DNA of 64,000 bases from Bolinopsis microptera (taxonomy: Eukaryota > Ctenophora > Tentaculata > Lobata > Bolinopsidae). The position numbers and the translations under genes were made by a program. The stretch covers positions 7,288,726-7,352,725 of the forward strand of contig NC_087074.1 of assembly GCF_026151205.1 (NCBI RefSeq). Direction: 5' to 3'. Shown here piece after piece: positions 1-64,000 of the stretch (within the stretch, counting starts at the first letter, position 1; each line of letters opens with the position of its first letter). The notes beneath the pieces were generated by a model. The model was not told where the DNA came from and did not search any database. It saw only the letters and a list, made by a program, of their open reading frames with translations.

Positions 1-1352
1 TACTATTTGGCATATCTATCACCCTATCCCAGTATACATTTCACATGGCCCCTTTCCCTGCTCCGAATCTCCATATTCGCATTAATAATACAGCAATGAC
101 ACCTACCTAACGGCTCCCTCCCAAATATTGACAAATACAGTGCTTATAGTTCTATTAAATCTATACCTGTACCTCTGATTCGCTGCCGGTGGTCCCCGAG
201 TTTGACGAATTGTTGGCTATTTAGAGTAGAGCACGGCTGGAGAGTAGTGAAAAGGAGAAACATTAACAGTTGCTACATTAAATGTCAGTAGTGCTAATCT
301 TACCTGCAATTAAATTAGCATCAATTGGAGGTATACATTAAGACAGCCAGAGACTGTGTCACCACGTCGCACCCCCTATTTTACAGTGCCTAATTGGGTT
401 ACTAGATATATCTATATTTTGTTGTGGCCCCACGGGGCTCAGACGCGTGCACTGCTCCCCGCAGATAGGCACTACTAATTAATTTAATGGACACACTTAC
501 TACTACTAGATTAAATAGGGGACTTGTAAGGCTTTCAGTATGGAAGCTTTCTAACGACAACTTGGGGCTAATGAAGATTGACTTTTCATCCGCCGATATT
601 AAGTCCTGAAAACGTTTTGACCACTGATTTTAACCACAAATTTAATAAAAGGATTAGGTAAGGATCCGGGTTAGCGTTTTGTTAAAACAAGACGTGTCTA
701 ATAATCATGAATATTAAGCAGGGGTGTAGGAATAATACCCCTGATATTAAGGGCTTGGTACTTTGGGCTAAGTTGTAGCTCACATTGGAGCGGTAAAAGC
801 CGAAGCTCCTCACTTATTTGTGGTAGGATCTGCAAAATAAAGTAGATAATTCTCAGCTAGATAATGTGGTAATACCAGTATTATATCCACAGCATATATC
901 CACATACACAGTTAGCATTATATCCACATGGTAGTCCTATTACTTTAGTGATATAAATACGGTGCTGATACTTTTAGCAAGTTTTCTCTCCTATTGTCCT
1001 GCCTTATAATATAACCCGCTGCTTAGTCTCAAATACTGGCGAGAACTGCGAAGAAGAATAATCCCAGATACTGTGTGCAGAGGTAGACAATACTCCTTCC
1101 ATCCCATGATTGCATTAAGAGTGCAGATAGTTTACTGTACTAGCTTACTAGCTATTATACTGCAAGGCTACTAGCTGCGTATTAAGTGCGTGGTTACTTG
1201 CTGCGACCTGTGAATTGTGATGAGTAGTTGCCACAAACTTCTCGTGAGGCTAGTGAGTTGTAATTGTCTTATTATCCTGTCTGCAACGTGTAGATTTAGT
1301 ATACAGCATGTGGTAAATAACACGTGTCTTATTTTGACGTTGCAAATAAAAT

Positions 1353-1410
1353 CTGTGACGTCACGCGACGTGAAGTGTGACGTCTCCCGTCACGCCACGT
1401 GACGTCATAA
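1353..1410. promoter_or_regulatory. Cluster of CRE and E-box motifs
   Basis: Within about 55 bases there are two TGACGTCA or near-TGACGTCA palindromes, one TGACGTC, and a CCACGTGACGTCA composite of CACGTG and CRE. These are the classical binding sites of CREB/ATF and of bHLH factors. The density is far above background for AT-rich DNA. Enhancer or promoter function is inference only; no TATA box or coding exon was seen close by. Confidence 0.4.
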
Positions 1411-2042
1411 GATGTTCGAGAATACTCCGTGTTTTTTTTTGCATCCTGGCTCGTGCCTCCAAGAAATGGGCCGAATGTGAAGACTGCACATGCGCCAACT
1501 GCGATCTGAAGTCCTTACAATAAATAACTAAATTAGACCCTTACGTTCGATTGTTAAACCTGATTCTTGAAAATTCTGTTAGATTTGACGAGATTAACAA
1601 AAGAAGGAGGCTTGTTAACAGGATGTTAATCAAGTGTAGAGAATTAAAGGAATCAAATTAATGAAAATACTCTGATTTTCCGGCCATCATCAGGTGTTTG
1701 TGACTGACCACGTGACACAGTACTTCTTCCTGATTGGAGGGCCAGACTCGGCTGTGGTCGCTGATTGGCTAACTGTGGTTTCTATCAGACAGTGTCTAAC
1801 TTGATTCCATAAAACAAGAAAACACCTAGCCACTGAAAATCTGGGTATTGTTTAGCTTTTACTCGAGTACTATTCCCTGAGAGCAGCCTCTACTTTATAA
1901 GTGTAGTGAGGACAGGATTAATTTTAGGAACAAATTATGAGAATAAATCAATCAGTTGTAAAACTCTATCCCTCATCTGATTACCGTGGTTATTATTATC
2001 ATTACCATTGTTAAAAAGAGAATCTCACCCACACCCTTCTCA

Positions 2043-2071
2043 GAGAGGGAGAGAGAGAGAGAGAGAGAGAT
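2043..2071. repeat. (GA)n microsatellite
   Basis: A short run of GA dinucleotides with one interruption. No coding role is visible. Confidence 0.7.
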
Positions 2072-2981
2072 GTTTTTACAAGTTTACAGTGTCTTCGTTA
2101 GAGCGTGAAATGTAATTATGGTTGAAAGTTTGGATCTATCTTTGGTGGCTTATTCTGTTCGTGTAACCATTACAGGTGGAAAGTGTTATAGAGCGCTGTA
2201 GAGCCTGAGATACGTGCTTAACCACTGGCAAACGCCCCTACAATACTCGAACACATATTCTTCCAATACTTGCAACACTTACACATATACTTCCAGTACT
2301 TACAACACTGATAAATACTTACAATACTTCCAATACTGATAAATACTCGGGGGGATTGTACGAGGTTTGACCCTCCCCTCTTGGCTTTTGTTAAGATGTT
2401 TTAGCAATCCAGATAAAATCGTAGACTCCATCTCCCATCTCTATTATGAAATCTATTAAACTGCCTCACCAATACGCTAGTATCTGTTTAGCTACCTACT
2501 GTTTAGCTACTTACTGTTTTAAGAGCATCACATCTTCCAATATTAATCAAATTTCACGGACCAGTAAACCGATTACCTAACAGTGAGACGCTATTTTAGC
2601 AGAATCAACTCAGCCAACTGAATCTTATGTTAGAATTTATCAACCATATTACTGACTAACCCATCACTATCTTCATAATCTGCTTCTTTATCAATCTTTA
2701 TCATCTTCATAATTGTTATACTCCGTTATCAATAAGTCAAGAGCTATAGCCATAGCACATACATAGTCAGCTTATATAAGCTGTATCAAACAGAAAGAAC
2801 ACTAGTTTAGCAATATTCTATAAAGTTATTGCTCTCTTGCAAAATATGCGAGATTGTGCGTAGTTATCTTGAATAGTGACACTGTACGTTGATGTCTAAT
2901 ATCCGAATATTACATAGTTATCTTATAGTTTGTGGACGATATATAAATCAAAATAGTAAGTTAACAGTGTCCCAACTTCAG

Positions 2982-3132
2982 TGTACCTGCGTTTAAACTG
3001 GGAGAAGAAGGAAGAGAAGAAGGAGGTTCCACGTCTCCCTCTAACGGCACTGTAAAGTGCGAGCAGGGCAGCTCACCTATGGAGACCTCTCCCAGCAAGA
3101 TCAACAGCTGTCCTAGGGACTTCTCTCCTAAG
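2982..3132 (+). CDS. Unidentified gene, internal exon a
   Basis: Open through 151 bases after an acceptor (cccaacttcag) and ending AAG followed by a gtaagac donor. It starts with one base of a split codon (entry phase 2) and ends in phase 0. The peptide is low-complexity and acidic/serine-rich (a run such as LGEEGREEGGSTSPSN), with two cysteines, so it is probably a disordered linker. It joins in frame to the exon at 3300. The same four-exon chain keeps phase throughout, which is the main evidence that this is a real gene. Family not recognised. Confidence 0.6.
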
Positions 3133-3299
3133 GTAAGACTTGGGTTCTCTTTGGGGTTAAGTCTCGCAGTAAAGCCAACTGTAGTCACTACCTTCTATTT
3201 CCATTTTTCCCTTTATTAATAAAGTTATGAACCTCAAAATCTGCCTCTAAACCACTACCTCCCTGTTATAGTCCCCAATATAACGTATATCCCCTTTAG

Positions 3300-3468
3300 T
3301 CGGACAAGTCAGATGGAGGAGGATCAGTATCCTATCCCAGCTACACGGAGCAGACGAGAAGTGTAGGTTCCCAGAAGTACCCAAGGCAGGAGTGTTGTCA
3401 TGAAGCTTTCCACGTAATGTTACAGCACGTCCGCGAAACCAGCTCCAAGAATCTCATGCTTTGCAATC
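3300..3468 (+). CDS. Unidentified gene, internal exon b
   Basis: Acceptor atatcccctttag, then 56 codons plus one base, then donor gtgagtatt (exit phase 1). The first half is serine/tyrosine-rich; the second half is more ordered and includes QECCHEAFHVMLQHV and a SSKNLMLCN stretch that looks helical. It follows exon a in phase 0. Function not recognised. A short open frame running past the donor is a read-through shadow. Confidence 0.65.
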
Positions 3469-4375
3469 GTGAGTATTGTTTTTCAACTGGTTTAGTTTTG
3501 TTTTGTAACGGTTACTTTGGTGATGATGTTAGGGGCCCACTTCCCCAGACAGGGCCCAGAGAAAATTTGATTTCAAAATTCTTCCTGATACTGGGTTCCT
3601 TTTTAATTGTCGTCTCAATTATCGGAATCATCCGTCGGGATAAGGAAACAAAATTTTTAATAAAATCAGAGTTTGCAAATTTGAAATATGCGTTATAATT
3701 CGCTCTTAGTTTAATTAATGCATTATATGAGTTATTTGAAATGTAAGTTATGTAGCACGTCACTCTCTCGTGCTCATTGTTTATTACAATCGTGGCCCAG
3801 GATTTCCGTCGAACAAATGTCGATTAAATGACAAGAATGACTTGTATTCGACGCGCTGGAATCCAGCCAATTAATTCCTCCATTAGCTCAAAGTTCATAG
3901 CACATAGCTGCTTGTCACGAAATATTCTTTAGACGTGATTAAATGGGACTGATAATCAAAATATTGCAAATATGTTTCGATAAGATGAACTGCTCGGCGA
4001 GCTTGTCGCGTATTCAGTAACAATGGAATTCCTGCACGCCAAAAGTAAACAAAAATCCGCTAGTTTTGTGAACTGTTAAGTATTGAGTATTGATTTTTAC
4101 TCTGCATTTCTCGGGCAGCATGCCAAGTTAACGAACTTACGCGTCACGTGATTGCACGTGGGCTGTTTTTCGCGTGCACACTGTTTTCCGATAGATAAAA
4201 TGATTTGTTACGATTATCAGACGTTTTAACTTTCAATTCGAATAAAACCTGCGACCTGTCAGAAGGTTCTAAAATACTAGTGGAGTTCATATTTTATATG
4301 ACGTTAGTAATTAAAACAATTGATATTAATTTGACAAATTGATTGAACAAAATAACTAATCAATAATAATTTCAG

Positions 4376-4444
4376 ACCTGGAGCAGATTTATAAACATTT
4401 AGCGCCCGTCAAAAGAGATCGGACATGGACTTCCCCAAATACTG
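4376..4444 (+). CDS. Unidentified gene, internal exon c
   Basis: A 69-base exon after an AT-rich acceptor (aataatttcag), ending with a gtaagttg donor; phase 1 in and phase 1 out. It encodes a helix-like segment (LEQIYKHLAPVKRDRTW). The split codon formed with exon b gives His. It continues the ordered part of the protein begun in exon b. Family not recognised. Confidence 0.65.
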
Positions 4445-5149
4445 GTAAGTTGAAAACTATTTAAGTTTCAGTATTAATATTTTTAAATAATCTGCATAAA
4501 CATTACCCTTAATATTACCCTTGAATTTCAAGTCCATCTAAAACAGGACCATAGAAGGACTGATAAGCAGAAGGGCTATTGAATAACCAACTATATTTGC
4601 CACCTATTTAAAAAATGCCTCTATAAGAACTAATAAGCGTAAGTAGTAGTGAATAACCAGCTACCTTTACAGAGACTGACCTGGACAACCCAATGAAGAG
4701 AATCAGGATGTCGTCCCCTAACAGCTGAAGAAAACAACACTGCAACATGTAGACATTCTACCCCTGGAACTAACCAGCTGATGACATCACATGATCTGAA
4801 TTGATGACATCATCATCACGACGTGATCTGGACAATATGACAGCTTTTTAAGACTGTAATATGAACTGAGAAGTGAGAAACTCTGAAAATACGAAGAAGA
4901 AACTTTGCGCGCGAAATTCTTTGTTGTATTATACAGTAGTGTGATAAGAGAGATAACGTTAAGTTATTGTTGTTGTGAAGTATATTGGCTGGACTATACG
5001 TATATTGTAGGGGGTTGTCATGGTGCCCCCCCCCCCTATATTGCGGGGGTTGTCATGGTAACCCCCTAAATTGCCCACTTTATCACATCTTAACGGTGGT
5101 CTTCTTTGCTCAATGAGCATTTTGTATACCTCGTCCTTACCGGTCACAG

Positions 5150-5304
5150 TAGATTTACTCAAAATCATCGCTATCATATTGGAATTATCACTGAACGATT
5201 TGGCTCCCAAAACATGGTTAATTTATGACACTCTGAAATGCGATGATACTCCACGTGTGAGCGATGATTTTGTTAATTTAGATTGGGTAAAACACTCGTT
5301 CTAA
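5150..5304 (+). CDS. Unidentified gene, terminal exon
   Basis: The acceptor tcgtccttaccggtcacag precedes an open frame entered in phase 1, matching exon c, and ending at TAA 5302-5304. It encodes about 51 residues beginning VDLLKIIAIILELSLNDL and ending VNLDWVKHSF, a helical, non-repetitive C-terminus. An upstream in-frame ATG at 5071 exists but would leave the exon unspliced; the phase match favours splicing. The product is unknown; it looks intracellular. Confidence 0.65.
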
Positions 5305-7024
5305 ATGCTGTAAAGGGCCATTCGGACGGGGTCTAAGTTCATAAATATTGGGCTCATATTTTGAATAACTGTTTTATTAATATGTTTACATCCTTGTTTT
5401 GTTAGAGCTTACCATATTTGGAGTGGTAACATGACCATATAAGGACTTATAGCATAGCACCCATATAAGGAGCGACATTTTATCTGAAAGTTTGACAAGT
5501 CACGGTACTGACTGTGTATCACGTGATATTTTGACATTTTCTGTAGTGTTGATTGTAGTGTTGTATCAGGATTTGCTTATAGTCAGTTATATCTTAATGA
5601 CCATGTAAGGAATATTTGTTGACCATTTATGGAGTGAGCTGTGACTTTCTTCATACTTACGATATGCAGGTTTAGGCTAGTTTTTGACGTCTCTTTTATA
5701 ATAATAATAATATTGTCATTATTTATTTATTTAACATTTATCGTAGAGATGATTTGCAAGAGCATTCTGGTGTAGAAGTGAACACAGTTTATTATATTTA
5801 TCAATTTATTTATCATAGATGAAATTACTTTTTCCAGAAAATGTGAGATTGTTGATAATTTGCCAGGGGGTTATAGATATATTTGTTATCCGCATTTGGA
5901 CTTGTAACATGACCATATTAGGACTGATAGTGATAACCAAGGAATTCTAGATATATTTGCAGTGTAGTAGTACATAGTGTTGCTTGACGAATTTTTACGG
6001 CAGTTTTGAACTTCTAGAATATTCGGTTAATTTTCCGCGAGAATTTTGAATTTTTAAATTTGTAAGACACGACAGGTCTATATGGTTTATTATTTGACAC
6101 AATATTGCAATTATTTTAACGAAGCTGTACAGTTGACCATATGCAGCTAGGTGAAGGGTTGTTTAGAATCTGACAAGGTCCAATCATTAACTACAGCACT
6201 TCTGGTTCACCCTAACTACCGGGCTCTGTTGTCATAACAACCGTGCCTTTAAGCCGAACTATGCTATTAATTAATTAATTGGATAATTAACATGCTGATG
6301 ATTATTTAATATATGCGTGTTTGTACGCTGTATCATTGATTTTCAGAAATTTAATTTCTGAGTTTTTCTTGGTAGTAAACAGTACACTTCTAAGTTTATT
6401 ATATAAAAAACGATCTGAAAATCTATCAAACGATCTGGAAAATCCGGAAAATATAACCGTTTTCAGACTTTTTCGAAGAAAAAATAACCACAAATCAAAA
6501 ATGTTGTCAATTTATGAGCTATAAAGAGACTTCTAAATTTTCTCTCCTCCTGGAGTAAACTCACATTTTTTCATAAATAACTTTCACTAAATTCTCGAAC
6601 GTTTCTTATAAAATAAACTGAGTGTTAAACAAAGCCTTTAGGGACCACCCATTAATGGGTTCACCCCTAACAGTATTAGTAGGACTGTTTAGTTTGTTGA
6701 AAATTATCATCCTGCTTTCTCCCCTGTAAAATCCTGCTTTCTCCCCTGTAAAATCCAGAACATTATTTATAAGTCGCATGGTTTAAATGTTTCTTGGGTA
6801 GAATTTGTACTGATCCCGTTTGATGCGACAAGGAGAAGGCTCTTATCAGGAAAGGAATTATTCTTCTTAGTATGCTAATTTCTCCCGGTGAAACTTTTAT
6901 CTGTACGAAAGTTCTGATGCTTTGAGAAGACATACAGTGATAGTGATCAGCTGACTGTTGAGTTTGCTTACAAACTCAAATTCCTGGTAAATTGCGTGTG
7001 TCATGTGATTTGACAGTGCTGCCC
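5305..7024. other. Intergenic, AT-rich
   Basis: I see no gene. Short phrases such as a catgaccatat(a/t)aggact motif recur near 5430 and 5910, hinting at an old dispersed repeat. Small open frames on both strands near 6300-6520 overlap each other and lack splice or family support. Confidence 0.4.
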
Positions 7025-7142
7025 TTACATGGTCTTTGTCAACCACGTGACATGACGCGAATGCCCTTATATAGCTATCGTGAACCACGTGACGTAATAT
7101 GACAAGTATGCCTTTATATGGCTATTGTCTACCACGTGACTT
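7005..7142. repeat. Three diverged tandem units with CACGTG
   Basis: Three units of roughly 45-50 bases, each with a CCTT(A/T)(C/T)AT-type stretch followed about 12 bases later by CCACGTGAC, at 7043, 7083 and 7133. The spacing between the two elements is kept while the rest has drifted, which could reflect a regulatory module or simply an old tandem repeat. Confidence 0.45.
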
Positions 7143-7867
7143 GACCACGATAACTTGAGGAAGATCACGCCGCAACTTCTCATGTTCCATTATCCGACCC
7201 TTCACGTGGTCCCGCACTGTTGGTTAAATATTTAACTGAAAAATGTAATATCCTTGACGGTGATATTAATGGAAAATATTCACGACAATTCAAATCTTGG
7301 TAAGTAGGATTAGAAAGCCCGTGTTAAATGCTCTGCTGAAAAGGGGGACTCTCCAAGTTTGTAGCGAGGTGTTAGAAAGTCCGTCAACAACTTATCACTC
7401 GCAGATTTACCGGCCATACTCTCCTCCTTTCCTCCCATTGGTCGCCCTGTTACGTCCTGCTCTCTGATTGGTCAGCCTCTTGTCACGTGGTCCAGCCCTG
7501 CCAATCACACAGCAGCAGAGCAGCAGAGCATAGCATATAAACGATAATGCGAGGGATTCCCAATGCTTGTTGGGCTCGATTGAACTGGGATAGTCGAGAG
7601 TAGGGAGCCCTGCCCCCCTCCTGCCCCCTCCTGCCCCTGCACTGATTGGGCCTCTTATCCTGCTTGCCAGAAGCTACTAATGTTATCTTCTCTTTTCCTT
7701 CTTTTTCTCAGGGGAAATCGTGAAACCAATGTACAGTTGTCATAACAAAAACTTTACAGGTCCCTGCTGGTAGGCTAGTTCGATTACTGGAGAAGCAAGT
7801 AGTGGTGGCCAGTTACCAGGAAGATTACAATTCCCCAGTCTTTTATTGGTGAGTTGGTGTGTGGTGG

Positions 7868-8255
7868 CCAGTTACCAATTACCAGTTATTTAATTATCAG
7901 TTACCAGTTATTAAATTACCAGTTACCAGTTATTTAATTACCAGTTACCAGTTATTTAATTACCAGTTACCAGTTATTTAATTACCAGTTCCCAGTTATT
8001 TAATTACCAGTTACCCGTTACCAGTTATTTAATTACCAGTTATTTAATTACCAGTTACCAGTTAGTTACTTACCAGTTACCAGTTACCAGTTACCAGTTA
8101 TTAAATTACCAGTTATTCAATTACCAGTTACCAGTTAGTTACTTACCAGTTACCAGTTACCAGTTATTAAATTACCAGTTACCAGTTATTTAATTGCCAG
8201 TTACCAGTTAATTAATTACCAGTTACCAGTTAGGTAATTACCAGTTACTTCTCAG
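7868..8255. repeat. Minisatellite, TTACCAGTTA family
   Basis: Irregular tandem repeat built from ttaccagttattta / attaccagttaccag phrases. Unit length varies because the 7-base core TTACCAG(T) is reiterated with or without the AT-rich spacer. Non-coding. Confidence 0.85.
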
Positions 8256-10240
8256 TAACTTACTGGGAAGTAAAAGAGCTAATACAACTGTATCCAACTT
8301 CCTAATTAATTAAATACAGTATATTTAATCCCTATCTATTCGAGGGGATATCTATCTAAAGAAAAATACTTGCATTAATGAGACTTTGTGCTATTAAAAT
8401 CATACCAGTTATGAGTTATGATTCAGACTATAAAAATAAATATTTCTACAGAAGGATGGTTTCCACAGAAACTATCAGAAGATATTTGCGGGCAAGGGCT
8501 ATGGCCACGTTGCGAAGAAAACACAAATATACCAGTATATTTTGTAGATAGCTGCTGTAAGAAAACACCAATATCTGGTATCTGTAGGTATTATATATAT
8601 ATATAAGCTGCTGTAATAATGGTTATTGCAGGTAGATGATACGCCTGACCTAGCAGCTAGGGTGCCATAAAACACCTCCATTCAACATCAGCCGAGGTAG
8701 AAACAGTAATTCGTTAACCATTGATAGTCAAGGGGAGGTTGCGTCACTGGCCTGTCACGTGATATCTAACAGTCACATGGGCCGCCCACGTGCACTTTCA
8801 AAACTATACGTGACATACTCTAAAGATCACGTGACACGCTGGTTTCTTAACTCCACTTTCTGATACCGTCCAGCCGTTTGTTTGACTTGCATTATGCAGC
8901 AGTCTCAATAAAAGTTGCCAATTGGAATTGAAGCTGAGTATCATGACCTGTAGATATAGGTGCTACTGCTTTACTCACTTACCGAGGGTATTTAATGACA
9001 TTCTATAAAAAACAATGCAGCTCCGGCCCTTTATAGTTCCCAGCACTTCTGTCACACTGCTCAATTGGGTGGTTTGGAAAACTGCACGTCTCCGAAGAGA
9101 GAAGGTATAATAGAGGGGGGTGTGTTTCACTGTTGTGTCATTAGTTCCTCAGTAGCCACAACTTGAGCAGTTCTCTTAATGGCCACCTACTGTTACAGCG
9201 TTATGAATCATTTTATTAGGGATTTGCAGGTTTTTAAGTTTAGTTGGAGGACCAATAAAGTTTACATGCTGATCAGTATAAAGAACACCCAGTGTAAACA
9301 CTCACTAACAAACAGTGTAAACACTCACTATCAGATTATAGTAAAGAACTCACGGTATTTTATGCCCGATACTCCAGAAACTCTGGATTTAATTTACATG
9401 GCGTAATTTTTACCGTAGCATCGAATAAAAGAGGTCCGGTTAAAGTTGATCTGATTTTTAATTAATTTTTAAATGGCTGACCTTAATGAGAATCTAAAAC
9501 CACCAATTCTAAATCAGAACATTATATCAGTGTTACAAAACCTCCACCAGTTAAATCTACCACCGGAATCTCGTCAAGTAGTTGACACTAGGACTCTGAT
9601 TCACCGCCTAAAAATCGTCAAGTAGTTGACAGGAGACAGCATTGTTGCGCTCAAATCACATCAATACTGCTTTGAGTTAAGCACGCTAAACTAAACACAT
9701 TCCATCACTCTTTCCAACTGATACACCACTCGTTCTAGCATGGTTCTGGTTGCAGTCTGGTATAGTTACAATGTGGTTACAGTACGGTCAGAGTCAAAAG
9801 TACGGGGTTTTGTATGGACTGTGGAGGAGTATAGAGCGTGGTGGGTTATTGGTCACCACAGTGTGGTCACATATAGTCACATATAGTCACATATAGTGAC
9901 ATACAGTCACATATTGTCTGTTATTGTTGAAACGATAGAGGTACTAGCATTAGTAAATTGAGTAACAGCTGCCAACATTAAACCGCTGCGGTAAATACCG
10001 GAAAGATAATAGTCCGAGATGAATGGCTTTTTACTCAGCAGATAAATCATTTCGTCAGACACTAATACTTACTGAGAGAGACTATCGGGGCTGAGAGATT
10101 GTTAACAGCTTATGAATATAAATGAGGGTGGTTCGCAGACCCAATATTAGATAAAGTGTCTATTGATAATGTTAATTCCACAGCGAGGATTGGACAGAGT
10201 CTGCGTCCAGGAACTATCTTTAATGGGCTCCATTACTGAG
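8256..10240. other. Intergenic, no gene recognised
   Basis: No exon model could be supported. There are CACGTG sites at about 8756, 8786 and 8826, and a short run of 10-base (acatatagtc) repeats near 9868-9916. A 75-codon open frame at 9179-9406 has low-complexity composition and no splice or family support. Confidence 0.4.
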
Positions 10241-10261
10241 CCCTGTTATTACAATAACATA

Positions 10262-10435
10262 AACCCGCCACGCAAAGGGTTTATATAACAGATCATCCCG
10301 CGCTAGCGGGATGATCTGATAAACACATACGAGTGCGCGCAGCGCACGAGTTTTGTGTTAATATGTAATCCCGAAGCGCCAGCTGAGGGATTACATTTAT
10401 TTAGCCCTGAGCGTGAAGTGTTTATGGATTATAAT
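10262..10435. repeat. Consecutive hairpins (inverted repeats)
   Basis: Several short inverted repeats follow each other: AAACCC/GGGTTT; the near-perfect hairpin CAGATCATCCCGC with loop GCTAG; AACACATACGAGTGCGC paired with GCGCACGAGTTTTGTGTT; and TGTAATCCC/GGGATTACA. Each stem is separate. Such strings of hairpins occur in foldback elements and some MITEs; no terminal inverted repeat or target duplication spanning the cluster was identified. Confidence 0.6.
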
Positions 10436-10707
10436 TATCTCCGGCGATTTCGACAAGGGATTTATACTTTAGAAGAGAGTGATAAAATAGTTTAAACCGA
10501 TCTGTCATAGTGGAGCAATAGCTTGAACGTTAGCAGGAACAAGAGCTGGAAGGAGAGCAAGCAAAACAATACTATTTTTAGGGCACGGACAAGGGTAGCT
10601 GGCTAGTCGCCAACTTCTCACGCCACGCGTTGGAGAAATTCCAAGAATTAGCTGCGTTAGTAACGTTCCCAGGAATTTGCGTGTAAAAGAAGTGGACGGT
10701 TACGATG

Positions 10708-10803
10708 TTTCATATCACGTGGTGCGCTTTCGTGTCACGTGGTATAGACTCGGCGTATGCTATTGGTGGCACGTGGTACGCACGTGACGCGCCCACGTGA
10801 TCG
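10708..10803. promoter_or_regulatory. Cluster of five CACGTG sites
   Basis: CACGTG occurs at about 10715, 10735, 10768, 10780 and 10793, in contexts such as atCACGTGgtg and ggCACGTGgta. This is the palindromic E-box read by bHLH-type factors. Five copies in 90 bases is striking, but no adjacent gene was found, so regulatory function is unproven. Confidence 0.4.
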
Positions 10804-11110
10804 CGCGTCTAACTGTTCTACTATTATCGAGTTCTAATCAGCAGTATCATTGATTATTGTAAGTCGGAGAATTGAATGATAAACATCAGTTACGACTAAA
10901 AAGCGGGCCGGGTTTATACAAATTTCCGGGGCGGGATGATATCACCTTGAGATGTTTATCTAACAGCGGGCCGGGCTGAGTGATAATATGATCCCGCGTC
11001 GAAATCCCGGAGATATTTATATACTACTGCAACTTACATTCATTACTGGAGGTATTGGCCCTGGGACTTTATTAATATTCATAACTCTTTATCAAGCTAT
11101 CAACCTTTTT

Positions 11111-11342
11111 AGGGGTCCTTACTGCTCCTGATATAGGTTGAGAGTGTAAGATACTTTTTAGGGATCCTTACTACCCCTGATATAGGTTGTAAGTGTAGGA
11201 TACTTTTAAGGGGTCCTTACTACCCCTGATATAGGTTGTGAGTGTAAGATACTTTTTAGGGATCCTTATTACTCCAGATATAGGTTGTGAGTGTAGGATA
11301 CTTTTTAGGGGTCCTTACTACCCCTGATATAGGTTGTGAGTA
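11111..11342. repeat. 49-base minisatellite, about 4.7 copies
   Basis: Unit beginning aggggtccttactacccctg and ending gtgtaagatacttttt, repeated head to tail with few substitutions. Each unit holds the short inverted pair AGGGGT/ACCCCT. Non-coding. Confidence 0.9.
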
Positions 11343-12654
11343 TTAAGGACCCACTATCCATCCCATCTTGCTAGAATTAGAGTTTATATATCTGGTTAAC
11401 AAATCATACTTCCTCTAATAAATAGCTCAGAATACATTCTGGGGGTGGGGGTTATATTGTCATGTCGTGTCTATTTCTTATCACCTACGTATGGGCCATG
11501 GGCGTCCATGTCCAATAACTTCCTGGCCAATTTTATAAAACTAGGACGGCCTCATTTTCATGCTAAATCCACGTAAGGATAATAATCCAGACTTATTAAT
11601 CTGATTAATTATAACATAATTGACATAAAAGGGAGGATGCAAGGCCTGGCAAGGCACCTGATATTTGGCACAAGGGGTCCCGGGCCGGGCCGACAAGGTG
11701 TGTTTTTGTGCGATATTCCTGAATATCTTAATCAGTAAAGTGACCTTTAACAAGCGGTTATTATTGTCCAGGATAGCATAAATCAGTTAAAATAGCATTA
11801 ATTAACTTCTGCCGTGTCCTTTAGAACAATATTAATTAAAACATGAACTTTTAGCAGATTAAATGGTTAAATACATAACTTTTATTAGATGATACTTTGT
11901 CATTGATATGTGAGTAGGCTAAACCATTGCCTGGTCCGGTTTTTAGCCGCCATTAACCTCCCCCATACCCCTTATCCTAGTGCTTGTTTGAGTCTGATAA
12001 TATACTTGCCACTGGCAACCGTATTGTGAGCCGTGGACCATCTCTAATAGCCCGCTAATGGGCAGCTCCTTCATCAATATATTCATAAGTTCAGATTAAC
12101 CCAGTCAAGTATTGGAAGGCCTGCACTCGTAAAAAGCTGGGGATGCCGGCTTCTGATTAGTCGAGAGAGCGCTCAGGATGACGTCTCATTGGACCAGCTC
12201 TTGTCTACGGTGGAAGAACAATGTAGTTAATTTCAATAACCGATCATTACGGCTGGTTGAGCGGCTATTGTTTGAGCCTGACATCAAATTGAGGGGTTTG
12301 TCTCTGGTTTTGAGGGGAGAGGAGGGTTTAAGTGAGATTGAGAACAGCGTCCTCTGTCATGCTAATATCGCTAGGTACACTTCTAAATGTAATGCCAGGC
12401 TTTGTTTTGGGGGGGGAGTCCATTGATTTACATTACAAGAATCCCTGTTGTTATGCTAATGATGTGATTATTACAATCTCCAAAGTTACCTTAGTTACCT
12501 ACTTAGAAACAATGTTATGCTCTTTTACAATCTCCCTTAATATCTGGAAACTAGCTCGGTCACACTACCCAGTGCCCAGTACTAAACAAGCTGCAATATA
12601 CTTACAATCTTATAGCAGGATCAAACTTCAAATAGAATATTCCGCCTTACAAGC

Positions 12655-13447
12655 CAACATAGCAACATTCCCCGTTACATAGCAACCTACCCCGTTACAT
12701 AGCAACAAACCCCGTTAAATAGCAACCTACCCCGTTACATAGCAACATACTCCGTTACATAGCAACATACCCCGTTACATAGCAACACACCCCGTTACAT
12801 AGCAACCCACCCCGTTACATAGCAACACACCCCGTTACATAGCAACCTACCCCGTTACATAGCAACATACCCCGTTACATAGCAACCCACCCCGTTACAT
12901 AGCAACAAACCCCGTTACATAGCAACATACCCCGTTACATAGCAACACACCCCGTTACATAGCAACCCACCCCGTTACATAGCAACAAACCCCGTTACAT
13001 AGCAAGTAGCAACATACCCCGTTACATAGCAACACACCCCGTTACATAGCAACCCACCCCGTTACATAGCAACAAACCCCGTTACATATCAACCTACCCC
13101 GTTACATAGTAACAAACCCCGTTACATAGCAACATACCCCGTTACAAAGCAACCCACCCTGTTACATAGCAACCCACCCCGTTACATAGCAACCCACCCC
13201 GTTACATAGCAACACACCCCGTTACATAGCAACACACTCTGTTACATAGCAACGTACCCTGTTACATAGCAAAATACCCCGTTACATAGCAACACACCCC
13301 GTTACATAGCAACACACCCCGTTACATAGCAACATACCCCGTTACATAGCAACACACCCCGTTACATAGCAACGTACCCTGTTACATAACAACCCGACCT
13401 GTTACATAGCAACACACCCCGTTACATAGCAACGTACCCTGTTACAT
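12655..13447. repeat. 20-base minisatellite, about 39 copies
   Basis: Unit catagcaacayaccccgtta with limited variation, chiefly at two positions (ACA/CCC/AAA/CTA/GTA before CCCCGTT). One 7-base slip occurs near 13005. The open frames over its left edge are repeat-driven. Confidence 0.95.
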
Positions 13448-14492
13448 ATTTATGTTTATGTTTATGTTTAATTCCGTTTAATTCCATAGCAACCAGCAAC
13501 CTACCTTGTTGGCTGTAGAAACGCCGCACAGCGACATGTTTTAGAAGTAATGCTGAACAAAAGCTAGCCAGTATTGGTCATGACAATGCAGTCTATCCTG
13601 TCAATCCCTGAATTTAGTGCAATAGCGCGGTTCATTGTGGGGTTCTCATTGTTTGTGACTAAATGATGACGATAACCAAGCAGCTAATCAGGTATGATCC
13701 CCCAATACCGTCCTCTCATTCCCTTCTCTGCTAGCCATCCTGCCGCACCAACCAAACTAGTCTGCTCATAATAGTAATTTCAGTCGACCAGAGAGATTTA
13801 GCCATTGAGAGGTCCTCCTGTGGTCCACAAGTGAGCCCGGAACTTGGCATGATCTGTGAAATAGGGAACTCTCAAAACAATACCTGAGTAGGAATTGTGG
13901 GGTTAGAGTGGCACATTATAATCAGAATTATAGAATAATTATACCGGATAGTTGGAATTATAGAAGTTAACAAATTAACCCCAACCTCCCGACTATCACT
14001 ACAGATTACAGGCCTGAATTAGGAGAATTAAACTTCTTAATGATAGGCCTGCACGGTTAGCATGGTATTTAGTTTATACTAAATCTACCTCATTAATTCA
14101 ATGTAATACAAGTAATTCGGAGCGAGTCTATAACTCCAATATAAGAGGAGGAGGTAAGGAAGAGGGAGGTTGAGGACCAGGGTTGCCAGGACAACCCTGA
14201 TAGTCCGTGCCTGGCAACCCTGTGCGCTACCTGGCGACCTGGCCTGCTGGTTAGTGACCACTGGTTACTGGGTAACCGTCATCCGGCTACCTACTGATCG
14301 TTTCATCCTACAATCAGACTCTAATGCAGCAGTAATGAATACTGTATTGACTGGCTACGTCCGTTTAATTTTGCCATATTTACGACTAGTTGTGCCGGAT
14401 TATAGGAAATTGTTGAAATTATTGAAATTATTGAACTCGTCTAAATTTGTGTAATGGGGAGTAAAGGATTCATCAGACGGGAGATTTTACTT

Positions 14493-15383
14493 GGAATTCA
14501 GGAGTTGTAGTGGGTACTGGAATTCAGGAGTTGTAGTGGGTACTGGAATTCAGGAGTTGTAGTGGGTACTGGAATTCAGGAGTTGTAGTGGGTACTGGAA
14601 TTCAGGAGTTGAAGTGGGTATTTGAATTTAGGAGTTGAAGTGGGTATTTGAATTCAGGAGTTGTAGTGGGTACTGGAATTCAGGAGTTGTAGTGGGTACT
14701 GGAATTCAGGAGTTGTAGTGGGTACTGGAATTCAGGAGTTGTAGTGGGTACTGAAATTCAGGAGTTGTAGTGGGTACTGGAATTCAGGAGTTGTAGTGGG
14801 TACTGGAATTCAGGAGTTGTAGTGGGTACTGGAATTCAGGAGTTGTAGTGGGTACTGGAATTCAGGAGTTGTAGTGAGTATTTGAATTCAGGAGTTGTAG
14901 TGGGTACTGGAATTCAGGAGTTGTAGTGGGTACTGGAATTCAGGAGTTGTAGTGGGTACTGGAATTCAGGAGTTGAAGTGGGTATTTGAATTTAGGAGTT
15001 GAAGTGGGTATTTGAATTCAGGAGTTGTAGTGGGTTACAGGAAATCAGGAGTTGTAGTGGGTACTGGAAATCAGGAGTTGTAGTGAGTATTTGAATTCAG
15101 GAGTTGTAGTGGGTACTGGAATCAGGAGTTGTAGTGGGTACTGGAATTCAGGAGTTGTAGTGGGTACTGGAATTCAGGAGTTGAAGTGGGTATTTGAATT
15201 TAGGAGTTGAAGTGGGTATTTGAATTCAGGAGTTGTAGTGGGTACTGGAATTCAGGAGTTGTAGTGGGTACTGGAATTCAGGAGTTGTAGTGGGTACTGG
15301 AATTCAGGAGTTGTAGTGGGTACTGGAATTCAGGAGTTGTAGTGGGTACTGGAATTCAGGAGTTGTAGTGGGTACTGGAATTA
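14493..15383. repeat. 26-base minisatellite, about 34 copies
   Basis: Unit ggaattcaggagttgtagtg plus ggtact. A variant pair (gaagtgggtatttgaattta...) recurs as a block near 14606, 14970 and 15180, so the array shows higher-order structure from block duplication. Confidence 0.95.
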
Positions 15384-18300
15384 AGGAATAGAAATACCTG
15401 CCCGTATGAAGTGATATTTTCTATTCTTGCGCAATCTTGGTTAAAGAAATGGCGGACCAAGACCCGGTAACTTCCCCATAATTTCACACGCGGCTCAGAA
15501 ATGCCACCTTAAACTGCTCTTGCTCCTTCATAAAATCATTGTGCTTAGTGCTAACCCCGGTCCTTCCCTTCATAATCGTAACGAAGTTGATGGTTGCAAC
15601 TACAAAACCACTGCGTTTGCCAATTAAAGACCATTAGCTCTGACATGCTTGTAATAACCGTCCCAATAACCCCCTCTCCACTATTGCTCCATAATAATCT
15701 CTACTCCTAACACCTGAGTGGTAGCTCAAGAGCAATTCTCCGCTCTGAGAGCACTCTGACAACACAGCTCAATCAGTTAAACCACTGGGAGGGGGGGGGG
15801 GGAGCTGTCAAATAATGTCAAATACTGTTTCAATGATCATTCCTAGTGGGTAACAGTAATTACTCTGAGAGACATATCGAGATTTGGAGATCTCCATCAC
15901 CACGATACTGCTCCATCTCACGTTCCAGTATTTCAGCAGTGCTCTCTCCCTGACAGAAGCCCCGAATCAACATGACAGTTCCAATACCTACTCACTAATT
16001 TAGTGGTTACTTCCCCGCTCCGCTCCCTGATTGGCTAACCCCAAATCCTTCTGGCCGCTGATTGGCCACACAAAATTCGTGATTCTAGGATTTAATCAAC
16101 AGCTTTTAAATCCATTACAGTTTTGCTAGTGTCACTTATTAGCTGTACTGGACAATAAACCACAGCTATTTAAGCTAAATTCTAGTCCTAAACTGCGTTC
16201 AGGGAATACCAAAGGCCAAGGGAGTTAATTTGTGCTTTTAAAACAGTTCTACTGTTTTGTATTGAAATACTACGTAAGATTATGGTCAATATACTATAAT
16301 ATCTCAGTTCTCGTATTGGATATATAGAGGTGTTCACCCGCACCATCATGGTGATAGTGGTTTGATGATCTGAAATTCACTAACAAGGTTTAATCTTCTT
16401 ATTAATAAAGTTATGTCTCGTTTTCTGCACCTTGTTTGGAAAGTAAACGCAGTAAACACACCTAATATTGACTGATTGCATCACCAAGTTTGCACGGGTT
16501 TTAAGGTTTCAAAGATGAGTCACTGTTCATGTGTGATCAAACTATTTGAGGGGGTCAGTAGAAAGATACACGTGGGCAGCGACCAGACAGGTCAAATTAA
16601 TCTGCTCAATTTACTAATAAATTGTGGTATTTGAAAACAAGGGCGCATGCAGATCCACTAATACCATTGGTTACCAAAAAAGCTATAACTTTAACATAAA
16701 CCATCAGATCAGGCGTCGCGAGTTTCATCTAGAAAATTAAAAAGTTTGATCGATTAAATTGGACCGCTATTACTTGGTCTAAACGTGCAATATTTGAACT
16801 TCTTAGGGAACTTAACGACCCTACAGTCTCCGAATTACGGAGATTAATTAAAGAATAGTAGGATCGCTGGCTAGGGACCCCCAAACCACAGGGGCTATAA
16901 ACACAGTATCACTCTCTTTACAGTGGTGTTGTTGAAAGAATATTGTAACAACAGCAGTGCTGAAACACAAGAGTTTATTGCAATTCAGATGGTGTTTTCT
17001 AACAGCTAGAAACGTAGACTGACACAATAACAACAATGGGGTGTTTCTCTAACAATGTAAGCTCTTCTGCCCGGGTAATCAAATGAGTTAATCTATATTC
17101 TTTAATCAGGAGATTGAGCTCCTGTTTTATTACAAAGAACAAGGTGAGCTGGATTGTGAGTATTTGTTTTTGTAAAGGAGCACGTGTGTTGACACGGGAA
17201 GTACTGTAATACAGTGGCCGGACATAAAATGCCCGGAGAAAATAAAAGGTGTAGCTTTAATTTCAACTAATTTCAATGACGGATCCCCATGCAAACAATG
17301 AAATTCTGAGACGGTTGTGAAACTGAATTGAAAATAGGTAAAATTTTTTCAAGTTTTGTAACAGCCGAAACAAAAGAAAACTGTCGAAAAAGATAAAGCT
17401 ATTTATTGTTAAATGATTAAAATTAACTTCTTCGCTTAATTATTGGTCTAAAAAGAATCGCAATGCCCAGCGAACTTGACCAGTTTTCAAATCGCTGACT
17501 TGAACTTGTCTGTCACATGCTATAAACAAGTGTGCCAAAGACTCGGTCACATAACCTTGTAATCTCAACTTTACGTCGCGCGCGATAAGATTTAGGTAAC
17601 AAAAGTCTACACATCTCTATCCACAATAACTTCAATTGGCTGGTAACGCGCGCGCGTCTACGACACAGCAAAACTTCGTCTAGTTATAAAGTTAGAAGAT
17701 GATTTAAATCAATATATATTATGCAGTAAAAATCTTGCTTAAAAATTTGATATGGATAAATCAGTATGAAAGTAAATACAGAAGCTTTAAAAATCTTCAT
17801 ATATATACGAAGATATATAGTATAAAACTTCAAACAAGTGTGAAAAAGCGATTTATAGTAAATACGATTACAAATCCGAAATTGTTTACTTCATATAAAA
17901 AACAATATAAATACCAACCTAAATTCGCAGTCCAGGAGAAGTGACCAACTCTGAATTAACTCAGACTGGATCTCTTTTAAACTCATCCAACGGTTCAGAA
18001 TGTCACCAGATGTTCTTTTGAAAATATATTTAAACTCATTTTTGGACGCAATAAAATGGTGTATCGGGAAACAGTATACTTGATCAACTATCTAGTTAAT
18101 ACCGAGTTTCAGAATTTAGCCATAAAGGAATCTAATCACGATCATATTTGTTGAATACTAACTACGTTACTATGGCCGTAATCAGGTTATACTTACTAAC
18201 AACCCAAGATTTTCTAAAAACAACATCTTCGACTGGTGCTGGCTGGAGACCAGATTACTTCAGGTCATTTTCAGAAAGAGGGACAGATTGAGAAGTAACT

Positions 18301-18505
18301 ATTACACTAACAGTACTGCATACCCGTCTACACTCTACATGCTACAGGCTATATTAACTAGTGGTACAAATGAAATATCTGAGTTAGGTATTTGCGGTGA
18401 TTTTGAAATAGTTTTGATTTGTGTTTGTTGAAATATATTGAACCTGGTCCCCCCATTTTTAATACCAACCCCACTTGCCACTATTTGCAGTGCGAACTGT
18501 ACTAC
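15384..18505. other. Intergenic, no gene recognised
   Basis: No exon could be supported. If R1 had tail exons like those of R2 they should lie here on the minus strand, but none was found. Contains a G run at 15791-15801 and two CACGTG sites (16569, 17179). Confidence 0.45.
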
Positions 18506-18697
18506 CTGGCCTCGAGCAGCTAGGATTCTTTACAAAAGTAAACTCTTTCTCCGCTGTGCAGATCACTTTACTGCTACCTTTGTTGAGGGCTACTGAATCA
18601 GAACAGGTCACCTCAACCACCGCTCCTGGTACTACTGGGAAGTCTGATAACGGGGTAATCGTACTTGTCCACTCAGCCTTCAGTCCAGTGCAGTCAA
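18506..18697 (-). CDS. R1 sushi/CCP-like exon
   Basis: A 192-base exon (64 codons), phase 1 at both ends: acceptor accggcagttctag, donor gtagtac. Four cysteines in sushi order, with VDCTGLKAEWTS at the start, VVEVTC, SSKVICT and a final NPSC. It matches the sushi exons of R2 and R3 (28989, 43820) over its whole length, including the PVVPG..VVEV core. The usual tryptophan before the last cysteine is missing. Sushi modules mediate extracellular protein binding. Confidence 0.75.
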
Positions 18698-18865
18698 CTA
18701 GAACTGCCGGTAAAAAGCTTGTTGGTAATAATTGGAGCTGACTTGAAGTAACCATCACATTAGGTTTGTAACATGCAAAGTGAATCTAGATCTGACAGAG
18801 ATATTTACCATATTATTTAGTTTACTATGGAATAAAGATTGAATGTAGGTAAACACTAAACATAC

Positions 18866-19009
18866 CACATTCAGTTTTTCCAGTGTTGGCTTCTTTTCCA
18901 GTTTCACAAGGAACACAGGAACCAGCACCAGTTGAACTGATGGTACTTCCAACACACTTCTCACATGTGATTTTATCTCCTGACCTGTAACTCCCTGCTG
19001 CACATGAAA
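18866..19009 (-). CDS. R1 cysteine-rich exon, diverged type A
   Basis: 144 bases, 48 codons, phase 1-1, acceptor ttttatttcag, donor gtatgttta. Six cysteines in the C..G.Y....C..C...T.S..G..SC..C pattern of GCC2/GCC3 (ephrin-receptor-like) modules. Same length as the type A exons at 20499 and 21239 but clearly diverged, so it is an older duplicate. Confidence 0.75.
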
Positions 19010-19144
19010 CTGAAATAAAACGAATATCACTCCGAATTATTTTAAAGACGTATGTTATATTGGTTAATTAAGTTCCCATTACGCTCAGAATTAGCTTACA
19101 ATAATATAATTAGATCGACTAAGAGTTAGTACAAATTACTATAC

Positions 19145-19291
19145 CGCAAGAAGTCTGAGCGTCATTAGAAACGTGTCCAGGGCCACAAGAAGTACAGAAT
19201 GAAGCCCCGTCCTGTTCAGCAACATAGTTCACTTTGCACTTAGTGCAGATGGTGAGAGTGTCGTCTCTATACGTCCCGGTCATACAATTAT
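19145..19291 (-). CDS. R1 cysteine-rich exon, diverged type A
   Basis: 147 bases (49 codons), phase 1-1. The acceptor is aaaacgtctcag and the donor gtatagtaa. Contains NCMTGTYRDDTLTICTKC and then FCTSCGPGH, again the GCC2/GCC3 cysteine spacing. The open frame running 5' of the acceptor is intronic. Confidence 0.7.
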
Positions 19292-19478
19292 CTGAGACGT
19301 TTTGAGTAACAGTAAAAATATAAAGTAACTGGTAACAGTAGATCGTGAAAATACCCGTGAGTAAAACACCGGATTTCACACGATCTCCCAGGTTTACAGA
19401 ATTTGGGCGCGAATTAGTTTTCATTCTATGTTATTTTACGATTGTTCGTGGCTTTATGAGATAATAAGACTTATTGTC

Positions 19479-19782
19479 CAGTTACCACTAGTTACCACTA
19501 GTTACCACTAGTTATCACTAGTTACCACTAGTTATCACTAGTTACCACTAGTTACCACTAGTTACCACTAGTTACCACTAGTTACCACTAGTTACCACTA
19601 GTCACCACTAGTTACCACTAGTTGTCACTAGTTGCCACTAGTTAGGTACCACTAGTTATTACTAGTTACCACTAGTTGCCGCTAGTTACCACTAGTTACC
19701 ACTAGTTACCACTAGTTACCACTAGTTACCACTAGTTACCACTAGTTGCCACTAGTTACCACTAGTTACCACTAGTTACCAC
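19479..19782. repeat. 10-base minisatellite
   Basis: About 30 copies of agttaccact inside an R1 intron, with rare variants (gttgccact, gttatcact). The unit contains the ACTAGT palindrome across each junction. Confidence 0.95.
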
Positions 19783-19920
19783 ATTGGAATGCCTCACTAC
19801 AGTAATGGAGTCATGCACAATATAACTTAGAGTTAAGATAACAATTCAAAAACCTTCGAATAATTTACAAAATAATAAGTCAATGCAGGGAAGCATCAGC
19901 TTTTTGGGCTAATAAAAATA

Positions 19921-19963
19921 CCTCATTCAGTTTTTCCAGCGTTTGCTTCTTTTCCAGTTTTAT
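19921..19963 (-). pseudogene. Truncated cysteine-rich exon fragment
   Basis: About 40 bases nearly identical to the 3' end of the exon at 18866 (the KEANTGKTE region) but without its 5' half, and with the donor context altered to gaggtattt. A partial exon duplicate, not usable as an exon. Confidence 0.6.
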
Positions 19964-20364
19964 ATCACACAGTGCATCTTAACAATTTTGTAATTTATAC
20001 TTACAACCTGGATCATTTGATACATTTGGCCGTGTTTACAAATTAAGCTGGTTATGCTCTTAGTGTTACCGTCACTACTTTAACGAGATCTCTTAGCGTT
20101 ATCAATTTACAGCAATAGGACACAGCAGTTTTAAGACTTATTAGTGCATTTTTGTTTGATAAGTAGTGCTAGCCACTGCTTATCAGCTTTACCAAAGTGT
20201 TTAGTTTGTTTCATACTATACTATAATTTTCCATCCATAATTACTTAGATGCTACGAATTTTGACTGATTAAATTTTGCCTGCCATTTTTTACGCTTGAG
20301 TTAATGAACTATGATGATTGTATATGAATTTTACTTGATAGAGTGCTTATCTTAAAGTTAAATG

Positions 20365-20441
20365 TTGTTACAGGCTCTAATGATGTAGTTTTACGAAGAT
20401 TTCAAGCCTTACGTTGTGTGTTTCCCTTCGTGTCCAAAAGC
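20365..20441 (+). mobile_element. 3' tail of a Penelope-like element (relic)
   Basis: Matches the 3' end of the element at 48189-48837: both end with aggctctaRYGATGTA..., then a gtgtttcccttcgtgtccaa tail. The rest of this copy is too diverged to recognise, so the 5' boundary is open. Confidence 0.5.
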
Positions 20442-20498
20442 TTTATATCTATATATAGATATAATCATCTCAGCTCGGTTCTTGTTAACAATTCTTAC

Positions 20499-20642
20499 CA
20501 CATTTTGTTCTCCCTGAGTTTCGTTCGTGGCCAAGTTCACAAGTTGTACACAAGGCTGCTCCTTCTGAACTGATCGTGTTATCAGGACATTCTTCACATG
20601 TGTTCATCGCAATGTTCTTGTAGCTTCCAGCTGGACATGGCT
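20499..20642 (-). CDS. R1 cysteine-rich exon, type A
   Basis: 144 bases, phase 1-1; acceptor ctaattcttcag, donor gtaagaatt. Encodes EPCPAGSYKNIAMNTCEEC, then PDNTISSEGAALCTTC and a final KCG: six cysteines in GCC2/GCC3 (ephrin-receptor-like) spacing. Near identical to the type A exons of R2 and R3, which points to recent duplication or gene conversion. Expected to be extracellular and disulphide-bonded. Confidence 0.8.
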
Positions 20643-20800
20643 CTGAAGAATTAGAAAATCTTTAAACAGCAATTCGTTTGAACTACCTTATTAAGAAGTT
20701 ATTGTGAGTACCAATATCCTCGGTTTTCATTCTATAGCACAGTTAATTCAAATTTAAAATATAACCATAATATCAAATATAAGCTTTAGAGTTATCTTAC

Positions 20801-20896
20801 CACAGGCTGTTTTGTCAGAGTTTGGTGTCAATCCAGCGTCACATGTCTCACAGCTTGTCATAGCATCATTCCGATATGTTCCTTCTCCACACGGCT
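20801..20896 (-). CDS. R1 cysteine-rich exon, type B
   Basis: 96 bases (32 codons), phase 1-1; acceptor gttataattccag, donor gtaagataa. Four cysteines: EPCGEGTYRNDAMTSCETC, then a TACG end. It is the short partner that alternates with the 48-codon type A exon through the array. Confidence 0.8.
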
Positions 20897-21238
20897 CTGG
20901 AATTATAACGTTACAACTAACAACTGGCAAATCGTAGTGGAAGATAAGAAAATCGTTATTATATAATTAGTACTTAAGTACACTTCAGATGTGTTAATAT
21001 AACATTAGATTTAAAACAATATGTGACAAATTAAATATCCACACAACCACGATTTTTTAATAGAATTATTACCACCCAGATTCTTACGGTTCTTGTCTTT
21101 TCGTATCACAAATTTGCCTTCTTGCATCTAAGCCCTATCTGGCGCCTTATCCTTATCCCGTTTTAACCATTAGCCTATCTTTGCCCATTTACATATAGAT
21201 ATAATCATCTCAGCTCGGTTCTTGTTAAAAATTCTTAC

Positions 21239-21382
21239 CACATTTTGTTCTCCCTGAGTTTCGTTCCTGGCCAAGTTCACAAGTTGTACACAAGGCTGCT
21301 CCTTCTGAACTGATCGTGTTATCAGGACATTCTTCACATGTGTTCATTTCAATGTTCTTGTAGCTTCCAGCTGGACATGGCT
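21239..21382 (-). CDS. R1 cysteine-rich exon, type A
   Basis: 144 bases, phase 1-1, the same exon type as 20499 with only scattered substitutions. The flanking introns are also duplicated, so the pair arose as a segment duplication including intron sequence. Confidence 0.8.
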
Positions 21383-22568
21383 CTGAAGAATTAGGAAATC
21401 TTTAAACAGCAATTCGTTTGGACTACCTTATTAAGAAGTTATTGTGAGTACCAATATCCTCAGTTTTCATTCTACAGTTTTCATAGCACAGTTAATTCAA
21501 ATTTAAAACACAATATGCGAAAAATTAAGTATTCACATAATCCACGGTTTTTCGAGGAAATGATTGCTACCCAGACTCTTGCGGTTCATGTCTTTTCGTA
21601 CCACGAATTTTCCTTCTTGATTCTAAGCTCAATACTAATTCAAATTGTTATCAGTCATTAGAGTTAACGTTAAAAATTCGCCTCATCAACAAACTATGAA
21701 GCACAATGCACATTGTACAATGTACAATGCACATACTGTGTAAACTCTGCAAAATAAATATTGAACCAAAACAGTTTTGAGTTTGTTTGGTAAAATAACT
21801 TTATACTGCTTATGTTCAAAATATTTTGTAAAAACGTCAGTTTTCGATTAATAATTGTTTCAACCTTTAGTAGCTGAAAATGGCTTGTCTCTATGATGTC
21901 TACTACAAAATATGCAATATTTCTAAATTATAGTTAGCTATTTTGCAATCCGCTATACCAATATTAATATAACTCTGCCTTCAATGAAAGAATTGGATTT
22001 TATCTCATTCAGAGGACAGATAAAATTATGACCACTTTATTAAGTTACTAGAGAACCCGTGGTCGCAGGGAGGAAGCTAATAGTATTTTTTGTTAGTAAG
22101 TTTAAATCGCGTCAAAAAATATACTACACAACCGAAGATACAGCCGATTAAAATGTTGCTCGCACTAAACACAACGTAATATCAACAAAACTGATAAAAA
22201 TGCCCTTCTAACAATCTTTGCACGTGCACGTGCGTGTTAAACCCTCGTTACCATGGTTACTTTGCAACCTTAAGCTTTTTACCTAAAGCAAAGTAATTTG
22301 CACGTGGGTGGTTTACAGACAGACATTCTACAAAAAGAATCTTTTGAATTATAATATTGATAAATAACAATATGCTAACTATCCTAAATCCCATATCCTA
22401 TACCTCTATACTATATATGTAATGTGTTATATTATGTTAAATAACACACTTGAAATTTAGACATAAAAACACGTAATCACGAGCTTACGAGAGAATCAGC
22501 AAGGTGGTTTATTCATAAATTAGAGTTATTGTTACTTTGTTAAACCAATGCTTGTTGTTATTAGTCAC
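21383..22568. other. R1 intron, with the empty site for the R2 composite
   Basis: Non-coding. At about 22175-22200 the sequence aacgtaatatcaacaaaact is intact; in R2 the same point carries a 4.2 kb insertion flanked by TA (34130-38323). This segment is therefore the uninterrupted reference. Confidence 0.75.
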
Positions 22569-22876
22569 CTGGTTGTGCTCTGTAGTAATCAGGTGCTGTG
22601 GAAGTTAACTTTATCTTGCTACGTCTTTACTCCAGTACGTGCTCCAACTACCGTCTATACACGTTGTGTCTGAGAACAGGATGTTGAGCACCTCCACCTC
22701 GTTACAGTGTATCACTAGTCGGACACCTGCAGTTCTGGTTAGAGTGATGCGCCAAACCTTGTCAGTAGGAGAGGGGGGATTAACAGGGAAGTTAGTGTAG
22801 GATTCGTCGCACCAGTTGAGACGGTAGTTTAGACTTTTAGAGTAGTGGAGAAGTTGAGGTCGACTATTCCTACATA

Positions 22877-24062
22877 CCTTAGTTCCCAAAAATTTGTGTG
22901 CCATTATATTGAGCACAATTTATTTGAGCCCGAAAAATTTGGGCAGAAAATTTGAACTCATTTGGGCGACCGAAAATTTGGGCACAAATTCTTCGAAAAA
23001 TGAACGATTTTCCACTAAAATTTCAGTTAGATATTTGCCAATTTTAAGCATGTAGGTGGTAGTCTGAGTTGTTTCACATTATGAAATTTACGATCTGCCC
23101 AGTAACTACTAAAAAATACAGTGATGATGGCACAGTACAAAATGATAGATATATAATAGTGATATTTAGTCTCTCAATCAGATAGTTTAGTCTACTTACA
23201 CTCAGCATATCTTATCATACCCCTTTCACATACAATTATCATTATGACGCCTCACCAGATGGTCGAAAGGTTTGGAAGAAAATTAGAAGGTTTACATCAT
23301 GATCTATCAAACTAAGCGGCACATACGCTTAGCTTTGGGGAAACAAAGGTGTACAAAATTGTGTGTTGCGCATGGGCTACATCACCGGGGGGCAGGGGGG
23401 GCAGCTGCCCCCCTGGGATTTGGGGGACAAGTTTACAAAAACATGAAAATGTATTCTTCAACATAACATTAAACCAGACGGCTATGGTATACAGTTTTGT
23501 TTTCGCACCCACTGCTCTGTAGCCCCACTGCACTGTAGCCCCCCCCCCCCCCTACATTGTGTTATCTTTAAATACCTTGCCAGTTACCACGAACAATGGA
23601 TGAATTCCGTGTATGTACTGTCAAGCTTAAATTCGGACTACTTACATTAATTTGCTTTTTCTTTTAGTTGCTGCTAACGTAAATTCGTGTCCCTCAAGTA
23701 CTGGAAAATGCGTCAAAATTGTCTAATTTCCTTATAACTTTTCCGGGGGGCTTCGCCCCCCTATCCCCCCGACAAGGGGCTCCGCCCCTTGACCACACTG
23801 GGGGCTGCGCCCCCAGACCCCTGCTACTTGGTCAAGCCATGAATGACAGATTAGAAAACTAAAATTTCAAATATTTTTTCACTTGGATATGAAGAAAAAG
23901 CCATCTTTCTATAGATTTCAGGGCCACAGGCCAAATGCCAAAAGTTTGGTTGGCAAAAAATTTAGCAGGCGGAAAAGATTTATGCAATTAATTTGGTCTG
24001 CAAAAAATTTGGGCGAGAGGCCCGCTCAAATTTTTGGTCGCCCCAATTTTTGGGAATTAAGG
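22877..24062. mobile_element. DNA transposon with TA target duplication
   Basis: 1186 bases inserted in the R1 ectodomain exon. Ends are CCTTAGTTCCCAAAAATTTG and, in reverse complement, CCTTAATTCCCAAAAATTG, i.e. terminal inverted repeats of about 20 bases, flanked by TA on both sides (22875-22876, 24063-24064). TA duplication indicates the Tc1/mariner superfamily. No transposase frame was seen, so it is probably non-autonomous. The phrase aaaatttgggc recurs inside both ends. Confidence 0.8.
23741..23825. repeat. Three GC-rich hairpins in a row
   Basis: GGGGGCTTCGCCCCC, AAGGGGCTCCGCCCCTT and GGGGGCTGCGCCCCC follow one another inside the 22877-24062 element, each a stem with a 3-5 base loop. 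They stand out from the AT-rich surroundings. Confidence 0.85.
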
Positions 24063-25194
24063 TACTCTCCCCCAGCAGAGTAACATCTCACTATCGCATT
24101 ATCGCCACTCCCCAGCACACTATTAGTTTTAATTTCTAAAGGTGTCGACTCAAGATCCCACTCTATTTCCACATCTCGCTGCACTGGTAACCAACCTGTT
24201 AATTGTATGTTTAACTCATGACTACTGAGCAACGATTCATGTTATCATGAATTTAAGGAGGAGGTGTTCAGTGTTGTAGCAAAATTGTAAAGGAATTGTA
24301 AGAATTTCGCCAATAATTTATTCTCAGAATTTAAGGGCCCGACCATACCATGACTTTTGTCACCATGACTGTTGTCATGTCAATCAGTAAATTCAGTTTC
24401 TAGCTTCTTTACAAGACGTCGTATTGTCCTATCATCAAGTTTGCTGTAGCAAACGCCTAGCACTTGTCACTCTGCCTCCACAAATCCAATAAGTCCTCAC
24501 AATATCAAGTTTTGTTTTTTTGTGAACCCCATTTTTCTCAAAATTCGACTTTTTGGAACAGAGCCAAACAAATTAACAAAGTTGAATCGCTGGAACAAAT
24601 GAGCTTAAAAAATTAAATTTGTAAGCTTTATGAACTAATGCCAACCGATAATGGGCATTTTGCTCCTTTATAAAAAATTTTATTGTTTGTTAAAATCAGG
24701 ACATTATTTTTGAAACACCCTGTAGTGCGGTCAGAATGCCAACAGGCACGACAGTCATGACCAGAGGCACCTAGTGTGTTTAGAGGGCGTGCAAAGGATA
24801 CGTGACAACTCCTCAGGCACATCGGGCACGTCTTTTCAAATGCCGTGCCTAGCTAAAAATCCGTGCTTGACGTGACTGCAGGCACAGTCTGTTTAGTACT
24901 TGTGCCAACACTCAACAGTCATGGATAACGCGACGTCACGATTACCTTATAAGGTCAATATTTTACGTGATATGGACATTGGCAGCACAGACTTACAAAG
25001 TGCAATTGCAAAAATAGTACAGACAGATCCGTCTGAAAAATCGATTTACTGACACAAGAAGCTTCCGAAGGATTTATGATGTTTTTAGGTTCAATTTTTA
25101 GGTTTCATTCGGTTAAATGAGTAAAACTGTAACACTTACCCTAGCGAGAACGAGAAATTATACCAACTTCCTTATATGGTCATATCACGTGATC

Positions 25195-25344
25195 GTGAAC
25201 TTTTCATGGTTTTGAATGCCTTTGAGCGTTCATTTTAATGTTTGTTTAAAATTATATGTCCGTTTCTTTTTTCTTTTTAAATTTTTTTATTAAAAATTGT
25301 GTTTTATTTCACACAATGTCCGGTCAAATAACGTCCGATAAGGT
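25195..25344 (+). mobile_element. Relic of a pogo-like right end
   Basis: Contains tggttttgaatgcctttgag followed by tgtccg phrases and an end aacgtccgataaggta, matching the right terminus of the pogo-like elements at 35644 and 38323. The same relic lies at the same place in R2 (to 41062) and R3 (to 58783), so it predates the tandem duplications. Confidence 0.65.
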
Positions 25345-25366
25345 AAAGTTAAACATAGAAACATAC

Positions 25367-25487
25367 CATTTTGGTTAGCAGCAGCGGCCCCCGGCCCCCT
25401 AATGAAGATAGTCAGAATCAAGATGGTCAAGATATCCTTGGTGCTGACTATTGTGAACTCTTCGGAAACCCAATGGCAATAGTTCAT
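25367..25487 (-). CDS. R1 signal-peptide exon
   Basis: First coding exon: ATG at 25487, 40 codons plus one base, donor gtatgtttc (phase 1). Encodes MNYCHWVSEEFT, a hydrophobic core ILTILILTIFI, then RGPGAAAANQN with a plausible cleavage site after AAA. R2 and R3 have the same exon at the same length; they also have a second Met (MVST) that here is Ile, so the upstream Met must be used. Targets the product to the secretory pathway. Confidence 0.75.
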
Positions 25488-25520
25488 CTTTTCAACACAA
25501 GCCTACTTTTCAACACAAGC

Positions 25521-25563
25521 CATTACCATTAGGCCTAGACAGTGTCTAGGCCTAATGGTAATG
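25521..25563. repeat. Perfect 43-base palindrome
   Basis: Two 21-base arms (cattaccattaggcctagac plus a, and its complement) around a single G. R2 and R3 have only one arm at this place, so the second arm was added in R1, probably by fold-back template switching. It lies in the putative 5' UTR. Confidence 0.9.
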
Positions 25564-25645
25564 TGGACCATTTTCTGTCTGGTAGCAATCCACCAATCGC
25601 GATCTTGAGTCTTCCCTCTCTGAGAGCCCTCGGTGGTGGGACGGC

Positions 25646-25655
25646 TTTTTATAAA
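25646..25655 (-). promoter_or_regulatory. TATA-like element upstream of R1
   Basis: TTTATAAAAA on the minus strand, about 160 bases upstream of the R1 start codon. The same element occurs at 41384-41393 upstream of R2. In R3 the corresponding site carries a MITE. Promoter function is inferred from position and conservation. Confidence 0.4.
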
Positions 25656-26800
25656 GATGGGCTAATGATCGAATAACTTGTACGCATACAGCAAGTTCTT
25701 AAAGTGCTAATGCTCTAATGCTATTCAAAGAGGTTGCTATTATACTACAGATCATAGTTTTAAGCATATATTTCAAGGAAACGGTGTGCCCACAAGAGCT
25801 CTCAGCTTATATTAGGACAATACTATGGGAGATAACATTTCATGAGCATTCAGATGACAGAACATTAGCGCTTTGGTACCGCCACCAGATGGACTTTTAA
25901 AGTGAATCCCTCTCTACAGAAAGAACAATCGTTGCGAAAAAATGATTAGCCTGAGGTCATCTGGTAATATCTCAATTATTTGCAATTTTACATAATTCAA
26001 ACATTTATTTAGATAATAGTAAAAATAGGTTGTGACATTTAAATCAATAAAATTTGACGTCTAAAATAGTGAACAAATATTACTCTAATTTATTTTTAGT
26101 TCTTCAAAACTAAAAATCAATTAAGTGAAATCAAAAAACTGCCTCAATATGTGATTTGTTAACCGTTTAACGTAAACTAGTCAACCTAAAATTAAATCAT
26201 ATCTTAGTTCGCGAAAAGGTCACAATTATACAGGTCATGTTGAAAAGTAACTCTAAAGAACTATTCCATCACACATCAGCGGACCTCTGTTGCAACAAAA
26301 GACACCCATGTTAGCATAAGCAAAATTTGCCAAGTTTTCGTGTGTAAACATAGTTATCTAAACAATTTAACTACTTAACTTAAACTATTAACTAAACATA
26401 TTACGTCTGTAAACTTAAACAAAGTCTGATATCTAAACAGATTTAGAAGGTCTGGTATTGAGGAGCTTGTTGGAGCAGGTAGGACATGAGTAAGACTAAG
26501 AGGTGGTGGATGAAGGACTGGCGTGGGTGACAGAGTTATAGGAATCATAGGTCTCGGACTCTCGCTACTTGACTCATTCAAGTGCTGCTACTTTCGATTA
26601 ATTCGTGAATTCTTGAGCATCAGATTTTAACAACTCTTTGTTTATATATAGTTCTCACGTTGCTAACTTTATAAGTTTGATCAGTCGGTTGATTTTAACC
26701 GCGGCGTTGATATTGTGTTTATAGCTAGGTTACAATCTTAATAACCTCCACGAGCGAGAGTTCAGTCTCTAGAGACCTGACTATAAAGAAGACGATCTAT

Positions 26801-27137
26801 TTAAACTTGATGAGCAGCAGAGTTGCCGTTCTCAATAACCAGACCGTTGACATGATGACTGTTTGTGGCTCCGTTGCCATTAGCAACTGGCTCTTGTGGC
26901 ACAATAGTAGTCAGTCCCTGTTTCTTGTGAACAGTCTTCAGCTGTATAGCTACACTCGGGTAGACTAGCAGGGTTGCGAAGAAGTCCTCTAGAGGGTTCC
27001 CGTTTATATCGTACTCAGCTCGAACTGAGGATCTGAAGCTAGCCACCAGGGTCACAAACCCGATGTAGAATATCCAGGCAATGGCGTAGGAACCGGGCAC
27101 TTCAATCTCTACTATGTGTAGGGTTATCCAGCTCAAC
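26801..27137 (-). CDS. R2 terminal exon, membrane span and PLAC8-like tail
   Basis: Acceptor cactctctcag, entry phase 2, stop at 26801. It encodes the end of one hydrophobic span, then a second (SYAIAWIFYIGFVTLVASF), then a cytosolic segment with RSSVRAEYDINGNPLEDF and YPSVAIQL, which resembles the C-terminal half of PLAC8 domains (R..vR..Y.I.G....D) though the PLAC8 cysteines are absent. The last 40 residues are Asn/Gly-rich. The open frame continues 5' to an ATG (27178), but the strong acceptor and phase match with 27350 argue for splicing. PLAC8 assignment is tentative. Confidence 0.75.
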
Positions 27138-27349
27138 CTGAGAGAGTGTTCGGGTGGTGATGTGTGATCAGAAACCATTGCACCTCATTGCAACTAATGT
27201 TAAATAAGTAAAAATCATTTTTATGTTGTAAAAAATAATGACAAACTTATAACTTTTAGGAACTAAAGATACTTATAATGCTATCTTAATGTGGATAAAA
27301 CTCATAACTTAAAAGTTTTAAGAATTAGAGATACTATAATGCTTCTTAC

Positions 27350-27436
27350 CACAGAACGGAGGCAGCAATAGCAACCATTGTTGAACCCGTCTTCTGACCT
27401 CCCTGCCTCATGTTTGTCTTGTAGAGAACAAGTGGT
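27350..27436 (-). CDS. R2 first membrane-span exon
   Basis: 87 bases, phase 2 in and phase 2 out; acceptor ggttaatccttcag, donor gtaagaagc. Encodes a basic juxtamembrane stretch (VLYKTNMRQGGQKTGS) and then the hydrophobic MVAIAASVLW that is completed by the next exon. Conserved in R3 (43096) and R0 (61068). Confidence 0.7.
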
Positions 27437-27648
27437 CTGAAGGATTATTGGTTAATAGACACCCAAACACGAAGTTATAAATGTGTTCGCTGCTTTTAAC
27501 ATATTAACACAGGACGTAATAAATGTTACTGAGAGACACTGGCAGTGGTCCATTCTAACCATGATTATGGGTTAATTTGGTCAAATTGATTGAACAATTT
27601 TTTGAAAGATTTCGACGAAAAGAGTAATCCTCCGCTTTTTGTACTTAC

Positions 27649-27730
27649 TGCTCACAGCTTATAAAATGGTCAACAAAGGATTCACATTTTGTCTTTTCAG
27701 TTGAACGGTTCGTTCCCGCTGAGCAAGGGT
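27649..27730 (-). CDS. R2 short cysteine exon
   Basis: 82 bases, entry phase 1, exit phase 2: the adaptor between the phase 1-1 ectodomain exons and the phase 2 membrane exons. Acceptor ctttgtttcag, donor gtaagtac. Encodes DPCSAGTNRSTEKTKCESF and HFISCEQ with three cysteines. It is conserved in R0 (61368) but deleted in R3. Confidence 0.75.
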
Positions 27731-28635
27731 CTGAAACAAAGTGTTATAATATGATATAATAGCAATACATCAAACCTTTGTTAAATCTTTGAATAGATTT
27801 TGAATTTAATTTAATGTTAAATACATATTTATAAATAAAATGTATTTAAAGTTTATTTGGGTTAGAAACGACATCTGGGTCCCTACCATCGCACAAGATT
27901 ATTCTCAATTTTCTTGTTGTGTTCCACAACTAACATTGAATAATGTTTATAAATGTTTAAAAACACAAATGTGTCTCACAGTGATGGAGTTATGTGTATT
28001 TTTTCAGGGTATTGATCATTACTTATCATGCAATGCCATGAAGCTCGTTTCTGTAATCTGTATTCTGAAATGGTGATTTGATTGCCGAGTGACACATTAT
28101 TTCTGGTATTGTACATGTAATTTCTGGTAATCAACATAGTTCATGTTCAAAATAAAATTTGGTCACAGCCAAATTGAAAATAATTTAGATAATAGCAATG
28201 TGTGTTAAACAGCGATCGAATTTTAGGAATTCAGCACAATAAAAGTATTGCAGTATATGACGAAAAAAACACTTTAAGTGGACATTTTTCTTGCTAATCT
28301 TGAATCCTCATAAATTAATTGGAGCTGACATTCTGTCTCTTTCTTCCTGTTCATCTCTATTCTGTCAACATTCGTCTAGACTTTATACAGCATCGTCTTC
28401 GTTCCTGGGGTTGTTAATTAATAACTTGAGATAGGAGTAGATTATCATTGGACCTTATTAAGATCTTCTGGTTTTTGTCATTTGAAATGGAAATCACCGG
28501 ATTTGCGGTTAGTTTCTAATATTTGCTAGACTATATCATCAAGGATTTATATTGTGACATTGAGCTAGATTCTACGTACATCTCACGATTGTATTAAGTG
28601 TTTAAATTGATTTTACATTTTATTTTGCTTTGTCA

Positions 28636-28722
28636 AATGCTGTTCCCTGTGTTGAGATCTCAGAGCAGGTTACCTCGATATTTTTTTGGGGACCTCTGGG
28701 TACTGGGTTTCTGCTGTCATAC
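28636..28722 (-). pseudogene. Sushi exon relic (R2)
   Basis: A stretch with the sushi core IEVTCSEIST preceded by a PEVP-like run, matching the sushi exons but without complete ends and with a frame change in the T run at 28681. The same relic is at 43470 in R3 and 62350 in R0, so it is ancestral. Confidence 0.5.
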
Positions 28723-28988
28723 TTTTCCACCCGTGAAACTTAAACATACATTTTCTTATTTAGATATCTAAGTTAGATTGCAGTATCATCTGAGCTATTG
28801 TTCATAGCCCATCAACTGTAAGATTAAATTAAATTAGTTGTCTATAGTTATATAACTAACTCTTCCCCTTACGACATTATTTTACCCCCTTTCGTCAGTT
28901 GTGATGATACTATCCTGGTTGTATGAAGAGTTTAGTTATCCTTTTGTAGTGATGCTATGGTAATTTAGCATGTTTGCTTCTACAATAC

Positions 28989-29183
28989 CTGTATTTATAC
29001 ACTCGGGTTCATTAAAATCGAAAATAAATTCCGTTCCTGAGGTGCAGGTCACCTCGCTGCTCCCTTGATTGAGAGCTCTGGATTCAACACAATTCACTTC
29101 CACCACGGTTCCTGGGACTACTGGGAACTTTGTTGATGTTCTGATCGCAGTTCTCCACTCAGCCTTCAGTCCCGTACAGCTCA
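28989..29183 (-). CDS. R2 sushi/CCP-like exon
   Basis: 195 bases (65 codons), phase 1-1; acceptor catatcgacag, donor gtattgtag. Contains VSCTGLKAEWRTAIRT, the VVPGTVVEVNC core, SSEVTCT and a final EPEC: four cysteines in sushi order. Lies between the cysteine-rich repeats and the membrane exons. Confidence 0.8.
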
Positions 29184-29452
29184 CTGTCGATATGTCATAT
29201 TAAATCACGTTGAACTAATTAATTGGGTTGTGTGATACAATTATAAGGGTTATTTTGACGGTTTCTTATGTTCTCTTCCGCGATTTAGTTTTCCTGTCCC
29301 AACCCAAACCCTTTCATGCAACCTCTAACATAATTATAGTATCGTTTGTTCGGGGGTCAAAGTCTCAAATACTGTATACCGTTTACCATTCTGTAGCACA
29401 GTTAATTCAAATTTAACACTCAACAATAATATAAGATTTAAAATTATCTTAC

Positions 29453-29548
29453 CACAGCCAGTTTTGTCAGAGTTTGGTTTCCATCCACCGTCACATGTCT
29501 CACAGCTTGTCATAGCATCATTGCGATATGTTCCTTCCCCACACGGCT
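29453..29548 (-). CDS. R2 cysteine-rich exon, type B
   Basis: 96 bases, phase 1-1, variant with GWKPNSDKTGCG at the end. The last cysteine-rich exon before the sushi exon. GCC2/GCC3-like. Confidence 0.8.
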
Positions 29549-29878
29549 CTGGAATTATAACGTTACAACTGGAAAATCGTTGTGGAAGATAAGAAAATCG
29601 TTATTATATAACTATAAGTACACTTCAGATGTGTTACAATAACATTAGATTTAAAACAATATGTGAAAAATTAATTATCCACGCAACCACGGTTTTTTGA
29701 TAAAATTATTACCACCCAGACTCTTACGGTTCTTGTATTTTTGTACCACAAATTTGCCTTCTTGATTATAAGCCCTATCTGGCGCCTTATCCTTATCCCG
29801 TTTTAACCCTTAGCCCATCTTTGCCCATCTATATATAAATATATTCATCTCAGCTCGGTTCTTGTTAACAATTCTTAC

Positions 29879-30022
29879 CACATTTTGTTCTCCCTGAGTT
29901 TCGTTCCTGGCCAAGTTCACAAGTTGTGCACAAGGCTGCTCCTTCTGAACTGATCGTGTTATCAGGACATTCTTCACATTTGTTCATCTCAATGTTCTTG
30001 TAGCTTCCAGCTGGACATGGCT
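29879..30022 (-). CDS. R2 cysteine-rich exon, type A
   Basis: 144 bases, phase 1-1. Six cysteines (EPCPAGSYKNIEMNKCEEC and LCTTC). Splice sites as in the R1 type A exons. Confidence 0.8.
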
Positions 30023-30180
30023 CTGAAGAATTAGGAAATCTTTAAACAGAAATTCGTTTGAACTACCTTATTAAGAAGTTATTGTGAGTACCAATATCCT
30101 CGGTTTTCATTCTATAGCACAGTTAATTCAAATTTAAAACATAACCATAATATTGAATATAAGCTTTAAAGTTATCTTAC

Positions 30181-30276
30181 CACAGGCTGTTTTGTCAGAG
30201 TTTGGTGTCAATCCAGCGTCACATGTCTTACAGCTTGTCATAGTATCATTCCGATATGTTCCTTCTCCACACGGCT
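30181..30276 (-). CDS. R2 cysteine-rich exon, type B
   Basis: 96 bases, phase 1-1, with NDTMTSCKTCDAGL. Essentially identical to the exon at 32024, its partner in the 1844-base tandem duplication. Confidence 0.8.
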
Positions 30277-30778
30277 CTGGAATTATAACGTTACAAATCA
30301 TAGTGGAAGATAAGAAAATCGTTATTATATAATAGTACTTAAGTACACTTCAGATGTGTAACATTAACATTCGATTTAAAACAATATGTGAAAAATTAAA
30401 TATCCACACAACCACTGTTTTTTGATAGAATTATTACCACCCAGACTCTTACAGTTCTTGTCTTTTCGTATCACAAATTTGCCTTCTTGAATCTAAGCCA
30501 TATCTGGCGCCCTAATCCAGGGTTGGGAAAAACGCAAATGGAATCTTTAAAAAACGCAAAAAATGCAACTTTTTCCATTTTCTTAAAAAACGTCAAAAAA
30601 ACGTTCAAAAAACGTTCTCGAACCCAAATCAAACCTGATATAATGATATCCCGCCAAATATGAAATAGCTAGACGTGTACACTGTACTGTGTATTTACTA
30701 TTTAAAGAAGTCTTCTAGAATGTTCGCTTGAATGTTATGACAGATATTTACTAATCCACAGTTCAAATCTTTGACTAT

Positions 30779-31103
30779 TTTTTTTTTTTTTTTAAGAGAG
30801 GCTGGGCCAAGATAGCCCACGAGAGGATAGCATTGAGATGCTCTGCCTACCTCTGGGGTGTGGCAACCTTGGGGAAGGTTGCCGGTGAAATCAGAGTGAT
30901 TGGTGGAGGATGGTGTAAGATGATATATGAGTCAAAATGATACGCTTAAATGCCAGCTGGGTTTGGAAAAGTAAAACGAGACGAGACAGCATATGAGATA
31001 ATACTTTAAGTCACCCCGGTCTGATCCAGCTCTTCCGGCACAATTAAGCGTTTGGTGCGGTTTGCGAAATTGACAATTGTGGTGATGTGTTGGTTGTCGA
31101 ATA
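30779..31103 (-). mobile_element. Poly-A retroposon (SINE or LINE tail), copy 1
   Basis: 325 bases on the minus strand ending in a run of at least 15 A (T on plus), flanked by the 14-base target duplication AAATCTTTGACTAT (30765-30778 and 31104-31117). Near the 3' end are the hairpins GGCAACCTT/AAGGTTGCC and TGGGC/GCCCA. No coding frame. Target-primed retrotransposition is clear; the family is not identified. It sits inside an older insert rich in AAAAAACGCAAA phrases. Confidence 0.8.
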
Positions 31104-31384
31104 AAATCTTTGACTATGAAATTGTAAATGTAGTTGAAATTAAGAAATGTTTAACACCCCTGCTTGCGTGATGTTCAGAAATTTGTTGATTTCTGGCATT
31201 TTCAAAACTTTTTTTCCTAAAAAAACGCAAATTCGTCTTTTAAAAAACGCAAAATTCATTTGAACTACCTTATTAAGAAGTTATTGTGAGTACCAATATC
31301 CTCGGTTTTCATTCTATAGCACAATTAATTCAAATTTAAAACCTAACCATAATATTAAATATAAGCTTTATAAAGTTATCTTAC

Positions 31385-31480
31385 CACAGGCTGTTTTGTC
31401 AGAGTTTGGTGTCGATCCAGCGTCACATGTCTCACAGCTTGTCATAGCATCATTGCGATATGTTCCTTCCCCACACGGCT
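31385..31480 (-). CDS. R2 cysteine-rich exon, type B
   Basis: 96 bases, phase 1-1, GCC2/GCC3-like with four cysteines. Tandem-duplicate partner of 33230. Confidence 0.8.
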
Positions 31481-31721
31481 CTGGAATTATAACGCTACAA
31501 CTGGAAAATCGTTGTGGAATATAAGAAAATCGTTATTATATAACTATAAGTACACTTCAGATGTGTATTGTGTTACAATAACATTAGATTTAAAACAATA
31601 TGTGAAAAATTAAATATCCACGCAACCACGGTTTTTTGATAAAATTATTACCACCCAGACTCTTTGCCCATCTATATATAAATATAATAATCTCAGCTCG
31701 GTTCTTGTTAACAATTCTTAC

Positions 31722-31865
31722 CACATTTTGTTCTCCCTGAGTTTCGTTCCTGGCCAAGTTCACAAGTTGTACACAAGGCTGCTCCTTCTGAACTGATCGT
31801 GTTATCAGGACATTCTTCACATGTGTTCATCTCAATGTTCTTGTAGCTTCCAGCTGGACATGGCT
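31722..31865 (-). CDS. R2 cysteine-rich exon, type A
   Basis: 144 bases, phase 1-1. Contains NISSEGAALCTTCELA-type end (LARNETQ region on the opposite frame is a shadow). Partner of 29879 in the duplication. Confidence 0.75.
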
Positions 31866-32023
31866 CTGAAGAATTAGGAAATCTTTAAACAGAAATTCGT
31901 TTGAACTACCTTATTAAGAAGTTATTGTGAGTACCAATATCCTCGGTTTTCATTCTATAGCACAGTTAATTCAAATTTAAAACATAACCATAATATTGAA
32001 TATAAGCTTTAAAGTTATCTTAC

Positions 32024-32119
32024 CACAGGCTGTTTTGTCAGAGTTTGGTGTCAATCCAGCGTCACATGTTTTACAGCTTGTCATAGTATCATTCCGATAT
32101 GTTCCTTCTCCACACGGCT
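32024..32119 (-). CDS. R2 cysteine-rich exon, type B
   Basis: 96 bases, phase 1-1; EPCGEGTYRNDTMTSCKTC and SDKTACG. Acceptor ataattccag, donor gtaagataa. Confidence 0.8.
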
Positions 32120-32622
32120 CTGGAATTATAACGTTACAAATCATAGTGGAAGATAAGAAAATCGTTATTATATAATTAGTACTTAAGTACACTTCAGATG
32201 TGTAACATTAACATTCGATTTAAAACAATATGTGAAAAATTAAATATCCACACAACCACTGTTTTTTGATAGAATTATTACCACCCAGACTCTTACAGTT
32301 CTTGTCTTTTCGTATCACAAATTTGCCTTCTTGAATCTAAGCCATATCTGGCGCCCTAATCCAGGGTTGGGAAAAACGCAAATGGAATCTTTAAAAAACG
32401 CAAAAAATGCAACTTTTTCCATTTTCTTAAAAAACGTCAAAAAAACGTTCAAAAAACGTTCTCGAACCCAAATCAAACCTGATATAATGATATCCCGCCA
32501 AATATGAAATAGCTAGACGTGTACACTGTACTGTGTATTTACTATTTAAAGAAGTCTTCTAGAATGTTCGCTTGAATGTTATGACAGATATTTACTAATC
32601 CACAGTTCAAATCTTTGACTAT

Positions 32623-32948
32623 TTTTTTTTTTTTTTTTAAGAGAGGCTGGGCCAAGATAGCCCACGAGAGGATAGCATTGAGATGCTCTGCCTACCTCTG
32701 GGGTGTGGCAACCTTGGGGAAGGTTGCCGGTGAAATCAGAGTGATTGGTGGAGGATGGTGTAAGATGATATATGAGTCAAAATGATACGCTTAAATGCCA
32801 GCTGGGTTTGGAAAAGTAAAACGAGACGAGACAGCATATGAGATAATACTTTAAGTCACCCCGGTCTGATCCAGCTCTTCCGGCACAATTAAGCGTTTGG
32901 TGCGGTTTGCGAAATTGACAATTGTGGTGATGTGTTGGTTGTCGAATA
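32623..32948 (-). mobile_element. Poly-A retroposon, copy 2
   Basis: Same retroposon as 30779-31103 with the same 14-base target duplication (32609-32622, 32949-32962). Identical flanks show it was copied by tandem duplication, not by a second insertion. Only the poly-A length differs appreciably. Confidence 0.85.
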
Positions 32949-33229
32949 AAATCTTTGACTATGAAATTGTAAATGTAGTTGAAATTAAGAAATGTTTAAC
33001 ACCCCTGCTTGCGTGATGTTCAGAAATTTGTTGATTTCTGGCATTTTCAAAACTTTTTTTCCTAAAAAAACGCAAATTCGTCTTTTAAAAAACGCAAAAT
33101 TCATTTGAACTACCTTATTAAGAAGTTATTGTGAGTACCAATATCCTCGGTTTTCATTCTATAGCACAATTAATTCAAATTTAAAACCTAACCATAATAT
33201 TAAATATAAGCTTTATAAAGTTATCTTAC

Positions 33230-33325
33230 CACAGGCTGTTTTGTCAGAGTTTGGTGTCGATCCAGCGTCACATGTCTCACAGCTTGTCATAGCATCATTC
33301 CGATATGTTCCTTCCCCACACGGCT
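33230..33325 (-). CDS. R2 cysteine-rich exon, type B
   Basis: 96 bases, phase 1-1. First cysteine-rich exon of R2 in transcription order, directly downstream of the pogo composite, so it is the natural splice partner for the F5/8C exon at 35726. Confidence 0.8.
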
Positions 33326-34129
33326 CTGGAATTATAATGTTACAACTGGCAAATCGTAGTGGAAGATAAGAAAATCGTTATTATATAAGTACTTAAGTAA
33401 AGTTCAGATGTGTTACAATAACATTAGATTTTTTAAAAATATGTGAAAAAATTAAATTTCCACATATTCCACGGTTTTTCGAGGAAATTATTTCCAGCCA
33501 GATTCTTGCAGTTCATGTCTTCTCGTACCACGAATTTTCCTTCTTGATTCTAACTCTAAGCCCAATACTAATTCAAATTGTTATCAGTCATTAGGGTTAA
33601 CGCTAAAAATTCGCCTCATCGACAAACTATGAAGCACAATGCATATTGCATAATGCACATACGGTGTAAACTCTGCAAAATAAATATTGAACCAAAACAG
33701 TTTTGAGTTTGTTTGGTAAAATAACTTTATACTGCGGACTGCCTATGTTCAAAATATTTTGTAAAAACGTCAGTTTTCAATTAATAATTGTTTTAACCTT
33801 TAGTAGCTGAAAATGGCTTGTCTCCATGATATCTACTACAAAATATGCAATATTTCTAAATTATAGTTAGCTATTTTGCAATCCGCTATTGCCAATATGA
33901 TTATAACTCTGCCTTCAGTGAAAGAGTGAATGAATAGGATTTTATCTCATTCGGAGGACAGTAATTGATAAAATTATGACCAAGCTTTGATAAGTTACTA
34001 GAAAACCCGTGGTCGCAGGGAGGAAGCTAATAGTATTTTTTGTTAATAAGTTTAAATCGCGTCAAAAAATCCTACACAACCGAAGATACAGCCGATTAAA
34101 ATGTTGCTCGCACTAAACAGAACGTAATA

Positions 34130-35644
34130 CCTTATCGGACCTTATTTGGACGGACATTACTTGAACGCTGGAGGCCCTAGCGTTCATCTTAATGTCCGTT
34201 CAAATAAAGTCCGTTCAATTAATGTCCGTCCAAAATATAGTCTGTTGAAATTTTTTCAAACATTTTTCCATTTCGAACTTTTTGTCCAGAATATGACAAC
34301 TTTGAAAACTTTATTGTGCCGTAAGTTAACGACGGAAAGGTTCTCCTTGGTCTGCCGGAGGCACAGCAAACTCTACTAGTATATGATGTTTTCAAGGGTC
34401 ACTTTGCGGAAAAAAGTCAACAAAATTATGGCACTCAACAACATAGTTCATGAACTAGTCCCCGCCAACATGACAAACTTGTTCCAGCCTCTAGATATTA
34501 CGGTAAATCGTGTTGCCAAGGACATTATCCGACGTTGTTATCTATACTATAATTTAAACTTGACGAAATTTCCCCGGCAACGGGGACATAGAAGAAAAAA
34601 CACCGAAAATCGACCTCAAAATGACCCTCTGGTGAAATCAAACCCAGCTCGCAAATGGAGTTGAAACCTCGCCATTTTTAACAGGGTTGTAGAAAAAGGA
34701 TAGGAATAGGCTATAGCATTCTTAGAATTTTGATTTAGGCTTTAGATTTTTTATAATTAACGTCGGAAGTGAGATTAAATAATCGTTAGAATAATGGCGT
34801 TATTTTAGCAAAGGTTTACTGCGCTGTTGCGTAGCAACGATAAAAATGCACGTGCGCGAGCAAGAACATCTTAACTTCTTAACTACGCGCGTTGTTATGC
34901 TGTATGCTACGTCATAACTTCAAAACTAGCTCACATTTACGCTCACGCTATGACTTATATTCATAACTTTGGTTGTGATTGGTATTTTTTGATGCGGTAA
35001 AAAGTATCGTTTTGGGAATCCGAATACTAACAACGCTGTCGCCATTCTTAAATAAATTACATTATGTCTACTGTATAACAGAGCTGTATGATGAAGAGAA
35101 ATTAAAACATAACTGATTTTTAAAATTTCCTCGAACAAAGCTTTCGACTAGCGGGTTTCTAGTAGTTCATATTACTGAGGGGAGGTAATGAAACAGTGCT
35201 AGGAAAGCTCTACGTGATGTTAAGGTTAACCTAAAGTTGTCTAAGATAAAACCACTTCACGCCGAATGGCTTGTAAAAGTTAACAATGAAATGCAGGACC
35301 GGGGTAGTTTGATAAAAAAAGATTTCCACAAAGCTAGAAATCACTGATGCTTGTTTAAGCATGGACTATTTCATGCACGAAAACCCATTTAATGAAGATG
35401 ATGTGTGATATTAGACACTGATCATGTACACATATTTTAACATTTTTACTGCATAATGACTGCTTTTCTTACTTACTGTATGAAAAATGGATTAAAAAAT
35501 CATTTGCTGAAATTTTAAAAAAATCAAAAAATTGAAAAAAATTCGGATTTTTTATGGTTTTGAATGCTTTCGAGCGTTCATATTAATGTCCGTTCACAAT
35601 TATGTCCGTTCATGTAATGTCCGTCCAAATAAGGTCCGATAAGG
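34130..35644 (+). mobile_element. Pogo-like element with transposase remnant
   Basis: Terminal repeats CCTTATCGGACCTTATTTGG and its complement, TA flanks, and internal TGTCCGTYC repeats near both ends. Plus-strand transposase fragments at about 34290-34540 include LLVYDVF-like, VPANMTNLFQPLDITVN and VAKDIIRR, the DDE_1 motifs of pogo/Tigger transposases (the second and third catalytic Asp lie in YDVF and QPLD). An insert of about 620 bases interrupts it (about 34543-35162). Inactive. Confidence 0.75.
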
Positions 35645-35725
35645 TATACATTATATATATAGAACATAATGAAAAAGTTGTAAAAACTGTAAAAACTGTA
35701 CACATTAAATTACTATAATACTTAC

Positions 35726-36172
35726 TAGAAGGAGAATAAAACACATCAATCTCTGCGAAAGACAATGTATATGGTGCCGTTTTATCCCTATCGGTCATCA
35801 TAACCTGATCTCCAACAAGATTGCAATAGAATGTGTATGTTTGATCCTCTACTGTTTTTGAATTGCTATTAACAACAATGACTCCACATAGAGATTTTTC
35901 ACCAGTTCCTGTGTTGACGACATTTACCTCAGTGTTGCTAAGTATATTCCAGCAACAGTTGATCCTATTGATGACTACTATCTTTGTGATGGAATATATC
36001 TTTCCAAAATTAAATTTCACCCAGTTCTCTTTACTAAAATCACCGCCATCTTTTGGGGCATATATGGTGTTCACGTCATCATCATACGCTTTTTCTGGCT
36101 TCCGCCCGCCCGCGCTCGGATGAATGCTCTGTGCCTCTGACGATACTATTGTTATCGGCTGGTCAGTTCCCT
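35726..36172 (-). CDS. F5/8 type C (discoidin-like) exon inside the composite
   Basis: 447 bases (149 codons), phase 1-1; acceptor cacttatttcag, donor gtaagtatt. Begins GTDQPITIVSSEAQSIHPS, then AYDDDVNTIY, WVKFNFGKIYSITKIVVIN, and ends YTLSFAEIDVFY, the order of a discoidin/F5/8C lectin-like domain (Y.A.DG..., W..V.LG....I..V.I..R, E..V). Such domains bind glycans or phospholipids extracellularly. Only R2 has it. It points the same way as R2 and is in the phase needed to splice to the exon at 33230. Confidence 0.75.
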
Positions 36173-36226
36173 CTGAAATAAGTGTATCTATTATAATGTC
36201 AAAATACTGTAATAAAAAGCATCAAC

Positions 36227-36460
36227 CTCTTATATTTATGCAAATATTCTCTCTGTAAAGTAAGGAGAAATTTAACGGGTGATACTCGTAAAATATCTGT
36301 TCCATATATTGACCGTCGACGAGTCCAACTCGGCGCGCGTCCTGGTAGGTTGTAAACCTACAAGGAGAAATATCTGATGAAACCATTTTTAGAATGATAC
36401 TACGCGTATTATTTTTGCATTTGGACCACCGATGTTGCTGCGCAGTAAAGCCAGGCACAG
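36227..36460 (-). CDS. Unknown exon upstream of the F5/8C exon
   Basis: 234 bases (78 codons), phase 1-1; acceptor tttatgtgccag, donor gttgatgc; the following intron is only 54 bases. Encodes AVPGFTAQQHRWSKCKNN and SPCRFTTYQDARRVGLVDGQ, with three cysteines. It reads in frame from the signal-peptide exon at 37250 into the F5/8C exon, so the three look like the 5' part of a separate secreted-protein gene. Domain not recognised. Confidence 0.6.
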
Positions 36461-36624
36461 CTGGCACATAAATGAAATATTAGGAGCAAGAAAAATAATT
36501 TCTTGGTTGAACTAGAACTGGTAAAATAGTAGTTATAAAAGTATAAAGTGAGTAACCTTAATACCATTTGCCCCAATGATCAGTACTCTGACTCAGTAGG
36601 AAATACAAACTAGACAAATAACTA

Positions 36625-38323
36625 CCTTATCGGACCTTATTTGGACGGACATTCAATGAACAGACATAATTATGAACGGACATTAATATAAACGCTAGAA
36701 GGCATTCAAAACCATCAAAAATCCGAATTTCTTTCATTTTTTTGACGTTTTTTATTTCAGCAAATGATTTTTAAATCCATTTTTATACAGTAAGTAAAAA
36801 AAGCAGTCGTTACGGTTGAGCAGTAAAAATGTTAAAATATGTGTACATGATCAGTTTCTAATATCACAAATCATCCTTATCGATTGGGTTTTCGTGCATG
36901 AAATAGTCTATGCTTAAAGCATCAGTGATTTCTAGCTTTATGAAAACTTTTAAAAAAAATCAAACTACCCCGGTCCTGCATTTCAGTGTTAACTTTTACA
37001 AGCCATTCGGCGTGAAGTGGTTTTATCTTAGACAACTTTAGGTTAACCTTAACATCACGTGGAGCTTTCCTAGCACTGTTTCATTACCTCCCCTGCGTAA
37101 TATGAACTATAACAACGTCGGACAATGTCCTTGGCAACACGATTTACCGTAATATCTAGAGGCTGGAACAAGTTTGTCATGTTGGCGGGGACTAGTTCAT
37201 GAACTATGTTGTTGAGTGCCATAATTTCGTTGACTAACTAAAAACCAACCTGCAGCTGACGAAGAAGCTATCAGACCAAGAAGAATTGTTGCCCGCATCA
37301 TTGTATAAATATACATCCTAAATTTAAAAATCGATGTGACAACCGTAATTTAGTTGGTTGGTTTTTGAACAGAATAAATAATTTGCATAACTTATAACTT
37401 TATAAGCACAAAATTATGAAACCCCGATAAGTTTGATCGAGACAAAAATTATACTTCTTAAATGCTAACAAGGCAGAACTTTTCGAGCTCTGTTCAACAA
37501 AGAAAAAAAGACACGGATATATTCCACTTGGTAACGTCTAATCTTGTCCTCCAATATAATTATAATAACTTTGTTCGCCATATTAGAGTGTTGCTACAAC
37601 TTTGAAAACTTTATTGTGCCGTAAGTTAACGACGGAAAGGTTCTCCTTGGTCTGCCGGAGGCACAGCAAACTCTACTAGTATATGATGTTTTCAAGGGTC
37701 ACTTTGCGGAAAAAAGTCAACAAAATTATGGCACTCAACAACATAGTTCATGAACTAGTCCCCGCCAACATGACAAACTTGTTCCAGCCTCTAGATATTA
37801 CGGTAAATCGTGTTGCCAAGGACATTATCCGACGTTGTTATAGTTCATATTACTGAGGGGAGGTAATGAAACAGTGCTAGGAAAGCTCTACGTGATGTTA
37901 AGGTTAACCTAAAGTTGTCTAAGATAAAACCACTTCACGCCGAATGGCTTGTAAAAGTTAACAATGAAATGCAGGACCGGGGTAGTTTGATAAAAAAAGA
38001 TTTCCTCAAAGCTAGAAATCACTGATGCTTGTTTAAGCATGGACTATTTCATGCACGAAAACCCATTTAATGAAGATGATGTGTGATATTAGACACTGAT
38101 CATGTACACATATTTTAACATTTTTACTGCATAATGACTGCTTTTCTTACTTACTGTATGAAAAATGGATTAAAAAAATCATTTGCTGAAATTTAAAAAA
38201 AGTCAAAAAATTGAAAAAAATTCGGATTTTTTATGGTTTTGAATGCTTTCGAGCGTTCATATTAATGTCCGTTCACAATTATGTCCGTTCATGTAATGTC
38301 CGTCCAAATAAGGTCCAATAAGG
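36625..38323. mobile_element. Rearranged pogo-like fragments, inverted then direct
   Basis: 36625 to about 37230 is an inverted copy of the right part of the element (right terminus reading CCTTATCGGACC, then the transposase C-terminal motif on the minus strand). About 37590-38323 is a direct right half, with the same DDE_1 motifs and a right end AATAAGG then TA. Between them is non-transposon DNA with the signal-peptide exon. The head-to-head right ends suggest a double-strand-break or template-switch event. Confidence 0.7.
37250..37301 (-). CDS. Signal-peptide exon inside the composite
   Basis: ATG at 37301, 17 codons plus one base, donor gttggtttt (phase 1). Encodes MMRATILLGLIASSSAA, a compact signal peptide. 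It joins in frame to the exon at 36227. With its own start it could give an alternative first exon for R2. Confidence 0.6.
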
Positions 38324-39373
38324 TATCAACAAAACTGATAAAAAATGTCGTTCTAACAATCTTTGCACGTGTACGTGCGTGTAACAACCCTTGTTACCAT
38401 GGTTACTTTGCAACCTTTTGCTTTTTACCTAATTTGCACGTGGGCGGTCGTACAGACAGACATTCTACAGCAGGGTGTCAGAATTATTGGCGTGTTTGAA
38501 ATTTTATGTGTATTTTATGATGAAATCGATATTTTTCGACGGGTCATAACTTTACTTCTGAATATCGAAATTACAAAATTCAAAAACTGGTCTGTAGAAA
38601 ATCGTCTGAACTTTTTCTTAATTTCAGAATTTTGTGTTGATGTACCTCAAAACCCATAATTTAGGCCGTTATTTAAGGGGTCGATTCCATACTTGGTTAG
38701 ATTTACGAAGGAGTAAGGGATTTATGTGTAATTTTTTTTCGATGAATTTTTTCTGAAATTATTCTTTAGTCTTAGACTAAAGTGCACAGCTCTTCAGGCA
38801 ATAGCGAAACATATAAAAAAACTATAGATTTTATAAAAGCTCTCTTTCTCCTCTAACTGACGCAATAAAATTTAGTCGGGCGGACTCATCCCGGAATTCA
38901 GAGGAAGCAGCCGAAGACTTCAAACCAATAATCTAAATTTTTCTCTTTCGTCGTGATTATCGACGAAATTTAACTTCTTTCGGACTTCGTTTTTAAACTG
39001 AACTGTAATATAAAGGATTATCTCTCGAATGATCAAGACTCCATAGGAAACTGACCCTCAGAAGTCAAGTAATGATCTTTTCTGAAAGCTTAGGTAAGCT
39101 AAAATTGTACGCAAAATTGTCTACGCGCCAATAATTATGACACGATGCTGTACGAAAAGAATATTTTGAATTATAATATCGATAAATAACGATATGATAA
39201 CTATCCTATATCCCATATCCTATATATGTGTTATATTATGTTAAATAACACACCTGAAATTTAGACAGAAAACACGTAATTAGGAGCTTACGAGAGAATC
39301 AGCAAGGTGGTGTATTTATAAATTAAATTTATATTGTTACTTTGTTAAACTAATGCTTGTTGTTGTTAGTCAC
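38324..39373. other. R2 intron, non-coding
   Basis: Resumes the R1-like intron sequence (atcaacaaaactgataaaaa, then a CACGTG-rich stretch near 38365-38445), followed by AT-rich DNA without a supported exon. Confidence 0.5.
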
Positions 39374-39812
39374 CTGGTTGTGTTCCGTAGTAATCAGATG
39401 CTGTGTCGGAGGAAGGGAACCTTATCTTTGCTACGTCTCTGTTCCATTCAGTGCTCCAACTACTGTCTATACACGTTGTGCCTGAGAACAGGATGTTGAG
39501 CACCTCCACCTCGCTACAGTGTATCACTAGTCGGACACCTGCAGTTCTGGTTAGAGTGATGCGCCAAACCTTGTCAGTAGCAGAGGGGAGATTAACAGGG
39601 AGGTTAGTCCAGGCTGTGCACCAGGGTGAGATAGTATCGTGGAGTAGATTTGAACCAGAGGTAGACTACTCCTGTATACTGATCTCCCCCAGCAGAGCGG
39701 AGGTGCACTACCACAATATCGTCACTCCCCAGCACACTATTAGTTTTAATTTCTAAAGGTGTCGACTCTAGATCCCACTCTATTTCCACATCACGTTCGA
39801 CTGGTAACCAAC
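39374..39812 (-). CDS. R2 ectodomain (GWLP) exon with +1 frameshift
   Basis: Homologue of the R3 exon 47731-48165: GWLPVERDVEIEWDLESTPL, then LEIKTNSVLGS, and further on TDKVWRITLTRTAGVRLVIH and NRDVAKIRF. It is 439 bases instead of 435: one extra codon and one extra base (three G instead of two on plus at about 39630-39632) just before the conserved tryptophan, which shifts the frame. Either a real lesion or an assembly error. Acceptor and donor are intact and phase 1-1. Unrecognised extracellular family. Confidence 0.65.
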
Positions 39813-39964
39813 CTGTTAATTGTATGTTTCACTCATGACTACTGAGCAACGATTCGTGTTATCATGAATTTAAGGAGGAGGTGTTCAGTGTTGTAGCAAA
39901 ATTGTAAAGGAATTTCAAAAATGTCGCCAATAATTTATTCTCAGAATTTAAGGGCCCGACCATA

Positions 39965-40440
39965 CTATGACTGTTGCCACCATGACTGCTGCCACCATGA
40001 CTGTTGTCACCATGACTGTTGTCACCATGACTGTTGTCACCATGACTGTTGTCACCATGACTGTTGTCACCATGACTGTTGTCACCATGACTGTTGTCAC
40101 CATGACTGTTGTCACCATGACTGATGTCACCATGACTGTTGTCACCATGACTGTTGTCACCATGACTGTTGTCACCATGACTGTTGTCACCATGAATGTT
40201 GTCTTACTCATAGTACGGTCAGATGTAATTTATTCTCAGAATTTAAGGGCCCGACCATACTATGACTGTTGCAACCATGACTGTTGTCACCATGACTGTT
40301 GTCACCATGACTGTTGTCACCATGACTGTTGTCACCATGACTGTTGTCACCATGACTGTTGTCACCATGACTGTTGTCACCATGACTGTTGTCACCATGA
40401 CTGTTGTCACCATGACTGTTGTCACCATGAATGTTGTCAT
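39965..40440. repeat. 15-base minisatellite, two blocks
   Basis: Unit catgactgttgtcac, about 15 copies to 40200 and about 12 from 40258, separated by a repeated non-satellite piece (ttattctcagaatttaaggg). R1 has only two diverged units at the same place (about 24350), so the array expanded in R2 after duplication. Because 15 is a multiple of 3, all frames stay open on both strands. Confidence 0.9.
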
Positions 40441-40969
40441 ACTCATAGTACGGTCAGATGTAATACCAACAGGCACGACAGTCATGACCAGAGGCACGTA
40501 GTGTGTTTAGAGGGCGTGCCAAGGATACGTGACAACTCCTCAGGCACGACGCACGTCTTTTCAAATGCCGTGCCTAGCTAAAAATCCGTGCATGACGTGA
40601 CTGCAGGCACAGTCTGTTTAGTACTTGTGCCAACTGTCATGGATAACGCGACGTCACGATTACCTTATATTTATAATAGTACCACGATTACCTTATATAG
40701 TTATAATATTACCTTTACAATATTTTACGTGATATGGACATTGGCAGTACAGACTTACAGAGTGCAATTGCAAAGATAGTACAGATAGATCCGTCTGAAA
40801 AATCGATCCACTGACACAAGAAGCTTCCAAAGGATTTATGACGTTTTTAGGTTCAATTTTTAGGTTTAATTCGGCTAAATGAGTAAAACTGTAACACTAT
40901 AACCCTAACGCGAACGAGAAATTATACCAATTTCCATATATGGTTATATCACGTGATCGTGAACTTTTC

Positions 40970-41063
40970 ATGATTTTGAATGCCTTTGAGCGTTCATTTT
41001 AATGTTTGATTAAAATTGCATGTCCGTTCACACAATGTCCGGTCAAATAACGTCCGATAAGGT
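40970..41063 (+). mobile_element. Relic of a pogo-like right end (R2 copy)
   Basis: Same relic as 25195-25344, ending tcaaataacgtccgataagg then TA. Shared by R1, R2 and R3. Confidence 0.65.
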
Positions 41064-41085
41064 AAAGTCAAACATAGTAACATAC

Positions 41086-41206
41086 CATTTTGGTTTGCAG
41101 GAGCGGCCCCCGGCCCCCTAATGAAGATAGTCAGGATCAAGATGGTCAAGATGTCCTTGGTGCTGACCATTGTGAACTCTTCGAAAACCCAATATTTCAT
41201 CTTCAT
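41086..41206 (-). CDS. R2 signal-peptide exon
   Basis: ATG at 41206 (MKMKYWVFEEFTMVST), hydrophobic core ILTILILTIFI, end PGAAPANQN, donor gtatgttac, phase 1. The same length as in R1 (121 bases). The frame is open further 5' (to 41374), but the upstream part is not conserved in R1 and R3. A downstream Met (41170) is an alternative start. Confidence 0.75.
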
Positions 41207-41383
41207 CTTGTCAACACACGCCTTCTTCAGACTCGATTGTGTGAAACTTTGGAGAGCTAGAGAATTGAACGCAAAGGCAAAGGGTTGAACGTAGTTGTGG
41301 TGACCTTGGAAGCTTGGAGAGAGTTTGCTCTTAGTCTCATGGCTAATGCTACAGATAATGGTCCACATTACCATTAGGCCTAG

Positions 41384-41393
41384 TTTTTATAAA
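41384..41393 (-). promoter_or_regulatory. TATA-like element upstream of R2
   Basis: TTTATAAAAA on the minus strand about 180 bases upstream of the R2 start, conserved with R1 (25646-25655). Confidence 0.4.
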
Positions 41394-42532
41394 GATGGGC
41401 TAATGATCGAATAACTTGTACGCATACAGCAAGTTCTTAAAGTGCTAATGCTCTAATGCTATTCAAAGAGGTTGCTAGTATACTACAGATCATAGTTTTA
41501 AGCATCTATTTCAAGGAAACGGTGTGCCCACAAGAGCTCTCAGCTTATATTAGGACAATACTATGGGAGATAACATTTCATGACCATTCAGATGACAGAA
41601 CATTAACGCTTTACCACCGCCACCAGATGGACTTTTAAAGTGAATCCCTCTCTAGTCTCTACAGAAAGAACGATCGTTGCGAAAGAATGATTAGCCTGAG
41701 CTCATCTTATCTGGTAAGATCTCAATTATTTGCAATTTTACATAATTCAAACATTTATTTAGATAATAGTAAAAATAGGTTGTGACATTTAAATCAATAA
41801 ATTTGACGTCTAAAATAGTGAACAAATATTACTCAAATTTATTTTTAGTTATGCAAAACTAAAAATCAATTCAGTGAAATCAAAAAAATGCCTCAATATG
41901 TGATTTGTTAACCGTTCAACGTAAACTAGTCAACCTAAAAATAAAATTAAATCATATCTTAGTTCGCGAAAACGTCACAATTATACAGGTCATGTTGAAA
42001 AGTAACTTTAAAAAACTATTCCATCACACTTTAGCGGACCACTGTTGCAACAAAAGCCACCTATGTTAGCATAAGCAAAATTTGCCACGTTTTCGTGTGT
42101 TAACATAGTTATCTAAACAACTGAACTACTTAACTTAAACTACTTAACTAAACATATTACGTCTGTAAACTTAAACAAAGTCTGATATCTAAACAGCTTT
42201 AGAGGGTCTGGTATTGAGGAGTTTGTTGGAGCAGGTAGGACATGAGTAAGAGGGGTGGAGGAAGGACTGGTGACAGAGTTATAGGAATCGTAGGTCTCGG
42301 ACTCTCGCTTCTTGACTCACTCAAGTGCTGCTACTTTGATTAACTCGAGAATTATTGAGCATCAGATTTTAACCTCTCTTTGTTTATATAGTTCTCACGT
42401 TACTTACTTAATAAGTATGATCAGCCGCTTGATTTTAACCGCGGCGTTAATATTGTGTTCATAGCTAGGTTACAATCTTAATAAGAACCACGAGCAGTCT
42501 CTAGAGACCTGACTATAAAGTAGACGATCTAA

Positions 42533-42869
42533 TTAAACTTGATGAGCTGCAGAGTTGCCGTTCTCAATAACCAGACCGTTGACATGATGACCGTTTGTGG
42601 CTCCGTTGCCATTAGCAACTGGCTCTTGTGGCACAATAGTAGTCAGTCCCTGTTTCTTGTGAACAGTCTCCAGCTGTATAGCTACACTTGGGTAGACTAG
42701 TAGGGTTGCGAAGAAGTCCTCTAGAGGGTTCCCGTTTATATCGTACTCAGCTCGAACTGAGGATCTGAAGCTAGCCACCAGGGTCACAAACCCGATGTAG
42801 AATATCCAGGCAATGGCGTAGGAACCGGGCACTTCAATCTCTACTATGTGTAGGGTTATCCAGCTCAAA
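42533..42869 (-). CDS. R3 terminal exon, membrane span and PLAC8-like tail
   Basis: Full-length homologue of 26801-27137: second span SYAIAWIFYIGFVTLVASF, SSVRAEYDINGNPLEDFF, Asn/Gly-rich tail ending in HQV. Acceptor cactccctcag. Nearly identical to R2 with a few substitutions (NSHH to NGHH). Confidence 0.75.
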
Positions 42870-43095
42870 CTGAGGGAGTGTTCAGGTGGTGATGTGTGAT
42901 CAGAAACCATTGCACCTCATTGCAACCAATGTTAAATTAGTAAAAATCATTTTATGTTGTAAAAAATAATAATACAACTTGTAACTTTTATGAACTAAAG
43001 ATACTTATAATGGTATCTTAATGCGGATACAACTTATAACTTTATAACTTAAAAGTTTTAAGAATTAGAGATAGTGATACTATAATGCTTCTTAC

Positions 43096-43182
43096 CACAA
43101 AACGGAGGCAGCAATAGCAACCATTGTTGAACCCGTCTTCTGACCTCCCTGCCTCATGTTTGTCTTGTAGAGGACCAGTGGT
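43096..43182 (-). CDS. R3 first membrane-span exon
   Basis: 87 bases, phase 2-2, same product as 27350 (VLYKTNMRQGGQKTGSTMV). Upstream partner exon is missing, see the deletion at 43352. Confidence 0.65.
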
Positions 43183-43344
43183 CTGAAGGATTATTGGTTA
43201 ATAGACACCCAGACACGAAGTTATAAATATGTTCGCTGCTTTTAACATATTAACACAGGACGTAATAAATGTTACTGAGAGACACTGGCAGCGGTCCATT
43301 CTAACCATGATTATGGGTTAATTTGGTCAAATTGATTGAACAAT

Positions 43345-43380
43345 TTTTTGAAATGGTCAACAAAGGATTCACATTTAGAT
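43345..43380 (-). pseudogene. R3 remnant of the short cysteine exon
   Basis: Only aatggtcaacaaaggattca and a few more bases remain of the region that in R2 (27649-27730) and R0 (61368-61449) holds the exon. Its donor side is lost by a ~60-base deletion and its acceptor side by a deletion of about 0.9 kb that joins to sequence matching 28568. This removes the phase 1 to 2 adaptor. Confidence 0.75.
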
Positions 43381-43469
43381 TCTGCGTACATCTCACGATT
43401 GTATTAAGTGTTTTAATTTAAACTTAATATATTTATGAAACAAAGTGTTTTACTATGTTATAATAACAA

Positions 43470-43549
43470 TGCATTTGTTGAGATCTCAGAGCAGGTTACC
43501 TCGATAACTTTTCTGGGGACCTCTGGGTACTGGGTTTCTGCTATCATAC
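43470..43549 (-). pseudogene. Sushi exon relic (R3)
   Basis: Contains TQYPEVPRKVIEVTCSEIST in frame but without sushi ends; same relic as 28636 and 62350. Confidence 0.5.
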
Positions 43550-43819
43550 TTTTTCACCCGGGAAACGCAAACATACATTTTCTTATTTAGATATCTAAGT
43601 TAGATTGCAGTATCATCTGAACTACTGTTCATAGCCCATCCACTGTAAGATTAAATTAAATCAGTTTTCTATAGTAATATAACCAACTCGATCTTCCCCT
43701 TACGACATTATTTTACCCCCTTTCGTCAGTTCTGATGATACTATCCTGGTTGTATGAAGAGTTTAGTTATCCTTTTGTAGTGATGCTATGGTCATTTAAC
43801 ATGTTCGCTTCTACAATAC

Positions 43820-44014
43820 CTGTATTTATACACTCGGGTTCATTAAAATTGAAACTAAATTCCGTTCCTGAGGTGCAGGTCACCTCGGTGCTCCCTTGAT
43901 TGAGAGCTCTGGATTCAACACAATTCACTTCCACCACGGTTCCTGGGACTACTGGGAACTGTGTTGTTGTTCTGATCGCAATTCTCCACTCAGCCTTCAG
44001 TCCCGTACAGCTCA
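43820..44014 (-). CDS. R3 sushi/CCP-like exon
   Basis: 195 bases, phase 1-1, four cysteines; differs from the R2 sushi exon by a handful of substitutions (e.g. TTTQ for TSTK, FSFNF for FIFDF). Confidence 0.8.
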
Positions 44015-44275
44015 CTGTCGATATATCATATTAAATCACGTTGAACTGATTAATTGGGTTGTGTGTTACAATTATAAGGGTTATTTAGACGGTTTCTTAT
44101 GTTCCGCGATGTAGTTTTCCTGTCCCAATCCGAACCCTTTCAAGCAACCTCTAACATAACTATACTATCGTTTGCTCGGGGGTCCAAATCTCAAATACTG
44201 TATGCAGTTTACCAAATTGCACAGTTAATTCAAATTTAAAACACAACAATAATATAAGATTTAAAATTATCTTAC

Positions 44276-44371
44276 CACAGGCAGTTTTGTCAGAGTTTGG
44301 TTTCCATCCAGCGTCACATGTCTCACAGCTTGTCATAGCATCATTCCGATATGTTCCTTCCCCACACGGCT
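44276..44371 (-). CDS. R3 cysteine-rich exon, type B
   Basis: 96 bases, phase 1-1; acceptor gttataattacag still has AG. GCC2/GCC3-like, four cysteines. Confidence 0.8.
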
Positions 44372-44695
44372 CTGTAATTATAACGTTACAGCTGGAAAAT
44401 TGTTGTGGAAGATAAGAAAATCGTTATTATATAAGAACACTTCAGATGTGTTAAAATAACATTAGATTTAAAACAATATGTGAAAAATTATATATCCACA
44501 CTAACACAGTTTTTTTATAAAATTATTAACACGCAGACTTTTACAGTTCTTGTCGTTTCGTACCACAAATTTACCTTCTTGATTCTAAGCCCTATCTGGC
44601 GCCTTATCCTTATTCCGTCTTAACCCTTAGCCTAACTTTGCCCATTTATATATAGATATTATCATCTCAGCTCGGTTCTTGTTTACGATTCTTAC

Positions 44696-44839
44696 CGCAT
44701 TTTGTTCTCCCAGAGTTTCGTTCCTTGCCAAGTTCACAAGTTGTACACAAGGCTGCTCCTTCTGAACTGATCGTGTTATCAGGACATTCTTGACATGTGT
44801 TCATTTCAATGTTCTTGTAGCTTCCAGCTGGACATGGCT
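44696..44839 (-). CDS. R3 cysteine-rich exon, type A
   Basis: 144 bases, phase 1-1; the terminal codon context is TGCG rather than TGTG but still encodes Cys. Six cysteines. Confidence 0.8.
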
Positions 44840-44997
44840 CTGAAGAATTAGGAAATCTTTAAACAGCAATTCGTTTGGACTACTTTATTAAGAAGTTATT
44901 GTGAGTACGAATATCCTCCGTTTTCATTCTATAGCACAGTTAATTCAAATTTAAAACACAACAATAATATTAAATATAAGCTTTAGAGTTATCTTAC

Positions 44998-45093
44998 CAC
45001 AGGCTGTTTTGTCAGAGTTTGGTGTCATTCCAGCGTCACATATCTCACAGCTTGTCATAGCATAATACCGATATCTTCCTTCCCCACACGGCT
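44998..45093 (-). CDS. R3 cysteine-rich exon, type B
   Basis: 96 bases, phase 1-1, more diverged than the others (AGMTPNSD; YAMTSCEIC). Its upstream intron is interrupted by a 323-base element starting 10 bases away, which separates the exon from its usual branch region. Confidence 0.7.
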
Positions 45094-45103
45094 CTGGAAT
45101 TAT

Positions 45104-45426
45104 AATACCTTCCGGGAATTATATCCACTAAAAGTCTCCGACACTGAGAGCTGATAATTTGCCGATATATCCCGCAAGGGAAGCCAAGGTATTATCAGCA
45201 TAGACCTCAGACTGGCTGGCGGCAAGTTGTAAAACAAATAACACTGGCGTTCTATATATTAGACACTATATTGTATCATGCGCACGTATCGGATTACACC
45301 CCTTCCAATTCGGAACCGGAAAATATTATAAAATATAATACCTCCGCAACTTCGTGCCCGCAAATTCCCTCCAGCAAGCTGTCGGGAATTATAGCGCGCA
45401 GCACTCAGTGGCGGAGGTATTATAGT
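45104..45426. mobile_element. Small element with AATACCTYCG inverted ends
   Basis: 323 bases, R3 only, flanked by ATTAT (45099-45103 and 45427-45431). Ends AATACCTTCCGGG and, in reverse complement, ACTATAATACCTCCGCC. Inside are two shorter modules, each bounded by AATACC...GGTATT (about 45104-45197 and 45336-45426), so it looks like two related MITE-like units in one insertion. No coding frame. Confidence 0.65.
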
Positions 45427-45751
45427 ATTATAACGTTACAGCTGGAAAATCGTTGTGGTAGATAAGAAATTCGTCATTTCATAAGTGCTTAAGTACAGTT
45501 CAGATGTGTTACAATAACATTAGATCTAAAACGATATGTGAAAAATTAAATATCCACACAACCACGGTTTTTGATAGAATTATTACCACCCAGACTCTTA
45601 CGGTTCTTGTCTTTTCGTACCACAAATTTGCCTTCTTGATTCTATGCATCTGGCGCCTTATCCTTATCCCATCTTAACCCTTAGCCTATCTTTGCCCATT
45701 TATATATATAGATATAATCATCTCAGCTCGGTTCTTGTTAACAATTTTTAC

Positions 45752-45902
45752 CACATTTTGTTCTCCCTGAGTTTCGTTCCAGCCTCCAGGCCAATATCAC
45801 AAAATGTACACAAGGCTGCTCCTTCTGAACTGATCGTGTTATCAGGACATTCTTCACATGTGTTCATCTCAATGTTCTTGTAGCTTCCAGCTGGACATAG
45901 CT
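45752..45902 (-). pseudogene. R3 type A exon with 7-base insertion
   Basis: Type A exon of 151 instead of 144 bases: around 45780-45806 the R2 sequence is replaced by a longer stretch, so the frame is lost after CTFCDIGLEAG and the end is read as LRENKM then stop past the donor. Splice sites remain. Skipping restores frame. Confidence 0.7.
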
Positions 45903-46015
45903 CTGAAGAATTGAATCTTTAAAGTACCAATATCCTGGTTTTCATTCTATAGCACAGTTAATTCAAATTTAAAACACAACGATAATATTAAATATAAGCT
46001 TTAGAGTTATCTTAC

Positions 46016-46111
46016 CACAGGCTGTTTTGTCAGAGTTTGGTTTCCATCCAGCGTCACATGTCTCACAGCTTGTCATAGCATCATTCCGATATGTTCCTTC
46101 CCCACACGGCT
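46016..46111 (-). CDS. R3 cysteine-rich exon, type B
   Basis: 96 bases, phase 1-1, with the GWKPNSD variant also seen in 29453. Four cysteines. Confidence 0.8.
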
Positions 46112-46443
46112 CTGGAATTATAACTTTACAACTTGAAAATCGTTGTGGAAGATAAGAAAATCGTTATTATATAAGTACACTTCAGATGTGTATTGTGTTA
46201 CAATAACATTAGATTTAAAACAATATGTGAAAAATTATATATCTTCACAAACACAGTTTTCTTTAATAGAATTATTAACACCCAGACTCTTACAGTTTTT
46301 GTCGTTTCGTACCACACATTTACCTTCTTGATTCTATGCCCTATTTGGCGCATTATCCTTTCCCGTCTTAACCCTTAGCATATTTTTGCCCATCTATATA
46401 TAGATATAATCATCTCAGCTCGGTTCTTGTGAACAATTCTTAC

Positions 46444-46599
46444 CACATTTTGTTCTCCCTGAGTTTCGTTCGTGGCCAAGTTCACAAGTTGTACACAAGG
46501 CTGCTCCTTCTGAACTGATCGTGTTATCAGGACATTCTTCACATGCTGTCATCGCAATGTTCTTGTACGCCCTCTTGTAGCTTCCAGCTGGACATGGCT
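46444..46599 (-). CDS. R3 cysteine-rich exon, type A with 12-base insertion
   Basis: 156 bases: a type A exon with four extra codons near the start (after SYK) from a local duplication of the cttgta region, frame kept. Also MTACEEC in place of MNTCEEC. Confidence 0.75.
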
Positions 46600-46764
46600 C
46601 TGAAGAATTAGGAAATCTTTAAGCAGCAATTCGTTTGAACTACCTTATTAAGAAGTTATTGTGAGTACCAATATCCTCAGTTTTCATTGTCTATTCTATA
46701 GCACAGTTAATTCAAATTTAAAACAAAACAATAATATTAAATATAAGCTTTAAAGTTATCTTAC

Positions 46765-46860
46765 CACAGGCTGTTTTGTCAAAGTTTGGTGTCCATCCAG
46801 CGTCACATGTCTCACAGCTTGTCATAGCATCATTCCGATATGTTCCTTCTCCACACGGCT
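46765..46860 (-). CDS. R3 cysteine-rich exon, type B
   Basis: 96 bases, phase 1-1; the acceptor is gttataattgcag. First cysteine-rich exon after the ectodomain exon of R3. Confidence 0.8.
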
Positions 46861-47164
46861 CTGCAATTATAACGTTAGACTGGCAAATCGTAGTGGAAGA
46901 TAAGAAAATTGTTATTATATAAGTACTTAAGTACAGTTCAGATGTGTTACAATAACATTAGATTTAAAACAATATGTGAAAAATTAAATATCCACATATT
47001 CCAATGTTTTTCGAGGAAATTATATCCACCCAGACTCTTGCAGTTCATGTCTTCTTGTGCCACGAATTTTCCTTCTGGATTCTAAGCCCAATACTAATTC
47101 AAATTGTTATCAGTCATTAGGGTTAACGCTAATAATTCGCCTCATCAACAGACTATGAGGCACA

Positions 47165-47222
47165 AGCCACAATGCACATTGCACAATGCACATTGCACAA
47201 TGCACATTGCACAATGCACATA
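47165..47222. repeat. Short 14-base tandem repeat
   Basis: About four copies of cacattgcacaatg in an R3 intron; R1 and R2 have one or two copies at the matching place (about 21700, 33640). Confidence 0.8.
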
Positions 47223-47730
47223 TACTGTGTAAACTCTGCAAAACAAATATTGAACCAAAACAGTTTTGAGCTTGTTTGGCAAAATACCTTACTGCTTAGT
47301 GCTTATGTTCAAGATATTTTGTAAAAAATCAGTTTTCAATTGATAATTGTTTCAACCTTTAGTAGCTGAAAATGGCTTGTCTCCATAAAATATGCAATAT
47401 TTCTAAATTATAGTTAGCTAATTTGCAATCCGCTATCGCAAATATGATTATAACTCTGCCTTCAATGAAAGAATGTGATTTTATCTCATTCGGAGAACAG
47501 TAATTGATGAAATTATGACCACTTAATTAAGTTATAAATAAAAATAAGCTAAGAATCCTATATCCCATATCCTATATGATATATATGTGTTATATTATGT
47601 TAAATAACACACTTGAAATTTAGACAGAAAACACGTAATCACGAGCTTACGAGAGAATCAGCAAGGTGGTTTATTTATAAATTAGAGTTATTGTTACTTT
47701 GTTAAATCAATGCTTGTTGTTATTAGTCAC

Positions 47731-48165
47731 CTGGTTGTGGTCCGTAGTAATCAGATGCTGTGTCGTAGGGAGAATGGAACTTTATCTTTGTCACGTCATT
47801 GTTCCAGTACGTGCTCCACCTACTGTCACTACACGTTGAGATCAGTTTGTTGATCACCTCCACCTCGTTACAGTGTATCACTAGTCTGACACCTGCAGTT
47901 CTGGTTAGAGTGATGCGCCAAACCTTGTCAGTAGGAGAGGAGAGATTAATAGGGAAGTTATTGTGGGATTGTTCGCACCAGATGAGTATGTATTGTGGAG
48001 TAGAGGTGAAGAAGAGGTAGATTGCTCCTGCATGCTCTCCCCCAGCAGAGTAGAAGTACACTCTAACCTGATCGTCACTCCCCAGCACACTATTAGTTTT
48101 AATTTCTAAAGGTGTCGACTCAAGATTCCATTCTATTTCCACCCCTCGTTCGACTGGTAACCAAC
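47731..48165 (-). CDS. R3 ectodomain (GWLP) exon, intact
   Basis: 435 bases (145 codons), phase 1-1; acceptor catacaattaacag, donor gtgactaat directly after CCAG. Begins GWLPVERGVEIEWNLESTPL, followed by LEIKTNSVLGS, SAGGEHAG, IYLFFTSTPQY, TDKVWRITLTRTAGVRLVIH, CNEVEV and ends DTASDYYGPQPG. Mostly beta-strand-like with about three cysteines. I do not recognise a named family; similar W.I...R....L.I.CN.VEVL motifs occur in uncharacterised invertebrate secreted proteins as far as I recall. It joins the signal-peptide exon directly in phase 1. The stop just past the donor is intronic. Confidence 0.75.
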
Positions 48166-48188
48166 CTGTTAATTGTATGTTTAACTCA

Positions 48189-48837
48189 CATTTAACAGCA
48201 CATTATTTACGTTGCACAATGCCAGCAGTGTAGGACTATTGAGGGATCTGAGGACACTTACTTTGGGCAGACGTTGACTCCATTCCACATTAGGCTCAAT
48301 GGGCACCGGAACAAGTTCAACATTGACGACCGTGCCCTCTACGAGCACTCAGCCTTATCAATGCATTGTTACGATGTACACAAGGACACTTTCAGTTTTG
48401 ACTGTTTCAAATTCGGGATTGTGAAAAAGACTAAACCTTCTCTATTAGATAGGGAAGAGGCTAGATTTTGTGCAAAGTTTAGAACTAATGTTTGGGGTTT
48501 AAATAGGATGGAAATTAAAAGATAGTTTTTTTGTGGTTTTTACCAATATCTGTAATTAATTAATTTTAACAATTTTGTGCCAATTTTGCGTCATTTTTCC
48601 TTATAAATTTTATCTACCACGTTATCAGTGAAACAATTTTATCGTATTCCAATTTCTGATCGACTTTCATGATATTCTCTAATCATGACCTTTTTATAAA
48701 TTTTTGAATCTCTTTGACTGAGTATTATGATTGATTTTATCTGACTAATTTATTTCTTTTTTGTAGGCTCTAGCGATGTAATAAACGAAGTTTCCAAGCC
48801 AAATTTGTGTGTTTCCCTTCGTGTCCAAAATCAATCA
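48189..48837 (+). mobile_element. 5'-truncated Penelope-like element
   Basis: 649 bases inserted in the R3 intron with a 13-base duplication tatgtttaactca (48176-48188 and 48838-48850); the unbroken site is seen in R1 (about 24205) and, nearly, in R2. It encodes the end of a GIY-YIG-type endonuclease and a 3' tail ending gtgtttcccttcgtgtccaa, also found at 20441. Severe 5' truncation is typical for these elements. Confidence 0.7.
48202..48525 (+). CDS. GIY-YIG-like endonuclease fragment of the Penelope-like element
   Basis: Open frame without its own start (it follows a stop at the truncation point). Motifs: IIYVAQCQQC, TYFGQTLTPFHIRLNGHRN, LYEHSALSMHCY, LLDREEARFCAKFRTNVWG, ending in KR and TAG. 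The YV..C..C...YFGQT...R..GH order is that of the GIY-YIG domain with zinc-finger-like cysteines found at the C-terminus of Penelope-like reverse transcriptases. Only the endonuclease part remains. Confidence 0.7.
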   Translation: MIYVAQCQQCRTIEGSEDTYFGQTLTPFHIRLNGHRNKFNIDDRALYEHSALSMHCYDVHKDTFSFDCFKFGIVKKTKPSLLDREEARFCAKFRTNVWGLNRMEIKR

Positions 48838-49358
48838 TATGTTTAACTCATGACTACGGAGCAACAATTACGTAACAACTCCTCAGGCACGTCTTTTCAA
48901 AAGCTGTGCCTAGCTAAAAATCCGTGCCTGACGTGACTGCAAGCACATTCTATTCAGTACTCGTGCCAATATGGATAACGCGACGTCACAATTACTTTAT
49001 AAGATTAATAGTTTACGTGATATGGACATACCTTATCGGACCTTATTTGGACGGACATTACTTGAACAATGGAGGCCCTAGCGTTCACCTTAATGTCCGT
49101 TCAAATAAAGTCCGTTCAATTTATGTCCGTCCTAATTAAAGTCCGTTGAATTTTTTTCAAAAATGTTTCCATTTCGAACTTTTTGTCCAGAATATGACAA
49201 CTTTAAATTTCAGTAAATTTCAATAGCTATCATTAGACTAAACTATATCGTTGAATCAATGAAAACAAGTAATTATATGTACTTTAAAGATCTAAATTGT
49301 AAATATCACATTATATGGCATGACCACTATCTTGATCTAAATTTTTTTGCTCATGCAG

Positions 49359-49626
49359 TTGATCTACGAGGGAAAAACAAAGCAATCACTACTTATTCCT
49401 AAATATACATTTCCGAAAGACTTTGAGGTTATTTTTAACGAGAAACATTGGGTAAATGAATCTACAACAATACATTTTATCAAGAACATCATAGTGTCGT
49501 ATGTTAATGACGAAAAGGTTCTCCTTGGTCTGCCGGAGGCACAGAAAAATTTGTTAGTATATGATGTTTTCAGGGCCGGTCACTTGACGGAAAAAGTCAA
49601 CGAAATTATGGCAGTCAACAACATAT
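49359..49626 (+). pseudogene. Pogo-like transposase exon (DDE_1), partial
   Basis: Acceptor tgctcatgcag then LIYEGKTKQSLLIPKYTFPK, NEKHWVNESTTIHFIKNIIV and LLVYDVFRAGHLTEKVNEIM. The order matches pogo/Tigger-type DDE_1 transposases: Q.IY.GKT, HW.NE.T...F....I.PY, then D in YDVF.G. Broken at 49626 by an insertion; an extra codon in FRAGH compared with the other copies. Confidence 0.75.
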
Positions 49627-49795
49627 AGCTGCAAGATTTAAGTGTATATTGGTTTATACTTTTATACCAAGAGCAGCCTTATTAGATTTCCTCATCATCT
49701 GATATTGATCAAATAAGCTCATCTGCACAACAGTTAACTCGTATGTTAGGCATTCCTTTATTGAAGTCTCTCTATCAGCAACCAAGACTAGACGG

Positions 49796-51175
49796 TTAAA
49801 ACACTTCAACGGATCGACTGCAATGCTTTCTTAGTTGTGTCAAATTCTTTGCTTTACCTTTGATACTTATCTTATCGATGAATGTCAACCCATCTAGCTC
49901 ACGTTGAAGGACAGCCCCAACGGCCAAACATTCCTCGGGATTCACCTCATCGTTCCCAGGCTGTGATATAAGACCAGTCGACAAAGATATTAACTTAGTC
50001 TTATCTTTGGATTCTGTAAAGTCGACAGTAACTTTAAACCAAGTTAATAATTTTCCAAATACATCACAGTTTTTCTTGATTGATGACTTGGTAAGTGGAT
50101 GGCAGCTTTAGTTGGTACTCCTCGCTTCGATGAATTAGCTAATGAATCTCCAAAAGACTGATTTATTAAAGCCATCTGATTCAGGGTGGCCACCCATAAC
50201 TTGTGAGCGGACTCACGATTACGCATCCTTCCACTTGTTAATCCACCACTAGATTTAGCTGCCCTCATAAGACTCTGCTCTATGGAGAGGTCAGTCCACA
50301 CTCCGGCCCACTCGTGGTCGTTGTAACAAACCGTGTGAAGCCCAGTTACTTTAAAGGTCTTTCAAAGCGCCCCATACTTGACTTTAAAAATAGCATCCTG
50401 CTCCAAATACAATCTTAAAGCTTTTGCATACTGTCCCCTCCCAGCTGCTGCGAAGTAGGGCAGCATCAAAGCTACTGCTGATAAATGCATTTTGTAGTCG
50501 TGCAACCTCTCTGCTCTTATGAAGTCCTTTACTAGTGTTATCATGTTGTGGTAAGTAAACCATAGAGCTGCTGTTCTACTGTTTGAAAACAGGTTCTTTA
50601 GAAGCAGAGTTATTTTCTCTGATAGATCCTGAATAGATTTAGTCTTAAAGTTAACACCTATATTTTCGTTCACACATTTGTTGATGTAACCTTCCAAGTC
50701 TACTAGTTCATCGTCGTAAACTTCTTCCTCTATAATGAAACAACAAAGAGCAGCGACGATCAGAAAGTGGGCTCTCAACGCTTTATAGTAAGATCCTCCA
50801 TCCGACATATGCGTGACGTCTCCAGGATACACGAGTTTGATGAGCTCCTCTAAACCCGAGTCTGTCATTATATAGCCTATGCAGCCTTACCTGAGGACCC
50901 CAGGCTTTAATGTTGGTAAAACATTCCGAGATTAGGCGGAATGACAGGCTGAGCGCGGCCCAGTAAATGCAGCCAAGAAAACTCGTGAGAGTGTGGAAGC
51001 CCCCAACCCTGACCACAATAGGCATCCCAGTTTCCAGTACTATTCGGGTGGCCTTAATCCACAATGGCAAATCGAATGTGATTATCATCGGCTCACTGTA
51101 GGATAACTTAAGACATTCAACCAGAGTAGCATGTACCGTCGAATAGCTGTCTGGGGGTTGGTCAATAATCTGTTG
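49796..51175 (-). pseudogene. Remnant of an uncharacterised multi-copy invertebrate gene family
   Basis: Consecutive minus-strand frames: MIITFDLPLW and GGFHTLTSFLGC, then DSGLEELIKLVYPG, YKALRAHFLIVAAL, LPYFAAAGRGQYAKALRLYL, then WTDLSIEQSLM and SSGGLTSGRM, then STGLISQPGNDEV. I recall the same motif order in uncharacterised, often multi-copy invertebrate proteins; function unknown. Lesions: an 80-base insert (50887-50966), an in-frame TGA (50362-50364) and a frameshift between 50044 and 49985. It lies inside the pogo-like element, whose transposase it splits. Confidence 0.65.
50887..50966. mobile_element. 80-base insertion with 8-base target duplication
   Basis: Flanked by ATGCAGCC on both sides (50879-50886, 50967-50974). 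Removing it with one repeat restores a continuous frame reading FLGCIGYIM then TDSGLEEL. It begins TTAC and ends GTAA and contains the perfect stem CATTCCG/CGGAATG. An 8-base duplication is typical of hAT elements, though hAT-like ends are not obvious. Confidence 0.7.
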
Positions 51176-52189
51176 TTTGTTAGTTAACCTTGATATTTGT
51201 TAATTGAAGTTATTTCCCGAGTAAGATTTGAAATAAGCGTTAAAAATCGTTCTGAAACTATCATTCCCCTGCCATAATGTGGCCATTGCAGTCATTTTGC
51301 ACTCCCTATGGAAATCTCAAGACCTTCGGGAGCCGAATAACCAATATTAGGGGTGGGGCGTATGGGTTCCTGGAGAAAAATGACTATAAAAATTTTTGCC
51401 AAAAAGTTTCAGCTGGACGGTTTTTTTTTGTGGTTCCTGGGACTATGGACAACACATTCCAGTAGACAAACCTTTGTTACGAATTTGTTCACAGAAAAAT
51501 CAACTCTTGCCCTAACTAATAGTCCATGAGCTAGTCCCCGCCAACATGACAAACTTGTTTCCCATTTCATCCTCTAGATATTACGATAAATCGTGTTGCC
51601 AAAGACATTTTCCGACGTTGTTATAGTTCATATTACTCAGCGAGGTAATGAAACAGATAAGTGGTGGGAAATTTCCACGTGATGTTAAGGTTAACCTAAA
51701 GTTGTCAAAGATAAAACCACTTCACGCCGAATGGGTGGTAAAAGTTTACACTGAAATGCAGGACCGAGGTAGTTTGATAAAAAGAAGGTTTCCAAAAAGC
51801 GGGTATTACTGATGCTTTAAGCATGGAATATTTTATGCCCGAAAACCCATTTGATGAAGATGATATGGAATATTAGACAATAATCATGTTGATGTACACA
51901 TATTTTAACATGTTTACAGCTGATTAAAGACTGCTCTTCTTGCTTACTGTATGAAAAATATATTTATAAATCATCTGCTAAAATTTAAAAACGTAAAAAA
52001 AATGAAAAAAAATTTCAATTTTTGATGGTTTTGATTGTTCAAGTAATTTCCGTCGAAATAAGGTCCGATAAGGTAGTGGAAAACTATGGAAAACTATCAT
52101 GTTTGATTAAACGTTTTAAAGTTAAAAGTTAATGGCAAACTCAAAAGTATTTAATGTCAAATTCAAAAAAGAGTTTATTAAAACTCAAC

Positions 52190-52315
52190 CTGGGCAATTT
52201 TCTTCATCTGACCCATCTTCACAATCTGGATCTCCGCCGTCACAAACATATGATTCCCGAATACATTGCTCTTGATCCGCGCACTTTACAAATCCAAGTA
52301 CACATTGGGCGGCCA
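52190..52315 (-). CDS. LDL-receptor class A exon inside the R3 composite
   Basis: 126 bases (42 codons), phase 1-1; acceptor gattactttcaccag, donor gttgagttt. Six cysteines in LDL-A order: [32 protein letters not shown]. The SDE motif and acidic calcium-binding residues are present. R1 and R2 have no such exon. It points the same way as R3 and has the phase needed to sit between the signal-peptide exon (58806) and the ectodomain exon (47731). It could also be a stray exon without a function. Confidence 0.8.
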
Positions 52316-52344
52316 CTGGTGAAAGTAATCGGTATTAACAAACT

Positions 52345-52514
52345 TCTGAGTAGTTGATATTAATAGACTTTTAATTATGAGTATTTAGTTGATATTAATA
52401 AACTTTTAGTTATGAGTATGTATTTGATACTTATAGACTTCTGAGTAGTTGAGATTAATAAACTTTTAGTTATGAGTATGTAGTTGATATTTATACACTT
52501 CTGAAATATGAGTA
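52345..52514. repeat. Minisatellite, left part, split by the LTR element
   Basis: Diverged units of about 35 bases: gtagttgatattaataaact then tttagttatgagtat. The array continues at 56171, showing the LTR element inserted into it. Confidence 0.85.
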
Positions 52515-53112
52515 TGATAAAAGGCTCTTTCCCTTTTATATTTTGTTCTGCAAGGTGACAAGGGAAAATACTTCAATTTGAATAAACCGTTAAGAATTGT
52601 AATTACAATATCTCAGTGTTCCTCAAATACCATATCAATAATTCGAATAGCCTAGTAAACATTAACTGTAAACGTCTGCTGTATCCAAACCAAAAAGTGT
52701 CCTGCCATCCAACAGGCCCACTCTTAAAAATCCTTAGATTGTATAAACAATCTCCCACTCGTTTTAGCAATCCCTAAACAAATCCCAAACTATCCTTCCT
52801 ATAGCCAAAACAGAGGTGTAAAATTGAACTCTCTGATAACCAAAACAGAGATGTTAAAATAAACTTTCTGTTTCCCTAAAACTCTCTGCCCTTAACAATA
52901 TCTTTAACTATCCTCCTATAGCCAAAACAGAGTTGTTAAACTGAACTCTTTGATAACCAAAACAGAGATGTTAAAATAAACTTTCTGTTTCCCTAAAACT
53001 CTCTGCACTACCCTGCTGTACTAAATGTCGTACACTAATAAATGCCCTAAAATACTACGGTAAAATACTGTTTAATGTCTAGTACTAAAACTGCTAAAAC
53101 GAGTATATAACA
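52515..53112 (-). repeat. 3' LTR
   Basis: 598 bases, TGATAAAAGG...GTATATAACA on plus. Contains an internal repeat of about 110 bases (ccaaaacagaggtgt region twice). Matches 55573-56170. Confidence 0.9.
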
Positions 53113-53124
53113 TATCCTCCCCAC
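53113..53124 (-). promoter_or_regulatory. Polypurine tract of the LTR element
   Basis: GTGGGGAGGATA on the minus strand directly before the 3' LTR; primes plus-strand DNA synthesis in LTR elements. Confidence 0.7.
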
Positions 53125-53706
53125 AAAATTTTGTGGAAGTTCTCCCGTTGCAATTGCAATGGATAACTTTACAAATTCTAATATATATCAAATCTACCTA
53201 CAAAGTGTTTTTTAAAACCCAAATAAAATTGAAAGAAAAAAAATGTGTCTCTCTAGCTATCAAAACTGGCACCAAAGCTGGCCAAAATAATTGTCATCAC
53301 CAAGTTGAAAATAACCATGTTCTAATGAAAATCTTGATTAGTATTACTTTAAGTAAAGTGTTGTTATGATTCAAACTGAATGTAAAAAAGAGGTAGCTAA
53401 TCTCCAGAATACGGTAGGAATCAACACTCAGGGCCCTAGTAATACAATATGACTGTTAAAACGGAAAGGGCAACAACAAGGTCTATCTTTACGATATACT
53501 GTTCAAATTCCGGATACCGTGATATTGTTGTGAATATTTAAACAAAATACCATCGTTTTTAATTGTAGTTAACTCATAAGAGCAAAACAAGATTACCACA
53601 AAATACCATTGTGCACAATAATTAATATATATATATATATATATCACGTAAATAACCTTTCAGGCTATCTTACTTAATTAAAGTTATTCCAGGAATCTCA
53701 CCTGTA

Positions 53707-54237
53707 CTAAACGTACTTCGGTTTATTCCTTCTCGGTCTGAGTTCGTACTTTCTCCTCGGATTTCTGCCGTCTTCCTCACGACCTATCTCAGCAAGAGTA
53801 AGTCCTCTACTATATATTTCTCCGAAGTGCATATTACCCTCTCTGCTTGGTTTAGCAGATGCAGCCGCTACTTCCGGACTAGAGTCAATGTTTTGAGATT
53901 GACTTGAATCTAGTGCATCGTGAAAAGATTCGGTGGTGTCTGCACTTAGATTTAATTGTGGATCGTCTTCCTGACGCGGTACATCGTTGAGTGATGAGTT
54001 TACTATCGTGTCATCCAATCCTCGTTCCTCCTCTTCCACCACAATGGCCGGATCTCCGCTTCCAACTTCAGTCTGTGGTACATCATTTCCAGAACTTGTG
54101 AGATTCACTGGTGCTGACGCTACTCCTCCACTTTTACTGATGTTAATTGTTAGATGAGGGACAAGGAATTCCTTGATCCCTCTTCTTCTTCCGACTCCTC
54201 CTGATGATGTGATAATCATCTGAATCATCTGAATCAC
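53707..54237 (-). pseudogene. Probable C-terminal remnant of pol
   Basis: 176 codons, rich in Ser/Asp/Glu, ending RRKYELRPRRNKPKYV. A basic (Y)xLRPRR tail closes many Ty3-type Pol proteins after the integrase. No catalytic domain is present. A second frame just upstream (MSEVILVTDSDSDDSDD) suggests a frameshift at the deletion. If not pol, it would be an accessory acidic protein. Confidence 0.5.
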
Positions 54238-54349
54238 TATCAGTGACTAGGATCACTTCACTCATATCATGTTGCCTTCACTTTCCCCAGAACAACCGTT
54301 GGGAAATCCCACAGCCGCTCCAGGAACCTTGGTGAGTGGCTCTCCCCCT

Positions 54350-55519
54350 TTATAAGGTTTCATCTTCGTGATGCTGGTTACCTTCTTCTCCTGTCCCACC
54401 TGTACTTCCATTGTACTGTCGGTTGAATTCTCCCCCGGATCTTCTTCTCGCCCAGCAGTTAGCTCGTACATGTCCGGTCTTGTTGCAATTACAGCATGTT
54501 ATGTTCTTGTAACTCCGCCATCCGTCTCGTTCTCTATCTTGCACTGGTCTAGGTCTTGACGAGTTTCTGTTATCTCCTCGCCGCTTGTCCCTATTTTCAC
54601 CGGACCCAGATCTCGATCTGTCATCCCCTGTAGGTCTCTGATAAGTAGTCTCTTCTCCCTCCTCACGATTATTTTGCCTTGAAGGCGAGGGGTCGTGGAT
54701 GTTTGGCTTGTCAAAAAATGTCGTTTGTTTCATAATCGAAGCAACGGGAATTTCTCTTTCGTTATCATTCATCATCTTCTCAACGCCTTCTATTTTCTCT
54801 GCCAATTTCACTGCTTCCTCAAATGAAGCAAAGGTAGCTATATTGAGCTGCTGCATCATATTTTTGCTCCTTACTCCTCGTAAAAGAGCCAAAAGACAAT
54901 TGTCTTCCGCCACTGTTACATCCAAGTAAGCTACATTCGACTTCACTCTCAATCGAAAAACGTACTCACCAATATCTTCTCCCTGCCGCTGACGACAGTT
55001 AAGCAGTTCGTTCTTAAGTGTGGTAGCTTCGTTGCCATAGATGGCTCGCTTGTAGAGCGCACAAAAAAGCTCAGGATCTTTTTTCTCCCTATCACTCAGC
55101 TTGACTGCCCTCAATACCGAATAGGTTTTATCGTCCACACTTTGGAGCAAATGCTCATACAGTAATGGACTCTTTATCCTGGTTATTCTCACGTATGAGA
55201 GAAATCTCTCACAGTACATAGAAAAATCTTCTCCTTTTTCAAACCTCTTCAATTTAGCTGCTCGGGATAATTTTGAATTCAAAATTTTCCCTGATCCGTC
55301 AAGATCATTTTCGCTTCCGTTATCCTCCAAATCCGAATCGCCCACTTCCAGCATCTCTTTTTTAATCTTTTTCTCCTGCACTTTGAGCTCTTCCAGTGCG
55401 GTTCTGATTTTCTCTCGTTCAGCTTTGATTTTTTCTCGTTCAGCTTTGATTTTCTCCAACTCCTCTTCTGCTGCAGCCGCTGCTGCAGCCTTTTCTTCCT
55501 TGTCACTTTCGTCAGTCAT
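54350..55519 (-). CDS. gag: Retrotransposon Gag polyprotein
   Basis: 389 codons from ATG 55519, starting about 50 bases inside the 5' LTR. Residues ~15-58: charged coiled coil with repeats of KAEREKI. Residues ~85-245: helical capsid-like region (FEKGEDFSMYCERFLSYVRI, later RQRQGEDIGEYVFRL, LLALLRGVRS). Residues ~270-340: Arg/Ser/Gly-rich linker. Residues ~342-355: CCHC zinc knuckle CCNCNKTGHVRANC for RNA binding. No lesion seen, so Gag could still be made and packaging in trans by a complete element is conceivable. A second frame over the 3' third (54262-54471) may be the start of pol by frameshift. Confidence 0.85.
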   Translation of the reverse strand: MTDESDKEEKAAAAAAAEEELEKIKAEREKIKAEREKIRTALEELKVQEKKIKKEMLEVGDSDLEDNGSENDLDGSGKILNSKLSRAAKLKRFEKGEDFSMYCERFLSYVRITRIKSPLLYEHLLQSVDDKTYSVLRAVKLSDREKKDPELFCALYKRAIYGNEATTLKNELLNCRQRQGEDIGEYVFRLRVKSNVAYLDVTVAEDNCLLALLRGVRSKNMMQQLNIATFASFEEAVKLAEKIEGVEKMMNDNEREIPVASIMKQTTFFDKPNIHDPSPSRQNNREEGEETTYQRPTGDDRSRSGSGENRDKRRGDNRNSSRPRPVQDRERDGWRSYKNITCCNCNKTGHVRANCWARRRSGGEFNRQYNGSTGGTGEEGNQHHEDETL

Positions 55520-55556
55520 CTATGCTCAATTCACTTCGAGGGTATTGACCAATTGA

Positions 55557-55570
55557 TTAATCAGGCTCCA
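55557..55570 (-). promoter_or_regulatory. Primer-binding site of the LTR element
   Basis: TGGAGCCTGATTAA on the minus strand, two bases inside the 5' LTR. TGG pairs with the CCA end of the priming tRNA; which tRNA is not determined. Confidence 0.65.
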
Positions 55571-55572
55571 GT

Positions 55573-56170
55573 TGATAGAAGGCTCTTTCCCTTTTATATT
55601 TTGTTCTGCAAGGTGACAAGGGAAAATACTTCAATTTGAATAAACCGTTAAGAATTGTAATTACAATATCTCAGTGTTCCTCAAATACCATATCAATAAT
55701 TCGAATAGCCTAGTAAACATTAACTGTAAACGTCTGCTGTATCCAAACCAAAAAGTGTCCTGCCATCCAACAGGCCCACTCTTAAAAATCCTTAGATTGT
55801 ATAAACAATCTCCCACTCGTTTTAGCAATCCCTAAACAAATCCCAAACTATCCTTCCTATAGCCAAAACAGAGGTGTAAAATTGAACTCTCTGATAACCT
55901 AAACAGAGATGTTAAAATAAACTTTCTGTTTCCCTAAAACTCTCTGCCCTTAACAATATCTTTAACTATCCTCCTATAGCCAAAACAGAGTTGTTAAACT
56001 GAACTCTTTGATAACCAAAACAGAGATGTTAAAATAAACTTTCTGTTTCCCTAAAACTCTCTGCACTACCCTGCTGTACTAAATGTCGTACACTAATAAA
56101 TGCCCTAAAATACTACGGTAAAATACTGTTTAATGTCTAGTACTAAAACTGCTAAAACGAGTATATAACA
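55573..56170 (-). repeat. 5' LTR
   Basis: 598 bases. Differs from 52515-53112 at position 6 (A/G) and near 55899 (CCAAAA versus CCTAAA). Its minus-strand end precedes the primer-binding site, so this is the promoter-side LTR. Confidence 0.9.
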
Positions 56171-56315
56171 AGTAGTTGATATTGATAGACTTTTAGTTAT
56201 GAATATTAAGTTGATATCAATAGACTTTTAGTTATGAGTATGTAGTTGATATTTATAAACTTCTGAGTAGTTGATATTAAAAGACTTTTAGTTATGAGTA
56301 TGTAGTTGATAGCAG
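56171..56315. repeat. Minisatellite, right part
   Basis: Continuation of the 35-base array at 52345-52514, beyond the LTR element. Confidence 0.8.
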
Positions 56316-56329
56316 TACGGAAGTCTTTA

Positions 56330-56470
56330 TTGAATGCGTAAAGTTTTTTGTCGCACTTTAGTTCGTGTCGCACTACAGTCCAGGTAGCGTACTTTAGTGC
56401 GACAGTGTCTCTCTGGAAGGTTTCGCACTAGGGTATGTTTCGCACTAGGGTACGTGTCGCACTACAGTAC
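56330..56470. repeat. Short dispersed TCGCACT phrases
   Basis: GTCGCACTA(C)AGTACG / TTCGCACTAGGGTA phrases recur about six times in both orientations, in otherwise unremarkable DNA. Confidence 0.5.
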
Positions 56471-57385
56471 GGGAACCTTCAAAATACATGTGTAAATCGT
56501 CTTCAGCTGATGTCATCAGTCATATAGTGTATCAGATGACTTTAATCGTGAGAGGTTTTAATTTAAGTATAGCATCTGATCAACCGACGTAAAGATCACT
56601 TATTATCATCGCACCACATGAATACATAGCTAGAACAACTTATATGTTATATGGGTGGGGCGAGACTCTGGAGTTTGGGATACCAATGGGAATTGGCCAT
56701 TGTGAAACATGGCCAACAGTGCAGGACAAAATTTAAAAAACGTAAAAAAAATGAAAACACATTTCAATTTTTGATGGTTTTGATTGCCTTCCATTTATGT
56801 CCGTTCAAGTAATGTCCGTCCAAATAAGGTCCGATAAGGTAGGCAGTGCAAAGTGCAAAGATAGTACAGACAGATCCGTCTAAAAAAATCGATATACTGA
56901 CACAAAAAGCTTCCAAAGGATTTGTGACGTTTTAAAGTTCAATTTATAGGTTTCATTCGGCTGTCCGGCTGACCAACTTTTCCAAAATTTTCCACGTGTC
57001 TTAAGGCCACTTTTTGCCACTTTTGCCACTTTTACCTCCTTTCTTGTTTGTCAAATATCTTCAGCTGTGAACATCGTAGACGGTTACGAATTAATAAGGG
57101 GTGATTATCATATTGGCGAGAAAAACTTTTGTCCGAAAAATGTTCATGTCAGACAATCAGATAATTGGATAATTACTAATTAGCTAATTACCAAAAATCA
57201 TAACAAAGAGATATTTGGCTCAAAATGATCGGAATTTTTTGAAACACGGGGAAAGGTAGTTTTAAAAAAAACTTCGAACATATTTCACATGGACATTTGC
57301 ATTTTTTCAAATTTTGTTTTCCGCCAAAAGTTTTTTTCGAAGCTCTACACCATGGTTTGGCGGCCGAACTGCATCCGACCGAATT

Positions 57386-57459
57386 GGTCCTCACTGGAAA
57401 TCGAACCCCAGTCGTCTGTGTGGGAAGCAGATGTATTAAAACCACTAAACCATCCGGCT
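57386..57459 (-). tRNA. tRNA-like sequence (degenerate)
   Basis: On the minus strand: A-box-like TGGTTTAGTGG, an anticodon-arm-like TCTGCTTCCCACACAGA (CCC in the anticodon position would be Gly), and B-box-like GGTTCGATTTC within a near-complete T arm. The acceptor arms do not pair, so it is a tRNA pseudogene or the head of a tRNA-derived SINE, not a working tRNA. Confidence 0.35.
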
Positions 57460-57925
57460 AACGTGACAACACTTACTTTTTACTATTTTTATCCCGATTG
57501 TCATAGTATGTTTAGAGGTCGAGCCTAAAATCATGACAAATGGCTCAGTGTGTTAAGAGGCCGTGCCTGTACAGTGTACTCGTGACAACAGTCATAGTAT
57601 GGCTCTTTTATCTTTTATAATCCAATTTAACCAAAACCCAATAAATGGGTAGGATGGACCGTCGACTGGTTACTGTTTGTGCTGTTAAATATGCTGTAAA
57701 ATTTTAAAGATAATATAAGTCAGCTATTGAAATTATAATGCTACTTATCACCTGCGTTACATAAAGCTGCAATAAAAGTATAATAAAACGAGTCAAAGAT
57801 GTGATAAAAAATAGTGACCGTTCTTGTGACTTGTCTCGTAACACTAACAGCGCGGTCGCAATTGCATTGACTGTCATGTCAATTATTGTAATAATAAGTC
57901 TAACCAAATCCCTAACTAAAGCCTA

Positions 57926-58602
57926 TAATCCTGGAACTGGAAAAAGTACTGCTCACATTGGGACTTTCTCGATATAATCCGACTTATATGACCCTAAATA
58001 ACACAGTTGACTCAGGTACCCTTTTTCACCAGTGGGGCATTTCTCGGAATCACACCCTTTTTGACCGCACCCATATTGTGACCCCCACTATAAATTATCT
58101 CGGCTTCTGATTGAGATACAGACCTCAGCCATGAACCAAAATGTGCCCAAGATGAATGTTTACATTAGTGCTATGAAGATACTTGTGGCATAAGAGACTA
58201 AGTTTTTGAGAAATCGCTAAAAATCCGATTTTACTATACTAGCAGTAGCAGTCTCGCGAGTAACAATTATCACACTTATTATCACATTTTAATACCCAAG
58301 ATGAATGCTTAGCTCCAATCAGAAGCTGAGATATTTTGAAATAAGTGTGATAATTGTTACTCGCGAGACTGCTACTGCTAGTATAGTAAAATCGGATTTT
58401 TAGCGATTTCTCAAAAACTTAGTCTCTTAGGCCACAAGTATCTTCATAGCACTAATGTAAACATTTATCTTAGGCACATTTTGGTTCATGGCTGAGGTCC
58501 GTATCTCAATCATATTAGGGTCATATAAGTCGGATAACATCGAGAAACTTACAGTTAGCGCAAGTCCCAATGTGAGCGGGACTTTTTCCAGTGCCAGGAT
58601 TA
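57926..58602. mobile_element. Foldback element
   Basis: Long inverted repeat: ends taatcctgg / ccaggatta. Outer arms share aactggaaaaagt, gctcacattgggact and cgacttatatgaccctaa; inner arms (about 58103-58282 and 58339-58520) are nearly perfect, centred near 58313, including tgctagtatagtaaaatcgg. The left arm has about 125 bases without a partner. No coding frame. Confidence 0.8.
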
Positions 58603-58649
58603 CTACGCTAAATGAGTAAAACTGATAACCCTAACGAGAAATTAAACCA

Positions 58650-58783
58650 ACTTCCTTATATGGTCATATCACGTGATCGTGAACTTTTTATGGTTTTGAA
58701 TTCCTTTGAGCGTTCATTTTAATGTTTGTTTAAAATTATATGTCTGTTCACGCAATTTCTGGTCAAATAACGTCCGATAAGGT
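58650..58783 (+). mobile_element. Relic of a pogo-like right end (R3 copy)
   Basis: Same relic as 25195-25344 and 40970-41063, ending aacgtccgataaggta. Confidence 0.6.
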
Positions 58784-58805
58784 AAAGTTAAACATAGTAA
58801 CAAAC

Positions 58806-58926
58806 CATTTTCGTCAGCAGCAGCGACCCCCGGCCCCCTAATGAAGACAGTCAGGATCAAGATGGTCAAGATGTCCTTGGTGCTGACCATTGTGAACTCT
58901 TCGGAAACCCAATAGTTCATTTTCAT
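58806..58926 (-). CDS. R3 signal-peptide exon
   Basis: 121 bases, ATG at 58926: MKMNYWVSEEFTMVST, hydrophobic core ILTILILTVFI, then GVAAADEN; donor gtttgttac, phase 1. Slightly weaker donor than R1/R2. A second Met at MVST is an alternative start. Confidence 0.75.
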
Positions 58927-59192
58927 CTTGTCAACACACGCCTACTTCGGACTCGATTCATGTGTGGTGAAACTTTGGAGAGCTAGAGAATTGAACGCAA
59001 AGGCAAACGGTTGAACTTAGTTGTGGTGACCTTGGACAGAGTTCGCTCTCAGTCTCATGGCTAATGTTAAAAAAATGGTCCACATTAATACCATTAGGCC
59101 TGGACAGTACGTACTAGCAATCCACCAATCGCGATCGTGAGTCTTCCCTCGGTCTCTCTGAGAGCCCTGGTTAGTGAAACAGCTTTATTTAA

Positions 59193-59425
59193 CCCATTAG
59201 GGACGATAGGGTCGTTTTTATGACCCACTTTTTCTAGACGAAAAACCAAATTACTAAACGCTATAACGAATCTATAGCATATATGCTCAAAATTTATTGG
59301 GCTTCATTATATGTAGCCCAATAAATTTTGAGCATATATGCTATAGATTCGTTATAGCGTTTAGTAATTTGGTTTTTTGTCTAGAAAAGGTGGGTCATAA
59401 AAACGACCCTATCGTCCCTAATGGG
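59193..59425. mobile_element. PiggyBac-like MITE (near-perfect hairpin)
   Basis: 233 bases, flanked by TTAA on both sides (59189-59192, 59426-59429), ends CCCATTAGGGACGATAGGGT and its complement. Almost the whole element is one inverted repeat around an 11-base centre. TTAA target and CCC...GGG ends define piggyBac-type elements. R1 and R2 lack it at this point. In R1/R2 the homologous site contains the TATA-like TTTATAAAAA. Confidence 0.85.
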
Positions 59426-60503
59426 TTAAAGTTGCTACGATGGGCTAATGATTGAATACCTTGTACGCAGACAGCAGGTTCTTATAGTGCTAATGGTAAT
59501 ACTAATCACAGAGGTTGCTTGTATAATACAGATCATAGTTTTAAGCATCTATTTCAAGAAAACGGTGTACCCACAAGAGCGCTCAGCTTATATTAGGACA
59601 ATATCAATATATCATGGAGACATACCAATTCATGAACATTCAGATGACACGAACATTAGCTCTTTGGCACCGCCATCAGATGGACTTTTTAAGTGAATCC
59701 ACCTCTACCGAAAAAACGATCGTTGCGAAAGAATGATTAGCCTGAGGTCATCTGGTAATATCTCAATTATTTGCAATTTTACATAATTCAAACATTTATT
59801 TAGATAATAGTTAAAATAGGTTGTGACATTTAAATCAATAAAATTTGACGTTTAAAATAGTGAACAAATATTACTCAAATTTATTTCTAGTTCTGCAAAA
59901 CTAAAAAATCAATTCAGTGAAATCAAAAAACTGCCTCAATATGTGATTTGTTAACCGTTCAACGTAAACTAGCCAACCTAAAATTGAATCATACCTATTA
60001 GTTCGCGAAAACGTCACAATTATAATATCAATAAAGGTCATGTTGAAAAGTAACTCTAAAGAACTATTCCATCATACATCAGCGGACCTCAGCTACTTAA
60101 CTACTCAACTTAAACTACTTAGCTAAAGTGTAAACTTAACAAAGTCTGATATCTATATAGGTTTAGAGGGTCTGGTATTGAGGAGCTTGTTGGAGCAGGT
60201 AGGACATGAGTAAGAGGGGGTGGAAGAAGGACTGGCGTGGGTGACAGAGTTATAAGAATCGTAGGTTTCGGACTCTCGCTTCTTGACTCACTCAAGTGCT
60301 GCTACTTTGATTAACTTGTGAATTCTTGAGCATCATATTTTAACAACTCTTTGTTTATATAGTTCTCACATTACTAAGTTTATAAGTTTGATCAGTCGGT
60401 TGATTTTAACCGCGGCGTTGATATTGTGTTCATAGCTAGGTTACAATCTTAATAACCACCACGAGCAGTCTCTAGAGACCTGACTATAAAGAAGACGATC
60501 TAT

Positions 60504-60840
60504 TTAAACTTGATGAGCAGCAGAGTTGCCGTTCTCAATAACCAGACCGTTGACATGATGACCGTTTGTGGCTCCGTTGCCATTAGCAACTGGCTTTTGT
60601 GACACAAAAGTAGTCAGTCCCTATTTCTTGTGAACAGTCTCCAGCTGTATAGCTACACTCGGGTAGACTAGCAGGGTTGCGAAGAAGTCCTCTAGAGGGT
60701 TCCCGTTTATATCGTACTCAGCTCGAACTGAGGATCTGAAGCTAGCCACCAGGGTCACAAACCCGATGTATAATATCCAGGCAATGGCGTAGGAACCGGG
60801 CACTTCAATCTCTACTATCTGTAGGGTTATCCAGCTCAAC
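60504..60840 (-). pseudogene. R0 terminal exon with premature stop
   Basis: Same exon as 26801-27137, but CAG is TAG at 60621-60623, after QLETVHKK, removing the last 39 residues (the Asn/Gly-rich tail). The membrane span and PLAC8-like core are intact, so a truncated membrane protein remains possible. Confidence 0.75.
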
Positions 60841-61067
60841 CTGAGGGAGTGTTCGGGTGGTGATGTGTGATCAGAAACCACTGCACCTCATTGCAACCAA
60901 TGTTAAATAAGTAAAAATCATTTTTATGTTGTAAAAAATAATGATACAACTTATAACTTTTAGGAACTAAAGATACTTATAATGGTATCTTAATGCGGAT
61001 ACAACTTATAACTTTATAACTTAAAAGTTTTAAGAATTAGAGATAGTGATACTATAATGCTTCTTAC

Positions 61068-61154
61068 CACAGAACGGAGGCAGCAATAGCAACTATTGTT
61101 GAACCCGTCTTCTGACCTCCCTGCCTCATGTTTGTCTTGTAGAGGACCAGTGGT
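61068..61154 (-). CDS. R0 first membrane-span exon
   Basis: 87 bases, phase 2-2, one change against R2 (STIVAIAAS for STMVAIAAS). Splice sites intact. Confidence 0.7.
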
Positions 61155-61367
61155 CTGAAGGATTATTGGTTAATAGACACCCAGACACGAAGTTATAAAT
61201 GTGTTCGCTGCTTTTAACATATTAACACAGGACGTAATAAATGTTACTGAGAGACACTGGCAGCGGTCCATTCTAACCATGATTATGGGTTAATTTGGTC
61301 AAATTGATTGAACAATTTTTTTGAAAGATTTCGACGAAAAGAGTAATCCTCCGCTTTTTGTACTTAC

Positions 61368-61449
61368 TGCTCACAGCTCATAAAATGGTCAACAAAGGAT
61401 TCACATTTTGTCTTTTCAGTTGAACGGTTCGTTCCCGCTGAGCAAGGGT
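61368..61449 (-). CDS. R0 short cysteine exon
   Basis: 82 bases, phase 1 in and 2 out; one change against R2 (HFMSCEQ for HFISCEQ). Its presence in R0 and R2 shows that R3 lost it. Confidence 0.7.
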
Positions 61450-62349
61450 CTGAAACCAAGTTTTATAATATGATATAATAGCAATACATCAAACCTTTGT
61501 TAAATCTTTGAATAGATTTTGAATTTAATTTAATATTAAATACATATTTATAAATAAAATGTATTTAAAGTTTATTTGGGTTAGAAACGACATCTGGTTC
61601 CCTACAAGATTATTTTCAATTTTCTCGTTGTGTTCCACAACTAACATTGAATAATGTTTATAAATGTTTAAAAACACAAATGTGTCTCACAGTGATGGAG
61701 TTGTGTCTTTTTTCAGGGTATTCATTACCATGAAGCTCGTTTCTGTAATCTGTATTCTGAAATGGTGATTTGATTGCTGAGTGACACATTATTTCTGATA
61801 TTGTTCATGTAATTTCTGGTAATCAACATAGTTCATGTTCAAAATAAAATTTGGTCAAATGGAAAATAATTTAGATAATAGCAATGTGTGTTAAACAGCG
61901 ATCAAATTTTAGGAATACAGCACAATGAAAGTGTTGCAGTATATGACAAATAAAAAACCACTTTAAGTGGACATTTTTCTTACTAATCTTGAATCCTCAT
62001 AAATTAATTGGAGCTGATATTCTGTCTCTTTCTTCCTGTTCATCTCTACTCTTTCAACATTCGTATAGACTTTATACAGCATCGTCTTCGTTCCTGGGAT
62101 TGTTAATTAATAACTTGAGATAGGAGTAGATTATTATTGGACCTTATTAAGATCTTCTGGTTTTTGTCATTTGTAATGGAAATCATCGGATTGGCGGTTA
62201 GTTTCTAATATTTGCTAGACTATATCATCAAGGGTTTATGTTGTAACATTGAGGTAGATTCTACGTACATCTCACGATTGTATTAAGTGTTTTAATTTAA
62301 ACTTAATATATTTATGAAACAAAGTGTTTTACTATGTTATAATAACAAT

Positions 62350-62430
62350 GCATTCGTTGAGATCTAAGAGCAGCTGTTACCTCGATAACTTTTCTGGGGA
62401 CCTCTGGGTACTGGGTTTCTGCTATCCTAC
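62350..62430 (-). pseudogene. Sushi exon relic (R0)
   Basis: Third copy of the relic at 28636 and 43470, more damaged (ctaagagcagctg in place of ctcagagcagg). Confidence 0.5.
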
Positions 62431-62509
62431 TTTTTCACCCGGGAAACGCAAACATACATTTTCTTATTTAGATATCTAAGTTAGATTGCAGTATCTGCAA
62501 GTTTCCATA

Positions 62510-63895
62510 AATAAAATTTTACTATGAGCGCTCATTGTCGCCTACTGAGCGCTTATTTAGCGATTATAATCGGTTTAGGCTGTTTATAGCGATTATAATT
62601 GATTCAAATAAAAGCGCTCATAACCGATTATAATTGCTGTAAATATTTTTAAAAGCGATTACCTTATTTTTTAGCGCTTATAATCGCTTTTTGGTCGTTT
62701 CTAATCGATTAAATCGCTTCGAAAGCGATTTTTCGAAGAATAAAGCGATTATAAGCGCTGGAAAAGCGGCCGCTCAGAAAAGCGCTTATAAGCGCCGTTT
62801 ATAAGCGATAAATAAGCGATTATACGTTGACTGCAATTTAGCCTTTTTGAAAGCGCCTACTGAGCGACTACAAAGCGCTTTTTTGAAAACCACTTATAAG
62901 CGATTTTTTATCGCCAATTGTCGCTCCTTGTCGCTTATTGTCGCTTTTTATTTTACCGCTTTTTACCGCTTTTTCAATATTTTCCACCGCTTTTTACCGT
63001 TTTTCCTATCAACATGGTTCTAAACGTGGTTGCACAAAAAAGCGCTTATAAGCGCTTCTTTTTAATACCGGCTGGAACGGAATTGAAAAGCGCTTATTAG
63101 CGATTATAATCGCTTTTTTATTCACCGTTCTTTACCGCTTAACCCATCAACATGATTCGGACCTTTACTGATAGTTGAAATTCGACATATGAAGTCATCT
63201 AGTGTCATCTAGCGTGAAATATCGCCAGATGATGATAGATGACGCTAGATGACGCCAAATAGCGACATTGTCGCTAATTGCACGGCACCTTTCGAATGTC
63301 GCTATCTGACGCTTTCTGGCGCTATCTAGCGCTATACATGACACTATATGACGCTGTATGACACTGTATGACGCTAGACGACGCTAGATGACGCTAGGCA
63401 CGCAGCACTGACGCCAGGCGCTATTTTCATGAAAATTCTAGGGACGACATCTAGCGTCATATGTTGCCGCAACATCTGACGCTATCTGACGCCATCTAGC
63501 GACATCTGACGACATCTGACGACATCTGACGCGACGACATCTGACGCAGGCGACATCAAGCGCTGGATAGCGGGATAAGTCAGTTTACGACAGTTCACGC
63601 TAACTAGCGCTATATAGCGCCAGATAGCGCTATATAGCGTCAGATGTCGTTGCGACATATAGCGCTAGATAGCGCTAGATAGCGTTAGATAGCGCTAAAT
63701 AGCGTTAGATAGCGCTAAATATTGAAGAATTTTGGGTCGTGACAGTCCAGGCTATTTAGCGCTAGATGTCGCAATCTAGCGCTATATCAATATGTCGCTG
63801 CACGTCAGGTGTCGGTGTGTCATATAGCGCTAGATAGCGTTAGATAGCGCTGCATCAGATGTCGTCGCTACATATAGCAGAAGATATCATATCCT
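62510..63895. repeat. Field of AGCG-based palindromic motifs
   Basis: About 1.4 kb in which almost every 8-12 bases contain AGCG, GCGAT, AGCGCT or their complements, without a fixed period. The first half is AT-rich (agcgcttataagcgatt, agcgattataatcgctt); from about 63180 the motif changes to gacgctagatgacgc / tagcgctatatagcgc. It is not a normal tandem array, as spacing varies and both orientations mix. No gene seen. Confidence 0.8.
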
Positions 63896-63927
63896 ATCAC
63901 AGTAACACTAATAGTAACCCTAACTCT

Positions 63928-63966
63928 GTGTGTGTGTGCGTGTGTGTGTGCGTGTGTGTTTGCGTG

Positions 63967-64000
<34 letters not shown>
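63928..64000. repeat. (GT)n microsatellite
   Basis: GT run with GC interruptions reaching the window end. Confidence 0.9.

Follow-up and report, generated by a model that had tools for sequence, protein, structure and literature searches.

How did exons that resemble parts of two other genes come to stand upstream of the cysteine-rich exons of a third, inside a block bounded by transposon ends? Extracellular proteins of animals owe much of their mosaic structure to exon shuffling, whose vehicle is seldom visible. The window, i.e. the whole stretch of 64,000 nucleotides that was analysed (C3:7288726-7352725 within the 264.65-Mb genome of Bolinopsis microptera), has three units in tandem on its minus strand, R1, R2 and R3, whose exons are cysteine-rich and in phase 1; the block in question lies in R2. 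The reading put forward here, held at a probability of about 0.6, is that pogo-like non-autonomous elements, together forming a composite (macro) transposon, took exons of two genes, called X and Y below, upstream of those of the third. Judged from its sequence, the block would be a clear fossil of exon shuffling.

The target site is marked by two features.

34128-34129, no strand: left target-site TA on the R2 side, matched by the single TA in R1 at 22180-22181
38324-38325, no strand: right target-site TA on the R2 side, placed by the R2-R1 alignment

Positions 34130-38323 form a single insertion of 4,194 bp at one TA. R2 33438-34129 aligns with R1 21512-22181, and R2 38324-38469 with R1 22180-22332, so that R2 reads ...GTAATA, the 4,194 bp and then TATCAAC where R1 runs through as GTAATATCAAC. 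The initial annotation had proposed a unit with these limits, with matching pogo-like termini, an unbroken site in R1 at about 22180 and arrival as one TA-bounded piece; the limits proved right, the termini are element ends lying at TA, and R1 aligns through the site with one TA. The site lies inside a dispersed repeat of ~290 bp that is common to R1 and R2, with R-unit sequence on both sides. As R3 lacks the whole repeat, it is uninformative as an outgroup. In a genome search with the unbroken site of R1 (query window 22045-22335, TA at query positions 136-137; best 40 of 1126 first-look candidates scored, R2 not among them), the TA position was crossed in 74 of the 77 returned rows, counted by eye and including R1's own. 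These comparisons indicate that R2 is the copy that gained the unit.

Three pogo-like elements make up the frame of the unit.

34130-35644, plus strand: element A, pogo-like, non-autonomous and complete, containing a nested 621-bp element; recognised from full-length relatives
34380-34541, plus strand: remnant of a DDE transposase in A (PF03184 DDE_1), recurring in C and, inverted, in B
34542-35162, no strand: nested 621-bp high-copy element in A, scored at 40 places including its own, the others 96-98% identical
36625-37235, minus strand: element B, running opposite to A and C, with an intact outer and a truncated inner end
37596-38323, plus strand: element C, oriented as A, outer end intact and inner end truncated

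A and C belong to the same high-copy family. Full-length relatives of A, 895-946 bp long, occur in L002, L003, L005, L007 and L008, and the first 301 bp of A has 40 scored matches genome-wide, its own included (best 40 of 1749 first-look candidates). The ends of A form a 41-bp inverted match of 97.6% identity, with the flanking TA counted in. Autonomous pogo-like or Tc1-mariner elements carry a CENP-B/psq-type DNA-binding domain together with a catalytic triad. Copies of the A family are non-autonomous and their DDE_1 fragment is decayed, its two matches to PF03184 (E=8.7e-4, 19.3 bits against a cut-off of 22, and E=6.6e-3) both falling below the curated cut-off; a 49-aa piece of the remnant has 150 scored matches in the genome, those of the window included. 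The 621-bp stretch of A was considered as captured host DNA and rejected, being a high-copy element; it is missing from the same junction in B and C. There is no support for B and C having arisen from one copy by inverted duplication, as they differ by 5.3% while B differs from five other copies by 4.2-6.2%.

Between A and B lies sequence of gene Y.

35645-35646, no strand: TA joining A to Y sequence, in Y intron 2, read through in the Y paralogues on C8 and C3
35647-36622, minus strand: gene Y fragment comprising the start of intron 2, the F5/8C exon, part of intron 1 and 5' upstream sequence
35726-36172, minus strand: 447-nt F5/8C (discoidin-like) exon, open and in phase 1 at both ends, supported by splice sites and Pfam
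36272-36361, no strand: 90-bp high-copy repeat inserted in Y intron 1, in the middle of what had been read as an unknown exon
36405-36413, no strand: junction lacking Y's own signal-peptide exon, a span of 2.9 kb by the spacing in C8
36623-36624, no strand: TA joining Y upstream sequence to B, unbroken in C8, the sole copy comparable here

The fragment is 976 bp long and matches C3:3640243-3640806 at 94%, C8:10428168-10428778 at 90% and C7:16368515-16369091 at 83%, while 36413-36624 matches C8:10431743-10431972 at 79%. These three places account for all other Y protein matches of at least 80% identity among 128 scored candidates, and sources for the F5/8C exon, a search for which had been suggested, are recognisable in this genome. 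Each of the three Y genes has the same order, namely a signal-peptide exon (called by eye), the F5/8C exon and a second exon. This second exon has weak F5/8C similarity by BLAST, and a Pfam search with that of the C3 copy returned no match. The F5/8C exon itself shares 91% amino acid identity with the C3 copy. The discoidin-like domain that was first proposed for it is supported by PF22633 (28.6 bits, above the cut-off of 27.8), PF00754 lying slightly below its cut-off (27.6 against 28.2 bits). The TA at which B is inserted lies ~3 kb upstream of the Y start codon. Y's own signal-peptide exon is absent from the unit, because 36405 and 36413 match C8 positions that are 2.9 kb apart.

Between B and C, gene X contributes a shorter fragment.

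37236-37595, minus strand: gene X fragment comprising ~295 bp of upstream sequence, the signal-peptide exon and a few bases at the start of intron 1
37250-37301, minus strand: signal-peptide exon MMRATILLGLIASSSAA, ending in phase 1, with donor GTTGGT, recognised by identity to the X copies

This fragment of 360 bp is 81-92% identical to four places at C3:3.60-3.67 Mb (3.601, 3.616, 3.649 and 3.665 Mb; all six candidates scored). The reading as a signal peptide was made by eye; 18 of 18 amino acids are the same in three of the four X copies, read one codon beyond the exon end, and 82% over 17 amino acids in the fourth. The donor is GTTGGT in the unit and GTTAGT in the X copies. Nearby open frames in the X cluster match PLAT, with a WSC match below its cut-off, and these frames probably belong to X. 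Taken together, the cargo aligned to its sources as far as the element junctions, save for 4 bp adjoining B. The junctions of X, judged by eye, show 0-1 bp of microhomology and lie away from the element ends, and so the X part looks like a capture inside an element. The earlier reading needs correcting in that the cargo has two sources, X for the signal peptide and Y for the F5/8C domain. All cargo exons had been described as compatible in phase 1 and on the strand of R2, which is correct for the signal-peptide and F5/8C exons. The third, at 36227-36460, was rejected as an exon, since it aligns to Y intron 1, Y upstream sequence and the 90-bp high-copy repeat.

In all, four transposon ends stand at TA sites, the outer two facing R2 and the inner two facing Y sequence, and each has an unbroken counterpart: R1 for the outer ends and C8 for the inner ones, with C3 as a further one for that of A. 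The TA target duplication typical of pogo-like and Tc1-mariner elements fits the single unbroken TA in R1 and C8. Independent TA duplications for each pogo fragment had been named as grounds against a composite; separate sites are indeed present, but they lie in the Y source region and not in R2, and the idea of a composite is therefore not refuted by them.

A route with four steps could have produced this arrangement. A pogo-like copy, A, would first have entered a TA in intron 2 of a copy of gene Y. A second unit, B-X-C, may then have entered a TA upstream of that same Y copy as one piece, in which two truncated copies, oppositely oriented, enclose 360 bp of X (upstream sequence and signal-peptide exon). 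Deletion of Y's own signal-peptide exon would have left that of X upstream of the F5/8C exon of Y. Finally, a transposase would have acted on the outermost ends, the left one of A and the right one of C, and carried all that lies between them to the TA in R2. As in other composites, two copies of one element surround host DNA and the whole stands at one target site. No second copy of the composite was found in the assembly, and the genome search revealed no other pogo copies with the same cargo. An excised donor was not found either among the three candidates scored, as all three places with the next exon of Y keep the F5/8C exon. In this respect the earlier claim that donor structure is still visible holds for the source genes, which are recognisable in the genome, but not for a donor composite. 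The missing donor may reflect loss or an unassembled haplotype. The three other Y copies have no A in intron 2, the site of B being comparable in C8 only. With neither a second composite nor a donor found, we infer transposition from the structure described above.

What the unit does in R2 depends on the exons on either side of it.

33228-33325, minus strand: first R2 cysteine-rich exon downstream of the unit, with a phase 1 acceptor
39369-39777, minus strand: the candidate exon in R2 that lies closest upstream of the unit, with a frameshift and an early stop

Within the unit, the signal-peptide exon (37301-37250) and the F5/8C exon (36172-35726) are both open and have splice sites. As the boundaries of these two and of the first cysteine-rich exon of R2 are all phase 1, the signal peptide of X, the F5/8C domain of Y and the cysteine-rich exons of R2 can splice in frame, and a fusion is possible. 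The new first exon that the initial annotation gave to R2 is at this stage a candidate one. The unit might nevertheless be real and inert, an insertion that changed no protein, perhaps in a decaying gene copy. This concerns function and is compatible with any mechanism, and we would give it an even chance. The upstream candidate exon of R2 is frameshifted and its counterpart in R1 is interrupted, the signal-peptide donor has changed relative to the X copies (GTTAGT to GTTGGT), and the F5/8C exon shows no clear constraint, with dN/dS = 0.61 against the C3 copy and six nonsynonymous and five synonymous changes on its own branch. Against inertness, both cargo exons have stayed open with their splice sites, as have all eight R2 exon readings that were checked. 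A protein database search for relatives returned 171 candidates, none of them at E<=0.001. The R3 counterpart of the upstream candidate exon (47726-48130) is open, and its frame meets a stop just after a possible phase-1 donor, CAG/GTGACT; 39369-39777 may thus belong to R2 as its 5' exon or form the end of a gene next to it. It is conceivable, though rather improbable, that one pogo-type composite created, or rescued, a chimaera of three genes encoding a secreted F5/8C-cysteine-rich protein. In such a case, if expressed, the unit would supply the cysteine-rich exons of R2 with a promoter-proximal region, the signal peptide of X and the F5/8C domain of Y, and "rescued" would apply if the frameshifted upstream exon was R2's own.

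Divergence bears on how the unit was built. A and C are separated by 4 differences in 728 bases (0.55%), while the distance from A to the five other copies that were compared is 2.2-4.3%; apart from A, the best scored match to C reaches 97% identity (40 of 1364 candidates scored). The cargo differs from its sources by 5.3-8.5%, similar to the 5.6 and 6.4% between R1 and R2, and the distance between A and C is far smaller. The closeness of A and C relative to other copies points to copying or conversion between the two. Judging from these distances, conversion between A and C may have been recent; otherwise the move itself would be recent and the donor Y copy now missing. Alternatively, homology-driven gap repair or ectopic gene conversion between pogo copies could have assembled the unit. 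A single pogo-like copy would first have stood at the TA in R2, been broken, and been repaired from a Y/X locus with A and B-X-C; copying in through one pogo copy and out through the other would give the same end structure without a transposase acting on the whole unit. A and C being far closer than the other pairs compared would fit such an origin, as would the single copy of the unit and the position of the X sources and best Y match on the same contig, ~3.7 Mb away. Tan et al. 2021 favour gap repair for most single-copy animal Pack-TIRs (PMC8277862). The same report found the orthologous site occupied by the TE on its own in 91 of 97 primate cases, unlike the paralogues of the R2 site, and places 56.9% of its cases less than 15 kb from the source. 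No scored copy of the target repeat that crosses the TA has an element there, R1 included, these being paralogues, and a template locus was not found in the assembly. Gap repair gains some weight from how nearly identical A and C are, from the unit being single-copy and from the lack of a donor among the candidates, but we regard it as doubtful.

Much less probable is an assembly artefact, in which reads from a donor locus were joined to R2 through pogo repeats. The boundaries of the unit are repeats, and R2 has other near-perfect repeats, such as two 300-bp windows 1,845 bp apart that are 100% identical. However, the unit joins R2 at one and the same TA on either side, R1 shows the expected unbroken sequence, and the cargo, 5% or more away from the source copies compared, is no stray duplicate of any of them. 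Tc1/mariner-type elements can excise, which would allow R1 to have lost the unit, but this can be rejected as highly improbable given the clean single TA in R1 with no footprint, the equally unbroken state of the other scored repeat copies that span the site, and the confinement of cargo matches elsewhere to the Y and X loci.

Returning to the composite transposon, its combination of two source genes, phase-matched whole exons and inner ends traceable to TA sites of the source appears to be a new form of a known kind. A literature search by title and start of abstract found no pogo-type composite with exons of two genes, and similar cases may be in print. Here the unbroken site of the target, the inner insertion sites, the source gene families and the phase-matched exons can all be read in one genome, so that a DNA-transposon route to secreted proteins of several domains can be tested directly. 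Plant Pack-TYPE transposons capture DNA inside one element rather than in a bracket of several. As in the Pack-TYPE transposons described in PMC8903248, non-autonomous DNA transposons would have shuffled coding DNA, those being plant elements. One of the two closest parallels is the Ac/Ds macrotransposons of maize, where, as reported in PMC9910405, host DNA bounded by the termini of one DNA transposon family moves together with these termini as one unit. The present unit differs from that description in being pogo-like, in using TA targets, in its animal host, in carrying exons of two genes and in that its mobility is deduced from sequence. Turmoil-1 of C. elegans, a case of transduplication described in PMC2572040, is also an animal DNA element with fragments of two protein genes; they lie inside the inverted terminal repeats of the element, whereas the exons here are bracketed by separate elements. 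Animal Pack-TIRs, the other closest parallel, contain in the account of PMC8277862 pieces of host genes enclosed by copies of a single TIR element, the parental copies lying elsewhere, and some of them give chimaeric transcripts. Relative to that account, the unit has two sources and whole exons in phase over 4.2 kb, its inner TIR ends are intact at TA sites of the source region, and no bare element occupies the target in the paralogous copies compared. If a Pack-TIR is taken as a non-TE fragment of >100 bp that is enclosed by copies of one TIR element and has a parental copy elsewhere, the unit carries two such fragments, 976 bp from Y and 360 bp from X.

Pogo-like sequence in the window is not confined to the 4,194-bp composite unit inserted in R2; it also occurs at the following places.

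25201-25345, pogo-like end fragment
40965-41064, pogo-like end fragment
58685-58784, pogo-like end fragment
49028-52075, pogo-like copy of greater divergence, its two ends separated by about 3 kb

As the three end fragments lie within a repeat common to all of the tandem gene units R1, R2 and R3, their position suggests that the pogo-like family was present in the array before the R units were duplicated. Between the ends of the diverged copy there are minus-strand open frames.

To the right of the composite unit, R2 carries another, adjoining high-copy element (38466-39150) that is absent from R1. In R1, the counterpart (22614-24160) of the upstream candidate exon of R2 and R3 is in two pieces, with other sequence of about 1.2 kb between them. 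Within the cysteine-rich array of R2, two 300-bp windows (30778-31077 and 32623-32922), 1,845 bp apart, are 100% identical, reflecting either a duplication of very recent date or a fault in the assembly.

On another contig (C2), two places about 12 kb apart, C2:19549775 and C2:19561580, both match the entire searched 570-bp R2 left flank (90%) and also contain the R1 target repeat (96%). These could possibly represent additional R-like genes.

Retroelement-like open frames were also read by eye. One of 389 aa (54353-55519), with a CCHC zinc-knuckle-like end, is probably Gag-like and retroelement-derived. Directly downstream of gene Y, the source of the unit's F5/8C exon, lies a reverse-transcriptase-like open frame (C3:3641753-3642922, on the contig of the window; L041 6753-7922).
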